Positions 1-53,197 of a stretch of DNA of 53,197 nt are shown piece after piece. Within the stretch, counting starts at the first letter, position 1; each line of letters opens with the position of its first letter. The notes below the pieces were generated by a model. The model worked only from the letters and a program-made list of their open reading frames with translations, did not search any database and was not told where the DNA came from. The position numbers were made by a program, and so were the translations under genes. Source of the DNA: Methanosaeta sp. PtaB.Bin018 (GTDB taxonomy: Archaea > Halobacteriota > Methanosarcinia > Methanotrichales > Methanotrichaceae); the NCBI GenBank assembly GCA_002067755.1, contig MVQH01000095.1, forward strand, positions 1 to 53,197, in the 5' to 3' direction.

Positions 1-1023
1 GAACTTGGGCGAGAAGTAGTACAGAATGCCCATCCCTAAGAACCCTACGACCTGCTTGCCGCCGCCTGTCTGGCCCGCCATCGTTGAGAAGGGCAGTCCA
101 TTGGGGGTCGCGCCCTTGAACTCGCGGTCAGCGATGCCTATGCCGTCAACCTCTGGCATGTAGAATCCTATGGTCTCGAAGCATCCGCAGGATGTGTGGG
201 GTGCATCGAAGAACGTGTACAGCTTCATGACGCTGTACTCGCCGCCTGAGCGCTTCTCAGCCATCTCATTGATTGCAGCGTACTCGCCAGCGATCGGGTC
301 AATGGCCGTCTCCTTGGGGATCGGGAACTGGGGGCCCTCTGGGTCCACCTTGGCTGCGGCGCGTCCGTCAAACCAGGTGATGGCTCCGCACAAGGACGGT
401 CGGTCGGGCGTGACCACGCAGGCGCTGGTGGGAGCGAATGCCTGGCACAGCGTGCAGCCGTAGAAGACGTCGACGTCCTCGTCGTGCAGGCCCTTTGCGC
501 GCTCGTCGCGCTGCTTGTATACGGCCATTGCCTTGGCCAGCTCTTCCTTTACCTTGGCGGGGTCGGTGACAATGGTGACCTCCATCTTCTCGATGAAGGG
601 CATCTCTGCCTTGTACAGCTCAATGACCGGGGTGAAGATCTCTACCCAGGAGGTGACTCCCTTCTTCTTCAGGCCCTTTCCTATCCTCATCCAGATATCA
701 TATCTCTGGTTGAGGTGCATGAGGCCGCTGATGTAGGAGAGCAGGGCGTGGTTGCGCCTCTCGATGATGGACTCCAGGTCCTTCTCGATCTTCTCTCCGG
801 CAACCTTGAATATCATGCCGAAGGGGATTGTGGAGCCTTCCTTGACATCCTTGAGGTCGGGGCCGATAACTGTGACCTTTCCATCCTGAACCTCGTCCAT
901 AGAGGCAGCCAGAGACAGCTCGAATCCATCTGCCTTGGGGCCGCCAAGCTCTACCCATAGGTCGTCCTTTCTGATTCTCTCGCCCTCATACATGGGGGAT
1001 ATGTCCAACTTTACATCTGCCAT
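1..1023 (-). CDS. cdhC: ACDS beta subunit (acetyl-CoA synthase), 3' end outside window
   Basis: Beta subunit of acetyl-CoA decarbonylase/synthase, which makes or cleaves the C-C bond of acetyl-CoA at the nickel-iron-sulfur A-cluster in the cytoplasm. The visible 341 codons start at ATG 1023 (MADVKLDISPMYEGERI). A-cluster ligands are recognisable: C190, C193, C202 and C212 would hold the [4Fe-4S] unit, and the Cys-Gly-Cys pair C279/C281 would chelate the distal nickel. The reading frame stays open to the left edge, so the C-terminus is missing. It follows cdhA and cdhB on the same strand with a 39-bp gap, in the usual cdhABC order. Family assignment is secure; operon continuity to cdhD/cdhE lies outside the window. 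Confidence 0.97.
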   Translation of the reverse strand, partial: MADVKLDISPMYEGERIRKDDLWVELGGPKADGFELSLAASMDEVQDGKVTVIGPDLKDVKEGSTIPFGMIFKVAGEKIEKDLESIIERRNHALLSYISGLMHLNQRYDIWMRIGKGLKKKGVTSWVEIFTPVIELYKAEMPFIEKMEVTIVTDPAKVKEELAKAMAVYKQRDERAKGLHDEDVDVFYGCTLCQAFAPTSACVVTPDRPSLCGAITWFDGRAAAKVDPEGPQFPIPKETAIDPIAGEYAAINEMAEKRSGGEYSVMKLYTFFDAPHTSCGCFETIGFYMPEVDGIGIADREFKGATPNGLPFSTMAGQTGGGKQVVGFLGMGILYYFSPKF

Positions 1024-1062
1024 TAATACACCTCTTCTGTTTCTACTTTTATTAGATAAATT

Positions 1063-1626
1063 TTATTTCTTCATCGCTGCAATTAGCTCGTCAATAGCGG
1101 CATGATACTCGTCCGGATTGAAGGCCATGTTGCCAAAGGTCATATTGGCATTGACATGATAGTAGCGGTCAATGGATATGCGCCTGATGTTCCTGTTGAA
1201 GTTCTTGAGCGTGGCGAACATCGCGTTGGCGAATTTGTAGAAGATGCCCATGAATATTACGGTATCATACTGGCCCTGTCCATCCAGGCCCTTCCAGTCC
1301 TCGAACCTGAGGTAGCTGGTGAGGGGATGCAGGCCGATCTGATAGACATTGTTCATGTAACCTCTGTCAACAAATCCCTTCACGCTGTGCGCTGTTGCTG
1401 CAATGGTCACGCCCATCTTGCCGATCTCAATCGCCTTCTCGAACATAATCGGGTCATCGAAGAGCTCTGCTCCTACTACGAGCAGAGGCCTCTTTGACTT
1501 CTTTATGATCGCACCGATGACCTTCGGCATATACGTCTTGGCCATCTCCGGCCCAGGAATCTGGGCCATCTCAAAGGGAATAGGATTTTTGGTGGTATCA
1601 ACGCCCTTCTTTGCTTCTGCTGCCAT
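1063..1626 (-). CDS. cdhB: ACDS epsilon subunit
   Basis: Epsilon subunit of the acetyl-CoA decarbonylase/synthase complex, the small partner of CdhA in the alpha2-epsilon2 CO dehydrogenase component. The 187-residue product has the length of the family, contains the conserved stretch KSKRPLLVVGAELFDD, and has the DHS-like Rossmann character of CdhB. It lies 24 bp downstream of cdhA with a purine-rich ribosome site (GGAGGAGAT-like) just before the ATG at 1626, and upstream of cdhC. Its exact biochemical role is structural or FAD-related in the known family; nothing odd is visible here. Confidence 0.96.
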   Translation of the reverse strand: MAAEAKKGVDTTKNPIPFEMAQIPGPEMAKTYMPKVIGAIIKKSKRPLLVVGAELFDDPIMFEKAIEIGKMGVTIAATAHSVKGFVDRGYMNNVYQIGLHPLTSYLRFEDWKGLDGQGQYDTVIFMGIFYKFANAMFATLKNFNRNIRRISIDRYYHVNANMTFGNMAFNPDEYHAAIDELIAAMKK

Positions 1627-1650
1627 TTTCTATCTCCTCCTTGCCCTCAC

Positions 1651-4068
1651 TCACTTCTTCGTCCTGATCTTGCGCGGGAGATTGGTCGGATCGAAGCTCA
1701 CATCAGCAGGCCGCAGCGGTCCGGACAGGATCTTCTTGGCCTTCCAGTCGATCTTCCAGCCGAACTTCTCCTCCAGAGTCTTCATCATGTTGTCCTTGTA
1801 TGCTAAAGGAAGGTCCTTGACATCTCGGACAAAGACGTGCCAGTCGTCCGGCAGCTTTCCGAAGTACTTCATGGAGATATCGCAGTAGTGGGTCAGTTTG
1901 ATGGATCTGCCGATGCTGTTGTCGGAAGGTCTGAAGCAGAGCTTGGCCATCTCCAGCATAGCCTCTTCCTTTGACTCTGCAACGTAAAGCATTGCCTCAG
2001 GCGCGGGCTCGATCTGCTGCATCTTCCCGTCGCGGGCATCGATTACCATCCAGTCCTCAGGCTTGTCGGTCCTCCCCATGAAAGTGCGGCGGTACATGAC
2101 AGAGTGAGGCTGAACCACTACTGGAATCCCCAGGCGGTTACAGCCTGTCGCAATGGATGCGGCCTTTTGTGAATATGCTCCCCATGCGATACCACAAGCA
2201 CCTACCTTGTTCAGGATGTAATCTGCGATATCATCGAAGTTGCCCCTGTGGTTCCTGTGAGCGAATATAGTCGCAACCTTGATAGCAGCATCACCGATGT
2301 TGGCATTTGAGACGCATGATCCTGTATTGCAGATGTTCCTGCCATCGAATCCGCCTCCGTACTGCTCCCATATGGTCTTGCCCTCTGCATCGGTGTATAG
2401 CGACATATCCATAGCCATGCATCCCGATGTGACGACAATATATCCACGGTCCACGAACTCCTTGGCAATGTCGTAGCATTCTTTGGTTCCATTCGGGTAG
2501 TTGCTGCATCCTACAAGGGCAATGACTCCTGGAATGCTTCCCATGACTATCGGCATGCCCACAGCCCTGATCTCTGTGTCTCGTGCTGGGCCGCGGCCAG
2601 ATCTCATCTTGAACTTCTGGTTCTTGACATACTGGCGGTTGGCATACTCGAAGAGGTCCAGGATGTTTATTCCTTGCGGGCAGACCTGCTCGCACCTGCC
2701 GCATCCTACGCAGACCTCATACATATCTGAGAAGGCTGCAAGGTTGCCCTTCATGGCCTCTGCTATCAGGTTACTGATCCTGATATGTGGTGGGCAAACG
2801 AAGGCACACTCATTGCACGTCGTGCACTTCTTAATTCCTTCCTGGAACTGTGTTTCTGTGATCAGATTCTGAACCTTTGCCTCAGCCCTCTTTGGCTTTA
2901 CGGCTATGGCAGTCCTAATGCCGATCTCTCCAGCCTTTACCGGATCGAGAACTGCAACGCCCGGTATCTTGAAATTCACCAGATCATCCACAATCGCATC
3001 TACAGGGTCATTTGTCCTGTCAGGCAAGCCAAGCATGATCTTGTCTGTGGTGGCAATCACTGGGATCTTACGTTTCTGGGCATCCCCCAAAACATCGCAA
3101 AATACGCACTGCTCATCTACCATTATACAGTCCATGACGCCTGAGCGGATCATCTTTCTCCACCAGCCCATGGCGCCAGCGACCTTGGGCTTGGTTCCTA
3201 TGCCCTTGGGCACCTTTAGCTCGCCAGTTCCAAGGCCGATCCTGTTTAGATCATGAGCTGTACAACATACGCCGCCGATATCTACCTTGTCCCAGAGGTT
3301 ATTTTTCTCGGCATAGATCATGGCTTCAGCACCTGCAGCCAGGTTGTGGCCATAGGCGATTAGAACGCCCTTATTTTGGTCCAGCGTGCCCATGCCGATC
3401 TCTATGAGCGGGGCATCAGCTGCACCACGTGGCATATCATAGGCTACGATCTGCAGCATATCACATATTTCCATGCCCAGCAGATCCAGCATGCCTGCGT
3501 GCAATGCCTTGGACTCAAAGTCTATGAAGGCTGCCTCTTGGCCAGTGTGGGTGGCTGCCAGAAGCTGCACGACCTCTTCTTCAACGTAGTACAGCCCTTC
3601 ATTGAAGTCCTTGAGAGTCCTGGGCTTGCTGCCCATGATGGTCTGGTATAAGGGTGAATCTACAAGGATCTCATCGCCCATGTCGAATTTCATGTCGCCA
3701 AACTTGTCTATGCACCAGTGATATAGGTGTCTGCCGTGGGCTGCATGCGCACAACAACCCATCAGGCAAGCGATGAGAACTATCTTACCACAAGCACCGG
3801 CTTGATCTATTCCGCATGCTCCTTTCTTATTTCCTGTGAGATCACACGGCCCGTAGGTACAAAGGGTGCATGTATCGTCTGCCGGTGCGTACATGATCTT
3901 GTATCTGTTGGCGATTATGTGATCCCAGTTTCTCAGCGTTGCAACGCCAGGCTTGGGATGAGGACCCATCTCCTGGTCCCACTCTTCTGCCTCTTTAACG
4001 ACAGCCCCTATGTTGATCTGGACGTTCTTCATGTCCTCAACTGAGAAGCTGCCCTCTCTTGTTGCCAT
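1651..4068 (-). CDS. cdhA: ACDS alpha subunit, nickel CO dehydrogenase
   Basis: Carbon monoxide dehydrogenase subunit of ACDS; it oxidises the carbonyl group released from acetyl-CoA to CO2 and passes electrons to ferredoxin. The 805-residue protein shows the N-terminal Cys cluster (C67, C70, C75, C85) for the D/B clusters, then the C-cluster domain, and in the middle two ferredoxin-type sets (CTTCNECAFVCP near residue 420 and CVGCGRCEQVCP near 455), which are typical of archaeal CdhA and absent from the bacterial short form. The start ATG 4068 is preceded by a GGAAGAGGAGG ribosome site and a TATA box about 80 bp upstream. It heads the cdhABC run. The C-cluster needs nickel, which links it to the cooC-cooT locus at 32-33 kb. 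Confidence 0.98.
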   Translation of the reverse strand: MATREGSFSVEDMKNVQINIGAVVKEAEEWDQEMGPHPKPGVATLRNWDHIIANRYKIMYAPADDTCTLCTYGPCDLTGNKKGACGIDQAGACGKIVLIACLMGCCAHAAHGRHLYHWCIDKFGDMKFDMGDEILVDSPLYQTIMGSKPRTLKDFNEGLYYVEEEVVQLLAATHTGQEAAFIDFESKALHAGMLDLLGMEICDMLQIVAYDMPRGAADAPLIEIGMGTLDQNKGVLIAYGHNLAAGAEAMIYAEKNNLWDKVDIGGVCCTAHDLNRIGLGTGELKVPKGIGTKPKVAGAMGWWRKMIRSGVMDCIMVDEQCVFCDVLGDAQKRKIPVIATTDKIMLGLPDRTNDPVDAIVDDLVNFKIPGVAVLDPVKAGEIGIRTAIAVKPKRAEAKVQNLITETQFQEGIKKCTTCNECAFVCPPHIRISNLIAEAMKGNLAAFSDMYEVCVGCGRCEQVCPQGINILDLFEYANRQYVKNQKFKMRSGRGPARDTEIRAVGMPIVMGSIPGVIALVGCSNYPNGTKECYDIAKEFVDRGYIVVTSGCMAMDMSLYTDAEGKTIWEQYGGGFDGRNICNTGSCVSNANIGDAAIKVATIFAHRNHRGNFDDIADYILNKVGACGIAWGAYSQKAASIATGCNRLGIPVVVQPHSVMYRRTFMGRTDKPEDWMVIDARDGKMQQIEPAPEAMLYVAESKEEAMLEMAKLCFRPSDNSIGRSIKLTHYCDISMKYFGKLPDDWHVFVRDVKDLPLAYKDNMMKTLEEKFGWKIDWKAKKILSGPLRPADVSFDPTNLPRKIRTKK

Positions 4069-4147
4069 CGGGTTCTTAGCCTCCTCTTCCTTTGATATAC
4101 GCCGGTTTGGTTCGCATAGTGTAGATAAAACACTTTCGGATACCTCT

Positions 4148-4159
4148 TAATATAAAAAA
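4148..4159 (-). promoter_or_regulatory. TATA box of the cdhA promoter
   Basis: On the minus strand this reads TTTTTTATATTA. It would place the transcript start near 4120-4125 and leave a leader of about 55 nt before cdhA, carrying the GGAGG-type ribosome site at about 4079-4090. It sits back to back with the cobD TATA box some 40 bp away. Prediction from sequence only. Confidence 0.6.
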
Positions 4160-4190
4160 TCCAAGATCATCAAGAATTTCATAGTAGTAA

Positions 4191-4200
4191 TTTTATATAA
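4191..4200 (+). promoter_or_regulatory. TATA box of the cobD operon
   Basis: Reads TTTTATATAA on the plus strand. It would start transcription near 4222, with a GGAGG ribosome site at 4244-4248. The divergent cdhA promoter lies within 40 bp, so the two could share regulation. Prediction only. Confidence 0.5.
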
Positions 4201-4264
4201 GATAGATAGGACAGAACGAACCTAGCCCATCACGATTGTTAATGGAGGATTTCGGTCCACAAGT

Positions 4265-5395
4265 TTGAAATGCAATCACTTGGGTAAGGGCACTGAATCC
4301 ATGATCAACCGGGTACGCAAGAGCTTTGCCCTGGCCAAAGAGTGCAAGCATGGAGGCAAAGTGCATGAAGCCTCCGGCCTCCTGGGAGCGGAGCCTTTGG
4401 ACTTCTCGGCGAACATCAATCCACTGGGATCGCCGCCACTGGGAAATTTGGTTTTGGAAGAGCTGAAGAGAATAGGTCACTATCCTGACAACACCTATCG
4501 GCTCTTTCGTCGCGCGGCGGCAGATTTTGTGGAAGTTGGGCCGGAGCATATCGTTCCTGGGAATGGCTCCTCAGAGCTCATAAGGCTCTTCGCAGAGGTC
4601 TGTTTGGAGGAAGGAGACCTGGCTTTGATCCCATTCCCCACATTTGGCGAGTATGAAAACCAGTCGCTCCTTGCCGGAGGAGCTGTAAAAAAGACAGAGA
4701 TTGGCAAGGACGGGCTGCCCGTCCTTTGTGAGTCGGATTTGAACCAAGCAAAGGCCCTCTTCCTATGCAATCCAAACAATCCCACAGGAAAGCTGCTTTC
4801 CAGGGAGATGGTGCTCGATTTAGCCCAGAGATGCGAGCAAAAAGGGGTGTTCTTCCTCGTCGACGAGGCATTCATCGAGCTTGCCGATCCAGGGCAGAGC
4901 GTGGCAAGCATCGCTCCCAGCATGAACTATTTATTCGTCATGAGATCCCTGACGAAGTCCTTCGGAGTGCCTGGCCTTCGGCTGGGCTTTGGGGTGACGA
5001 ATGCTGCGCTGGCCAAGATCATGAACCTGGCCAGGGTACCATGGTCTGTCAGCTCGATTGCTGCCGCCGCAGGAGTATATCTATTGGGCTGCAAAGAGCA
5101 TCTGCACAGGTCTCGGGAGCTCATAGGAGAGGAGAGGGCCTTCCTGATCGCTGCACTGCAATCACTGGGCCTGGAGCCACTGCCAAGCAGCGTCAACTTC
5201 ATCTTAGTGAACATCGAGCGCTCAGGCTTGAGCTCAGAGAGGCTCGCTGAGCGCACTATGGCATGCGGCGTACTTGTGAGGGACTGCCAGTCCTTCGGCC
5301 TGGGCAAGAGCTACATAAGGGTGGCAGTGAGAGGCAGAGAAGAGAACAAGCAGCTCGTCGCAGCCCTTGAGAAGGCCCTGAAATGCAGAGATTGA
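4265..5395 (+). CDS. cobD: L-threonine-O-3-phosphate decarboxylase (CobD-type PLP enzyme)
   Basis: PLP enzyme of the class I aminotransferase fold that decarboxylates threonine phosphate to (R)-1-aminopropan-2-yl phosphate, the linker of the cobamide lower ligand. The family signature HGG is at residues 29-31, followed by DFSANINPLG; the NPNNPTG motif is at 169-175 and the PLP lysine is K231 in RSLTKSFGVPG. HisC is the usual confusion, but the N-terminal HGG motif and the cbiB gene downstream favour CobD. The start is uncertain: the listed TTG 4265 is 16 nt from GGAGG at 4244-4248; the internal ATG at 4301 gives a more typical N-terminus. The gene end overlaps the next gene by 13 nt. Confidence 0.93.
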   Translation: MKCNHLGKGTESMINRVRKSFALAKECKHGGKVHEASGLLGAEPLDFSANINPLGSPPLGNLVLEELKRIGHYPDNTYRLFRRAAADFVEVGPEHIVPGNGSSELIRLFAEVCLEEGDLALIPFPTFGEYENQSLLAGGAVKKTEIGKDGLPVLCESDLNQAKALFLCNPNNPTGKLLSREMVLDLAQRCEQKGVFFLVDEAFIELADPGQSVASIAPSMNYLFVMRSLTKSFGVPGLRLGFGVTNAALAKIMNLARVPWSVSSIAAAAGVYLLGCKEHLHRSRELIGEERAFLIAALQSLGLEPLPSSVNFILVNIERSGLSSERLAERTMACGVLVRDCQSFGLGKSYIRVAVRGREENKQLVAALEKALKCRD

Positions 5396-5625
5396 ACTGT
5401 GAGAACTTCCCCTGCCACTTCCCAGGACAGGACTGCTCACTATGCTTTTGTCCCTTTTACCCTTGCCGTGATCCCAGAACAGGGGGGCAGGAGAGGGATG
5501 GGTCTTGGTCATGCGAGTCATGTCTCGTCGTTCACCGTCCGGACGTGGCCGCACAGATCTTGGATGCGCTGATGAAGGGCGAACCAATGGCCCTGGTTTG
5601 GAAGAGGCTGGTGCAGCTGCTATGA
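5383..5625 (+). CDS. Cysteine-rich small-domain protein between cobD and cbiB
   Basis: An 80-residue protein with eight cysteines in the first half (C6, C11, C18, C21, C23, C28, then CESC), the pattern of the 'cysteine-rich small domain' family, which is found next to or fused with CobD in archaeal cobalamin clusters. It probably binds zinc or an Fe-S cluster; its role in cobamide synthesis is not established. Its start overlaps cobD by 13 nt and its stop overlaps the cbiB start (ATGA at 5622-5625), so the three genes are translationally coupled. Confidence 0.88.
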   Translation: MQRLNCENFPCHFPGQDCSLCFCPFYPCRDPRTGGQERDGSWSCESCLVVHRPDVAAQILDALMKGEPMALVWKRLVQLL

Positions 5626-6530
5626 TCCAGGAGGGTCTGGCGGTTTTACTTATTGCAACTGCCTTCGATATCCTCATCGGCGAGCCGCCTGCCAGGATCC
5701 ATCCAGTGGTCTGGATCGGCAGGCTGATCGCATTCCTGCGCAGCCGTGCAAGGCCTACCAGGCTTCAGGGCATAGCTCTCGCATTCACTGTATTGCTTTG
5801 CACAGTCCTCACAGGCCACTTTCTGGTGAGCCTGACATCATCAGTCCCTCTTCTGCCCCTGCTGATCTCTGCCTTCCTCCTGAAATCCACCTTCGCGATT
5901 CGCTGTCTTCTGCAGACTTCTGCAGATATCGGCAGGATGATCGACCAGGATATCGATGCTGCCAAGAGCATGCTGCCAGCTCTTGTAGGCCGCGAGACCT
6001 CCACTCTGTCGCGCGCCCAGGCTGTATCCGCGGTGATAGAGTCGCTCTCGGAAAATTATGTGGACTCGATACTCTCGCCTATCTTCTACTACCTTCTCTT
6101 CGAGCCCATAGGCCTGGGCCTTGAGGCAGCACTTGCCTTCAAGGCAATAAGCACCATGGACTCCATGCTCGGATACAAGACCCGTGAATTGAGGGATCTG
6201 GGGTTCGCCGGTGCGAGGCTGGACGACCTTGCCAACTTCATACCAGCGCGCCTGAGCCCTCTCTTGATGGCGTTGGCGAGGCCAAAAAGGGCAGGCGCGA
6301 GCCTTCAGGCAGCACTCAAATATCACAGCGCCACGCCAAGCCCCAACTCCGGCTGGCCCATGGCAGCCTGCGCAGGAGCCTTGGGCATCCGCCTGGAGAA
6401 GCCCGGATACTATGTGCTGCTGGATGGCGGAGAGGTGCCCCAGACATCTGATATACCCAGGGCATTGGGATTCATGCAAGGCACAATAGCCTTAACCCTG
6501 GCAGCATCGTTCTTGATTCTGCTCCTTTGA
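5622..6530 (+). CDS. cbiB: Adenosylcobinamide-phosphate synthase (membrane)
   Basis: Membrane enzyme that joins aminopropanol phosphate (the CobD product) to adenosylcobyric acid. The 302-residue product begins MIQEGLAVLLIATAFDILIG and carries family motifs GEPPARIHPVVWIG and SENYVDSILSPIFY, with KAISTMDSMLGY and several hydrophobic helices. I use ATG 5622 because it makes an ATGA overlap with the preceding stop and matches the family N-terminus; longer readings upstream run through the Cys-rich gene in another frame. It completes the CobD/CbiB pair, consistent with the corrinoid demand of methanogenesis. Confidence 0.95.
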   Translation: MIQEGLAVLLIATAFDILIGEPPARIHPVVWIGRLIAFLRSRARPTRLQGIALAFTVLLCTVLTGHFLVSLTSSVPLLPLLISAFLLKSTFAIRCLLQTSADIGRMIDQDIDAAKSMLPALVGRETSTLSRAQAVSAVIESLSENYVDSILSPIFYYLLFEPIGLGLEAALAFKAISTMDSMLGYKTRELRDLGFAGARLDDLANFIPARLSPLLMALARPKRAGASLQAALKYHSATPSPNSGWPMAACAGALGIRLEKPGYYVLLDGGEVPQTSDIPRALGFMQGTIALTLAASFLILLL

Positions 6531-6589
6531 CGGTTGCCGCTCGAGCCCTTGCATAATGTTTATCCGATACTAGTTACGAGGAAAGATAA

Positions 6590-7240
6590 ATGGAGACCAT
6601 GGGAGATCTGCTGGAGAAGGTTCGGGAGTTTGCCTATCATAGCTACACAAAGGAAGAGGCCAAGAGGCTATTTGGCTGGGATGTGAAGGAGATCAAGGCC
6701 ACGAGCGGAGAGAATGATGAATCCCATGTAGTAGTATCATTTGAGAATGGATACCTATTATACATCAGTTACTTCCTCAACCTGGACCCCACCGAGACTG
6801 AGGACACATGCGAGTTCACCCTCGGGATGAGGACCGACCTGCGATCTCGCATAAAGTACGAGGTCCATTATGCAAGTTACATCCACGGCCAGGGCTATTT
6901 GAGGCTCAGAGTTGCAGAGGCAAAGAACCGAATGCTCCAAAAGATGCTGGAGGAGTTTTATGCGCCGGCCTTAAAGAGCATCTACAAGCCCATCATCATC
7001 AACTTCAAGGGCTTTTATGGCAGGGATTACTTCGGCGTCGAGGCGGACCAGGCCCATGGAGAGATCCACTACTCCCCAGTTCGTTACAGGAGCGAGCATA
7101 AGGCCTCCAGGATCTGGGACGTGATAGCCCGCTTCAATGAGCTGGATGCGCTCCTCAAGGAGCCGCAGATAAGACATGCCCTTGCCGAGGTGGATTTGCA
7201 GTTGAGCTTCTTGCCCTCTATTGTGGGATCGGATCTTTAG
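6590..7240 (+). CDS. Unrecognised cytoplasmic protein, 216 aa
   Basis: I do not recognise this protein. It has no signal peptide or membrane helix. It begins METMGDLLEKVREFAYHSYT after a GAGGAAAG ribosome site and is rich in Tyr and charged residues, with an alternating pattern in the middle (residues 45-130) that suggests an alpha+beta fold. Its stop codon shares 4 nt (TTAG at 7237-7240) with the stop of the convergent TPR gene. Codon use looks like that of its neighbours, so it is probably a native gene. Confidence 0.75.
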   Translation: METMGDLLEKVREFAYHSYTKEEAKRLFGWDVKEIKATSGENDESHVVVSFENGYLLYISYFLNLDPTETEDTCEFTLGMRTDLRSRIKYEVHYASYIHGQGYLRLRVAEAKNRMLQKMLEEFYAPALKSIYKPIIINFKGFYGRDYFGVEADQAHGEIHYSPVRYRSEHKASRIWDVIARFNELDALLKEPQIRHALAEVDLQLSFLPSIVGSDL

Positions 7241-10200
7241 GTGCGCTGAAAAACCTCCAACTCTTCCTGGGCCTTGCAGGTCTGGTCGGTGTATGCCTTG
7301 CATTCGGCCAGGGCTTTGATGAAATGGCCCTGGTATCCCAGGAGCTCTGCTTGACGCTCCAGCAGGGTCGCCATCTCCTCCGCACGTGTATGATCCTCCT
7401 GGGCCAGGAAGAGTGCGACCAGGTCATGGTAGACGGCGATGACGTCACATGCGGCGCCCAAATGCTGAAAGGACGTCAGTGCCTGCTGCAGCCTTGCTAA
7501 AGAGTCGCGATAGTCCTTCTTCTCCATTGCCAGCCTTCCTAAATGCTCCAGGCATCTTGCCACTTCTAGGGAGTTGGAGAGCCTCCTTGCCTGAGCCAAT
7601 GCTTTTTCGTAGCATCTCTCAGCCTCACGATAGCGTTTATCGGCTTGATGTAGCTCCCCTTGTGCTCTAAAGAGCTGGATCTTCAGTGGCATAAAGTCGG
7701 TGCGAAAGATCAGAGTCTCTGCCAACGAGAGATAGAACTTGGCCTCGATGCCATTGCCCACGCGTAGTTTGAATCGGCCCATCGCAAGGTAGCCTTCACA
7801 TAGATCGGGCATGGCACCAAGGGCCTCAAGCACTTTCAAGGCCTCGCTCAAGAGCTCTTCCGCCTCGGCTAGCTGGCCGCTCATCTCGAGTACGATCCCC
7901 AAGTTCATCTTCGCCAGAGCAATGCACGGCACTGCATCAAGATTTTGAAATATCCTCAAGCTCTGCTCGAAGGCATGAGCTGCCTGGACAAGATCGCCCC
8001 GATCTTTGTGAACCAGAGCTATGTTGAAGATGGTCTGGGCCTGGCAGTAGACATCGCCCGTTTGCTCGAAGAGAGCCAGGCTCTCATTATAGCTGGTGAG
8101 TGCCAAGTTCCACTCAAACCTGTCAGCATAGCAGCCCCCAATTGCCCCCAGCACCTCAGCCTGCCCAGAGAGGTCGCCACTTGCCACCAGCTCCTGGAGT
8201 TGTTTCTTGTGATCACTAACGGATGCAAGTGTTTCGCCCTGGCTGGCCTTGACCATATCGATGTTGGCCTGCATCTCAGCGACGCCCTGGACATCTCCCA
8301 GACGCTCGAGAATTCCCTTGCCTCTTCTGAAGTGCTCCAGGGCCAATGAGCGCTCTCCTCTCCGATAATAAAAGTTTCCGAGATTGCCAAGGACGCTGGC
8401 CGCGCCGGTGGGATCTTCCAGTCTCTCGAAGATGTCGAGGCTCCTTTGATAGCATTCCAATGCTCGTGACCAGTCTCCCCTTTTGTAGCAAATGCTGGCG
8501 ATATTGCTCACGACAGATGCCTCGCTCATCGAGTCGCCCGACTGCTCAAAGCTCGTCAGGCTGCCATTGTAGTACTCAAGGGCGGCGGTCCAATCTCCTC
8601 GACGATAGCATATATTTCCAAGGTTGTTCAGGGCGACGGCCATGCTATATGTGTCCCCAAGCCGCTCCAAGATCTCCAGGCTCTCCTTGTAGCTATGTTG
8701 GGCACCGTCCCAGTCGCCTAGCTCAGAGCGAAGATTGCCCTGGCTGCACAGCACAGTTGCCACAGCCTCTGGGTCCCCAAGCGAGCGCACGAATGCCAGG
8801 ACATCATCGCATCGATGAATCGCCTCCTGCCAGCGACCCAGGCGGCAGCATACGCCCAGCATCCCTCCTAGGGCTGAGATCGCGCCCCTCGAATCCTCAC
8901 GCTCCTTTTGCAATGCCAGACATTGGCCGAAGAGCTGCAAAGCCCCCTCTAAATTACCCGATTCGGCCATCAAGCTCGCCAGGCCCATGAGAGAATTGCA
9001 CTCCCCCTCCACGTCCCCGAGCTCCCTAAAGCCCGCCAAGCTCTGCCTGTATTGCTCCTCAGCCCTATCCCTTTGGCCCAACCGATGGTAGACGCTGGCC
9101 AGGTTGCCAAGAGCGATGGCCACTCCGTGTCTGTCGCCCAGGGTGCGCCTGGCATCCAGGCTGAGTGAATAGTGCTTTGTGGCCTGCAGACTGTCGCCCA
9201 TATCCGCATAGAGGTTTCCCAAATTATTCTGCACAGCAGAGACGCCACAGTCGTCTCCCAGTTCCTCAAAGGCCTCGATGGCAGCCTTAAAATGAGTGAG
9301 CGCATGGTCCCAATCGCCTTTGAGCTGCTCGACCAGCCCCAGGTTCATGTGAGCTGTTGCCACACCCCGAGCGTCGCCAGATCGTTCATATCCATCCATG
9401 CTCTTTTGGAAACAGTCCTGTGCTGCATCCAGGTCACCTTTGAGCTGATAGATGAGCCCCAAGTTCCCTAAAGTCTTGGAAGCACCATCAATGTCTCCAA
9501 AACCATCCTGAATCTCCAGCGCCTGGCTGTAGAGGTCATATGCCTTGTCAGTCTCTCCACGCAGGTAATGCATACAGCCCAGGTCTGACATGGCCCGGGC
9601 CGCAGCCAGGGACTCGCCTGACCTTTCAAGCAGATCGATGGACCTCTGAAAACAGCTCGTGGCAGCCTCCCATTCTTCGAGATCGGCATGGATTAGCCCC
9701 ATGTTGTTCAAAATAGCAGGAAGACCTGCCGGATTCTTGTGTAGCTCTTTGATCTCCAGGCATCTCTGGTAGCATTTCAGGGCCTCGTCATGCCGGCCCA
9801 AACGATAGTGCAAGCATCCCAAGGACGAGAGGGACTCTGCCATGTCACAAGGATCGCCCAGTTGCTCCTGGATCTGAATGGACCTTTCAAGATAGTTCGC
9901 TGCCAGTTCCCAGTTCTCCTGCTCCTGGCAGGCCAATCCCATGCTGTTCAGAACGCGGGCAGCATCGGTGCCCTCCAAAGCCCTCAAGCTCTTCTCATAG
10001 CACTCCATCGCCTGTGGCCACATCTTCTCCTGGAAATAGACGTCACCAAGCTTGCTTTGCACATTGGCTGCAGCTGCTAAGTCTCCCAGATCCTCAAGCT
10101 GGTGCCAGGCAGCATCATAGCATTCTTTGGCCCTTTTAAATGCGCCCTGAAGCTGATAGAGCGATCCAAGCGAGGCCATGCATCTTGCGGCTCCTGCCTT

Positions 10201-10908
10201 GTTGCCAGACAGCTCCCACTCAAGCAGGCACCTCTTTGTGCACTCCTCTGCCTTAAAATAGGTGCCTTGCGACTTGTAGATATCCGCCATGCAGCTCAGG
10301 GCATCTGCCCTGCCGGAGCTGTCGTCTGCATTTAGCTCTTCTAAAATCCTGCAAAAGCAGTTCAAAGCCTTGTCGTGCTCTCCTCTCATTTGATAGACAT
10401 GGCCGAGATCTCCCAAAACTGTCAAAGCTTCAGAGGGCTGTCCTGCCTCAATCAGGCACTGATGCGCCCTTTTGTAGCATCCAGCCGATCGCTCCCAGTC
10501 CTCCACCTCAGCATAAAGCTTTCCCAGGCCGCTCAATGCCAAAGACGCCCTCTTTTTATCGTATTGGACCTCAGCCAGATGCAGGGCGCGTTCATAATAC
10601 TCAATGGCAGCTTGATGAAAGAATAGGCTGCGAGCCAGCAGAGCCAGGTTGAACCAGGCAGAAAAGCTGCCAAGGCAAGATACATGATCTGCAAGCTCCT
10701 GAAATTTGCACTGCATGGCGGCCTCATCTGACGAGAGGGTGGCCAAGATGAAGGAGGACACAGGATCTGGTGCACTTTGAGATAGCCCCTTCAATCTCTC
10801 TGGGTCATAGCCCTTCGGATCCGCCAGGATCTTTGCAAAGGACTCAAGGCAGGACACGACTCTGTCTTCAGACACAACGAACACCGTCCAGCCGCATGAA
10901 ATCATCAT
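7237..10908 (-). CDS. Giant soluble TPR-repeat protein, 1223 aa
   Basis: Almost the whole protein consists of about 28 tandem tetratricopeptide units of roughly 40 residues, spaced by 'GD..G' turns, for example SLGSLYQLQGAFKRAKECYD and LGNLGNFYYRRGERSLALEH. The units resemble the LGN/Kinesin-light-chain type (TPR_12), a superhelical protein-binding scaffold. There is no signal peptide, membrane helix or catalytic domain, so it probably acts in the cytoplasm as an adaptor; the partner is unknown. The start is ATG 10908, with another ATG just after. A TATA box at about 10980-10994 and a palindrome at 10946-10961 lie upstream. It is convergent with the unknown gene ending at 7240. Confidence 0.92.
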   Translation of the reverse strand: MMISCGWTVFVVSEDRVVSCLESFAKILADPKGYDPERLKGLSQSAPDPVSSFILATLSSDEAAMQCKFQELADHVSCLGSFSAWFNLALLARSLFFHQAAIEYYERALHLAEVQYDKKRASLALSGLGKLYAEVEDWERSAGCYKRAHQCLIEAGQPSEALTVLGDLGHVYQMRGEHDKALNCFCRILEELNADDSSGRADALSCMADIYKSQGTYFKAEECTKRCLLEWELSGNKAGAARCMASLGSLYQLQGAFKRAKECYDAAWHQLEDLGDLAAAANVQSKLGDVYFQEKMWPQAMECYEKSLRALEGTDAARVLNSMGLACQEQENWELAANYLERSIQIQEQLGDPCDMAESLSSLGCLHYRLGRHDEALKCYQRCLEIKELHKNPAGLPAILNNMGLIHADLEEWEAATSCFQRSIDLLERSGESLAAARAMSDLGCMHYLRGETDKAYDLYSQALEIQDGFGDIDGASKTLGNLGLIYQLKGDLDAAQDCFQKSMDGYERSGDARGVATAHMNLGLVEQLKGDWDHALTHFKAAIEAFEELGDDCGVSAVQNNLGNLYADMGDSLQATKHYSLSLDARRTLGDRHGVAIALGNLASVYHRLGQRDRAEEQYRQSLAGFRELGDVEGECNSLMGLASLMAESGNLEGALQLFGQCLALQKEREDSRGAISALGGMLGVCCRLGRWQEAIHRCDDVLAFVRSLGDPEAVATVLCSQGNLRSELGDWDGAQHSYKESLEILERLGDTYSMAVALNNLGNICYRRGDWTAALEYYNGSLTSFEQSGDSMSEASVVSNIASICYKRGDWSRALECYQRSLDIFERLEDPTGAASVLGNLGNFYYRRGERSLALEHFRRGKGILERLGDVQGVAEMQANIDMVKASQGETLASVSDHKKQLQELVASGDLSGQAEVLGAIGGCYADRFEWNLALTSYNESLALFEQTGDVYCQAQTIFNIALVHKDRGDLVQAAHAFEQSLRIFQNLDAVPCIALAKMNLGIVLEMSGQLAEAEELLSEALKVLEALGAMPDLCEGYLAMGRFKLRVGNGIEAKFYLSLAETLIFRTDFMPLKIQLFRAQGELHQADKRYREAERCYEKALAQARRLSNSLEVARCLEHLGRLAMEKKDYRDSLARLQQALTSFQHLGAACDVIAVYHDLVALFLAQEDHTRAEEMATLLERQAELLGYQGHFIKALAECKAYTDQTCKAQEELEVFQRT

Positions 10909-10945
10909 CCCCCGCCGACATCTTCTGTTCCCCCACAGCCGAAAT

Positions 10946-10961
10946 ATACATCACTATGTAT
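10946..10961. promoter_or_regulatory. Palindrome at the TPR gene promoter (operator candidate)
   Basis: Perfect inverted repeat ATACAT-CACT-ATGTAT, 6-bp arms around 4 bp. It falls near the transcript start predicted from the TATA-like GATTTTATATG at about 10983-10993 on the minus strand. Its position suits a repressor site; no protein can be named from sequence. Confidence 0.4.
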
Positions 10962-11206
10962 TTCTTCAGTATTAAGAGTCCTTACATATAAAATCTTCGA
11001 TTTCTTTCGACAGTTGATTAAACGAAACAAAAATATTATTAATAAAGTAGTAAATTTTTGTCAGCATTTAAATCCTCAAAAAATGGCTGAATTCAACAGA
11101 ATACAGAGCTCATTTTAGTATTTTCTCAAGGAGTTACATCCGGAATACATTTAAAAAATAAATATAGATTTAACCAAATTATTACAATCTCATTCATCAT
11201 CTAGGG
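10962..11206. other. AT-rich intergenic region between the TPR and NIL-ferredoxin genes
   Basis: About 250 bp of strongly AT-rich DNA with no credible open frame. It contains the TPR promoter on the right-to-left strand (TATA-like at 10983-10993) and, near 11150-11166, a T-rich stretch on the minus strand that could end transcription of the homocysteine gene pair. I see no tRNA or clear RNA structure. Confidence 0.5.
11150..11166 (-). terminator. T-rich terminator after the NIL-ferredoxin gene
   Basis: On the minus strand this reads as a T-rich run (TATTTATTTTTTAA), 40-55 bp past the stop codon at 11207. Archaeal terminators are commonly such oligo-T tracts without a strong hairpin. Prediction only. 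Confidence 0.4.
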
Positions 11207-11584
11207 CTACTTCAGCACGAGCTTCAGGGCACGCTGTGGGCATCCCACAACGCAGGCTCCGCACTGAATACATTTCCCGGAATCTGCAACCAAAAGCCAA
11301 TCCTCGAATCGAAAGGTCGCCGTGGGACATATTGAGATGCATGCGCCGCAGTGTACACACTCGTTCTCATCTCTGATAACAGGTATCTCCAGAGGCACAA
11401 CCCGAACTCCCCTGCGCTCAAAGGCCTCCTTTACCTCTGTGCATTTCTCGCTTGGAACCTCAAGGACGATCTCGCCGCTCACGGCATCGATGCTGGCCCT
11501 CTCGATGTTCACAAGTGCTGATGTCTCCAAAATTACAGATGCTATGAGTGGATGGCGCACGATGCCCGGCGCGACGTGCAGCAT
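11207..11584 (-). CDS. NIL-domain ferredoxin of homocysteine synthesis
   Basis: An N-terminal NIL domain (residues 1-70) is followed by two ferredoxin Cys sets, C76/C79/C82/C86 and C105/C108/C111/C115, which would hold two [4Fe-4S] clusters. Proteins of this architecture (MA1822 in Methanosarcina acetivorans) work with the DUF39 protein encoded just upstream to turn aspartate semialdehyde into homocysteine with inorganic sulfide, as electron or sulfur carrier. The gene begins 11 bp after the DUF39 stop, so the pair is one operon. Family recognition is strong; activity here is inferred from the known pair. Confidence 0.92.
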   Translation of the reverse strand: MLHVAPGIVRHPLIASVILETSALVNIERASIDAVSGEIVLEVPSEKCTEVKEAFERRGVRVVPLEIPVIRDENECVHCGACISICPTATFRFEDWLLVADSGKCIQCGACVVGCPQRALKLVLK

Positions 11585-11595
11585 GAGTTTCAGGT

Positions 11596-13098
11596 CTACC
11601 GCCTCCTGGCCAGTAATCTGGAGAGATGATTGCTGGTGATCATTCCAATTACCTTGTTGTCTCTATCCACCACGGGCAGAGCCGAGATGCTGTGCATATC
11701 GAGCGTGCGGGCTGCAAGCTCTATGGGCTCGTCCAGCATAGCAGAATAAACTCGCCTGGTCATGATCTCCGAAATTTTGGCAATCTTGCCGCTGGCTACC
11801 GCCTTTGATATATCCCAGGCAGTTATGATGCCCATCAGCCTTCCATCCTTTGATACCACGGGCAGATGATCGAAGCTTCCGCTCACGATCAGCTTTGCCG
11901 CCTTCTCCACCTGGATGTCCTCTCTGACTGTGACCACATCGCGGCTCATGACATCACCCACATTTGGCGACTCCTTCGTCTGCTTCATGGGCCGGGAACT
12001 GCCGATGCGCGAGAGCGGCTCCACCGCCTGGCTGAGCAGAAACTCGCCCTTCTCTATCTGCTCTGCAAGACTCTTCGCAACCTCGCGGGCCACGTGGAAA
12101 CTTGAGAGAGATGAGGTGGGTGTCTCCTTTCCGTTCAATTCGATCAGTCCGGACTTCAGATCCTCGTAGCTCACAATCTTCAAAGAGGGCCGATCCCGGC
12201 GCGGGATGCCATAGTCCACCACAGGGACTGTGATGTCTCTATCACGAACAGCAGTGTTCCTGGCGACAGTCTCATTGAGAACAGGTATCGGAATCCCAAT
12301 TCCAAGGTAGAGGCTTGGGCCGTATTTGTGAAATGTGGCGGCCCGCAGAAATCTGGTGCTCATCTTCTTCAGATCGCCGGTGACCATGAGTGTGGAGAAG
12401 TTGTTCTGTGGATTATGCTGTGTTCCTGAGCCGATGACATATCCTTTGGCCCCGGCGAGAAATATACGTGTGCCAACTCCGATATAATCCAGGTTGGGAT
12501 CATTGGATAGTGGAGAGAGCACTCCTGCTCCGCTGTAGTGGATGTTTCCACAGCGAGGGAGCAGGGTTCCCATGTATGTATGCAGGGTGCGATCAGAGGA
12601 ATTGGTGGCAGCGTTATAGCGCTGGTATGCGTTGCGCGGGTTCACCATCGTTGCCTGATTGAGGTCATCGAGCCGAAGAGCAGTCTCAAGCTCCATCTGA
12701 GGGTAGCAGTCAGTGCCAGCTCCCTCTGCCTCTACATCGATCTGCTTGCCCGCCACCAGATCTTCGATGACATGTGCTCCGCCGTACTCGATTCCTCTGT
12801 CCTGAGATGGCTGAGTGGCGCCCAGGAAAAGATCCACGGCGGCAACTCCCCCATAGGCCTCCACCTTGTTGAGCAAAGCCCTGAGGATCTTTATCGGCGG
12901 GTCGCTGTGGCCCAGGTTGAGAAAGACCCCAGAAGAGCACATGGCCCCAAAGGTCCCTGTGGTTACAACATCCACCTCTCTCACGGCTCCGGCTGGCCCC
13001 AGCTCCTGCACCAGATCAGGCATCTCTTCAGCTGTTACAACGCGGGCGGAGCCATCGCGAATGCGTTCGTTGATCTCCGATAGCGACTTCTCTTGCAC
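11596..13098 (-). CDS. L-aspartate semialdehyde sulfurtransferase (DUF39 + CBS pair)
   Basis: COG1900/DUF39 protein with two C-terminal CBS domains (residues about 375-498), like MA1821, which forms homocysteine directly from aspartate semialdehyde. I choose the GTG at 13098: the resulting 500-residue protein puts the two conserved cysteines at C54 (GAMCSSG) and C131 (GTDCYP), the numbers I recall for the persulfide-forming cysteines of MA1821. Reading upstream to 13374 would add 92 residues of unlike composition overlapping the divergent radical-SAM gene. The CBS domains may sense an adenosyl ligand such as SAM. Downstream partner: NIL-ferredoxin. Confidence 0.93.
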   Translation of the reverse strand: MQEKSLSEINERIRDGSARVVTAEEMPDLVQELGPAGAVREVDVVTTGTFGAMCSSGVFLNLGHSDPPIKILRALLNKVEAYGGVAAVDLFLGATQPSQDRGIEYGGAHVIEDLVAGKQIDVEAEGAGTDCYPQMELETALRLDDLNQATMVNPRNAYQRYNAATNSSDRTLHTYMGTLLPRCGNIHYSGAGVLSPLSNDPNLDYIGVGTRIFLAGAKGYVIGSGTQHNPQNNFSTLMVTGDLKKMSTRFLRAATFHKYGPSLYLGIGIPIPVLNETVARNTAVRDRDITVPVVDYGIPRRDRPSLKIVSYEDLKSGLIELNGKETPTSSLSSFHVAREVAKSLAEQIEKGEFLLSQAVEPLSRIGSSRPMKQTKESPNVGDVMSRDVVTVREDIQVEKAAKLIVSGSFDHLPVVSKDGRLMGIITAWDISKAVASGKIAKISEIMTRRVYSAMLDEPIELAARTLDMHSISALPVVDRDNKVIGMITSNHLSRLLARRR

Positions 13099-13194
13099 AA
13101 CCAGGTCCAAACGTCGGCAATCCGATAAAAACTTGTTGGGGCAATCCTGTCCAACAACGTTATCTGCCAAAACTAAAGAAAGGATGCACTCAAG

Positions 13195-14697
13195 ATGCCA
13201 CACATTCAAGGCAAGAGGATCGTTCTGACCAGCGACGAGACAATGATGAGCAGCTACCACGGTGGTGTGATGCTGGGCTTTGCAGCCATAATGCCAAGAG
13301 CAGTGCTGCCCGACTGGGTACTGCGCCACTTCTTCTGCCCGCCAGTGCCTGCAGGATCTGATGGATCTGCGCAAATTGCACCATGCGGCACTAGGAAAGT
13401 GGAGGCTGCATTGCTGGATTTTGGATTCTCAAAGGATGATATAATCGTCGCCCATCCAGATCACCTGGACAGGGCCATAGGTCCTAGGACGGAGATCGTG
13501 GGAATCACCCACGACGATCCAATGGGCAAGATCGCAGTAAGAGAGCTGGAGGAGATCATCGGTCGTGGTCCTCCTCATAACCGCTCCAAGTTCCTTGCTC
13601 TGCTAAACCATCCGCTCATCCGGGAACACAGGCCAAAGATTGTGGTAGGAGGCAATGGTGCCTGGGAGCTGATCGATGAAGACGTCGGAGTGGATCACAT
13701 CTACCTTGGCGAGGGCGAGAGCGAGTTTCCAAAAGTTTGCAGCCAAATCCTGGCAGGCGATCCAGTGCCTCGGGTCATCAGAGGAGATGCGGTCCCAGCA
13801 GATAGAATTCCGATAAACCGCGGCGCCACCATCGCCGGAATCGTGGAGGTTGGCAGAGGGTGCTGGAGGGGATGCGCCTTCTGCTCGCCTACGATGCGCA
13901 CAGTTCGCCACAGGCCGCTGGAGAGAATACTGGATGACGTTTTGGTGAACCTCCTAAACGGGCAAAAGGACATCATTCTCCACTCAGAGGATGTTCTCAC
14001 CTATGGATCAAGAGGTATGGAGGCGAACGAAGAGAAGGTGCTGAAGCTGATGAGGGGCGTAAAGCTGCTCGGGCCGCACACCATAGACATCTCCCACCTC
14101 AGCCTTGCAACCGCCCATCAGAATCCAGGCTTGATTCGCAAGGTGTCGGAGGTCGTAGGCGTCGGCTCAGATCAGAAATACATGTCCGCCTGGATTGGCA
14201 TTGAGACTGGGAGCTGTCGCATCCTGGAGATGCACATGCCGCGCAAAGCCCTGCCAGGCGAGGTTGGACAGTGGCCGCAAATAGTGCAGGATTGCTACAG
14301 GCTCTTCGATGAGGAGTCGTGGATTCCTGTGGCAAGCCTTGTGCTTGGGCTGCCAGGAGAGACTGCTCAGGATGTGATGAAGACCATAGATCTGGTCGAG
14401 TCGCTCAAAGAGTACACCGGCCTCATACTTCCGCTCTTCTTTACCACCATCTCAGGAACCAAACTGGGGGGGACCAAGGGCTTTGGCAAGGACGATGCCC
14501 TCCCAGAGCACTGGCAACTGGTGGGGCTCTGTCTTGAGTATAACCTGCTGCACCTCAAAAAACTGCACAGCCTCTACAGAGAGCGCATGTCTGCAGGTCC
14601 TGTGGTTCATGCTGCCCTAACAGGCATCAACCTGATGGCGGATATAGTGCTAAACAAGTACATGAAGAGAATGAAAAGAGGGGAGCCGCCTAACTGA
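13195..14697 (+). CDS. Radical-SAM enzyme of the COG1032 (B12-type) group
   Basis: 500-residue radical-SAM protein. The cluster motif CxxxCxxC is C223/C227/C230 in GRGCWRGCAFC. The first 200 residues include a Rossmann-like segment ending in IVVGGNGAWEL and IYLGEGESEF, as in COG1032 proteins with an N-terminal cobalamin-type domain, although no DxHxxG cobalamin motif is clear. LVLGLPGET at residues 380-390 is the usual C-terminal barrel motif. Substrate unknown. It is divergent from the DUF39 gene, with about 95 bp between starts, and convergent with the next small gene. Start ATG 13195 fits. Confidence 0.85.
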   Translation: MPHIQGKRIVLTSDETMMSSYHGGVMLGFAAIMPRAVLPDWVLRHFFCPPVPAGSDGSAQIAPCGTRKVEAALLDFGFSKDDIIVAHPDHLDRAIGPRTEIVGITHDDPMGKIAVRELEEIIGRGPPHNRSKFLALLNHPLIREHRPKIVVGGNGAWELIDEDVGVDHIYLGEGESEFPKVCSQILAGDPVPRVIRGDAVPADRIPINRGATIAGIVEVGRGCWRGCAFCSPTMRTVRHRPLERILDDVLVNLLNGQKDIILHSEDVLTYGSRGMEANEEKVLKLMRGVKLLGPHTIDISHLSLATAHQNPGLIRKVSEVVGVGSDQKYMSAWIGIETGSCRILEMHMPRKALPGEVGQWPQIVQDCYRLFDEESWIPVASLVLGLPGETAQDVMKTIDLVESLKEYTGLILPLFFTTISGTKLGGTKGFGKDDALPEHWQLVGLCLEYNLLHLKKLHSLYRERMSAGPVVHAALTGINLMADIVLNKYMKRMKRGEPPN

Positions 14698-14726
14698 CGT
14701 TCGTGGCAATCGCCAATACTGCAAGA

Positions 14727-15029
14727 CTAATAGTTATCCAGCACAGCCCTCACGACTCCTTTGTGGTCGCCCTTGAGGGAGTAGACATTATGGTCACCGG
14801 AAACATCGATGCTCAGGATGCCCAGGCGGGTGTTCATGAGCCCGACCATTGCAGAGACCCCACGATAGCTCACGTCAAAACCCTCTTTGGCCAGATAAGT
14901 GAAAACGTCCTCAGTTGTATATGCACCATCGCTCAAAAACAATTTCAAAACGGCCTTCCGAATACCTATGCCGTCTCGCTTAAGGTAATTCCTGAGCCTC
15001 TCTTGGATTCGTTCTTCAGCGCTCTCCAT
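14727..15029 (-). CDS. Small archaeal winged-helix-like protein (DUF2551-like)
   Basis: A 100-residue basic protein starting MESAEERIQERLRNYLKRDG. The central part (AVLKLFLSDGAYTTEDVFTY, then GVSAMVGLMNTRLGIL) has the helix and wing pattern of a winged-helix DNA-binding domain; the whole resembles the archaeal DUF2551 family as I remember it. It lies 38 bp after the radical-SAM gene on the same strand, but a TATA-like CATTTATAATCC near 15062-15077 suggests its own promoter. Target unknown. Confidence 0.78.
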   Translation of the reverse strand: MESAEERIQERLRNYLKRDGIGIRKAVLKLFLSDGAYTTEDVFTYLAKEGFDVSYRGVSAMVGLMNTRLGILSIDVSGDHNVYSLKGDHKGVVRAVLDNY

Positions 15030-15067
15030 CCGGCAAAATCACCGCCCCTTAGCAATGAATTTAAGGA

Positions 15068-16108
15068 TTATAAATGTATTCTCTCCACAACCAGCCCATC
15101 TTCTAAGGGGTATCTTTCAATTACTGAGACCGTACAACTGATGTCTTTTAACTCTTTTGAAATATCCTCCAAGATGGGCGCAGCGATCTCAATTTGTCCC
15201 TCACGACAGAAATACATCTCGACTGGGACTTCAAGGTCCTGCAAAAGCTGCAGGGCGCCTGACAGATCACCTTCGATGGTGCCATGGACGATGGTCCCAT
15301 CCTCTGTCACAAAATCAAATGCCCGAGCCACACGCTCTGCTCGGCGCTTCAGCCGCTCGCGGAGCTGTACAGCATCCTTGAAGCGGGATGGGCAGTAGTG
15401 AACCTTCAGGTCACTGTGCAAGAAGTGCTCCCTTGCGATCTCCTCGCTGCCTTCTGCACCGCAGCCAAGATCCTCGGGCACAAAGCCGCGGGCACGAAGG
15501 CCAGCAAAGTTGGTCTCTGAGAACTCCAGCTCGTTGAGATTCAAGAAAGCATCTGCCTCCTTGACAGCATCCACTATCCCTGGCGCAGCTTTGAATGCAG
15601 GGATCTCGACACCTGCCTCGAGGCCCAGCGACTTGGCATCCAGCAAGATCTCCTTCAGGCCCGAAGGTCCAGTCCAATCTGATTCAGGAGGATGAAAGCG
15701 GATCTCATCCAGGCCCGCGTCTCTCAGCTTCCTGAGTGCCTCGCGCCTGGGAATGACTCCTGTGTAAAGGTGAATGTGATGCTCCTGTCCGAACTCGCCC
15801 TTTAGGGCCCTCATGCACTCCAGGGCGAAGTCCATCCTCATCAGAGGCTCTCCGCCAGTGATGCCTGTGCCCAGGGCGCCGATGGCTCTGGCCTCTGCCA
15901 GAATATCTTCAATATTTTGTACAGGCACCTCATCTGCAAACGCCTTGTCCTGCGAGCGTCGCTCCTCTGAGATGGGGCAGTAAAAGCAACTGCGATTGCA
16001 TCTGCCGGTTATAAAGAGCACCAGCCCTGCCCCTTGTTTGCAGATCTGGCAGCCACGGGAGAGAAAGTTGTAAACGGAGCCCGCATCGTCCGATTGCCAC
16101 TCGACCAT
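15068..16108 (-). CDS. Radical-SAM protein of the COG2108 group
   Basis: A 346-residue enzyme related to pyruvate formate-lyase activating enzymes. The radical-SAM cluster motif is C37/C41/C44 (CNRSCFYC) followed by TGITGGEPL. An extra N-terminal pair, C20/C23 (GCQICKQGAG), is characteristic of this archaeal family and may bind a metal. The C-terminal third (after residue 250) is not a SAM-barrel part. Function unknown in the literature known to me. Starts are at ATG 16108; the divergent iorA operon begins about 165 bp away. Confidence 0.85.
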   Translation of the reverse strand: MVEWQSDDAGSVYNFLSRGCQICKQGAGLVLFITGRCNRSCFYCPISEERRSQDKAFADEVPVQNIEDILAEARAIGALGTGITGGEPLMRMDFALECMRALKGEFGQEHHIHLYTGVIPRREALRKLRDAGLDEIRFHPPESDWTGPSGLKEILLDAKSLGLEAGVEIPAFKAAPGIVDAVKEADAFLNLNELEFSETNFAGLRARGFVPEDLGCGAEGSEEIAREHFLHSDLKVHYCPSRFKDAVQLRERLKRRAERVARAFDFVTEDGTIVHGTIEGDLSGALQLLQDLEVPVEMYFCREGQIEIAAPILEDISKELKDISCTVSVIERYPLEDGLVVERIHL

Positions 16109-16274
16109 TTTAATGAGATCATATCCTTTAGTTTAATTAATTTTGGGCTCGTCGCTCGTGAGACTAAAATTAGATCAAAAACACGAAATAGATCAAAACG
16201 ATTATCAGAGAGGAGGAGAATTAACCTTTAATCTATGGAATATTGTTAAAAATATATTTAAAGGATGGTTGTTT

Positions 16275-18062
16275 GTGAGAGAATATCTCCTCGGAAACGC
16301 GGCAATCGCCAGAGGACTGCTTGAGGCGGGCGTGGGGCTCGTGGCAGGCTATCCAGGCACGCCCTCATCGGAGATCGTAGAGACGCTTGTCGATCTCAAA
16401 GGAGACTTGCCACTGCATGTTGAGTGGTCGGTCAACGAAAAGGTTGCCTTGGAGGTGGCTGCCGGAGGCTCCTGGACGGGCGTGCGCGCCGCAGCCACAA
16501 TGAAGCACGTTGGCCTGAATGTTGCAGCAGATCCGTTCATGACGCTGGCATATCTGGGCGTAGGCGCAGGATTGGTGTTGATATCAGCAGACGATCCCTA
16601 TTGCCACTCCTCCCAGAACGAGCAGGACTCAAGGCGCTACGCCCAGTTCGCATCTATTCCCTGCCTGGACCCGGCAGATCCCCAGGAGGCCAAGGATATG
16701 GCAGCTTTCGGCTTTGAGCTGTCCGAGAGGTTCAATATCCCTGTGATGCTCAGGCCCACGACGCGAGTATCGCATGCCAGGGCAGATGTGCAGTTCGGCG
16801 AGCCCCAGCCGTCATGCGAAAGCCCTCGATTCGTCAAGAACCCTGCGCGACGCGTGGCCTTGCCGGTGCATGCCAGGCCGCTGCATTACGAGCTTGTCGG
16901 AAAGCAGTCAGCGATCGAGCAAGCTTTGCAGGGCACGAAATGGAATCGGCTCATGCTGCGATCAGAGGATGGGATCATCGCCTCGGGAATAGCAGGCCTA
17001 TACGCTGAGGAGGCGGTTTTGGATCTGGACCTGGACGTATCGCTCCTTCGCATTGGAACCTATCCGCTGCCTTCCAGGTTGATTGAGCGAATGCTTCAGC
17101 ACGTCAAACGGGTCTTGGTGGTGGAAGAGCTGGAACCCGTGGTTGAAGAGCAGGTGGAGAGGCTGGCAAGAAAGGTCAATCCCGCAGTTGAGATCCTTGG
17201 AAAGGGTGGACTCATATCGCGCGAAGGTGAGCTGGATCTACTGCAGGTTAGAAATGCAGTGGCACGCATGAGTGGGCTGGAGGAAAAGCAGCCTTTGCGC
17301 ATCCCTGCAGCGGATAAGATCCTGCCGCCCAGGCCCCCAGCCCTCTGTCCGGGATGCAGCCACCGCGCGACCTACTATGCCATGCGCAAGGTCTTCGGAA
17401 AGAAGGCCATATATCCAAGCGACATCGGCTGCTACACTATGGCGGTGGGCATGGGCACAGTGGACACATGTCTGTGCATGGGTGCGAGCATCACCCTTGC
17501 CAGCGGCATAAGATTTGCTGGCGAGACTGAGGGCATCTGCTGCAGCCTGGGAGACTCGACGTTTCTGCATGGAGGCATGACAGGCCTTTTGAATGCGGCC
17601 TATAACAAAGCCAGGATAACTGTGACGATCCTGGACAACTCCACCACCGCCATGACCGGGCACCAGCCCCATCCAGGCACAGGAGTTACTGCCACAGGAG
17701 AGCCGACTGTCAAGGTGTCTTTGGAGGCGCTGGCCAGTGCCTTGGGCGCTGGCCTCGTGGAGACCGTCGATCCAAATGATCTGGAAAGGACCATTGAATG
17801 CTTCCAAAGGGCCAAGGAGTTTTCAGGGCTCTCTGTGGTCATCGCCCGGCAGCCATGTGTGATCTTGGCCCGGCGCTCAGGGACTGCTCGCAGGAGTTTC
17901 ACTGTGAGCGATGATTGTCAAGGATGCAGGATTTGCGTGGACTACGGCTGTCCCGCCATAGAGTTCGAGGGCGATAAGGCCAGGATCAATGCCCTTTGCA
18001 CTGGCTGTGGAGTGTGCGCCCAAATCTGCCCCAGCTCTGCCATCTCGGAGGTGGCCAGATGA
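16275..18062 (+). CDS. iorA: Indolepyruvate:ferredoxin oxidoreductase alpha subunit
   Basis: Thiamine-diphosphate enzyme that oxidatively decarboxylates aryl pyruvates (or forms them from aryl-CoA) with ferredoxin. N-terminal domain motif GYPGTPSSEIVETL, C-terminal ThDP domain with CPGCSHRATYY and GDSTFLHGGMTG, and two ferredoxin sets at the C-terminus (CQGCRICVDYGC and CTGCGVCAQICP). I take GTG 16275, giving 595 residues beginning VREYLLGNAAIARG, as the family does; TTG 16269 is an alternative, and there is no in-frame ATG after the strong GGAGGAG at 16211-16218. The stop overlaps the iorB start (ATGA). Confidence 0.94.
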   Translation: MREYLLGNAAIARGLLEAGVGLVAGYPGTPSSEIVETLVDLKGDLPLHVEWSVNEKVALEVAAGGSWTGVRAAATMKHVGLNVAADPFMTLAYLGVGAGLVLISADDPYCHSSQNEQDSRRYAQFASIPCLDPADPQEAKDMAAFGFELSERFNIPVMLRPTTRVSHARADVQFGEPQPSCESPRFVKNPARRVALPVHARPLHYELVGKQSAIEQALQGTKWNRLMLRSEDGIIASGIAGLYAEEAVLDLDLDVSLLRIGTYPLPSRLIERMLQHVKRVLVVEELEPVVEEQVERLARKVNPAVEILGKGGLISREGELDLLQVRNAVARMSGLEEKQPLRIPAADKILPPRPPALCPGCSHRATYYAMRKVFGKKAIYPSDIGCYTMAVGMGTVDTCLCMGASITLASGIRFAGETEGICCSLGDSTFLHGGMTGLLNAAYNKARITVTILDNSTTAMTGHQPHPGTGVTATGEPTVKVSLEALASALGAGLVETVDPNDLERTIECFQRAKEFSGLSVVIARQPCVILARRSGTARRSFTVSDDCQGCRICVDYGCPAIEFEGDKARINALCTGCGVCAQICPSSAISEVAR

Positions 18063-18646
18063 GGGCCTCTGAGTGTGACATAGTAATAGTTGGAGTAGGC
18101 GGCCAGGGAGTCATTTTGATCTCGGATGTAATTGGCAGAGCAGCAGTCAAGGCAGGCAAGAGCGTTCGCGGAGCAGAGACGCACGGCATGGCTCAGCGCG
18201 GAGGGAGTGTGATCAATCATACTCGAATTGGATGCCGCTTCAGCCCCATGGTTGCAGCTGGGGGAGCAGACGTGCTCCTGGCCCTGGAGCCTGCTGAAGC
18301 CCTTCGCTTTGCTCACTTCCTCTCCTCGGAGGGCGTAGCCCTGGTGAACGCCAGCCCCGTTCTGCCTGTGACTGTGACGACGGGGATTGCAGCGTATCCC
18401 TCTTTGGAGGATATACATTCGGCGCTGCGCGATGTCTGCCGCATGGCGACGTTCATAGACGCCACTGCACTTGCCAAGCAGGCAGGAACCTCTCAGGCCA
18501 TGAATGTGGTCATGCTCGGCGCTCTCTCCAGGTACATCCCTCTTCCTGAGGATCTTTTGCTGGATGCTCTGGCGCAGGTCGTTCCGTCCAAATATCTAGA
18601 AGCCAACATACGGGCTTTTGCCCTAGGAAAAGCTGAAGTAGAATAA
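18059..18646 (+). CDS. iorB: Indolepyruvate:ferredoxin oxidoreductase beta subunit
   Basis: The gamma-type subunit of the 2-oxoacid oxidoreductase family, 195 residues, with the nucleotide-binding GVGGQGVILISDVIG at the N-terminus and GAETHGMAQRGGSV, both family hallmarks. It pairs with IorA to form the enzyme of aromatic amino acid metabolism. Start ATG 18059 overlaps the iorA stop by 4 nt, so translation is coupled. A HEAT-repeat gene follows after 17 bp. Confidence 0.95.
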   Translation: MRASECDIVIVGVGGQGVILISDVIGRAAVKAGKSVRGAETHGMAQRGGSVINHTRIGCRFSPMVAAGGADVLLALEPAEALRFAHFLSSEGVALVNASPVLPVTVTTGIAAYPSLEDIHSALRDVCRMATFIDATALAKQAGTSQAMNVVMLGALSRYIPLPEDLLLDALAQVVPSKYLEANIRAFALGKAEVE

Positions 18647-18663
18647 GCTGCAGGGAGGAGAGT

Positions 18664-19263
18664 ATGGACGAAGAGAAGAGAGCTGAAGATGCCACGACTG
18701 AAGAGAAGAGAGCAGAAGGCAAGGCAGCACCAATAGTTACGCGATCCATGAGGGATGAGGCCTGCCCAACATGTGGTGCTGAAGTGCCATCCATGCCCGA
18801 GGTGCTCCCAGACCCAAGCTGGTCTACTGAGAAGCTCATCGAGGCCACCAAGGACAAGCACATGCTGGTGCGCTCAAATGCGATCATCCTTCTCTCCAAG
18901 CGAGCTCCATCCGAGGCGCTTGAGGCTCTCATCGAGGCTCTCAAGGACGAGGAGTATCTGGTCAAGAGCAATGCAATGGTCGCCATTGCAGCGTACGGAA
19001 AGCAGATATCGGATCGAATGATCCAGGCCTTGGACGATGCTGACAAGGATGTACGCGCTGGTGCAGCTTGGGTTGTGGGAGAGCTGAAGGACAACAGGGC
19101 AATCGAAGCACTCGAAAGGGTGGCCAAGGATGACTATCCACTGGCCAGGATCCAGGCAAAGGCATCATTGCTAGCCATGGGCAGAGGACTTAAGAAAGGA
19201 TCAAAGGATGTTGCGCCCAAAGAGGAAGCGAAGGACACATCAATTGATGATAAGGCAGAGTGA
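18664..19263 (+). CDS. HEAT-repeat protein with N-terminal CxxC
   Basis: A 199-residue soluble protein. Residues 1-30 are charged and contain a direct repeat of EEKRAE; ACPTCGAE follows (one CxxC pair); residues 55-170 hold four HEAT-like helical repeats, such as HMLVRSNAIILLSKRAPSEA and DVRAGAAWVVGELKDNRAIE. The tail is Lys/Glu/Asp-rich. HEAT repeats bind partners; none can be named. A GGAGGAG ribosome site at about 18654-18660 and a 17-bp gap put it in the iorAB operon, and an oligo-T terminator follows at 19355. Confidence 0.87.
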   Translation: MDEEKRAEDATTEEKRAEGKAAPIVTRSMRDEACPTCGAEVPSMPEVLPDPSWSTEKLIEATKDKHMLVRSNAIILLSKRAPSEALEALIEALKDEEYLVKSNAMVAIAAYGKQISDRMIQALDDADKDVRAGAAWVVGELKDNRAIEALERVAKDDYPLARIQAKASLLAMGRGLKKGSKDVAPKEEAKDTSIDDKAE

Positions 19264-19354
19264 ACTCCTCCCGCGAGCTGACGAGACCACCTTGAAGGAG
19301 GGGACCTCCCGCTCCGTCCTTCGCAATCCTACGAGTTAGACGACCTTTGCTCCA

Positions 19355-19363
19355 TTTTTTTTT
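19355..19363 (+). terminator. Oligo-T terminator of the iorAB-HEAT operon
   Basis: A run of nine T about 95 bp after the HEAT stop, preceded by a small GGAGG-GGA-CCTCC hairpin at about 19296-19308. Typical archaeal oligo-T terminator. Confidence 0.55.
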
Positions 19364-19418
19364 GGTCGATAGGCCTGCTGCCAGTTTGCGAGTCCTCTCC
19401 TCGTATTGGATTGTAATC

Positions 19419-19452
19419 TTGCAGGATCTACTCGGTTGCAGGATCTACCTGG
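19419..19452 (+). repeat. Tandem 17-bp duplication upstream of dodecin
   Basis: TTGCAGGATCTACTCGG is followed at once by TTGCAGGATCTACCTGG (15 of 17 identical). It lies in the 278-bp stretch between the HEAT gene and dodecin, which otherwise shows only the oligo-T run and no convincing gene. Confidence 0.7.
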
Positions 19453-19541
19453 CGGCATACTTCCCGGCCCGAAGGGCGAGGTGCTTCGTCCCTATTCGCA
19501 TCTCCTGCGAGATAAAAGATATCAAGGATGAGATCGTTGTA

Positions 19542-19784
19542 ATGATTATGCAGCGCGAAGTGGGTGGGAGCGTCTACAAAACCATCGAGTTGGTGGGCTC
19601 ATCTCCTATTGGCTGGGAGGAGGCAGTCAAAGGGGCAGTGGACATGGCATCTGACAGACTGACAAACCTTCGCATCGCCGAGGTCGTTGAGCTGGACGCG
19701 AAGCTGGCCGACGGCAGGATCGTGGAGTACCGCGCGAAGGTCCGGGTATCCTTCAAGCACGAGATAGAGCCGGAGACCCTCTAA
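19542..19784 (+). CDS. Dodecin (flavin-storing small protein)
   Basis: An 80-residue dodecin: a small beta-alpha-beta protein that forms a hollow dodecamer and binds flavins, buffering free FMN or riboflavin. The family pattern is clear: VYKTIELVGSSPIGWEEAVK, with the flavin-stacking Trp in GWEEAV, then LTNLRIAEVVELDAKLADGR and EYRAKVRVSFKHE. I start at ATG 19542 (ATG 19548 is also possible); an open frame continues upstream to 19347 but is not dodecin-like. The stop touches the next start (TAAATG), so the two are co-transcribed. Confidence 0.9.
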   Translation: MIMQREVGGSVYKTIELVGSSPIGWEEAVKGAVDMASDRLTNLRIAEVVELDAKLADGRIVEYRAKVRVSFKHEIEPETL

Positions 19785-20258
19785 ATGGCAAATATGGAGC
19801 TGCGCAAGCAGGCCCTGGCTGATTATCTGAAGATCGATACAAAGGAGATAACCGTCTGCTCTGCTCGCATAAACGATATCACGACCATGCAGGCGAGAAA
19901 TATGCTCTACTTAGTGGGCACAAAAGAGGAGGTAAACGCCGGAATTCGCAGCTATTTCGAGCACAACCTCGGAGACCTGGATTCGACCTTCATAGGCTCA
20001 AAGGCTCATCTGGATGCCAGCGATGCACAGCTTGTGGAGAGGCTCTGTGAGATCCTCAGCGAGGAGATAGCCACTGAGATCTTAAACGAAGCCCTTCTGT
20101 TCATAGTCAAAAAGTGCGGAGACCTCCAGAGCCTAATCGATTCAACCGCAGCAGAGGTGGACAGAGGCGAGTTCCTAGCCGTGGATGGCGTGGAGCATGT
20201 CTTCGAGGATTATCTCATCTACAAATTCCGTGAAGGGCGGTGCTCTGACTTCGATTAA
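19785..20258 (+). CDS. Unrecognised acidic protein, 157 aa, next to dodecin
   Basis: I do not recognise the family. The protein is acidic and mostly helical by appearance (ELRKQALADYLKIDTKEITV, then LVERLCEILSEEIATEILNE), with no signal peptide or membrane segment. It starts directly after the dodecin stop, implying co-expression. Its stop shares TTAA (20255-20258) with the stop of the convergent gene. Confidence 0.78.
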   Translation: MANMELRKQALADYLKIDTKEITVCSARINDITTMQARNMLYLVGTKEEVNAGIRSYFEHNLGDLDSTFIGSKAHLDASDAQLVERLCEILSEEIATEILNEALLFIVKKCGDLQSLIDSTAAEVDRGEFLAVDGVEHVFEDYLIYKFREGRCSDFD

Positions 20259-20767
20259 TTTGCTTGGAAATTGCCTTCCCATGCCCCATCGATCTTTCGG
20301 CTGTCATCAATGTCCTGGCTGTCGAATACCACCAGAGCGAATAGGAGCTTGTCCTCGTCGATCTCGACATCGACCCCGAAGCCCTCCCTCATCTCTTCGA
20401 AGATCTCCTCGTCCATATCCAGGCCATGTTCGAGCTCAAAGCCCTCTATCTCCTCAATACAGAAGCCATGATCCGACGCTACCTCCGCCTTGATCTCCTC
20501 GAAGACCTCGACATCCTCTGCAGCCAGAAGGGATATCCTGAAACCCTCTATCTTGTCCTCTAAGAGATCGATCTTCAGAAGGAGACTCTGAGGGCCGTTT
20601 CCAATTTCCTTCATGCCCCTGATCTTCAGATCGTCTATCAGGGGCTTTGAGAGCTGAAGCTGCTCTGACGCATGGTGCATGGCCTCGAAGAGATCTATGT
20701 GGGCACCAACCACATCATCTACGATCTCATTCCAGATATCATATGTAAGGCAGAACAAGACACACAC
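20255..20767 (-). CDS. Unrecognised highly acidic protein, 170 aa
   Basis: A strongly acidic protein (many EE/ED pairs, such as LDMDEEIFEEMREGFGVDVE) with no recognised domain, signal or transmembrane segment. The first codon is GTG 20767, 3 bp after the uracil-DNA glycosylase stop; an in-frame TTG at 20758 has better spacing from AAAAGGTG and is the alternative. It is probably co-transcribed with the glycosylase, but nothing shows a role in repair. Confidence 0.72.
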   Translation of the reverse strand: MCVLFCLTYDIWNEIVDDVVGAHIDLFEAMHHASEQLQLSKPLIDDLKIRGMKEIGNGPQSLLLKIDLLEDKIEGFRISLLAAEDVEVFEEIKAEVASDHGFCIEEIEGFELEHGLDMDEEIFEEMREGFGVDVEIDEDKLLFALVVFDSQDIDDSRKIDGAWEGNFQAN

Positions 20768-20770
20768 CTT

Positions 20771-21316
20771 TTAGTATGGTCCGCAGGCCTTCTTGAGGTC
20801 TGAGACAAAATCATCCATGAGATTCTTATTGCGCAGAACTGCTGCGGGATGATATGTCACGAGGAAGCGATCATGCAGGACCCTGCCACGCAAAGCCGCA
20901 ATTCCCTGCATCCCGATGATCGCTTGTGCTGCCACATTCCCCATCAAGCATACAACCTCTGGATTGAGCATCTTCATTTGAGCCTCCAAATAAGGATGGC
21001 AGGCCACGATCTCGCTATGCTTGGGCTTTCTGTTCTTTGGCGGGCGGCATTTCACTACGCTGGTTATGAACACCTCCGATCTGCGCAAGCCCGCATCGAA
21101 TAGAGCGCGATCCAGCAGCCTCCCGGCCCTGCCCACGAAAGGCCTTCCAGTGAGGTCCTCCTCTCTGCCTGGAGCCTCTCCTATCAGCATGATCTTTGCA
21201 GGACAAGGACCCTCTCCAGGCACTGCCTTGGTGCGACCTGAAGATAGATCGCACAGCTTGCAAGAGCAGATTCTCCTGTGGAGGGATGTGATATCCTCGA
21301 TGTTAGATAGGTTCAT
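20771..21316 (-). CDS. Family 4 uracil-DNA glycosylase with [4Fe-4S] cluster
   Basis: Removes uracil from DNA produced by cytosine deamination. With the ATG at 21316 the protein has 181 residues: cluster ligands C19/C22 (CKLC), C90 and C106, active-site motif GEAPGREED at 47-55, and the HPAA motif at 156-159. An upstream in-frame start at 21358 is possible, but the TATA-like TTCATAAACATG at 21342-21354 lies about 30 bp from ATG 21316, which supports the shorter form. An acidic unknown gene follows 3 bp after the stop. Confidence 0.94.
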   Translation of the reverse strand: MNLSNIEDITSLHRRICSCKLCDLSSGRTKAVPGEGPCPAKIMLIGEAPGREEDLTGRPFVGRAGRLLDRALFDAGLRRSEVFITSVVKCRPPKNRKPKHSEIVACHPYLEAQMKMLNPEVVCLMGNVAAQAIIGMQGIAALRGRVLHDRFLVTYHPAAVLRNKNLMDDFVSDLKKACGPY

Positions 21317-21439
21317 GCTACCACAGCGATTTGATTCTCCTTCATGTTTATGAACCATCCTCTGATGAAGAACTCATGATGAAAACGAAAGGTTCTTATT
21401 CGCTTAAAACTCCTAATGCCTCATAAGGAGGTTGCTTGA

Positions 21440-21676
21440 ATGCAGTTCGCAGAGTGGACCTATCCCCTGAGGAAGTTCGATGATATCTACTATACCATCG
21501 AGAGGATCGTTTATGGCAAAGGTGAGCTGATGGGCTTCACCACAGAGGACATTTACAATAACCTCCGAGATAGGCGCTTTTTCCAGGATGCGCAGGACCT
21601 GGACAGATATTTGCTTGAGAACGGCCGGAAATATAAGATCCAAAAGACAGATGGCGTGTGGGAGCGCTACTACTAG
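21440..21676 (+). CDS. Small unrecognised protein, 78 aa
   Basis: A 78-residue Tyr-rich, charged protein beginning MQFAEWTYPLRKFDDIYYTI. The pattern of short helices and a final strand-turn-strand (YLLENGRKYKIQKTDGVWER) resembles a small winged-helix domain, which is only a guess. A textbook ribosome site TAAGGAGGT at 21423-21431 supports the start. Its stop lies 4 bp from the stop of the convergent nucleotidyltransferase. Confidence 0.75.
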   Translation: MQFAEWTYPLRKFDDIYYTIERIVYGKGELMGFTTEDIYNNLRDRRFFQDAQDLDRYLLENGRKYKIQKTDGVWERYY

Positions 21677-21680
21677 CGCT

Positions 21681-22949
21681 TCAATGAATCTTTTCTGTGA
21701 AATAGATATTCCTTTCGTCTATTCCCAGTTCCATGAACCTGCCTGTGGCCAGGATGCTATGGCTGTACTTGAGCGGTGCAACCCTGGTCCCAGATGCTAC
21801 CACAGATTCGGCAGGCAGCGTGACGTTCTCGCCAACGACTGCTACACGGCCTGCGCTATCTGCCCCATCTCCGCCCAAAACGCTATGCTCTTCGATGGTT
21901 GTGTGTCGGCCAACGATGGTGCGATAAATTGAGGTCATGTGCTGGATATTTGCAAAGCTCATGATCATGCTCTCGCGAATCTCCACATCTCTCTCGATAA
22001 GGCTGGTGTGGCCGATATGAGAGTTCTCGATGACAACGCCCTTCTCGATGTGACAGTTTCTGCCGATGGACACATTCCCCACCAGCTCGATATCCCCAGA
22101 GTCCAGATATCTCTCGATCTTGCCAAGAGTTGAGGGATGTATCCACTGGTTGGGACGATAATGATACTTGCGATCGAAGTGCCGAACACGTCCGCTGAGA
22201 CAGTCCATGGCCGCCTGGTGCAGTCTCTCGGGCGTTCCAATATCGATCCAGTAGCCAGAGATGGGGTAGCCGTAGACGGGATAGCCGTTCTCGGTCAGAT
22301 AAGGTATAAGATCTCCGCCGATGTCGCGGGCCCGATCGCCCATCCTCTGCAGAACGTCGCGAATCTCGGGAGAGAATAGATAAAAAGCAGTGTTTATCAT
22401 CCTGCTGGGCTCGCTCCCGATCTTTGGTTTTTCCACAAATCCCTTAATGCGCATCTCATCGTCTAACCTGGCCACACCGTACTGTGAGACGTTCTCATCG
22501 GGACCCAGCTCCTTCAGGGCCACTGTGAGGACTGGCTTGTGCTTGTGATGGAACTCGACGAAGTCCCTAAGGTCGATATCGATGAGGTTATCGCCCGAGA
22601 CCACCAGCAGATCGTCCTTGATGTCGAAGTAATTGATGCAGTAGCGCATAGAATCGGCGCTACCAGTGTCGTTGTAGAGCGGCTGATAGCTGAAGTCCTG
22701 GTGGTCGTTGATGCCCAGGCGCTTGAAGAAGCCCTCGCCAGCCTTGAAGTAATTGCTGAGGTTGAGGGTATTGCTCGCGCCCTTGCTGCCCAGAACGAAC
22801 CTGCGACAACCTTGACTTGCCAGAACTCGAAAGAGATTGGCAATAATTGCAGTATCGCATATTTCTACAAGGGGCTTGGGCTGATCCAGGGTAAGTGGAT
22901 AAAGCCGCGTTCCTGAGCCCCCCACTGTAGCAAGGACTTGAGGAAACAT
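21681..22949 (-). CDS. Sugar-1-phosphate nucleotidyltransferase with left-handed beta-helix
   Basis: NTP-transferase that activates a sugar phosphate (mannose-1-P guanylyl- or glucose-1-P thymidylyl/uridylyltransferase type). N-terminal Rossmann domain has GGSGTRLYPLTLDQPKPLVE and VSGDNLIDIDL; the C-terminal third (from about residue 285) has hexapeptide repeats of the left-handed beta-helix kind. The exact sugar cannot be read. I use ATG 22949 (422 residues): the TATA box CTTAATATTT at 22971-22980 is about 26 bp upstream, as for a leaderless archaeal message, whereas a GTG 21 nt earlier would lie at the box. Confidence 0.92.
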   Translation of the reverse strand: MFPQVLATVGGSGTRLYPLTLDQPKPLVEICDTAIIANLFRVLASQGCRRFVLGSKGASNTLNLSNYFKAGEGFFKRLGINDHQDFSYQPLYNDTGSADSMRYCINYFDIKDDLLVVSGDNLIDIDLRDFVEFHHKHKPVLTVALKELGPDENVSQYGVARLDDEMRIKGFVEKPKIGSEPSRMINTAFYLFSPEIRDVLQRMGDRARDIGGDLIPYLTENGYPVYGYPISGYWIDIGTPERLHQAAMDCLSGRVRHFDRKYHYRPNQWIHPSTLGKIERYLDSGDIELVGNVSIGRNCHIEKGVVIENSHIGHTSLIERDVEIRESMIMSFANIQHMTSIYRTIVGRHTTIEEHSVLGGDGADSAGRVAVVGENVTLPAESVVASGTRVAPLKYSHSILATGRFMELGIDERNIYFTEKIH

Positions 22950-22970
22950 AATTTTGGAGTGGGATTGCAC

Positions 22971-22980
22971 AAATATTAAG
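22971..22980 (-). promoter_or_regulatory. TATA box for a leaderless nucleotidyltransferase message
   Basis: CTTAATATTT on the minus strand, centred 26 bp before ATG 22949. No ribosome site precedes that ATG, which fits a leaderless transcript. Confidence 0.6.
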
Positions 22981-23006
22981 CCTGTCGCCTCGCAAGAGGC
23001 CGTTGT

Positions 23007-23099
23007 CTAGTAGCCGCGCATGATTTTCATTATGATTCGTGCGATCATGAAGGCAATCAGGAACAATATGATGTAGAATATCATGGTTGCGATGTCCAT
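23007..23099 (-). CDS. 30-residue single-pass membrane peptide
   Basis: A very short gene encoding MDIATMIFYIILFLIAFMIA followed by ten residues rich in Arg/Lys (RIIMKIMRGY). It is one hydrophobic helix with a basic C-terminal end, so the peptide probably sits in the membrane with its C-terminus inside. Support for expression: GAGGA ribosome site 6 nt before the ATG and a TATA-like GTTATAAAC at 23121-23129. Function unknown; it may associate with a larger membrane complex. It lies between the nucleotidyltransferase and a secreted lipoprotein-like gene. Confidence 0.6.
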   Translation of the reverse strand: MDIATMIFYIILFLIAFMIARIIMKIMRGY

Positions 23100-23146
23100 G
23101 ATCGGTCCTCATGCATTTCTGGTTTATAACTTTGACTGGAAAAAAG

Positions 23147-23827
23147 TCATTTCGTTCGTATGCCATTGGCGATTCCAGCCCAGGGCTCTTTGCCAGCCGA
23201 GAACGCTCTGTAATTTCCAGATACTGAGTCGCCGTTTGTCGTCAGCGCAAGCCTGTAGAGGCTGACGATCCCAAGAGAGGTAATGTCCAGGTTTAATCTA
23301 TCCTTCTCAACTGAGCCAGAAGCTGAGACCTCCAGAGTATCACCACCATCATTCATGCTACCCGTTCCGAAGATCGCATCTTCTGACTGGAACAAGGTCA
23401 GGGACAGCTCTCTGGTTTTACTGTCTCTGAGCTCAAATGACCAGCTTCCAGCTGCATTTGTCCTCGAGGATGTAGTTGATCTCTCTGCAGATGCTGTTTC
23501 ACTTGTGCTCGTTTGGGTCGCGCTCATTGTGCTCGCAGACTGATACTGGACAGCATCAGTGGCATTTGCATCGCTTGATTTTGAGGCGCCAGTGACATTT
23601 CCTGATTGAATGCCAGGCATTGTAAAATTGACTCCCGTCTCTTGGCTCCAGAGCACTCTGGATTCGCGGGGATTCTCAGGAAAGCCGCTGTTATGGGCGT
23701 AAATTCCAATGCTCTCATTTATGAGCTGGTCCACAGATTTGCCTGTGGTATCATAGAATGAGCAAGCATTGATGGCGAACAAAGCAAGTATGATCGATGG
23801 CCATACGATCAGCGTTGCGAATCTCAT
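23147..23827 (-). CDS. Secreted Ser/Thr-rich lipoprotein-like protein, 226 aa
   Basis: The N-terminus MRFATLIVWPSIILALFAIN followed by ACSFYD is a signal peptide with a lipobox-like end. Residues 70-125 form a low-complexity Ser/Thr/Ala linker, probably glycosylated. The C-terminal domain (from GSWSFELRDSKTRELSLTLF on) has alternating strands like a small beta-barrel. The family is not recognised; such proteins are common on methanogen surfaces. Confidence 0.82.
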   Translation of the reverse strand: MRFATLIVWPSIILALFAINACSFYDTTGKSVDQLINESIGIYAHNSGFPENPRESRVLWSQETGVNFTMPGIQSGNVTGASKSSDANATDAVQYQSASTMSATQTSTSETASAERSTTSSRTNAAGSWSFELRDSKTRELSLTLFQSEDAIFGTGSMNDGGDTLEVSASGSVEKDRLNLDITSLGIVSLYRLALTTNGDSVSGNYRAFSAGKEPWAGIANGIRTK

Positions 23828-23894
23828 GCTTCTAAAACCTTACAGTTAAAAATGATGCTTGGCCTATTAAGGCTTGCGATATAATTAGGAGGGA

Positions 23895-23944
23895 GGCAAA
23901 AGTCTTGGATGTAGGAGGGAGAAAAGAGTAAGTCGACTTTTGCC
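23895..23944. repeat. Stem-loop with 10-bp perfect arms
   Basis: GGCAAAAGTC at 23895-23904 and GACTTTTGCC at 23935-23944 are exact inverted repeats with a 30-nt loop. The right arm is related to arms of a second stem-loop at 24064-24123. This belongs to the 400-bp gap between 23828 and 24228, which has no convincing gene. Confidence 0.6.
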
Positions 23945-24026
23945 AAGCACACTGTACGTCAATGGTCGTATTTAAGGATTTCGTCTCGGACGAATCTCTC
24001 GCAAAAGAGCCATTCAGCCGACGTGT

Positions 24027-24041
24027 ACCATATGTTTATAT
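24027..24041 (+). promoter_or_regulatory. TATA box in the gap before the secreted protein gene
   Basis: CATATGTTTATATCG on the plus strand would start transcription near 24062-24066, exactly at the second stem-loop and about 165 nt before the ATG at 24229, an unusually long archaeal leader. Confidence 0.45.
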
Positions 24042-24063
24042 CGTTGAACGCCGATCCAAAATC

Positions 24064-24185
24064 GGGCAAAGGTCGAGACAACATCAGTCCTAAATACCCT
24101 GTGCTTCATCATCGACTTTGCCCTTCCTCCCAATTGCTGTTCTCATAGAATGCGCTCCAGCGTTGCAACCCAAATCCTTTTTGTC
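24064..24185 (+). ncRNA. Candidate structured leader or small RNA
   Basis: The segment starts where the TATA box at 24027-24041 predicts a transcript start. It contains GGGCAAAGGTCGA (24064-24076) pairing with TCGACTTTGCCC (24112-24123), 12 bp with one bulge around a 35-nt loop, and an oligo-T at about 24176-24181. It could be an attenuated leader of the gene at 24229 or an independent small RNA. No known RNA family is recognised. Confidence 0.35.
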
Positions 24186-24228
24186 TTTGACCTTCATTAT
24201 GATCTGTTGTTTTGGGTGGAATGCAATT

Positions 24229-24654
24229 ATGAGGAGATTTGTGCTAGTTCTGATCGTGATTGGGCTCATGGTCCCATCCCTGGCTCTGACTGAGTATCAA
24301 AGGGGCGTGCTGGAAGGCCTTAAGCAGGGTTGGTCCATGGCCCAAATGTACGATCAGGCCCAAGGAGGAGATATTACCTCGTATAACCAGGCAGTTTTGA
24401 AATACAATGCCTGGATAGAGAGCATCTTCGGAGAGAATGAATCTCTGATGCTTAAAACTATCACCGAACCTGAGCTTGCGCAGCCTTACAGCATCAGCAA
24501 GACCTTCACTCCTGTGCACTCGATCGATGCAAGCTGGAACCAGACGCCAAGGACATTTCAGGAGACTCAACCACAACCAAATGCCTATGGAATGATCTAT
24601 GGGTATCCTGCGGAGACGTATTACTCCATAGGGCCTGCTCTTAGCTCTTTCTAG
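24229..24654 (+). CDS. Small secreted protein, 141 aa
   Basis: Starts MRRFVLVLIVIGLMVPSLAL, a signal peptide, followed by a helical region (TEYQRGVLEGLKQGWSMAQM) and a Pro/Gln/Tyr-rich tail ending in TYYSIGPALSSF. I choose ATG 24229 because it begins at the signal peptide and follows a GGGTGGA ribosome site; the frame continues upstream to 24118 through the stem-loop. Family not recognised. Confidence 0.75.
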   Translation: MRRFVLVLIVIGLMVPSLALTEYQRGVLEGLKQGWSMAQMYDQAQGGDITSYNQAVLKYNAWIESIFGENESLMLKTITEPELAQPYSISKTFTPVHSIDASWNQTPRTFQETQPQPNAYGMIYGYPAETYYSIGPALSSF

Positions 24655-24736
24655 ATGGGGGGCGAGAAGATGAGAGCTCTCACTCACAGGATCAGGTTTA
24701 TATCTCAATTTGGCCATTCGCAATCTTAGAGGCGTC

Positions 24737-25357
24737 ATGATGAGGTGGAAACTTTCATTGATGCTGTTATTTGCCTTCAGTCTCGCGACCAACATGATGG
24801 CCACTGTGGCAGAGGACACCATTGCACAGAACTTCACTGAGCATTCCTGGGTTTTCGTCAACGGCTACATGGACGAGTCCAGGATCCTCCAGACCCAGTC
24901 AGGTTTCAGCGGCCAGAAGATCGTCCTTGGAACCAGAGGGAGCGGGATGGCTACAAGGACCATCGACTCCGAAGTCTACAGAGACTCGAATATGGACGAA
25001 GCATCCCTGACCATCTCGGCCGACTATGATTACAAGCCTTATTCGCCTCCTCTTACGCAAGGCGACCTCAAAAATGCCCTCTGCGCCAAGAACTACCAGG
25101 TTGGATCGGTCTATTCAGAGACCTATTACATCGACAAAGATCTGATCAAGGACACAACCATCTACCAGAACGATAACATGTCCGTCTACCAGATCAGCTC
25201 CGAGATTCAGGGTACTGCCAAGATCGGCACTCGTGTGCAAAAGAACGCTGACACAGTGCCATCCTATATGATGCACGGAACTTACGTAGGATACGCGCAG
25301 ATTCGATCGGAGACCATCGTGGGCAACAGCTCTGTCTTGACCTTGCCCTGTCCGTGA
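24737..25357 (+). CDS. Secreted protein, 206 aa, unrecognised
   Basis: Signal peptide MMRWKLSLMLLFAFSLATNM, then a domain rich in strands and Tyr/Ser/Thr (GFSGQKIVLGTRGSGMATRT, YSETYYIDKDLIKDTTIYQN), probably an extracellular beta-domain. Only two Cys occur in the mature part, one in the last residues LTLPCP. TATA-like AGGTTTATATC at 24690-24700 lies upstream. Two adjacent ATG codons at 24737 and 24740; the second has better spacing from GAGG. It is convergent with the radical-SAM gene, 6 bp apart. Confidence 0.8.
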   Translation: MMRWKLSLMLLFAFSLATNMMATVAEDTIAQNFTEHSWVFVNGYMDESRILQTQSGFSGQKIVLGTRGSGMATRTIDSEVYRDSNMDEASLTISADYDYKPYSPPLTQGDLKNALCAKNYQVGSVYSETYYIDKDLIKDTTIYQNDNMSVYQISSEIQGTAKIGTRVQKNADTVPSYMMHGTYVGYAQIRSETIVGNSSVLTLPCP

Positions 25358-25363
25358 TGATCC

Positions 25364-26524
25364 CTAATTTGATGCCAGCTTTCGCATCAGGGCCATGATC
25401 CCCGGCTTATTTGCCCTCTCGGAGCTGCCGGAGAAGTCCTTCTCCATTCCGAGGGAGGCCATCATCTCCTTGTTGAACCTGTCGGAGATCTCATCGAATA
25501 TCTTCTTGTAGGCGACGCAGTGCGGGTCAACGCCTTTGATGTCTCCGCTTGCAGGGACCATTGCGTTGTATGGACAGCCTCCTCGGCAGTAGCGGATGTG
25601 TTTGCAGCTCTTGCAGTTCTTGTCTACGTAATCCTTGAACTGGAGCATGCGCATCCCGGCTTCCGATCCAGCCAGGTCCGCCTGACTTGGCCGATCCCGG
25701 ACATCTCCCATCACATACTGCGGCATGCCGACAAAACGATAGCAAGGATAGATTCTGCCGTCGGGCCCCACTGCGAAGGTATTCTCCATGCAGTCCACGA
25801 AGGTGCAGACAGTGCCTCTGCCAGTAAAGACGCATCTGCAATAGTCGTTGATGTTTCTGACCTCGATCTGATCCATGTTCTCCAGGTACTTGTCCATGAG
25901 ATAGACCAGCAGGTCCCCATATTCCTCTGGCAAAAGCGCCCATTTTTCTGGCTCGTCGCTGCGCAAGGATGGGAGCGCGGGGTGCAGCTTCAATGTCAAG
26001 CCGTTCTCCAGGAAATAATTGAATATTGCCTCTTTGAATTTGACCGAATACGATGTAAATGTGCATATGAACTGTACCTGCAGTCCGTGCTCTTTGGCAA
26101 TCTCATAGCCCCGCATCGTCCTCTCGTAATACCCCTCCGACCTTTGGAGGTCATTTATCTCCATTGGCCCGTCCAGGCTGGAGCCGATTGGAATCTGATG
26201 CTTGGCAAGAACCTCGGCCAGCTCATGAGTGAGCATCCAGAGGTTGGTCTGCAAGGCGAAGTTCGGGCTAAGATGCTTCAGATCAGACAGCAGTGGCAGA
26301 GCAATGCGATAGAAATCTGCTCCGGCAAGAAGCGGCTCGCCTCCGTGAAAGGTGAATGTGACTGGATCATTGCGAAAAACATTGAGCCATTCCACAATAT
26401 CTTTAACAGTCTCAATGCTCATTACGGGAGATCCGACCTCTGAGCTCCAGCAGTAAGCGCATTTGGAGGGACAGCCCAACGTCGGAATGATCATGACATG
26501 AAAAGGCCTTTTCTGACGCATCAT
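25364..26524 (-). CDS. Radical-SAM/SPASM enzyme, peptide- or protein-modifying type
   Basis: 386 residues. Radical-SAM cluster C18/C22/C25 (GCPSKCAYC) is followed by FTFHGGEPLLAG, and a C-terminal SPASM domain carries the auxiliary-cluster cysteines in CMENTFAVGPDGRIYPC, CKSCKHIRYCRGGC and DPHC. The organisation matches anaerobic sulfatase-maturating enzymes and the methanogen peptide-modifying radical-SAM families. No sulfatase and no Cys-rich precursor peptide is adjacent, so the substrate is unknown; secreted proteins at 24229 and 24737 are its nearest neighbours. Confidence 0.9.
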   Translation of the reverse strand: MMRQKRPFHVMIIPTLGCPSKCAYCWSSEVGSPVMSIETVKDIVEWLNVFRNDPVTFTFHGGEPLLAGADFYRIALPLLSDLKHLSPNFALQTNLWMLTHELAEVLAKHQIPIGSSLDGPMEINDLQRSEGYYERTMRGYEIAKEHGLQVQFICTFTSYSVKFKEAIFNYFLENGLTLKLHPALPSLRSDEPEKWALLPEEYGDLLVYLMDKYLENMDQIEVRNINDYCRCVFTGRGTVCTFVDCMENTFAVGPDGRIYPCYRFVGMPQYVMGDVRDRPSQADLAGSEAGMRMLQFKDYVDKNCKSCKHIRYCRGGCPYNAMVPASGDIKGVDPHCVAYKKIFDEISDRFNKEMMASLGMEKDFSGSSERANKPGIMALMRKLASN

Positions 26525-26587
26525 TTTTTGGGCCTCATCAAAGTATTAATAGTTTTCCTGCAAATAGTCTTCCCGCATCTTCGAACA

Positions 26588-27535
26588 CTAAAGAGAGCTC
26601 ATTGGTCGAGCTGCGTAGCCAAGATAACTTGCCCTGGAGAAAGAAGCATTTGAGACTGCATAGTAGCCAAGCTCCTGATAAGCCACGCCTTTCTTATACC
26701 AGGCTTCAGCATAGGATTGATTCAGCCGGATGGCTTTCTCATAACAGTCAATGGCGCCATTGTAATCTCCCTGACACAACAGAGAATTTCCTTTGCTGTA
26801 CCAGATGGCTGCATTTTCCGGGAACATCCTAAGCGCTTTATCATATGCTTGAAGAGACTCATTGTACTTTCCCAGTTCATGGAGTGTGAGGCCCCTGTTA
26901 TACCAGGCTAACCCATAGTTCGGGTCTATCTCTATGGCTTTGTCGTATGCTTTTAGCGATTCGTTATATCTCCCTAAAAAATACAGATCAATGCCTATAT
27001 TTTTCCAGGCAGTCAGATATTTAGGGTTGATCTCTACTGCATGATTATACGATCTTATGGCTTCTTCAAGGCATGCTGTGGCGTTTTCTTTACTTTGAGT
27101 GATATTAAATATTTTGCTTTGCAGTAAGAATGCTTTGTTGCTGAGCGCAAGGCCCTTATAATAGTAAAGATTGGAATCCATTGGATTTTTATTGAGCGAT
27201 TCATTATACAGCTCAATGGCCTTATTATACGCACGCACTGAATCGTTTAAATAATCTGGATCTTTCTGTTTTATGGACAACGACGCAAGAAGAGCGGCTT
27301 TTCCGTCCCAATAAACTGCATTATCAGGATTGATCTTAATGGCTTTATCATAACTTGCCAGTGCATCTTTATAATCTCCTTTTCCAGACGCATCAAGCCC
27401 TCTCTTGTACCAGTAGTCTGCCTTATTATTCGAATAGGTTGTATCGTTGCCTTGTGACAGAGTACATATAAAGAGAGTTGCAAGGGCCATTAGGATAATT
27501 ATGAATTTCAGATCCATCTTCGTCGCAGCGCGCAT
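26588..27535 (-). CDS. TPR protein with N-terminal signal or anchor
   Basis: Starting at ATG 27535, residues 8-25 (LKFIIILMALATLFICTLSQ region) form a signal peptide or anchor; the rest is about seven TPR units such as WYNRGLTLHELGKYNESLQA, with many N-x-S/T sites that would suit an extracytoplasmic, N-glycosylated protein. It lies downstream of the permease gene dppC (gap about 180 bp) on the same strand. Probably a protein-binding scaffold outside the membrane. Start alternatives: 27583 and 27517. Confidence 0.85.
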   Translation of the reverse strand: MRAATKMDLKFIIILMALATLFICTLSQGNDTTYSNNKADYWYKRGLDASGKGDYKDALASYDKAIKINPDNAVYWDGKAALLASLSIKQKDPDYLNDSVRAYNKAIELYNESLNKNPMDSNLYYYKGLALSNKAFLLQSKIFNITQSKENATACLEEAIRSYNHAVEINPKYLTAWKNIGIDLYFLGRYNESLKAYDKAIEIDPNYGLAWYNRGLTLHELGKYNESLQAYDKALRMFPENAAIWYSKGNSLLCQGDYNGAIDCYEKAIRLNQSYAEAWYKKGVAYQELGYYAVSNASFSRASYLGYAARPMSSL

Positions 27536-27713
27536 GACCCCTTCCTTCAGGGCAGGGAGAAGCGCGTCCTTGCACCTCCACATTTTTTAACCCCTCTTAT
27601 CCACATATCTGTCGTTATGATACTCGGCGTTTGACGTATGAATCTGTCGGGATATTAACCTTACGGTTGACAGGTTTATATTCATGAGAATTACCAAACA
27701 GGTAGACATCGCT

Positions 27714-28550
27714 CTATAGCTCCAAGAATTTCCCACGACTCTTCGGTTCCATGCTGATCAGCACGAATCCCAAGACAGAGGTGCAGATCAGTAGACCTGG
27801 TGGGAGATACCACCACCACATATCGTTTGCAAATCCTCCGCGAGAGAAGGCGAAATGGATCATCTCGCCCCAGCTGATGTTCAGCGGATCGCCTAGCCCA
27901 AGGAAGCTCAATGATGCCTCTGTGAGCATGGCTGAGGCCACAGCCAAAGCGAACTTCGCGTAAACGATCTCCTTTGCATTGACGAGAATGTGCCTAAGAA
28001 TTATATATCTGTCCGAGCAGCCAAGAGCCCTGGCAGCCTCTACGAAAGGCATATTGCGCAGTTGCAGGACGCGAGAGTGCACGACGCGCGCTGTGGAGCA
28101 CCACCACAAGAGGCCCACCACAAGTATGATGTTCCACATGCTAGGGCTCAGATATGCGGCCAGGATGATCATCAGCGGAAGCCCGGGAACTAGAAGAACC
28201 AGGTCTCCAATGGCCAGAAGCAGCTCTTCTACCCAGCCCCGAAAGTAGCCTGCCAGTAGCCCTACTGCAACGCCTATGACGATAGACATGAATCCAGCCA
28301 AGAGCCCAATGGCCAGGGACACGCGCGATGCATAGATGAGCTCTGATAGTATGTCCTGGCCGATATCGTTCGTTCCAAGAAGGTGATCCGAGCTTGGCGG
28401 GAGGTAAGGCGCGCCGGTCTTGCATGGATCCTGAGGAGCAATGAACGGCGCCAGCAGGGCCAAGAGCAAGAAGAAGATCAAGATGAGCCATCCAGCCAAT
28501 CTCAGAGGCGAGACTTTGTAGAGAATTTGTCCTCTATCGTACCAAATCAT
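27714..28550 (-). CDS. ABC transporter permease, DppC/NikC type
   Basis: 278-residue inner permease of the peptide/nickel ABC family, with an N-terminal helix, IAPQDPCKTGAPYLPPSSDH and the LGTNDIGQDILSELIYASR motif, and the EAA loop EAARALGCSDRYIILRHIL that docks the ATPase. It lies 6 bp after the DppB gene and downstream of the solute-binding protein. The substrate is inferred to be nickel (possibly chelated) from cooC/cooT across the divergent promoter; a peptide substrate is possible. No ATPase genes follow. Confidence 0.93.
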   Translation of the reverse strand: MIWYDRGQILYKVSPLRLAGWLILIFFLLLALLAPFIAPQDPCKTGAPYLPPSSDHLLGTNDIGQDILSELIYASRVSLAIGLLAGFMSIVIGVAVGLLAGYFRGWVEELLLAIGDLVLLVPGLPLMIILAAYLSPSMWNIILVVGLLWWCSTARVVHSRVLQLRNMPFVEAARALGCSDRYIILRHILVNAKEIVYAKFALAVASAMLTEASLSFLGLGDPLNISWGEMIHFAFSRGGFANDMWWWYLPPGLLICTSVLGFVLISMEPKSRGKFLEL

Positions 28551-28556
28551 TTTACC

Positions 28557-29543
28557 TCAGCTTGTCCTGCCGATTCTAGGATCGGCGATGCCGTACAGGA
28601 TATCTGCTATGAGATTTGCAGCCAGCACAGATACAGTCAGGACGAGAAAGCATCCTTGCATCACAGGGTAGTCTCGCGCAACAACTGCATCGTAAACCAA
28701 CGTTCCCATGCCGTTCAAGGAGAATACTATCTCGACTATCAGGGCTCCGGAGACCATGAAGCCAAAGCTCAATGCCACCATGCTGATGAAGGGCGGAAGA
28801 ACATTTCTTATGACATGGCCGAGGAGGATCTCCATCTCCCTGAGACCTTTGGCCCTTGCAGCCAGAACGAACTGCTCCTCCAGCAGTTGCACGACGGAGT
28901 TTCTTACTACAAGGAACTTGTAGCTGGCTCCGAGCAGGGAAAGAGTCGCAACTGGAAGGAGAAGATGCCAGGCAACATCAGCAATGTATTCGACCCCTGT
29001 TCTGCCTCCCGAGGTCAAATTTCCCAGAGGAAACAGCCCCAGATGAAACGCAAAGACGCTTACCAGGACCATGGCCAGAAGGAACGGCGGACAGGTGTAA
29101 AGAAAGAGGGCAAGGCCTGTTAGCATGAGATCCGTTCGGCTCTGGCTCTTGAAGCCCGCAAGGGCGCCCAGTAGCAGGGCAAGAAGAGCGCCTATGACGA
29201 TAGACGGAAAGACCAGCACTAGCGTCCAGAAGAGCCTGTAAGCCATGAGGTCTGCGACGCTCCGGCTCTTATGAATGGAGTAGCCCAGATCCAGCCTGGA
29301 CACAGACCGCAGGTAGTCTGTGTATTGGATGTGCAGGGGCCTGTCCAGACCAAATTCTGCCCTCAGCTTTTCTATCATCTCTGGATCGTTATGCAGGGCT
29401 TCGTCACCGAGAAGATTGACGACTGGATCTCCTGGCATCATCCTGGGAAGGGCGAAGTTGAGGGAGAGTATCAAAAAGAGGGTGAGACTGTACCGGATGA
29501 GCTTACCCAGGAAATACGATCTCCCGCCGCCAGCCTCACTCAA
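28557..29543 (-). CDS. ABC transporter permease, DppB/NikB type
   Basis: 328-residue permease with six membrane helices, the N-terminal LPRMMPGDPVVNLLGDEA segment typical of DppB, and the EAA loop (AARAKGLREMEILLGHVI). It forms a heterodimer with the adjacent DppC protein. Order on the minus strand is solute-binding protein, DppB, DppC, with 37- and 6-bp gaps, so these are one operon. Substrate inference as for the partner. Confidence 0.94.
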   Translation of the reverse strand: MSEAGGGRSYFLGKLIRYSLTLFLILSLNFALPRMMPGDPVVNLLGDEALHNDPEMIEKLRAEFGLDRPLHIQYTDYLRSVSRLDLGYSIHKSRSVADLMAYRLFWTLVLVFPSIVIGALLALLLGALAGFKSQSRTDLMLTGLALFLYTCPPFLLAMVLVSVFAFHLGLFPLGNLTSGGRTGVEYIADVAWHLLLPVATLSLLGASYKFLVVRNSVVQLLEEQFVLAARAKGLREMEILLGHVIRNVLPPFISMVALSFGFMVSGALIVEIVFSLNGMGTLVYDAVVARDYPVMQGCFLVLTVSVLAANLIADILYGIADPRIGRTS

Positions 29544-29580
29544 TTTCGTCTCACCCTGCTAGTAAAAGGCGACCTCTCTT

Positions 29581-31179
29581 TCAGGCCTCGTGCAATTTGT
29601 TGAGGGTGCCGTAAGACAAGATGCCATGCAGAGGATTGTACTCCCAGCCAGCATAGTTGGCATTGTATGGCTGGATTATGTTCATGGAATAGACTGCAAA
29701 CTGAGGCATCTGCTCAGCATAGTACTCTTGAATTTGCGCTGCAAGCTCCTCTCGTTTTCTCTTGTCCTGGGTTGAACCAAGGCTGTCGACTATCGACTGA
29801 TACTCTGGATCATCGACCATCGACCACCCATAATATCTGCTGTCTGTATAGCCAGATCCATAGCCCTCGCCCATGATCATTCCCCAGAAGGTAGTTCCGG
29901 CGAGTGCCATCTCATGTGTCTTCTTCTCATCCAGTATCTCTCCGTGGGTGCTCTTATCTGCCAGATCGATCTCGATGTCTATGCCAACAGCCGCAAAATA
30001 CTTCTTGAGCATCTCGGCAGCGCGTATGCTGTCAGGCAAATCGCTCCTGGTGAGCAGTTTGGGCTGGAATTTTGCCTTTTGTGGCGTCTCTCTGAAACCG
30101 TCGCCATCCACGTCCTTGAAGCCCAGATCGTCCAGCATAGACCTGGATTTGTTTGCGTCATACGTCAATATTCGGGTCTTGGTGTAGTAAAGTGTGCCGT
30201 TTGGAACCCATCCGGCGCTTGGCAAAGTGCCATACCCTGCAGTGAACATGTTCTTGAGCTCCTCATAGTTCAAAGCATAGCTTAATGCCAATCGAAGCTC
30301 TTTATTGTCGAATGGCTCCTTGGCTGTATTGAACCACAAGACGTTTGTGATGCCTCTCTCAGGATAGACCTCGATGCCGATCTCTTTGTTATCCAGAAGG
30401 TTTGGAACATAATAGTAGCTGATGCCCTTGGAATAGTAATATGGCAGGTCTACCTCTCCTTTCTGGAAGGCCAGCATCAGTGCATCGGGATTCTTGAACA
30501 TCCTCAGTTCGATGGTATCTATGGCTGGCATTCCACCCCAGTATCTGTCATTTGCCTGGTAGGTGACTGTCCCTGCATCCTTGTCGAATTTGACGAACTT
30601 ATATGGTCCGCACCCAATGGCAGCTTCTCTGTCGTTGAACTTCTTGGGTTCTGCTACGGACTTGAATATATGCGCCGGGATCATCTTCACCACTGCAATC
30701 GTGTTGAGGAAGTTATAGTCAGGCTTCTCCAGTGTTATGATAACTGTCTTGTTGTCTGGCGCCTCGACTGACTTGATAGTTCCGATGTATGATTTGCTCA
30801 GAGGATCTTTCTCCAGGTCATAGTCTATTGTGAACTTGATATCCTGCGCTGTGAGAGGCTGGCCGTCATGCCATGTGACATCATCTCTCAGATGGAAGGT
30901 CCACGTCCGCAGATCTTCTGTATCCCAAGATGCTGCAAGCTCAGGGCCTACATCACCGTTATTGTTGAACCTCACGAGTCCTTGGTGGCTGAGCATCATG
31001 CTGTACACTCCGAAGTAGTAGTCCCAGAGATTGGCATCATTGATCTGGTTTATCGTTCCGACTGTGAGCTTTGAGATCCTTTCCTGGCTGCCACTGCTCT
31101 CAGATTGTGACGCCAAACCCAAGCCTGAGAGGCAGAGGAGGATGAGACAGCAGGCCAGTAGCTGTAATATGTTTTTCAT
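29581..31179 (-). CDS. Family 5 solute-binding protein (nickel/peptide type), copy 1
   Basis: 532 residues: signal peptide (MKNILQLLACCLILLCLSGL) and the SBP_bac_5 fold, with HLRDDVTWHDGQPLTAQDIK and IGCGPYKFVKFDKDAG. It captures the ligand outside the cell for the DppBC permeases encoded downstream. A second copy (33073-34671) shares the same layout, including ISYYYVP and the TAGYG..P.AG..P.G region, and looks like a duplication. The ribosome site AAGGTGATGG precedes ATG 31179. That the ligand is nickel is inferred from the neighbours cooC and cooT. Confidence 0.93.
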   Translation of the reverse strand: MKNILQLLACCLILLCLSGLGLASQSESSGSQERISKLTVGTINQINDANLWDYYFGVYSMMLSHQGLVRFNNNGDVGPELAASWDTEDLRTWTFHLRDDVTWHDGQPLTAQDIKFTIDYDLEKDPLSKSYIGTIKSVEAPDNKTVIITLEKPDYNFLNTIAVVKMIPAHIFKSVAEPKKFNDREAAIGCGPYKFVKFDKDAGTVTYQANDRYWGGMPAIDTIELRMFKNPDALMLAFQKGEVDLPYYYSKGISYYYVPNLLDNKEIGIEVYPERGITNVLWFNTAKEPFDNKELRLALSYALNYEELKNMFTAGYGTLPSAGWVPNGTLYYTKTRILTYDANKSRSMLDDLGFKDVDGDGFRETPQKAKFQPKLLTRSDLPDSIRAAEMLKKYFAAVGIDIEIDLADKSTHGEILDEKKTHEMALAGTTFWGMIMGEGYGSGYTDSRYYGWSMVDDPEYQSIVDSLGSTQDKRKREELAAQIQEYYAEQMPQFAVYSMNIIQPYNANYAGWEYNPLHGILSYGTLNKLHEA

Positions 31180-31354
31180 TATTCCATCACCTTAGTTATA
31201 CATTTAATCTCAATGGTCTGGATATTTAGTATTAATAATTTATGATATAACCAATGATTTAACATACTAATTGATATGATCATCGAAAGTTTTATCAGTA
31301 AATAGCCAGAAAACTATTAGAGGTTATGTACAGAGATGCAGCAGGGGATATGTA
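31180..31354. promoter_or_regulatory. Divergent promoter region, solute-binding protein 1 / DUF4198-cooC-cooT
   Basis: 175 bp of AT-rich DNA between the two divergent units. TATA-like stretches lie near 31225-31250. The word TTTAACATACTA at 31258-31269 is nearly repeated (TTTAACATGCTA) in the promoter of the second solute-binding gene at 34693-34704, suggesting a shared regulator. Confidence 0.4.
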
Positions 31355-32068
31355 ATGCAAGAGAATAAGTTGTATATGATGATTAATGGCCACGAAATTT
31401 GGCTGGAAAGCCTCGGGATAGGTGATGGGAATGTGGAACTATCTTTGGTCTTCGGCCATAATATGCAGCAAGATGGTGTGGGAGATATAAGCAGGTTTGT
31501 GCCGCACGTATTTTTGCCGGACGGGAGCAAGGGAGAGGCCTCCTTGAAGCCTGGAGAGAGGCATCATTTTATGAAGTTCAATGCCCCAAAAGACGGCTAC
31601 TATACGGCTTATGTGGATATGGGAACTGCCATTTGGTCTCAGACCAAGGAGGGCTACAGCGAAGGCCCCAAGTTTAAGTTCAAGGATGTGATCTACGCTG
31701 GCGCATATCACCAGATGGCAAAGACCATAGTTGCAGTGGGCAATGCTGGATCTTATAGTAGCCGACCTATGCATGGAATACTTGAGATCGTACCAAAAGA
31801 GCCATTTTGCAGAGTTGGCAAAGATGCTGAGTTGACAGTCCTGTACGAGGACAGGCCGCTTAAATCCGCTGACATCAAAGCGGTCTCAAAGAAACAGGGA
31901 AAGGAGATGGCTTCTGCCAAGACAGATGAGATGGGCATGGCTAAGATTCCCATTACCTCTGATGGAGAATGGATGTTCCTGGCCAGGCATGTAGATCAGA
32001 CGAAGAAGGTTTGTGAGGAGTTCGATGAGTCAGTCTTCGTCAACACTCTGGTCATGGTGGCCAGATGA
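31355..32068 (+). CDS. DUF4198-like protein in the nickel/CODH locus
   Basis: 237 residues. The motif GHEIWLES near the start and the FVPHVFLPDGSKGEASLKPG beta-sandwich pattern match DUF4198, a family found with nickel and cobalt transporters in bacteria (NikK-type). Unlike most members it has no signal peptide, so it should be cytoplasmic here. His-rich spots (GHN, RHHF, AYHQ) could bind metal. Its stop overlaps the cooC start (ATGA at 32065-32068), implying coupled translation and a joint role in nickel delivery. Confidence 0.75.
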   Translation: MQENKLYMMINGHEIWLESLGIGDGNVELSLVFGHNMQQDGVGDISRFVPHVFLPDGSKGEASLKPGERHHFMKFNAPKDGYYTAYVDMGTAIWSQTKEGYSEGPKFKFKDVIYAGAYHQMAKTIVAVGNAGSYSSRPMHGILEIVPKEPFCRVGKDAELTVLYEDRPLKSADIKAVSKKQGKEMASAKTDEMGMAKIPITSDGEWMFLARHVDQTKKVCEEFDESVFVNTLVMVAR

Positions 32069-32844
32069 AGCGCATAATCTTCACTGGAAAGGGAGGCGTT
32101 GGCAAGACCACGATTCTCTCTAACCTTGCCAGGCTTCTGGCTCGGGATGGCTACAGAGTGCTGGTAATAGACTGCGACCCAAGCATGAACTTGGCCATGT
32201 CTCTTGGCATTCCCATCTCCGAGGTCGTATCTTTAGCAGGAGACAAATCCCATCTCCAAGAGAAGCTGGGAGGCGGCGTAGGTGAGCATGCCAACCACGG
32301 ATTAGAAGACACAGATGATTCTCTCGAGGAGTTCATAGTACAGGCCTGTGATGGAGTAAAGCTAATTGTGATGGGGACGATTCCATTTGGAGGTGCAGGC
32401 TGTCTGTGCGCTCCCATCTCACTGGTAAAATTGCTTGTAAATTATCTGGCGTCTGGCCCAGATGAGAACGATTTCATATTCGTTGACTCTCAAGCAGGAG
32501 TGGAGATCTTTGGCAGGGGCCTGGCATCGGAGTTCGATATATCCTTTGTAATCACAGAGCCTACGCCAAAATCGCTTGAAGTGGCAAAACACGGCCTGAG
32601 GCTGGCAAAAGATCTCGGCGTAAAGCGGCAAATAGCAATTGTAAATAAGGTGGAACTGGAAGAGGATCTCAGCTGTGCAGTGCAAGAGCTTAATCTTTTT
32701 GCAGATCAGATTCTGTCTGTGGGCTATGATAGGTCCGTGATAGAGGCAGATAAAAAGGGTGCACTGCTTTTGGACAATGTGCCTTGGACATCGGCCTTGA
32801 GCGATATCCTGAGAATAAAGAAGTGCATGCTGGGTGATGTTTGA
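32065..32844 (+). CDS. cooC: CooC-type nickel-insertion ATPase for CO dehydrogenase
   Basis: 259-residue MinD/ParA-like ATPase. Deviant Walker A GKGGVGKTT at residues 8-16, VIDCDPS at 35-40 and the CooC hallmark Cys-Leu-Cys at C113/C115, which binds nickel or zinc at the dimer interface in known CooC. Role: ATP-dependent insertion of nickel in the C-cluster of CdhA (or the A-cluster of CdhC). It is coupled to the DUF4198 gene by ATGA and to cooT by a one-base TGATG overlap. Distinction from HypB/MinD is clear from the CxC motif. Confidence 0.93.
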   Translation: MKRIIFTGKGGVGKTTILSNLARLLARDGYRVLVIDCDPSMNLAMSLGIPISEVVSLAGDKSHLQEKLGGGVGEHANHGLEDTDDSLEEFIVQACDGVKLIVMGTIPFGGAGCLCAPISLVKLLVNYLASGPDENDFIFVDSQAGVEIFGRGLASEFDISFVITEPTPKSLEVAKHGLRLAKDLGVKRQIAIVNKVELEEDLSCAVQELNLFADQILSVGYDRSVIEADKKGALLLDNVPWTSALSDILRIKKCMLGDV

Positions 32845-33050
32845 TGTGCGAGTTCACAGTGTATGTTTATGAGGATGGCACAAAAGATCGTCTTTTGGTG
32901 GCCAAGAATATCCTCGCAGCTAAAAGAAAGGATGGACGAACGCTGCTGATGGACGCATTCGGCAGCATAACTCCTGTGGAAAGTGTCACAATTGAAGAGG
33001 TCAACACGATCTCTCAGGAGCTGATCTTAAAAAAAATAGAGCCTGAATGA
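32844..33050 (+). CDS. cooT: CooT-family nickel-binding protein
   Basis: 68 residues starting MCEFTVYVYEDGTKDRLLVA. The start is ATG 32844 (the preceding TTG belongs to the overlap), which places the cysteine at position 2, the nickel ligand of CooT dimers. The rest forms a small SH3-like beta-barrel. It is a nickel chaperone working with CooC on CO dehydrogenase. The end of the gene contains half of a bidirectional terminator. Confidence 0.9.
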   Translation: MCEFTVYVYEDGTKDRLLVAKNILAAKRKDGRTLLMDAFGSITPVESVTIEEVNTISQELILKKIEPE

Positions 33051-33061
33051 ATGGAGGCTCT
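33030..33061. terminator. Bidirectional hairpin terminator between cooT and the second solute-binding gene
   Basis: AGAGCCT (33038-33044) pairs with AGGCTCT (33055-33061), 7-bp stem and 10-nt loop around the cooT stop. On the minus strand it is followed by a run of T (the A-run at about 33028-33036); on the plus strand by a weaker TTGATATGGTTTT. It would end both converging transcripts. Confidence 0.55.
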
Positions 33062-33072
33062 TGATATGGTTT

Positions 33073-34671
33073 TCAGGCTGGGTGCAGCCCGAAGAACGTC
33101 TCGTAGGAGAGGATGCCGTGAATCGGATTTGCGACATATCCCTCCCATCTCCTGTTGTAGGGCTGCACATAGTCATTCCAGTAGAGCGATATGGCCAAAA
33201 GCTCATGAGCATAGTACTCCTGAACTGACTTGGCGAGCTTTGCTGTCGTCTTATCATCAGATGATCCTAAAAGCTCATCAACAAGCTTCGTGAATACCGG
33301 ATCGGAGAGCACAGGCCAGCCATTGCTCCTCGTGTCCATGTAGCCCGTAGCATACCCGGCTTCCATCATCATTCCCCAGGGAGTTGTCCGACTCACAAAC
33401 ATCTCGTGATCTTTGTTGTCCACGATATCCCAAAAGCCGCTGCTGTCCGTTACATGGATCTGGGCATCAAGGCCGACGCCATTGAAATATTTCTTGAGCA
33501 TCTCACCAAGTCGCACGCTGTCGCTGTCTGACTTGACAAGGATCTGAGGCTGGAATGGGCTCCCGTTCGCCCTCTCTCTGAATCCATCTCCATTTGTGTC
33601 CGCAAGCCCAGTGGCATTCAAGAGCAGGTTCGCATGGCTGGAGTTGTAGACAAGTGGCCTTGTCTGGACGAAGTTCAGGTTTCCGTCCGGTATGAATCCA
33701 GCATTCGGCACTCGGCCATATCCTGCTGTGAAGAGATTTTTGAGTTCTTCGTAGTCGATGGCATAGCTGATTGCTTCGCGAAAGCGGCTATCGTTGTAGG
33801 GCGTCTTATTCAGGTTGAACCACAGGGCGTTTGGAACGCCTGTGTTATTGATGATTTGAAATTCCAGATCTGCATCTTTTAAGAGCTGAGGCACATAGTA
33901 GTAGCTGATGCCGCCTGAGTAGATGTACACAGTGTCTAGCTCACCTTTTTGCAGAGCCATCATCATGGTCTCCTGATTTTTGAACATGCGAATGTCTATC
34001 TCCTGCACAGATGGCCTGCCTTCGTAATAATTCTCATAGGCCTGGAACTTGATGAGGCCTGCTGACTTATCGAACTTTACGAACTTATATGGTCCGCAGC
34101 CAATGGCACACTCTGGATCGTTGAATCTCTTGGGGTCTGCAACCTTCTCGAACACATGTTTTGGAACTGTCCTGAGCATGAGAAGGTTGTTTAAGAAGTT
34201 GCCATCAGGCGACTTGAGATTTATTACGAGCGTATAGTCATCTGGAGCATCGACTGACTCGATGATATTCCAGTTGGAACCTCCAAGCTTCTCTGGCAGG
34301 TACTCCAGGGAGAACTTGAGATCCGCAGCGGTTAAAGGTACTCCGTCGTGCCATGTGGCGTTCTTGACCAGATGGAAGACCCATTTTTTGGCATCTTTGG
34401 TCTCCCAGCTATATGCAAGCGCAGGCACGTAATTTCCCGATGCATCAGTGCGTATCAGCGATTTTGTGATAAGCGATTCCCGATAGATATTGAATATGCT
34501 ATCATCAACGTTCAAATCCTCCACATGGTCAGTGGTTCCGATGACGAGTTTATCTACAGTGCCGATCCTCTCTTGAGACTGGACATCAGCCAGGCCAGAC
34601 CCCGAAAACAATATGCAAAGCAGGGTTGAGGCTGTCAGCAAACATTGGATTTTTCCCATCGCAATCCCCAT
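33073..34671 (-). CDS. Family 5 solute-binding protein, copy 2
   Basis: 532 residues with signal peptide (about residues 1-25: GKIQCLLTASTLLCILFSGS) and SBP_bac_5 fold, closely parallel to the protein at 29581-31179: AIGCGPYKFVKFDKSAG, ISYYYVPQLL and NLLLNATGLADTNGDGFRER have counterparts there. No permease accompanies it, so it probably feeds the same DppBC pair with another ligand form. Start ATG 34671; TTG 34677 and ATG 34659 are alternatives. A TATA box and a palindrome lie upstream. Confidence 0.92.
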   Translation of the reverse strand: MGIAMGKIQCLLTASTLLCILFSGSGLADVQSQERIGTVDKLVIGTTDHVEDLNVDDSIFNIYRESLITKSLIRTDASGNYVPALAYSWETKDAKKWVFHLVKNATWHDGVPLTAADLKFSLEYLPEKLGGSNWNIIESVDAPDDYTLVINLKSPDGNFLNNLLMLRTVPKHVFEKVADPKRFNDPECAIGCGPYKFVKFDKSAGLIKFQAYENYYEGRPSVQEIDIRMFKNQETMMMALQKGELDTVYIYSGGISYYYVPQLLKDADLEFQIINNTGVPNALWFNLNKTPYNDSRFREAISYAIDYEELKNLFTAGYGRVPNAGFIPDGNLNFVQTRPLVYNSSHANLLLNATGLADTNGDGFRERANGSPFQPQILVKSDSDSVRLGEMLKKYFNGVGLDAQIHVTDSSGFWDIVDNKDHEMFVSRTTPWGMMMEAGYATGYMDTRSNGWPVLSDPVFTKLVDELLGSSDDKTTAKLAKSVQEYYAHELLAISLYWNDYVQPYNRRWEGYVANPIHGILSYETFFGLHPA

Positions 34672-34685
34672 CTTCAATCATTTTT

Positions 34686-34700
34686 ATGTTAGTTTAACAT
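34686..34700. promoter_or_regulatory. Palindrome between TATA box and start of solute-binding protein 2
   Basis: Perfect inverted repeat ATGTTA-GTT-TAACAT, about 15-30 bp upstream of the start codon and just downstream of the TATA box CATTTATATATGG (34706-34718, minus strand). The placement suits repression, for example by nickel status, but the regulator is unknown. Confidence 0.5.
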
Positions 34701-34705
34701 GCTAC

Positions 34706-34718
34706 CATATATAAATGT
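34706..34718 (-). promoter_or_regulatory. TATA box of the second solute-binding protein gene
   Basis: On the minus strand CATTTATATATGG, a strong archaeal TATA element, about 40 bp before ATG 34671. Confidence 0.6.
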
Positions 34719-34814
34719 GTTATCAATTATGTCTAACTACGACAACGCAAGATAATGGAACGATTCAGCGAGCAGGGCTGAATGCTAGTTGGGCTGGATA
34801 GTTACCTGTAAAAT

Positions 34815-35624
34815 TCATTCTTGCAGAGGGAATTTGGCGCGAATTTCTGCGCTTCGCAACATAGGCAACCCCAGATCTTCGAGAATTGAGACGATGCGCA
34901 AACGTTCTGCTGACCGCAGGGACTTGCGGTCGATGTATGCAAAGCTGGCGCCTGATTTTTGGCCGGCATCCCTGACGAGCTTTGCGTCCAGCCAAGATGC
35001 ATTGTAGCTGGAGAAGAGATGCCCAAAGGCAATATTAGCCTCGAAGATGAGATCTGTCTGCCTCTGCACATAATGGCCGCCGCCAAATCCCAAAAATACT
35101 GGAAGCTCTCGAATCTCCAGGGCAAGAATGGCTCTTGCCGCAGCCTCGCCCGCATGCGCATCGCACCACTGGGCCATTGTGCTGCCTATCTCTGCAAAGA
35201 AGCATGGCGTTCTCATGTCAGTCGGCCCATGGTGCGTAGCTTCTGCAGATACCAGGAATCCTTCAGGAGCGAGATTTCGAATGTTGCATAAAAAAGACCT
35301 CAAACCCGCTGGCGAGGCCCAAGAAAGCTCCTGGCGAAATTTTTCGATCACGCCGGTGAAGTGCCCGCCAAACCACGGCAAGCCAGCCTTGGACTCATGC
35401 CTGCAGGCGAAGACGACAACCCTCGGATGCAAGCCCAGGCAATTCAAGTGAGCGTCAAACCCTCGCAGAGCACTCTGCTCCCCATCGTGAATTATCAGGC
35501 ATTTGTTTCCGGAACGCCAAAATCCATCATGCTCTTCCCAAGGCTCAAGTTCCAAAAGACGTTCATAGATGTTGAGGCTTGCCGGATCTGCACGAGAGCA
35601 GATTATGGCAAACTCATCCATCAT
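34815..35624 (-). CDS. dtdA: D-aminoacyl-tRNA deacylase, archaeal type
   Basis: Archaeal/plant-type (GEK1) D-aminoacyl-tRNA deacylase that frees tRNA from mis-charged D-amino acids. Motifs: FACRHESKAGLPWFGGHFTG, VSAEATHHGPTDMRTP and GFGGGHYVQRQTDLI, with His residues for zinc. About 268 residues from ATG 35624 or 35621 (two adjacent ATGs, both after GAACGGAAG). A longer reading to 35654 would overlap the upstream regulator gene, whose stop is at 35632. The two genes are probably co-transcribed. Confidence 0.93.
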   Translation of the reverse strand: MMDEFAIICSRADPASLNIYERLLELEPWEEHDGFWRSGNKCLIIHDGEQSALRGFDAHLNCLGLHPRVVVFACRHESKAGLPWFGGHFTGVIEKFRQELSWASPAGLRSFLCNIRNLAPEGFLVSAEATHHGPTDMRTPCFFAEIGSTMAQWCDAHAGEAAARAILALEIRELPVFLGFGGGHYVQRQTDLIFEANIAFGHLFSSYNASWLDAKLVRDAGQKSGASFAYIDRKSLRSAERLRIVSILEDLGLPMLRSAEIRAKFPLQE

Positions 35625-35631
35625 CTTCCGT

Positions 35632-36696
35632 TCATATCTCCCTGCCCACACCAAGCATCTTGGCCACCATTGGAGAATAATTTATCTTTGCGGCCTTGAT
35701 CTCGGAAAGAGGCATGATCACAAGCATGGGCCTCTCATCGACAAGCCCATCGGCTGAAAGATTGCGCAGCTCAGCGTCCAAGCGGCTCTTTAGTTCAGGA
35801 TAGCCTGTAGACAAGAAAGAACCAAAGACCTCCCCTGGCTGCAAAATGCTGAACAGAGGTGCTCCAACGTTCCTGAGGGCCCTGTAGACCCTGGCAAGGT
35901 CTTCGCGGCTGTGGCCGTGTCTGATCTTAACGTGGTAGAAGGACAGCAACTCACAACAGATCTTCTGCCAGTCGATGTATGCCTCTCGGAACAATAGTCC
36001 TGTCTGGAAGAACTTGGTGCGCTTTCCTGAGATTGTAGGTCTGGAAATTCCAGTTCTTCTGGAGAGCTCAAGGTCTGATAGCATGGGATACTTCACAAAT
36101 GCGTAAAGCGTCAGCTTGTCCTTCTCAGTGAGTCGGGATTCGTCCGTCAGGGCCACTGGCTTTGGCGGAATGATCTCATCAGGAAGGTCGGTTCTGCCCA
36201 GATCAAAAAGGCTATTCACTGCTAGGGCTGCATCTGCAGAGTAATTGGAGACTTGGAAGGGATAGTGGAAGTAAACGATATCCTCAATGAAATCGCTATG
36301 GTAATATCCATCGATGATGGGATCGAAGTTCACCTTGAAGTCCGTTAAGCTCTTTGAGTAGAATATAGAGACTGAGTCGGTGTTTGAAGAGACATGAGCC
36401 ACGCAATTTGGGTAGCCTGTCCAATCCTGGAATGATTTTGATTCTCGCCTCACCTCAAAAGGCGCAGTCGGCTTGTATCTGACGAAGACGGAGGTCAGGA
36501 TTTCGGCGCCCACAGCCTCTCCGGAAGGTACATTCAATAGTTTGATGAGTTTCCAGTCTCTGAACTTCCGCTTGCTCTTGAATATAGTCGATCGATCAAC
36601 GCCGATGTTTGAAGCGAGATCTATATCACTAAACCCCGGATATCTGGCAAGACCGTAAAGAACTAACCTCTCCTTTGATGTTAATTTCAGTTGCAT
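35632..36696 (-). CDS. Duplicated winged-helix transcription regulator, 354 aa
   Basis: The protein is an internal duplication. Each half begins with an Lrp/MarR-like winged helix: LTSKERLVLYGLARYPGFSD (residues 5-24) with DRSTIFKSKRKF, and LTEKDKLTLYAFVKYPMLSD (about 192-211) with SRPTISGKRTKF; each is followed by a small alpha/beta domain that may bind an effector or dimerise. A single chain could thus act like a dimer on a palindrome. Its own promoter contains ATACTT-N5-AAGTAT between TATA box and start, consistent with autoregulation. Methanogen-specific; targets unknown. Confidence 0.85.
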   Translation of the reverse strand: MQLKLTSKERLVLYGLARYPGFSDIDLASNIGVDRSTIFKSKRKFRDWKLIKLLNVPSGEAVGAEILTSVFVRYKPTAPFEVRRESKSFQDWTGYPNCVAHVSSNTDSVSIFYSKSLTDFKVNFDPIIDGYYHSDFIEDIVYFHYPFQVSNYSADAALAVNSLFDLGRTDLPDEIIPPKPVALTDESRLTEKDKLTLYAFVKYPMLSDLELSRRTGISRPTISGKRTKFFQTGLLFREAYIDWQKICCELLSFYHVKIRHGHSREDLARVYRALRNVGAPLFSILQPGEVFGSFLSTGYPELKSRLDAELRNLSADGLVDERPMLVIMPLSEIKAAKINYSPMVAKMLGVGREI

Positions 36697-36706
36697 TCTA
36701 AAATCT

Positions 36707-36730
36707 ATACTTTTTTTAAGTATTTATAGG
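36707..36730 (-). promoter_or_regulatory. Promoter with palindromic operator of the duplicated-wHTH gene
   Basis: TATA element CCTATAAA at 36723-36730 (minus strand), centred about 31 bp before ATG 36696, then the inverted repeat ATACTT-N5-AAGTAT at 36707-36723 lying over the expected transcript start. A repressor bound there would block initiation. The message would have a leader of only a few nucleotides. Confidence 0.55.
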
Positions 36731-36804
36731 TTGCCTAATCTTAGATTTCTCAGCATATCTAACCTGCATATACAATGTATAAGCGGTTTCAATTTTGCCA
36801 TATT

Positions 36805-37395
36805 TTAATGTGTCTGACCACTGGCTGCACTTCTCCTAATCGGAAGCTGAACAGTCGATCTTTTGAGCACTGAAAATGGCAGATCATGTCCTGGCACCAC
36901 TATGTCTGCAAGGTTTATTATCCTAGCCATGCTGGAGACGGCTAGATCTCGATCTACATGCATGAAAGGAGGCACATTTTTTTGGAAGTTTCCAAAAGTG
37001 GGCATTGCATCGCCTGCTATTACTATTGTCTGCGGACCTTCTACGACTATGGATATACTGTCCATGGTGTGGCCAGGCGTCTCTATCGCTCGCACTCCTG
37101 GTGCGATCACCTCTCCATCTTTTGGCGAGATGATCGCCGCCTGAGAGAAAAGATAGTTGTTCCCGCAATGATCTGGGTGAGCATGGGTATTCACGAGGGT
37201 ATCTATCTGCTCAGGCCTCAGGCCCAGCCGGGCTAAAGCTTCGAGGATCTGTTCTCCCTCGCCTGCCAGCCCTGTATCCACTACTATCTTTCTTTTTTTG
37301 GATATTGTCAATGTTACCGAAGATCTGGCGTCCAGGATCCTTCCAGATTCATCCCTCAGGATCGAGCCGGGCTTGATGAGGAATACATCAGGCAT
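36805..37395 (-). CDS. Metallo-beta-lactamase-fold hydrolase
   Basis: 196 residues. Metal-binding motif THAHPDHCGN (a HxHxDH signature) at about 70-79, the second His in ETPGHTMDSIS, the Asp in VIAGDAMPTFGN and the last His in VVPGHDLPF. A compact single-domain thiol-ester or phosphodiester hydrolase; the substrate cannot be read. It lies downstream of adenylosuccinate lyase by 38 bp on the same strand, and 108 bp before the wHTH regulator gene. Confidence 0.88.
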   Translation of the reverse strand: MPDVFLIKPGSILRDESGRILDARSSVTLTISKKRKIVVDTGLAGEGEQILEALARLGLRPEQIDTLVNTHAHPDHCGNNYLFSQAAIISPKDGEVIAPGVRAIETPGHTMDSISIVVEGPQTIVIAGDAMPTFGNFQKNVPPFMHVDRDLAVSSMARIINLADIVVPGHDLPFSVLKRSTVQLPIRRSAASGQTH

Positions 37396-37433
37396 GATCC
37401 GACATCCTCTCCGCTTTTAGGTAAGGTAAATAT

Positions 37434-38777
37434 TCAAGCCAGGTAAAGCTTTTGCAGCTTTGCGCACAGTCGCTCTACCTGCTGCACTGCCGTGCCGATG
37501 TACTGATGCGGGTCCAGCAGCGATCGGATCTCCTCAGGCTTTAGGTGACGCATTACAGTCTCGTTCTCCAGGAGAACATCTGCCAGCTCTCTTCTCTGCT
37601 CGAAGGCCGTCATGCTGCTCTGACGCATGATCTCGTGCGCCTGCTGTCGTCCCACGCCTCTCTTGGCCAGCTCCACCATCACATTCTCAGCCATGTTCAG
37701 GCCGTGCAACAGCATAAGATTCCGCTCGATATTTTCAGGCCGCAGCCTGATGTTTTTGAGTGTGCGCTCTGCGAGGGTTATGAGATGATCGGTGAAGATG
37801 AAGGCCTCGGGGAAGACGACGCGCTCGCAGCTTGAGTTTGTCAGATCGCGTTCATCCCAAAGGGGGATGTTCTCGAAGGCTGGCAACAGCTGCGCGCGCA
37901 CAACGCGTGACAGTCCGCATATCTGTTCAGACTTGATAGGATTGCGTTTGTGGGGCATCGTGGAAGATCCCACCTGCTTTTTGCCAAAACCCTCTTCGAC
38001 CTCTGCTATCTCAGTGCGCTGCAATGAGCGCATCTCAACGAAGATCTTGTCAAGCGTTGACGCGACAAGCGCCATCCAGCAGACCATTTCAGCATGCCGA
38101 TCGCGCTGTACCACCTGGTTGGAGACATCTACCTCTGTCAGACCAAGATGACGCATGACGCGTGTCTGAATCTCCATGCCGTCTTTGCCGAAGGCTGCTT
38201 GGGTTCCCACAGCACCACTCATCTTGCCAACAGCCACGCGTGGGCGGAGCTGCTCCAAACGCTCGATGTGGCGCGCTATCTCCGAAGCCCATATCGCGAA
38301 CCTGAGGCCGTAGGTGGTGGGAACAGCGATCTGGCCATGTGTCCTGCCAGCGCAGACCACCATCTTGCTCTTCATGGCAAGGTCGAGCAGCAACGCCAGC
38401 AGCTTCTTCAGCTTCGGCTCCAGCACATCCAATGAGGCTTTGATCTGCAGGCCAGTGGCCGTATCCAGGATATCGTTGGAGGTCGCACCCAGGTGGATCC
38501 ACTCTCCAAACTTTGGGCTAACCTCGGCCATGGCCAGGACTGTGGCCATCATGTCGTGGCCTATCTCGTCCTCGATCTGCTTGGCTCTATTTGGGCTGGC
38601 AGCCTCAGCTGCTGAGGCGATCTCCGCGGCTGCGCCTTTGGGGATCATGCCCAGCTCCTCTTCTGCCTGGGCGAGGGCAGCTTCGACGCGAAAAAGACAG
38701 CGAAGCCGGAAATCCTCCTCCCAGATAGCCTTCATCTCTTTTGTACCATACCTGAATTCTATCGGGTGAATCGCCAT
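37434..38777 (-). CDS. purB: Adenylosuccinate lyase
   Basis: 447-residue fumarase/aspartase-superfamily enzyme of purine synthesis; it cleaves SAICAR and adenylosuccinate, releasing fumarate. Signature GSSTMPHKRNPIKSE at about residue 267, with the catalytic Ser loop, GRTHGQIAVPTTYG (His) and LGATSNDILDTAT. Length is normal. The start ATG 38777 is supported by family N-terminus MAIHPIEFRYGTKEMKAIWE. Divergent from the half-ferritin gene. Confidence 0.97.
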   Translation of the reverse strand: MAIHPIEFRYGTKEMKAIWEEDFRLRCLFRVEAALAQAEEELGMIPKGAAAEIASAAEAASPNRAKQIEDEIGHDMMATVLAMAEVSPKFGEWIHLGATSNDILDTATGLQIKASLDVLEPKLKKLLALLLDLAMKSKMVVCAGRTHGQIAVPTTYGLRFAIWASEIARHIERLEQLRPRVAVGKMSGAVGTQAAFGKDGMEIQTRVMRHLGLTEVDVSNQVVQRDRHAEMVCWMALVASTLDKIFVEMRSLQRTEIAEVEEGFGKKQVGSSTMPHKRNPIKSEQICGLSRVVRAQLLPAFENIPLWDERDLTNSSCERVVFPEAFIFTDHLITLAERTLKNIRLRPENIERNLMLLHGLNMAENVMVELAKRGVGRQQAHEIMRQSSMTAFEQRRELADVLLENETVMRHLKPEEIRSLLDPHQYIGTAVQQVERLCAKLQKLYLA

Positions 38778-38924
38778 GAACGAAGGATTGTTTTAAGGGA
38801 TTGATGGAGCTTTTGGTCCATGGGTCTATATTTTGATGATTTCAAATTCGCAGGACGGCCTTCAGGAGGAACTGGCCAAAAGAGATATCTACGTTAGGCT
38901 GCATCTGTAATTGAGGAGGTAAAA

Positions 38925-39224
38925 ATGGCTGAGTTTCTCAATCCTTTCAGCGGCAAAGTGCCTGATCGCAAGCTCACAGAGGGAGAGCTGATCAGAGCGA
39001 TTCGCCTTGACCTGGCTGCAGAGCACGAGGCAGTGCACCTCTACATGGCCCACGCCGAGGCCACGGACAACCCTCTTGCCAAGAAGGTGCTATTGGACAT
39101 CGCCAACGAAGAGAGGGTTCATGCTGGCGAATTTGCCAGGCTGATTAGCATTCTCACGGGAGATGAAGATGCTCTGCTGGCCGAAGGCGCTCAGGAGGTC
39201 GACGAGATGGCATCCAAGCCCTGA
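38925..39224 (+). CDS. Half-ferritin (encapsulated-ferritin-like / rubrerythrin fragment)
   Basis: 99 residues forming one antiparallel helix pair, half of a ferritin bundle. Helix 1 has E33 (and E35, H38) in LAAEHEAVHLYMAHAE; helix 2 has the ExxH pair E63/H66 in ANEERVHAGEF. This is the metal-site layout of EncFtn proteins, in which two chains share a di-iron ferroxidase site. The tail (GAQEVDEMASKP) could be a targeting extension. A strong ribosome site TGAGGAGGT precedes the ATG. No encapsulin gene is seen in the window. Confidence 0.85.
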   Translation: MAEFLNPFSGKVPDRKLTEGELIRAIRLDLAAEHEAVHLYMAHAEATDNPLAKKVLLDIANEERVHAGEFARLISILTGDEDALLAEGAQEVDEMASKP

Positions 39225-39288
39225 GCCGCGCAGTCGACTGCCGCAGAAGGGCGCTCTAAAGCCCGATGGTGTCGTCCGTCGACACCAC

Positions 39289-39468
39289 TTATTTTGGAGG
39301 CCATAGTCCAAAAGCAATGTTGAGGCCCATTACAACTACTCCAGCACCAATGCAGGCCCCAACTATCATCTTGGGATTGAGCTTGATCGAGGTATCATCG
39401 GCCTCAAAGTATCTCATCAGTCCTGCTGATGACTGCAGGCCGCTGCTTTCACTCTTTTTCTTTGCCAT
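39289..39468 (-). CDS. Preprotein translocase Sec61-beta (SecG) subunit
   Basis: 59 residues starting MAKKKSESSGLQSSAGLMRY, followed by FEADDTSIKLNPK and one C-terminal membrane helix: the classic archaeal Sec61-beta pattern. It is a small accessory subunit of the SecYE channel in the membrane. An in-frame GTG at 39483 would add five residues; ATG 39468 fits the family better. Confidence 0.93.
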   Translation of the reverse strand: MAKKKSESSGLQSSAGLMRYFEADDTSIKLNPKMIVGACIGAGVVVMGLNIAFGLWPPK

Positions 39469-39534
39469 ATTTTCGTCTATCACCTCATCATCTTAAAGTA
39501 GATTGCGGTTTGTCCGCAGTTATTTTGGTTCTTC

Positions 39535-41361
39535 TCAAAGCCAGCCGCCCTCATCCTGGAATGGGTATTTATCCGTCGTTCCACCTTTGATGATCATAGG
39601 CCAGTTCTCGCTCGGATTGCCTTTGGCAACATGGCCGCTCCAGTAATTTCCGCCGATGACATTGCCCCCGTCCCAGCTATTGTTGCCGTACAAGTCTTGC
39701 GAATGCTCCTTGTTGTTGATGAAGTTGTTGTGGTAGATCTGATTGCCTGAGGAGTAAATGATCTGCAGGCCCATAGGATTGTTTGTGATGTTATTCTGGT
39801 AGATCTGATTGTCGTTGGAGTAATTGAGCCAGACTCCAGTCTCGTAGTTGTGATCCACAACGTTGCCGCGAATGGTATTATTGCTGCAGTCGAGAAGCGA
39901 TATACCATTTTGATTGTTGCCCGAGGCAGCGTTTTCGACTATCTGATTTGAGTTTGAGCTGACCAAGAACATCCCACTGTATCTGTTGCCTAACAGACGG
40001 TTTCCAAAGACCTCATTTCCAATTGAGTTCACCATGCGTATGCCATAGCAATTTGATACATTGTTCTCCTGGATCTTGTTTTGGTTTGAGTTGAAAAGGA
40101 AAATGGCATCATTGGTGACATCGTTCCTCTGCAGGATAAAATTATTGCAATAGGCCAATGTGATATGAGCGAGCTTTTTATTCTGTATGAGCCCGCCCGA
40201 TTTTCCATAGACGTAGGCTACAGGCGCTCCGTCCACCAGATTTGATTCGTCGATGGAATTGTTGAATCCTTCTTTTAAGGAGCTCTCCACATAGAGGCTC
40301 CACTTTATCTCCTGGATTCTGTTGTCCTTCAGCAAGTTGGCTGAAGAGTCCAGCATGATGATGCCCTTGTCTCCTCTGGAGATTTCGTTGTCCTGCAAGC
40401 TGTTGCCGTTGGAATAATCTATCTCTATTGCAGTGTCTTTGACGTCACTAATGCTATTTCCTGTTATTATGTTTTCACGACTTTTTGCCAGACCAAAGGC
40501 ACGAGTGCTATTCACAATTCTGCAACCAGCGATTGTGTTCCAATTGGAGTTCTCAAGGGCAATGCCGAACTCCACGTTCTTGATGCTGTTGTTCTCGATC
40601 TCCTGGCCACTGCAGTTCATGAAGTACATTCCGCGCAAACTTCGAGATACAGCATTGTCCCTCAGATCGCCTGAGGTGCTATTGAAGATCCATATCCCAT
40701 ATGTCTTGGCCTCAATCTTGTTTCCAATGATCTCAGAATCGCTGCTGTTCATCAGCCAGATGCCCATAGATGAGCCGTTCGCACTATTGCCAGTGATGCT
40801 GTTCTCTCCAGCGTCCCTGATCAATATGGCGACCGTTCCGCCAATGATCTCGTTATCGAGCACATTGTTGTCGCTTGAACCTGTCAGCAGGGCCACTCCA
40901 CCCTCGCAATCCTTCACGACGTTCTTGGCAATGGAGTTCATGTGCGAATCTCTGACGAGTATTGCAGGGTTATCCTTCTCAAATGCGTTCTCCTTGATGG
41001 TGTTCCCGTTCGAGCGGACATGTATCCCCGGTCCTGTGAAGTTCTCAAAGGTCAGACCCTCCAGAGAGCAGCCATCTGAGGTTATCGTAATTCCTGTCTC
41101 CTTCCCATCTCCTTTGAGGACTATCGGCTCCCTCTCGCCAAGGAGTGGCATGAGGGATACGCTCTTGTTCAGAATTACCTCTTCGTGATAGTTTCCAGGC
41201 TTGACATAAATTGTGTCGCCATTATCTGCAGCGATCACGGCTTCTTGGATGGTCTTATAATTGGCGAAGCCGTCATCATCCACGATGTACGATCTTGCTC
41301 CATCAATTGGTTGGAGCCATATGAGCAAGACGATGAAGATGATCACGGTATTTCTTGGCAT
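39535..41361 (-). CDS. Secreted right-handed beta-helix (NosD/PbH1-type) surface protein
   Basis: 608 residues from ATG 41361. The signal peptide MPRNTVIIFIVLLIWLQPID is followed by the IVDDDGFANYKTIQEAVIAA region that opens many archaeal surface beta-helix proteins, then about 20 coils of the PbH1 type, marked by N-rich turns (for example GNSISDVKDTAIEIDYSNGN). The C-terminal NxNxWDxG region (NNSWDGGNVIGGNYWSG) is typical of NosD/periplasmic copper-binding family members. Likely a carbohydrate-binding or structural surface protein. An upstream start at 41427 would precede the signal peptide with a polar stretch, so I reject it. Confidence 0.88.
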   Translation of the reverse strand: MPRNTVIIFIVLLIWLQPIDGARSYIVDDDGFANYKTIQEAVIAADNGDTIYVKPGNYHEEVILNKSVSLMPLLGEREPIVLKGDGKETGITITSDGCSLEGLTFENFTGPGIHVRSNGNTIKENAFEKDNPAILVRDSHMNSIAKNVVKDCEGGVALLTGSSDNNVLDNEIIGGTVAILIRDAGENSITGNSANGSSMGIWLMNSSDSEIIGNKIEAKTYGIWIFNSTSGDLRDNAVSRSLRGMYFMNCSGQEIENNSIKNVEFGIALENSNWNTIAGCRIVNSTRAFGLAKSRENIITGNSISDVKDTAIEIDYSNGNSLQDNEISRGDKGIIMLDSSANLLKDNRIQEIKWSLYVESSLKEGFNNSIDESNLVDGAPVAYVYGKSGGLIQNKKLAHITLAYCNNFILQRNDVTNDAIFLFNSNQNKIQENNVSNCYGIRMVNSIGNEVFGNRLLGNRYSGMFLVSSNSNQIVENAASGNNQNGISLLDCSNNTIRGNVVDHNYETGVWLNYSNDNQIYQNNITNNPMGLQIIYSSGNQIYHNNFINNKEHSQDLYGNNSWDGGNVIGGNYWSGHVAKGNPSENWPMIIKGGTTDKYPFQDEGGWL

Positions 41362-41740
41362 AAGCCTAACATACTTGCTAAGGCTCCTATTATAGTTAAT
41401 GCAACCATCGGGGCATTGTCTTGGCATATCAAGAGAACCCCTTTATTTCCAGTGGAAAAATAAACCAAAAATTTTTTCTCCACGAGACATACCTCTCCAC
41501 CAGTCAGATCAAATTGTAGGATATTAATTATAATATTATTTAGTAAGTTATGGATCATTAAAGCGCATCTCCAAGTCCAAATGGGCCTTTGTAGCTATCT
41601 TATTTGGGCATTTTTCCTGGTAGGACACCCATTACTAATTTGAAGTAAGTAATCCCGTCTTATAACAATTCTGGATTTGTGCTGTGTTGTGCAAAACCTT
41701 ATTAACCCTCATGTCTCAAATGTACCTGGTCGATGATAGG

Positions 41741-41935
41741 ATGACAGAAATAGCGCCGCATAAGCACTGTGTGGTCTGCGGCAATGCCGTTCGAGCAGAT
41801 GAAAACTTCTGCGACGAGCTTTGCGAGACGAAATTCAAGTCAGCTCAAAGAAGGCAGCAATTATTGTTTGGAGCATTCATCGTTCTGATGGTGCTGATCT
41901 TGTTCCTACCATCACTTTTAAAGATGAAAGGGTGA
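41741..41935 (+). CDS. Zinc-ribbon membrane protein (DUF2116-like)
   Basis: 64 residues: CVVCGNAVRADENFCDELCE provides four zinc-binding cysteines, then a basic linker and one C-terminal membrane helix (LLFGAFIVLMVLILFLPSLL). The architecture matches the archaeal DUF2116 family. ATG 41741 is taken; earlier ATGs at 41711 and 41720 would add up to ten residues. The next gene starts 2 bp after the stop, or overlaps it if GTG 41932 is used. Confidence 0.82.
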   Translation: MTEIAPHKHCVVCGNAVRADENFCDELCETKFKSAQRRQQLLFGAFIVLMVLILFLPSLLKMKG

Positions 41936-41937
41936 AG

Positions 41938-42414
41938 ATGCGCTCTATCGTCGTGATCGTGGCCCTTTTGGTCACAATGATATTTGCCGTTTGCTGCGGC
42001 TCGGGTGATGAGTACATCAATGTTAAAGATGTAACCATGCGTCTTAACGGAGAAAACGCCACCTTCGAGCTGAACTATTCTCTGGACACTTTTACGCGTC
42101 TTTATGTGCTAGCCCTAGGCTGCAGGTATCTCGAACCCGAATTGTTATCTTTTCTTGGGAGCTACCGCAACGTCAAACTCTTGAAGGCGGATATCAACGG
42201 TGCTGCATTGCAAGTCAAAAATGCCGGAAAATACAACGGCGGATATTACCTGTTCGACTCCAAACCACTTGGTTCAAGGACCAAACCCCTCAATAGGGGG
42301 GTGGCCAAGTTCACAGTAGTGTATCCTGAGGGGCGAGTCTATACATTTTACAATGTAACTTGCACTCAGAGTGTTTTCTGCCGGGCCAGCTCGCTCAACC
42401 GCACATTGAATTAG
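41938..42414 (+). CDS. Secreted protein, 158 aa, unrecognised
   Basis: Signal peptide MRSIVVIVALLVTMIFAVCC, then a beta-rich domain (EYINVKDVTMRLNGENATFE and YYLFDSKPLGSRTK) with a pair of cysteines near the end. Family unknown; it is co-transcribed with the DUF2116-like zinc-ribbon membrane protein (2-bp gap), which suggests related envelope roles. Confidence 0.8.
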   Translation: MRSIVVIVALLVTMIFAVCCGSGDEYINVKDVTMRLNGENATFELNYSLDTFTRLYVLALGCRYLEPELLSFLGSYRNVKLLKADINGAALQVKNAGKYNGGYYLFDSKPLGSRTKPLNRGVAKFTVVYPEGRVYTFYNVTCTQSVFCRASSLNRTLN

Positions 42415-42469
42415 GGCCTCTGAGCGAAGGGCTCGATGATGCCTTGGCATTTTGTCCGCTTACAAAATA

Positions 42470-42669
42470 GGCTCCTCGCTATTTTATGTGGGTAATGAAG
42501 TGATTCTCTGTCTCTGTGTCTCTGCGCCTCTGTGGTTTAGTTAGTAAGTTGCTGAAATTTAAGCCTACGGCTACCGAACAAAACCACAGAGACACAGAGG
42601 CACAGAGACGAGATTAAACCATGAAAGGCATAGTAGATCAAGTTAAGCCACAGGAGATAGCGAAGAGCC
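42470..42669. repeat. Nested inverted-repeat element
   Basis: Outer arms GGCTCCTCGCTAT (42470-42482) and ATAGCGAAGAGCC (42657-42669) match in 12 of 13 positions; inner 29-bp arms at 42510-42538 and 42581-42609 match in 26 of 29, around a 42-nt spacer. The inner arms consist of CTCTGTG-type words, a low-complexity intergenic sequence I have seen in many environmental genomes. No gene lies inside. It resembles a non-autonomous mobile element of about 200 bp. Confidence 0.6.
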
Positions 42670-43003
42670 ACAAAATAAGGCTGCTTTTGCAGGAGTGGCG
42701 GGCGCTCTCCTACCTAATTAGGCTGTGTTGTTATTTGGCTCCTCTCTGTCTCCGATGAAAAACTCGTTTCTGCCTATTTATTTTTCATCCTTCGTGGCAG
42801 TGTGCCAGAGCATCATGAGGGTTTGGTAAGGGTTAACTTGAATCGCGAAATTCCTTTCGTCTTCGTGACTCTGTACTGAAACGTGATGCTCTAACTCAAC
42901 CACTGATACATGAAGGCAGAGGGGAGATATTCTATGCCAGATCTCACCCACACAATTTTAGCGAAGAGCCAGAGAGGTCGGTCCTTCCTCACCAGCCAGG
43001 CGG
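42670..43003. other. Gene-poor stretch after the inverted-repeat element
   Basis: No credible gene. Contains another copy of the word TAGCGAAGAGCCA at 42959-42971 (first at 42658-42670) and CTTCGTG-type words at 42790-42870. A short open frame at 42910-43095 has neither family resemblance nor codon bias and overlaps the istB relic in another frame. Confidence 0.5.
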
Positions 43004-43060
43004 GACATCGCAGACGCAATTCAGATACTGGTCGAGCATCTTGCCAAAGCGGAGATAGGA

Positions 43061-43260
43061 GACGAAGTTGGAGAAGAAAATCCGGAGGCGTATGAAAGGG
43101 CCTCGATCATCTTCACATCCAATAAGTCCTATGGCAAATTGGGAGACATCTTCAGGGATCTTGTCATCGCTGCTGCCATTTTGGATTAGATTCTGCATCA
43201 TTGCACTATGGTCAACATCAATGAAGACAGCTACAGGCTAAAAGATCGAAAGAGGCAGGT
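43061..43260 (+). pseudogene. Fragment of IS21-family helper ATPase IstB, interrupted
   Basis: In the frame of 43061 the DNA reads YERASIIFTSNKSYGKLGDI, then VIAAAILD, a TAG stop at 43187-43189 where IstB has Arg (ILDRLLHH), and continues LHHCTMVNINEDSYRLKDRK. These are the C-terminal motifs of IstB, so this is a decayed remnant with a nonsense change. The first 200 residues of IstB and the IstA transposase are missing. The open frame continues upstream (43001-43090: RRDIADAIQILVEHLAKAEI) but that part does not look like IstB. Confidence 0.78.
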
Positions 43261-43569
43261 TTTTATCACCAGAGACTGTCAGGCTAACGGGGAAGGGCAA
43301 ATGATACGAGGGGTAAGGCTTTTGAACAATGTGATCAATTTTACCCCTCCATAACTGGACAATTCCGATCAGCCATTGACGACGCTTTAGAGATGAGTGG
43401 TGGGCTTAGCCGATGACACATGAAAATAGTTGCAGGACATTTAAGGCAAACCCCATGCAGAGATGCGATCTAGCGTTTTACCCGCCATCTCGCGAGGAAT
43501 CATCTCGCGAGGAAGTTTCACTCCCCCGCATCTGTCCGATATGAAAGCCAGCAATCTCTCAAGGGAATC
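43261..43569. other. Non-coding stretch with a 15-bp tandem duplication
   Basis: After the istB relic I see no convincing gene before the ABC permease. The word CATCTCGCGAGGAA occurs twice in tandem at 43486-43500 and 43501-43515, each containing the palindrome CTCGCGAG. A short minus-strand open frame (43441-43623) overlaps the permease start and is not supported. Confidence 0.5.
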
Positions 43570-44745
43570 ATGATCTTGAAAAACAGCCTCCCGGTCTTCG
43601 AGCTTACAGTTGTAGCCCGCCATATCACCTATAGGAAATGGCGCACATTCCTCTCAGTAGGAGCGGTCGCGCTGGCTGTAGCCATATCGATCGTCTTCAT
43701 CTCCATCCAGAATGGCTTCTCGGACTTCCTCTTCGATATCGTATTTCGGTTCCTTCCACATATCACCATCAGCCCAAAAGAGGGTGAAGAGTACATCCAT
43801 CTCTATCGGGGCATCGTTGATGTCGCATGGGCGATACCAGGAGTTTTAGGCGTCTCGCCGAGCCTCGCAGCAACAGCAACCTTGGCCTATAAAGATAAAG
43901 CTGAAAATGTGGCCATGATTGGCGTGGATCCGGTAGAGGCTGACAAGATCTCCGAGATCAACAAGTACATGGTTGAGGGAGATATCGGATCGATTTTGGG
44001 AGGCAAGAGGATAGTCATGGGTCTGGCACTGGCCGAGAAGCTCAAGGTCAAAAAAGGCGACACCATCCAGGCCAAGTTCCCAGATGCAGTTCCTGCCAGC
44101 CTGTTGGTATCCGGCCTTTTCAACTTCGGCTACAAACAGGTAGACGAAGCCGTCACTTATGTCTCTCTGGATACTGCACGGGATTTCTTGAACGAAGGAG
44201 ATGTGGTTACCAGCATCGACCTAAAGCTGGAGGATCCCTTCGGCGCTGAAGCTGCTGCCAAAGAGCTCAGATCTTACGGCTACAACGCTAAAGACTGGCA
44301 GCAGCTCTACCCCGATATCGTCAGAACTCTGGCCTTTGAGAGAACCCAAAATGCTATAACCATGCTATTGCTCATGATCATTGCCACTTTTGGCATAGCA
44401 AGCATAATGAATATGATGGTCCAGGAGAAGACCCGCGAGATTGGAATGCTCATGGCCATGGGCGCCTCTCCTGTAAACATTCAAAGGCTGTTTTTGCTGG
44501 AGAGCGGACTTCTCGGGCTCATGGGTTCTATCCTTGGCTGCGTCCTCGGGTTTTTGGTCTCAATGCAGCTTCGCGGAGTGCAAATACAGAATGCCATGGG
44601 CCAGATGATGAATATTCCAATCGCCATCAACCCAATGGACTTCGTCGTCTTCACAATTCTGGCTGTCCTGCTGAGCATAGCTGCAGGATACTACCCAGCA
44701 CGAAAAGCCTCCCGACTTGACCCGGTGGTGGCTCTTAAGGGATGA
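43570..44745 (+). CDS. ABC transporter permease, FtsX/MacB (LolE) type, copy 1
   Basis: 391 residues: N-terminal membrane helix (TFLSVGAVALAVAISIVFIS), a large extracytoplasmic domain of about 230 residues, and three C-terminal helices with the FtsX-domain motif MMVQEKTREIGMLMAMGASP. Such proteins drive mechanotransmission or lipoprotein/peptide export with a MacB-type ATPase. The start ATG 43570 follows AAGGGAATC. Paired with a paralogue 43 bp downstream. No ATPase gene is nearby in the window. Confidence 0.9.
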   Translation: MILKNSLPVFELTVVARHITYRKWRTFLSVGAVALAVAISIVFISIQNGFSDFLFDIVFRFLPHITISPKEGEEYIHLYRGIVDVAWAIPGVLGVSPSLAATATLAYKDKAENVAMIGVDPVEADKISEINKYMVEGDIGSILGGKRIVMGLALAEKLKVKKGDTIQAKFPDAVPASLLVSGLFNFGYKQVDEAVTYVSLDTARDFLNEGDVVTSIDLKLEDPFGAEAAAKELRSYGYNAKDWQQLYPDIVRTLAFERTQNAITMLLLMIIATFGIASIMNMMVQEKTREIGMLMAMGASPVNIQRLFLLESGLLGLMGSILGCVLGFLVSMQLRGVQIQNAMGQMMNIPIAINPMDFVVFTILAVLLSIAAGYYPARKASRLDPVVALKG

Positions 44746-44788
44746 TCTGGAGGCTGCAGATGAGCGATCTGAGGAGGATGGGCAATTT

Positions 44789-45949
44789 ATGTTCGAGCTG
44801 ACAGTAGCCAGAAAGCACATATCCTCCGACCCCAAGATGGTGCTCTTCACAGTCCTGGCGGTGGCTTTGGCCATCGGTGTGATAGTAGTAATGATGGGCA
44901 TCAACGAAGGCTACAAGAGCGATCTTGTAAGCAGCCTGGTGGAGAACAATCCCCATCTGACAGTCAGCCCCAAGGAGAATGAGGACTATATCACTCTGTA
45001 TCGAACCCTATCCGCAATTATCTGGAGTTATCCTCAGGTGGAGGCGGTCTCGCCCCGCATCATGGGCAAGGCCGGGGCCAAGCACAAGGATATTGTGCGC
45101 GCAGTGAGCTTCATTGGAGCCGATCCCCTAAAGGAAGATCCGCTTATGATGGTTCAGAAGGACATGGTCTGGGGAAACTACTCTGATCTCGTCTTCAAGA
45201 AAAGAGCTGCTGTTCTTGGAACCAAACTGGCAGATGATCTGGAACTCCGACCCGGACAGAAATTCAATTTGGTCCTCCAGAATAAATCGTTCAACATAGA
45301 GGTGATAGGCCTCATAAGAACAGGAACGGGCTCGGACGAAACTCTGGTCTATCTTCCACTTGATACGGCTCAGGAACTCCTGAGTCAACCAGACGTCGTC
45401 TCGGAGATCGGCGTGAGGCTATCGGACATTTACGCAGCACCGGCGATTGCCTCGGACTTGAGCTCTCGCTTTGCCTACAAGGCTGTGAGCTGGCAGGAGC
45501 AGAACAGGGATATCCTGCAGGTGATGGACACGCAGAAGGTCATTCTCTACATATTCTACGCTCTAATATTCATCATTGCGGGATTCGGTGTGGCAAATAC
45601 CATGATCATGGCTGTGACTCGAAGAACCAAGGAGATCGGCATACTCATGGCCATGGGAGCAACGCAGTCGAGCATCGTGAAGATTTTCCTTGCAGAGAGC
45701 TTGATTCTTGGACCGCCCGCTGCTCTCCTGGGCTGCCTCCTGGCATGGACAACTGCTAAACTCATTGAGGCCTATCCAGTCCAGCTTCCCAGCGACGTCT
45801 ATCAGGTCTCCAGGCTGACTGTGCTGCTCACGCCGCAAACATTCGCTCTGGCAGTGGTCTTCGCCCTTGGTGTGAATTTTCTTGCGGGATTGTATCCAGC
45901 GTACAAGGCATCCAGGCTTGACCCTGTATTGGCCATTGGAGGCGAGTGA
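44789..45949 (+). CDS. ABC transporter permease, FtsX/MacB type, copy 2
   Basis: 386 residues with the same architecture as copy 1; both begin FELTVxARxHI and both have a KTREIGMLMAMGA or RTKEIGILMAMGA motif in the FtsX domain. I start at ATG 44789, right after the ribosome site GAGGAGG (44771-44777); a longer reading to 44717 overlaps copy 1. The two probably form a heterodimer, as LolC/LolE do. Substrate unknown. Confidence 0.91.
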   Translation: MFELTVARKHISSDPKMVLFTVLAVALAIGVIVVMMGINEGYKSDLVSSLVENNPHLTVSPKENEDYITLYRTLSAIIWSYPQVEAVSPRIMGKAGAKHKDIVRAVSFIGADPLKEDPLMMVQKDMVWGNYSDLVFKKRAAVLGTKLADDLELRPGQKFNLVLQNKSFNIEVIGLIRTGTGSDETLVYLPLDTAQELLSQPDVVSEIGVRLSDIYAAPAIASDLSSRFAYKAVSWQEQNRDILQVMDTQKVILYIFYALIFIIAGFGVANTMIMAVTRRTKEIGILMAMGATQSSIVKIFLAESLILGPPAALLGCLLAWTTAKLIEAYPVQLPSDVYQVSRLTVLLTPQTFALAVVFALGVNFLAGLYPAYKASRLDPVLAIGGE

Positions 45950-45973
45950 AGGGCTGTTGCGATCGCCGGGCAA

Positions 45974-45984
45974 CTTATATATAC
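45974..45984 (+). promoter_or_regulatory. TATA box of the mini zinc-ribbon gene
   Basis: CTTATATATAC, centred about 29 bp before ATG 46008, in the pattern of leaderless or nearly leaderless archaeal messages. Confidence 0.6.
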
Positions 45985-46007
45985 CAATACTCTAATACTA
46001 TGAGCAC

Positions 46008-46136
46008 ATGGAATTGCCTACGCTTGTGTGCAAACGGTGTTCTCACAGGTGGCACCCCAGATCAACAGAGCTGCCTGCAGTTTGCCCCAAGTGTAAGTCC
46101 CCGTACTGGAACAGAGAGAGGAAGACCAAGAGATGA
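46008..46136 (+). CDS. Mini zinc-ribbon protein, 42 aa
   Basis: Encodes MELPTLVCKRCSHRWHPRST and then ELPAVCPKCKSPYWN plus a basic tail RERKTKR. Two CxxC knuckles (C8/C11 and C26/C29) form a rubredoxin-type zinc ribbon; the basic tail suggests nucleic-acid binding. Similar tiny zinc-ribbon proteins occur widely in archaea and lack known functions. A strong TATA box is at the right distance. Confidence 0.85.
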   Translation: MELPTLVCKRCSHRWHPRSTELPAVCPKCKSPYWNRERKTKR

Positions 46137-46202
46137 TTTGAACGAAAAACTAAATTAATTAGGATTGGATAGACCGAAACGATAACGATTAGGGGTGTTA
46201 TC

Positions 46203-46319
46203 ATGGGAAGCACCGGATCCAAACGAGATGGGAAATTCAAATGCAAACTCTGCCGAATGATCTTCGATTCGAAGGAAGAATTGAAACTGCACATGATTGA
46301 GGATCATAACGACAAGTGA
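46203..46319 (+). CDS. Mini C2H2 zinc-finger protein, 38 aa
   Basis: Encodes a single classical zinc finger: FKCKLCRMIFDSKEELKLHM then IEDH, i.e. C-x2-C-x12-H-x4-H (C14, C17, H30, H35), with a basic N-terminus (GSTGSKRDGK). The spacing is that of eukaryote-like C2H2 fingers and of the few known archaeal ones. Found 66 bp after the zinc-ribbon gene. Probably a DNA- or protein-binding peptide; function unknown. Confidence 0.82.
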   Translation: MGSTGSKRDGKFKCKLCRMIFDSKEELKLHMIEDHNDK

Positions 46320-46390
46320 GCCAAGGAGTTCTCCTTTTTGGTTTTGTCGTTCTGCCTGCAAGGGCTATTCTTCTCGAGGTGGGATAATCG

Positions 46391-46627
46391 ATGACAAAAA
46401 AATTGGATGAAATCAATGCGCCAAAAGCTGTTCCACGTGAGTCTGACAATCCAATCGTGGAAGAGTACAAGGAGGAGCTTCTGACAAGGCCTGCCTATGG
46501 CGTGCACCCGGCGACAGCCGTTGAAGAGGCAAGGCTTTGCCGCATGGAGGGCCTCCTGGCTGAGATGAGAGATAAGGTCGATAACCTGGAGAGAAGGCTC
46601 AAGGCATTAGAGGGCAGAAGGCAATAA
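46391..46627 (+). CDS. Small coiled-coil protein, 78 aa
   Basis: A polar protein whose second half ([34 protein letters not shown]) forms a heptad-repeat coiled coil, likely a dimer. Preceded by GAGGTGGGAT as ribosome site. Its last 21 nt overlap the end of the convergent copA gene. Family unrecognised. Confidence 0.72.
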
Positions 46628-49078
46628 CATCTCTTTTGCTGGCGGGGTATACCTTTTGAGCAGAAGTGAGAGAGAGACGACTGTCACCGAGCTCAAGGCC
46701 ATGGCCAGGCCTGCAAATTCAGGTCGGAAGGTAATGCCATAAAATGGAAAGAGCGCTCCTGCAGCAACTGGAACCAGCAGAGCATTGTAGGCGAAGGCCC
46801 AGAAGATATTCAACTTGATCCTCGATATGACCTTGCGGCTGAGCTGAATGGCGGCCACGGCATCCAGCAGATCGTCCTTCATCAAAACGATCTCTCCCGT
46901 CTCGATTGCGACGTCTGTTCCGCTGCCGATGGCAATGCCGACGTCTGCCTGCGCCAGAGCTGGAGCATCGTTGATGCCATCGCCAACAAAGGCCACCTTG
47001 CGTCCTCCTTGCTGCAGCCTCTTTATCTCTTTGGACTTCTCTTCTGGCAGAACCTCGGAGAGGACCTGCTCAATGCCAAGCTGATTTGCCACAGCGGATG
47101 CACTGCGAAGATTGTCCCCTGTGATCATAACCACGCCAAGTCCCATCTTCTTAAGCTCGGCGACTGCTCTTCTGGCCGAATCTTTCAGCTTATCGGCGAT
47201 CCCCAAGACGCCACAGCCTTTTCCGTCCAGGGCGATCAGAATGGCAGTCTTTCCCTGTTTCTCGAAGTCGGATGCCTTCGCCAGCAGCTCATCTGGCGTT
47301 TCAATGCCCCTTTCCAGGAAGAGCAACCTGTTCCCGACCACCACGCTCTTTGCATCAACCTTTGCTAGCACGCCCTTTCCTGGCAGGGTCTCGAAATCCG
47401 TTGCTCCTATGAGGCTGATTCCCTGGGCCTGGGCCTTCCTGACCACCGCCTCAGCTAAAGGATGCTCTGAGCCCTTTTCAGCATTTGCGGCCAGCCTCAA
47501 AAGATCGATCTCATCTATGCCAAACGATGTCAGGTCTGTGACATCTGGACGCCCTACAGTCAGCGTGCCGGTCTTGTCGAAGGCGACTGAATTGAGCTTC
47601 TCTGAGGCTTCCAGAGCCTCACCGCTCTTGATGAGAATTCCAATCTCAGCTCCCCTGCCAACGCCCACTGTGACTGCTGTGGGCGTCGCCAGGCCAAGGG
47701 CGCATGGGCATGCCACTACTAATACTGATATGAGGGCCGTCAGCGAGAAGAGCAGCGTCTCGCGGGCGATGAAGTACCAGTAGACGAAAGCAAGGGCTGC
47801 GATGGATAGAATTGTAGGAATGAAATAGCTCACCGCACGATCGGCTATCCTCTGGATGGGCGGCCTCGATCCTTGAGCCTCCTGTACGAGCGAGATGATC
47901 TGCGCCAGAATGGTCTCACGGCCAACTTTTGTGGCCCGGAATCTGAGGACTCCGTTCTTGTTGATAGTCCCACCCACCACATTTTGGCCAACGACTTTTA
48001 GCACTGGAACGGGCTCGCCTGTGATCATCGATTCGTCCACATAGCTCTGACCGTCCAGGACAAGTCCATCCACTGGAATCTTCTCTCCAGGCTTGACCTG
48101 GATCTGGTCACCGACCACGACCTCCTCCACAGCCACCTCGATCTCGGACCCATCCCTCAGGACAGTGGCCTTCTTGGGCTGCAGACCTACCAGCTTCCTG
48201 ATGGCCTCGGAGGTGCTGCCCTTGGCCTTCGCCTCCAAGAAACGCCCAAGCGTCAGAAATGAGGCAAGCATGATCGCCGTCTCGTAGAACATGAAATCCG
48301 AAGTGAGCACTATCCCAAATGTGCCAAGTATGCTGGAACCATAGGCCACACCGATGCCCATGGCGTACATCACATCCATGTCCAGGCTCCTGTTGCGCAT
48401 GGCCCGGAATGCTGCGCGAAATATTGGAAGGCTGACGTAGATGAAGGCTGGGGCGGACACCACCAGCATGAACAGATTCATGAAATTGGGAGCTGTCATG
48501 AAGATGCTCATGGGAATGAAATGGTGAACTGGCAGGTACATCAGAGCCATTAAGATGAGGCTTACTGCAAAGCCGATTATGATCCGCCGTTTCTTGTCTG
48601 CCAGATCCTTCGCCAGCAATGCCTTCTCCTGATCTGCAGATGCCTCCTCGCCAGCAAGCCCCAGGAACTGATAGCCAATATCGGCCACTGCCACTTTGAG
48701 ATCTTCCAGGCCTACCATTCTGGGATTGTAACTGACGTAAGCTTTCTCCGACGCCAGGTTCACGCGCACATCCACGACGCCGTCCAGCCTTTTAAGTCCG
48801 GCCTCAAGAGCTCCAACACACATGGCACAGGCCATGCCGCCAATCTTCAGCACAACTTTTTCGTCGACAACATCATAGCCCGCATTCCTGATCGCCATCT
48901 CGATGTCTGCCAGCTTGAGCTTCTCTGGATCGTACTCGACTGTCGCAATCTCTGTGCCAAGATTTACCTCGGCATGCACAACCCCCTCTTTGCTCCTGAG
49001 GGCCTTCTCGATGGCTGCGCTGCATGCAGCGCACGCCATTCCAGTGACCTTTAATTCAGCTCTCTTGGGATCGGACAT
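46607..49078 (-). CDS. copA: Copper-translocating P-type ATPase (CopA)
   Basis: 823-residue P1B-type ATPase that exports Cu+ from the cytoplasm. Two N-terminal metal-binding domains with C16/C19 (GMACAACS) and C84/C87 (GMACAMCV), eight membrane helices, actuator TGEP at 353-356, membrane CPC at C457/C459, phosphorylated D501 in DKTGTLT, and [10 protein letters not shown] near residue 700. All key residues are present. It is encoded 28 bp downstream of the FTR/rubredoxin gene on the same strand, hinting at co-expression with a thiol-redox system. Confidence 0.95.
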
Positions 49079-49106
49079 GGCTATGTCAATGCGCTTCTAC
49101 TCGAAG

Positions 49107-49631
49107 CTAAATGAACCTCTCAAACCTCTCCCGGCCTGCCTTGCAGATGGGACAGACTTCAGGCGGCCCTTCTCGACCGCAGAGGTAGCCGCAGACAAGG
49201 CACCTCCACACTGGCACTGAGAGCTTCGCGGGCACGGCATCAAGGCTTGCGCCAGATGATCCGGGCTTTGCCGCTCTGCTCTCGAATGGCGGCCTTCTCT
49301 CAGGAATGCAGCTCAGCTCCTTTTCGCCTTTCAGGACTGCTGCAGAGACATAAAGCGCACAGTAGCAGGCCCCGAACTCCGAAAGATCTGCGTCTCTGTA
49401 GTAGCAAGGACAGATGATGTCGAGATCCTGCTGCTTGTCGTCTGCAGCCAGCCGGCAGGGGCAGGCACGGTAGCCGTAGCGCCTCTCGTTTATTAGCAGG
49501 CCTCTGACCAGGCCCTTGACGAACTCGGCTTCTCGGTTGAGGAAGTATCCGCCTTGTTTTGCCTCTCTATCCAGGCGGGCATAGAGCTCATCCACCTCGC
49601 TGTCGGTCGGCTCACCGAAATTCTCGTTCAT
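49107..49631 (-). CDS. Ferredoxin:thioredoxin reductase catalytic domain fused to rubredoxin
   Basis: 174 residues. The N-terminal domain (1-110) has the FTR catalytic pattern CPC (57-59), CPC (74-76) and CYC (89-91), for a [4Fe-4S] cluster next to a redox-active disulfide; the C-terminal domain is a rubredoxin (C144/C147 and C160/C163). The rubredoxin probably delivers electrons in place of plant-type ferredoxin docking. The stop of the glutaredoxin gene overlaps its start (49631), so glutaredoxin is likely its substrate: electrons from rubredoxin to Fe-S to disulfide to glutaredoxin. Confidence 0.92.
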
Positions 49632-49906
49632 CAGCCAAGTGCCTCCCGGATCTCCTTCTCCCTGAAGCCCACAATGCTCTTATCTCCAATGACGAGCGTA
49701 GGAAATGAGGTGCTCGGATTGTAATGCTTGACCTGCTCTATCGCCTTGGACCTGTCCTCTCCCTTCAGCAGATCGACATAAATGTAGTCGAAAGAGACGC
49801 CCAACGCCATCAGAAGCTCCCTTGTCCTCTTGCACCAGATGCAAGTGCTCAAGGCATATAGAGTGATCTTGCCTTTTTCCTCTCCCGCAACATGTTCAAA
49901 ATTCAT
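49631..49906 (-). CDS. Glutaredoxin-like protein
   Basis: 91 residues, thioredoxin fold with active site C22-IW-C25 (STCIWCKRT) and the cis-Pro motif [16 protein letters not shown]. Its stop overlaps the FTR/rubredoxin start, forming a two-gene unit; a TATA-like AAATTATTTATC lies upstream at about 49940-49951. Probably reduces protein disulfides or carries metal/sulfur in the cytoplasm. Confidence 0.93.
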
Positions 49907-49947
49907 GAGACACCAGCTTTGTAAAGTACGCTGGTAACAGATAAATA

Positions 49948-49973
49948 ATTTCTCTAAACGATTTCTCTAAACG
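49948..49973 (+). repeat. Tandem 13-bp duplication
   Basis: ATTTCTCTAAACG occurs twice in direct succession, next to the glutaredoxin promoter. It adjoins another tandem repeat at 50000-50037. Confidence 0.75.
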
Positions 49974-49999
49974 AGCCTGGACGCAAGAAAAGAGACCCG

Positions 50000-50037
50000 G
50001 GTTCAAAACCAAAGATCAGGCTCAAAACTAAAGATCA
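50000..50037 (+). repeat. Tandem 19-bp repeat at the end of the Dsr-like operon
   Basis: GGTTCAAAACCAAAGATCA and GGCTCAAAACTAAAGATCA (17 of 19 identical). On the minus strand, just past the stop of the last gene at 50035, these give T-rich blocks that may end the operon transcript. Confidence 0.7.
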
Positions 50038-50367
50038 AAATGCATAGAGCTTGTTCTCCTCATTCATCGCATCATCGACCAGGCGCTCGTAAAAATCAAC
50101 CAGCACCACCGTTTTATCTTTAGCCTGCACGCCCCTTGCCTCCAGATCCTCTTGGCAGGCCACAATCCTGTTCAGTGGCAGGTCTTCGAGGGCCTCTTCT
50201 AGCAGCATATAAACTCCATCTCCGGCCAGATAAAGGACGGCATTTTCAGACAGCGAAATCAAGCGCATGCAAAACCTGGCACGTTCGCTGAAAGGAGGCT
50301 TGGTCAGCAGGAAAACGTCCACCCTGGGTCCTTTGGCGTCTGAATGCAATTGTCTATCTTGCTCCAT
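50035..50367 (-). CDS. DsrH/TusB-like sulfur-relay protein
   Basis: 110 residues with the DsrH pattern: VDVFLLTKPPFSERARFCMR, NAVLYLAGDGVYMLLEEALE, and the VACQEDLEARGV region where TusB has its Cys-containing loop; ends in a VDFYERLVD motif. In the TusBCD complex the H/B subunit supports persulfide transfer. Last gene of the operon (12-bp gap after the DsrF-like gene). Whether the target is tRNA, molybdopterin/Fe-S or arsenic chemistry is unknown. Confidence 0.85.
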   Translation of the reverse strand: MEQDRQLHSDAKGPRVDVFLLTKPPFSERARFCMRLISLSENAVLYLAGDGVYMLLEEALEDLPLNRIVACQEDLEARGVQAKDKTVVLVDFYERLVDDAMNEENKLYAF

Positions 50368-50379
50368 GAAACCGAATCC

Positions 50380-50721
50380 TCATAATACTATCACCGAATC
50401 GGATGCTACAGCCTCCTCTATGAACCTCTCATCGTCGACCAGCTCAACCCTTTCGATGAGGCTCTGGCTAAAAAGGCCTCTCTTTGCTAGCGAAGGCTCA
50501 TGGGCGATGACCCTCATCTCGGGATAGGCATAGATCGTGTCCGAAAGGTTGGGAACCCCAAGTGCTCTGCTATCTTGCCCTGCCAGCGCCAGGTACACTC
50601 CATCCGCATAGAGGCCCACTATGACGTCCATCTTGATGCTCACGGCTGCAGCGTTGAGCAGCCCGTAAGCTTTCTCGCTCCCATATGGTGCAACATCCAG
50701 CATGTAAAAGACAGATCTCAT
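50380..50721 (-). CDS. DsrF/TusC-like sulfur-relay protein
   Basis: 113 residues with YGSEKAYGLLNAAAVSIKMD and GLYADGVYLALAGQD, the DsrE/DsrF fold signature. It contains no cysteine near the position used by DsrE, as in TusC, whose role is structural. Start overlaps the preceding stop (ATGA at 50718-50721). Confidence 0.87.
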   Translation of the reverse strand: MRSVFYMLDVAPYGSEKAYGLLNAAAVSIKMDVIVGLYADGVYLALAGQDSRALGVPNLSDTIYAYPEMRVIAHEPSLAKRGLFSQSLIERVELVDDERFIEEAVASDSVIVL

Positions 50722-51083
50722 TTTGATAGAGCGATGACTTTATCGCTCTCCTTCAACATCTCAGCCAGATCATACAGGCTTGTGATCTCAATTCCCGGAA
50801 GATATTCTTGGCATACGCCATCTGCAGCCTGATAGCCACGAGCTGCTGCACATCTTGGACAGGCCCTGATGGTTGCTCCATTGGATGCCAGCTCCTCAAA
50901 AAGCCGTCCGATATTGACGAAGTGCACAGGATTCTGGCTGCCTTTTGGTATGTGCACTGCATCAAGGTAGAGGAAGATATTTACCTTGTGGTGCACCAGG
51001 GCAGCTTTCGCAATTTTTACCGCCATCTCTGCGCACTCGGAGATGTAAGGCCCGTCGGTGAGAATGATGGTCAGAGTCGCCAA
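50718..51083 (-). CDS. DsrE/TusD-like persulfide carrier
   Basis: 121 residues. The DsrE fold ends in the reactive loop ATIRACPRCAAARGYQ with C75 and C78, followed by C91; one of the first two corresponds to the persulfide-carrying Cys of TusD. As the E subunit it would accept sulfur from an upstream donor, for which the rhodanese at the head of the operon is the obvious candidate. 12 bp after the regulator gene. Confidence 0.87.
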   Translation of the reverse strand: MATLTIILTDGPYISECAEMAVKIAKAALVHHKVNIFLYLDAVHIPKGSQNPVHFVNIGRLFEELASNGATIRACPRCAAARGYQAADGVCQEYLPGIEITSLYDLAEMLKESDKVIALSK

Positions 51084-51095
51084 TGTGCCACACCA

Positions 51096-51896
51096 TCAGA
51101 GGTATTCCAGCAAGGTCCTGATATGCTCCAGGTTGGTTGCATATTTTGCCTCAAGCAGGGGAGTGCATTTATCAAGCGCCACCTCCCTTCCCACCAGCTT
51201 GATTGCGAAGGCATAGCAGCTCTGCTCTCCACAGATTTGGCAATTGGTCTTGGGAAGGTACTCGTAGATCTCGGCATGGTCAACCTTGATCTTCTCGCGC
51301 GGGACCGGAGTCACTCCTTTGACTATCGCCTCATTGATTGTCTTCTTCATCTCCTCCAAAATCTCGCGCGCCTCCTCCTCGCTCTTGATCATTGTCATGG
51401 TCACATTGCCCGTGGCATAGATGGTGATGAGAATATTGCCCTTCTGGATTATGAGAGCACCAATCTTCTCAGAGTATCTTGCTCTTGGAAATAGTGGCTC
51501 CAGGAGTTTGAGGGCGCCTTCCAGTGGAGGCTCAAGCCGGGCAATGATCCTGAACTTGGATTCATCGGCAATGCAGGGCAAGAGCTGGCGAATTTCCAGG
51601 ATCTGCAGCGGCTTGGTTTTGGAGAGGTCCTTCTTAGTTTCATCAGGCTTTTGTGCGGATTTGGTCTCCATGAAGTTCTTTCCAAAATCCGTAAGAGAGA
51701 GCACACCATCGTCATTCTCTGCTAGGCCTGCCTGCTGCAGCATTTGCAGATGGTAATCCAGCATGGAGGCACCGACCTCTTTCTCAATCTCCTCTCGTGT
51801 CCTATCTTTCTCCACCAGCAAGGCCATGATTTTTCTTCTAGTTGCGTTTGCCATGGCATTGCTCACCAACTTCACATTTGCGGAAGGGCTTGTCAT
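51096..51896 (-). CDS. ArsR-type HTH regulator fused to an Fe-S cluster domain
   Basis: 266 residues from ATG 51896 (ribosome site GAGGTGAT ends 6 nt before it; ATG 51902 would be too close). An ArsR-type winged helix spans residues 5-75; a middle alpha/beta domain lies at 95-190; the C-terminus has C-x2-C-x4-C-x16-C (C219, C222, C227, C244), the [4Fe-4S] ligand spacing of corrinoid Fe-S proteins and RnfB. The CxC pair by which classical ArsR binds arsenite is absent, so sensing may go through the cluster. Located between Acr3 and DsrE. Confidence 0.9.
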   Translation of the reverse strand: MTSPSANVKLVSNAMANATRRKIMALLVEKDRTREEIEKEVGASMLDYHLQMLQQAGLAENDDGVLSLTDFGKNFMETKSAQKPDETKKDLSKTKPLQILEIRQLLPCIADESKFRIIARLEPPLEGALKLLEPLFPRARYSEKIGALIIQKGNILITIYATGNVTMTMIKSEEEAREILEEMKKTINEAIVKGVTPVPREKIKVDHAEIYEYLPKTNCQICGEQSCYAFAIKLVGREVALDKCTPLLEAKYATNLEHIRTLLEYL

Positions 51897-51916
51897 ATCC
51901 ATATCACCTCTTGAGC

Positions 51917-52993
51917 TTATGTCTCGCATGAGACCTTTGCTGGCAGGTCAGGGTAAAATCTCCCTCTCAGCTTCAGGGCCACGTTCACGAGGGCGATCAG
52001 CACAGGAACTTCGATGAGCGGCCCGATCACTGCTGCAAAGGCCTCTTGAGATGCGATGCCAAAGACGCCCACAGCCACAGCGATAGCCAGCTCGAAGTTG
52101 TTGCTGGCGGCCGTGAATGACAAAGCCGCAGTATTCTCGTAGTTCACGCCCAGCTTGTATGCCATGAAGAAGCTGACAAAGAACATTAGCAGGAAGTATG
52201 CTGCCAGGGGTATGGCCACTCGCACCACATCAAGGGGAAGCTGTACTATGTAGTCGCCCTTCAATGAGAACATCACAATGATTGTGAAGAGCAATGCAAT
52301 CAGAGTTATGGGAGAGATCTTGGGAATGAAATCCCTCTCGTACCAGCTTCTTCCTTTGGCCTTCATCAGACCGAATCTGGTGATCATTCCTGCCAGAAAT
52401 GGTATCCCCAGATAGATGAATACGCTCTCTGCGATCTGGGCGACTGTTACATCGACCAGAGTTCCCTCGGCTATGCCAAGGGCTGCAGGAAGCACTGTGA
52501 TGAAGACATAGGCATAGACAGAGTAGAACAAGACCTGAAAGATGGAATTCAATCCCACCAGGGCGGCGCAATACTCGGTGCAGCCACAGGCAAGCTCATT
52601 CCAGACTATGACCATGGCGATGCATCTTGCAAGGCCGATGAGGATTATCCCGTACATTAGGTGAGGATAATCTCGCAGGAAGATCACTGCCAGTGCAAAC
52701 ATTAGAATGGGACCTACTATCCAGTTCTGCACAAGTGAGAGGCTAAGGACCTTCCTATCCTTGAAAACTTTCCCCAATTCTTCATACTTTACTTTGGCCA
52801 GCGGCGGATACATCATCAGAATGAGGCCGATAGCGATAGGTATCGATGTTGTGCCGATCTGCAAGCTTAAGATAAACTGAGTAATTCCTGGTGCATAGTA
52901 GCCTGCGGCCACGCCGAGGAACATGGCCACGAATATCCAGACGGTAAGGTAACGGGATAGAAAATCCAGTCCCTTACTTACACCATTTGACAT
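51917..52993 (-). CDS. Acr3-type permease (arsenite exporter family)
   Basis: 358 residues with ten membrane helices, family Acr3 (bile/arsenite/riboflavin superfamily). It has the key motif [12 protein letters not shown] with C124, the Cys required for arsenite transport in known Acr3, and [20 protein letters not shown] in the last part. Unusual: three further cysteines, C136, C138 and C142 ([11 protein letters not shown]), follow directly. It exports As(III) or possibly another soft or thiolated oxyanion. Gap of 20 bp to the regulator; 33 bp after the rhodanese. Confidence 0.92.
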
Positions 52994-53026
52994 TTAACTC
53001 ATCCCTCTCCTGCCTAAGTTGTTCAC

Positions 53027-53197
53027 TTAACTGCCAAGCTTTGTAAACTTCGAGCCTGCAGAGCTTCCCATGGATGTGATAGCTGCGGTCTGCGAGTTTG
53101 CTGTATCATGCTCTTTCCAATCCTCCCATGTGTAGATGCTGGCCTTGTATCCCATGAGCTGCAGAGCATACCAGACCAGAGATGACCGGCTGTAGTC
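53027..53197 (-). CDS. Rhodanese-like protein, C-terminal part only
   Basis: The visible 56 C-terminal residues include YSRSSLVWYALQLMGYKASI and YTWEDWKEHD, the rhodanese segment just after the active-site loop. The catalytic cysteine would be just beyond the right edge. It ends 33 bp before the acr3 start on the same strand, so it is the first visible gene of the sulfur/arsenic operon. The N-terminus and any signal peptide are outside the window. Confidence 0.75.
   Translation of the reverse strand, partial: DYSRSSLVWYALQLMGYKASIYTWEDWKEHDTANSQTAAITSMGSSAGSKFTKLGS

Follow-up and report, generated by a model that had tools for sequence, protein, structure and literature searches.

An ArsR-like winged helix joined to a TATA-binding-protein half-repeat and a predicted [4Fe-4S] domain in an arsenic gene string of Methanosaeta

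Domain composition and closest described relatives

Proteins of the ArsR/SmtB family, such as CzrA, the A. fulgidus ArsR (1y0u) and SqrR/BigR, are winged-helix proteins associated with ars operons, SqrR and BigR being persulfide-sensing members. According to PMC12343034, ArnR and SufR are winged-helix regulators that carry a C-terminal [4Fe-4S] cluster, and the three cysteines of ArnR are scattered along the chain (residues 179, 193 and 223). The methanogen redox regulator MsvR is a dimer with an ArsR-type N-terminal dimerisation interface; as described in PMC3729527, MsvR has a V4R domain with cysteines and no Fe-S domain, and binds TTCG-N7-9-CGAA.

We analyzed a stretch of 53,197 nucleotides from Methanosaeta sp. 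PtaB.Bin018 (contig MVQH01000095.1, assembly GCA_002067755.1), hereafter the window, in which an ORF on the minus strand (51096..51929) encodes a protein of 277 aa. Based on profile searches, an alignment of homologues and structure models, this protein consists of an ArsR-like winged helix, a half-repeat of the TATA-binding protein (TBP) and a predicted [4Fe-4S] domain. An in-frame ATG at 51896 (M12), the end given in the initial annotation, lies about where most homologues begin and another ATG, at 51902, is the start used by the close relative L007; the sequence makes one of these two codons the likely true start. A MarR/ArsR-like head and a C-terminal cluster, the latter predicted here, are common to this protein and to ArnR and SufR as described in PMC12343034; yet its cluster cysteines, unlike those described for ArnR, form a compact C-x2-C-x4-C-x16-C domain of the corrinoid-protein type, and a TBP half precedes them. 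With MsvR it would share the role of a methanogen redox regulator, a dimeric state and an ArsR-type dimerisation interface at the N-terminus; it differs from MsvR in its Fe-S domain and in having no V4R domain.

The protein has five cysteines, C119, C230, C233, C238 and C255, all of them invariant in 20 of 20 aligned homologues; this alignment (A1) comprised 18 of 25 loci together with the window and L002, loci L006, L010, L011, L024, L025, L027 and L030 being left out. Comparison with three relatives gave dN/dS values of 0.07-0.11 (dS 0.31-1.05), and the gene is under purifying selection.

The winged helix spans residues 15-91 (51657..51887, minus strand). Fold comparison of the AF2 model showed a resemblance to CzrA (4ggg; Z 13.4, 86 aligned residues, 2.2 A) and to SqrR (Z 12.6), and the A. 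fulgidus ArsR 1y0u matched at E 2.4e-6. No CxC pair precedes the recognition helix, the first cysteine of the protein being residue 119, and none of the 20 aligned homologues has a cysteine in the winged helix (by eye). The claim of an ArsR-type winged helix devoid of CxC therefore stands. NF033788 matched this domain at E 2e-6, below its cut-off, and the curated ArsR cut-offs were not reached by HTH_5 (19.2 against 22 bits) or HTH_metalloreg (27.5 against 55 bits). Thus, the fold and the location in an ars operon are shared with the ArsR/SmtB proteins, whereas the lack of winged-helix cysteines, the scores below the cut-offs and about 180 added residues (TBP half plus Fe-S domain) are not. 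An ordinary ArsR as a full description is ruled out by the absent CxC, these scores and the extra domains.

The same low scores, together with the existence of relatives without the head, would agree with a winged helix that has lost any transcriptional role and is only the dimerisation part of an Fe-S protein. However, the 20 sequences hardly vary in the recognition-helix segment MLDYHL and the dN/dS values are low, and we regard this explanation as most improbable. The winged helix as a whole is well conserved in the Methanosarcinia (alignment of 20), which suggests that DNA binding matters in this class.

The middle domain, residues 103-204 (51318..51623, minus strand), was absent from the initial annotation and corresponds to a single half-repeat of the TBP fold. 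PF00352 matched it at E 2.9e-4, with 21 bits against a cut-off of 22.9 (22.9 bits in the genome translation), and reached 24.8 bits against the same cut-off in the homologue L060. A profile built from 24 modules (TBP half plus Fe-S domain) found the Methanocaldococcus TBP (MjTBP) at E 4.5e-6 among 177,635 PDB sequences. The module was also modelled separately, since the PDB matches of the whole protein were mostly winged helices; the module-only model had a mean pLDDT of 83.9, and its 32 best fold matches were all entries that hold a TBP, with Z 12.3 for 1mp9 (94 aligned residues, 2.3 A) and Z 11.9 for MjTBP 2z8u (87 aligned residues, 1.8 A). HHalign of the TBP part against the TBP halves gave E 1.9e-4 and probability 48 for the N-half and E 1.2e-3 and probability 19 for the C-half; this result is weak alone, and the TBP fold is accepted only together with the PDB profile search and the fold matches of the module model. 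The relative placement of the domains in the models is uncertain (pTM 0.43 for the whole protein and 0.58 for the module).

The Phe that TBP inserts into DNA is borne by its FPG stirrup. No FPG stirrup was seen in the extracted module sequences (by eye), and neither the Pfam search nor the AF2 model revealed a second tandem half-repeat in the protein. In spite of its likeness to the fold of one half of TBP, the protein differs from TBP in having a single half, no stirrup, and a fused winged helix and cluster domain; a true TBP paralogue is ruled out by the single half and the missing FPG. The fifth invariant cysteine, C119 (51573..51575, minus strand), likewise absent from the initial annotation, lies within the motif LPCIAD, where an extra strand ahead of the TBP half ends. 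It is a cysteine in 61 of 61 extracted modules, which came from 57 of 73 loci, the other 16 yielding no module; as the extraction pattern selects on the cluster cysteines, only the C119 count is unbiased.

The C-terminal domain, residues 225-257 (51159..51257, minus strand), scored 45.1 bits with PF04060 (E 8.1e-12; cut-off 23 bits), with C230, C233, C238 and C255 in register and spaced exactly as C-x2-C-x4-C-x16-C. The cysteine spacing and the likeness to corrinoid Fe-S proteins had been noticed from the sequence at the outset, and both were borne out. Among PDB sequences, the module matched the large subunit of the corrinoid iron-sulfur protein best (E 5.6e-11), and the N-terminal [4Fe-4S] domain of this subunit (2ycl) superposed on the tail with Z 8.7 (57 aligned residues, 1.7 A, 32% identity). 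The four cysteines are predicted to hold a [4Fe-4S] cluster. The corrinoid domains of the large subunit (2ycl, 2h9a) are absent here.

Gene neighbourhood

In the window, acr3, the gene of an arsenite efflux permease, lies upstream in the same direction (51917..52993, minus strand; TIGR00832 E 4.4e-134, 446.9 bits against 282.8), and beyond it the contig ends within a rhodanese-like gene, of which only the 3' part is present (53030..53197, minus strand; tblastn). On the downstream side, a DsrE/TusD-like gene is found after 12 bases (50718..51083; PF02635 E 5.4e-17), followed by a DsrF/TusC-like gene (50380..50721; PF02635 E 1.7e-9) and a DsrH/TusB-like gene (50035..50367; PF04077 E 1.2e-9, TIGR03011 over its cut-off), all on the minus strand. 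The context is therefore the acr3/dsr operon that had been proposed. In relatives, acr3 comes after genes for a CxC ArsR and a rhodanese, and in L007 (93% identical) the same gene string opens with a separate ArsR that has the sequence ELCVCEI; by comparison with L007, an arsR gene is expected past the rhodanese gene, beyond the contig end.

Downstream sequence of 1 kb or more was available for 37 winged-helix loci, and in 31 of them dsrE-dsrF-dsrH follows the gene directly (tblastn), the others being L008, L025 and L063-L066. Within the stretches examined, acr3 was present in 23 of 39 winged-helix loci, and acr3, ArsP, ArsM or ArsC in 33 of the 39; many of the loci counted are close relatives and not independent events. 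The frequency of ars genes, the adjacent acr3 and the ArsR-like fold without CxC agree with the initial annotation, which had proposed an arsenic or redox repressor of acr3 with the cluster in place of the CxC site. However, the gene string of relatives begins with a CxC ArsR, 16 of the 39 winged-helix loci have no acr3 in the stretch examined, and the module exists without the winged helix. We consider a repressor of this kind quite unlikely, and the swap of the CxC site for the cluster is not supported, given the separate ArsR of the relatives and the occurrence of the module alone elsewhere. Redox, sulfide or metalloid attack on the cluster is a possible signal.

Several other genes of these regions were recorded. 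In L096 (3410-3883, a second copy in the same genome), L013, L015 and L029, the second-type copy is immediately preceded by an ArsR that has lost one CxC cysteine (ELCIGEL or ELGICEI), and the ArsR of L096 has a Cys-rich N-terminus. A paralogue of MtrA (L061:2200-2748; PF04208 E 3.1e-43) is found beside arsM in an arsenic island. In the window, a ferredoxin-thioredoxin reductase beta chain domain (PF02943 E 3.9e-21) is fused to a rubredoxin-like domain (PF21349 E 5.9e-13) at 49107-49631, adjoining a glutaredoxin (49631-49906) and a heavy-metal P-type ATPase (46607-49078), and positions 39535-41427 encode a protein of 630 aa whose N-terminus is signal-like and whose many short repeats resemble a parallel beta-helix (by eye).

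Occurrence of the module in archaea

A survey of 392 genomes of the window's phylum, in which a strong full-length match was defined by E below 1e-100, gave such matches in 13 of 15 genomes of the window's family and in 21 of 60 genomes of a second family of the class (by eye, genomes listed). In Methanosarcina-type genomes a pair of copies separated by about 1 kb is frequent. Other families of the phylum have forms of about 180-200 aa that consist of the TBP-half and FeS module without the winged helix. A copy 78% identical to that of the window, with the whole Methanothrix-like ars/dsr gene string, was found in L016, a contig of a Candidatus Methanosuratincola MAG (JACIVP010000020.1), perhaps through transfer or mis-binning. 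In the phylum of this record, 28 matching genomes among 250 were obtained with E values up to 1e-20, some of these matches resting only on corrinoid-protein-like Fe-S domains. In this second phylum the module either stands by itself, in many cases close to a CxC ArsR, or is joined to a different N-terminal stretch, in which no Pfam match was found when L141 and L142 were scanned. Since the module occurs alone in other archaea, the winged helix looks like an added part, as judged from these sequences; and since headless forms exist, the module acts without a DNA-binding head.

The differently headed proteins of the second phylum (Thermoproteota) are located at L141:4561-5694, L142:4349-5347 and L143:4503-5651. 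The first has DsrH, DsrE and DsrE-family genes after it (Pfam), and the gene order in the other two is alike (by eye). In headless loci dsrE-dsrF-dsrH was found in 1 of 22 (L071), a count that may miss divergent homologues because the queries were taken from winged-helix loci and contexts; ars genes were present in 5 of 23, as with ArsP and Acr3 in L075 and L086. The triad stands beside the module in headless L071 and in the differently headed Thermoproteota, and therefore what keeps to the triad across phyla is the module rather than the winged helix. A stretch resembling the TBP half was also observed in L130 (G022:C1:1100500-1105500, minus strand), in a 661-aa PAPS-reductase-like protein (by eye), where it opens with an SPC motif and is followed by a ferredoxin-type Cys pattern.

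This distribution bears on another explanation, in which the protein is mainly a working part of the DsrEFH relay, a sulfur acceptor or redox partner in sulfur or thioarsenic handling, with C119 as the carrier, the cluster as the electron source and the winged helix as an add-on for autoregulation in methanogens. The headless and second-head forms keep all five cysteines (in modules extracted by the cluster-Cys pattern), the DsrE/H triad is a neighbour of the module in two phyla and the L130 protein combines similar elements, all of which speak for such a part; yet most headless loci are without dsrEFH, and the conservation of the winged helix in the Methanosarcinia suggests that DNA binding matters there. 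We judge it unlikely as the main function, though the likeliest alternative to the role favoured below.

Operator box and proposed role

The aligned upstream DNA of Methanosarcina-type loci contains an inverted repeat, ATCAA-N6-TTGAT, which 14 of 16 loci have within the 500 bases upstream; a 17th, L053, was left out because the start pattern used for the count did not match it. A scan for the inverted repeat in 691,793 bases of context gave 25 matches with a gap of 6, none with gaps of 5 or 7, three with a gap of 4 and two with a gap of 8. The box also occurs upstream of arsM, arsR and ArsP genes, and in G309 seven of eight strict sites fall within 16.3 kb of chromosome. PMC9137774 gives the same sequence as the core motif for ArsR of other bacteria. 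Because the box lies upstream and equals the ArsR core motif, the gene belongs to an ArsR-box regulon in Methanosarcina-type genomes. ArsR homologues were present in all 12 genomes searched for a reader of the box, and where the box is present it could be read by ordinary ArsRs encoded in the same island.

In the window no ATCAA-N6-TTGAT was found even with one mismatch allowed (2.64 expected by chance), and its genome has no strict TATCAA-N6-TTGATA. The box was accordingly rejected as an operator of this gene in the window.

The function that we favour, with a confidence slightly short of even, is sensing within the arsenic regulon: the protein would be a DNA-binding dimer, and its TBP/FeS module would cooperate with the DsrEFH sulfur relay, beside a separate CxC ArsR. 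For this role speak the domains, the five invariant cysteines, the purifying selection, the gene order, the box in Methanosarcina-type loci and the likeness to ArnR and SufR. Against it stand the headless forms, of which 21 of 22 loci had no dsrEFH in the search with queries from winged-helix loci and contexts, the missing box in the window and its genome, the ordinary ArsRs as possible readers of the box elsewhere, and the uncertain relative placement of the domains. Such a protein would dimerise through its winged helix and bind operator DNA in the arsenic regulon, and its module would be the receiving end, as partner of the DsrEFH relay. DNA binding would then be altered by sulfane sulfur delivered by DsrEFH, or by attack of As(III) or oxidants on C119 or the cluster, so that acr3-dsrEFH expression would be tuned to the sulfur, redox and arsenic state, and the separate CxC ArsR would sense arsenite alongside the three-domain protein. 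A more specific proposal, which we consider rather improbable, is a transcription factor gated by the sulfur relay: DsrEFH would load sulfane sulfur onto C119 of a TBP-half receiver domain and the [4Fe-4S] cluster would reset it, the two TBP halves of the dimer would lie next to each other as in the TBP saddle, and the sulfur charge would switch an arsenic regulon. If true, the regulator would receive its charge from a sulfur-transfer chain of its own, and a TBP fold would have become a sensor.

Winged-helix regulators with [4Fe-4S] clusters and persulfide-sensing ArsR proteins are known, and the addition of a TBP half and a cluster domain of the corrinoid-protein type is apparently new; no description of the three parts together was found in the literature covered, which did not extend to the 2013 review of the TBP-domain superfamily. 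On this evidence, the protein probably couples arsenic defence to sulfur or redox state as a sensor of an unusual kind. It is a case of a TBP half-repeat that serves as a module away from basal transcription, fused with an Fe-S domain and conserved in two archaeal phyla under three N-terminal arrangements, and it connects arsenic defence with a sulfur relay whose role in methanogens is unclear.
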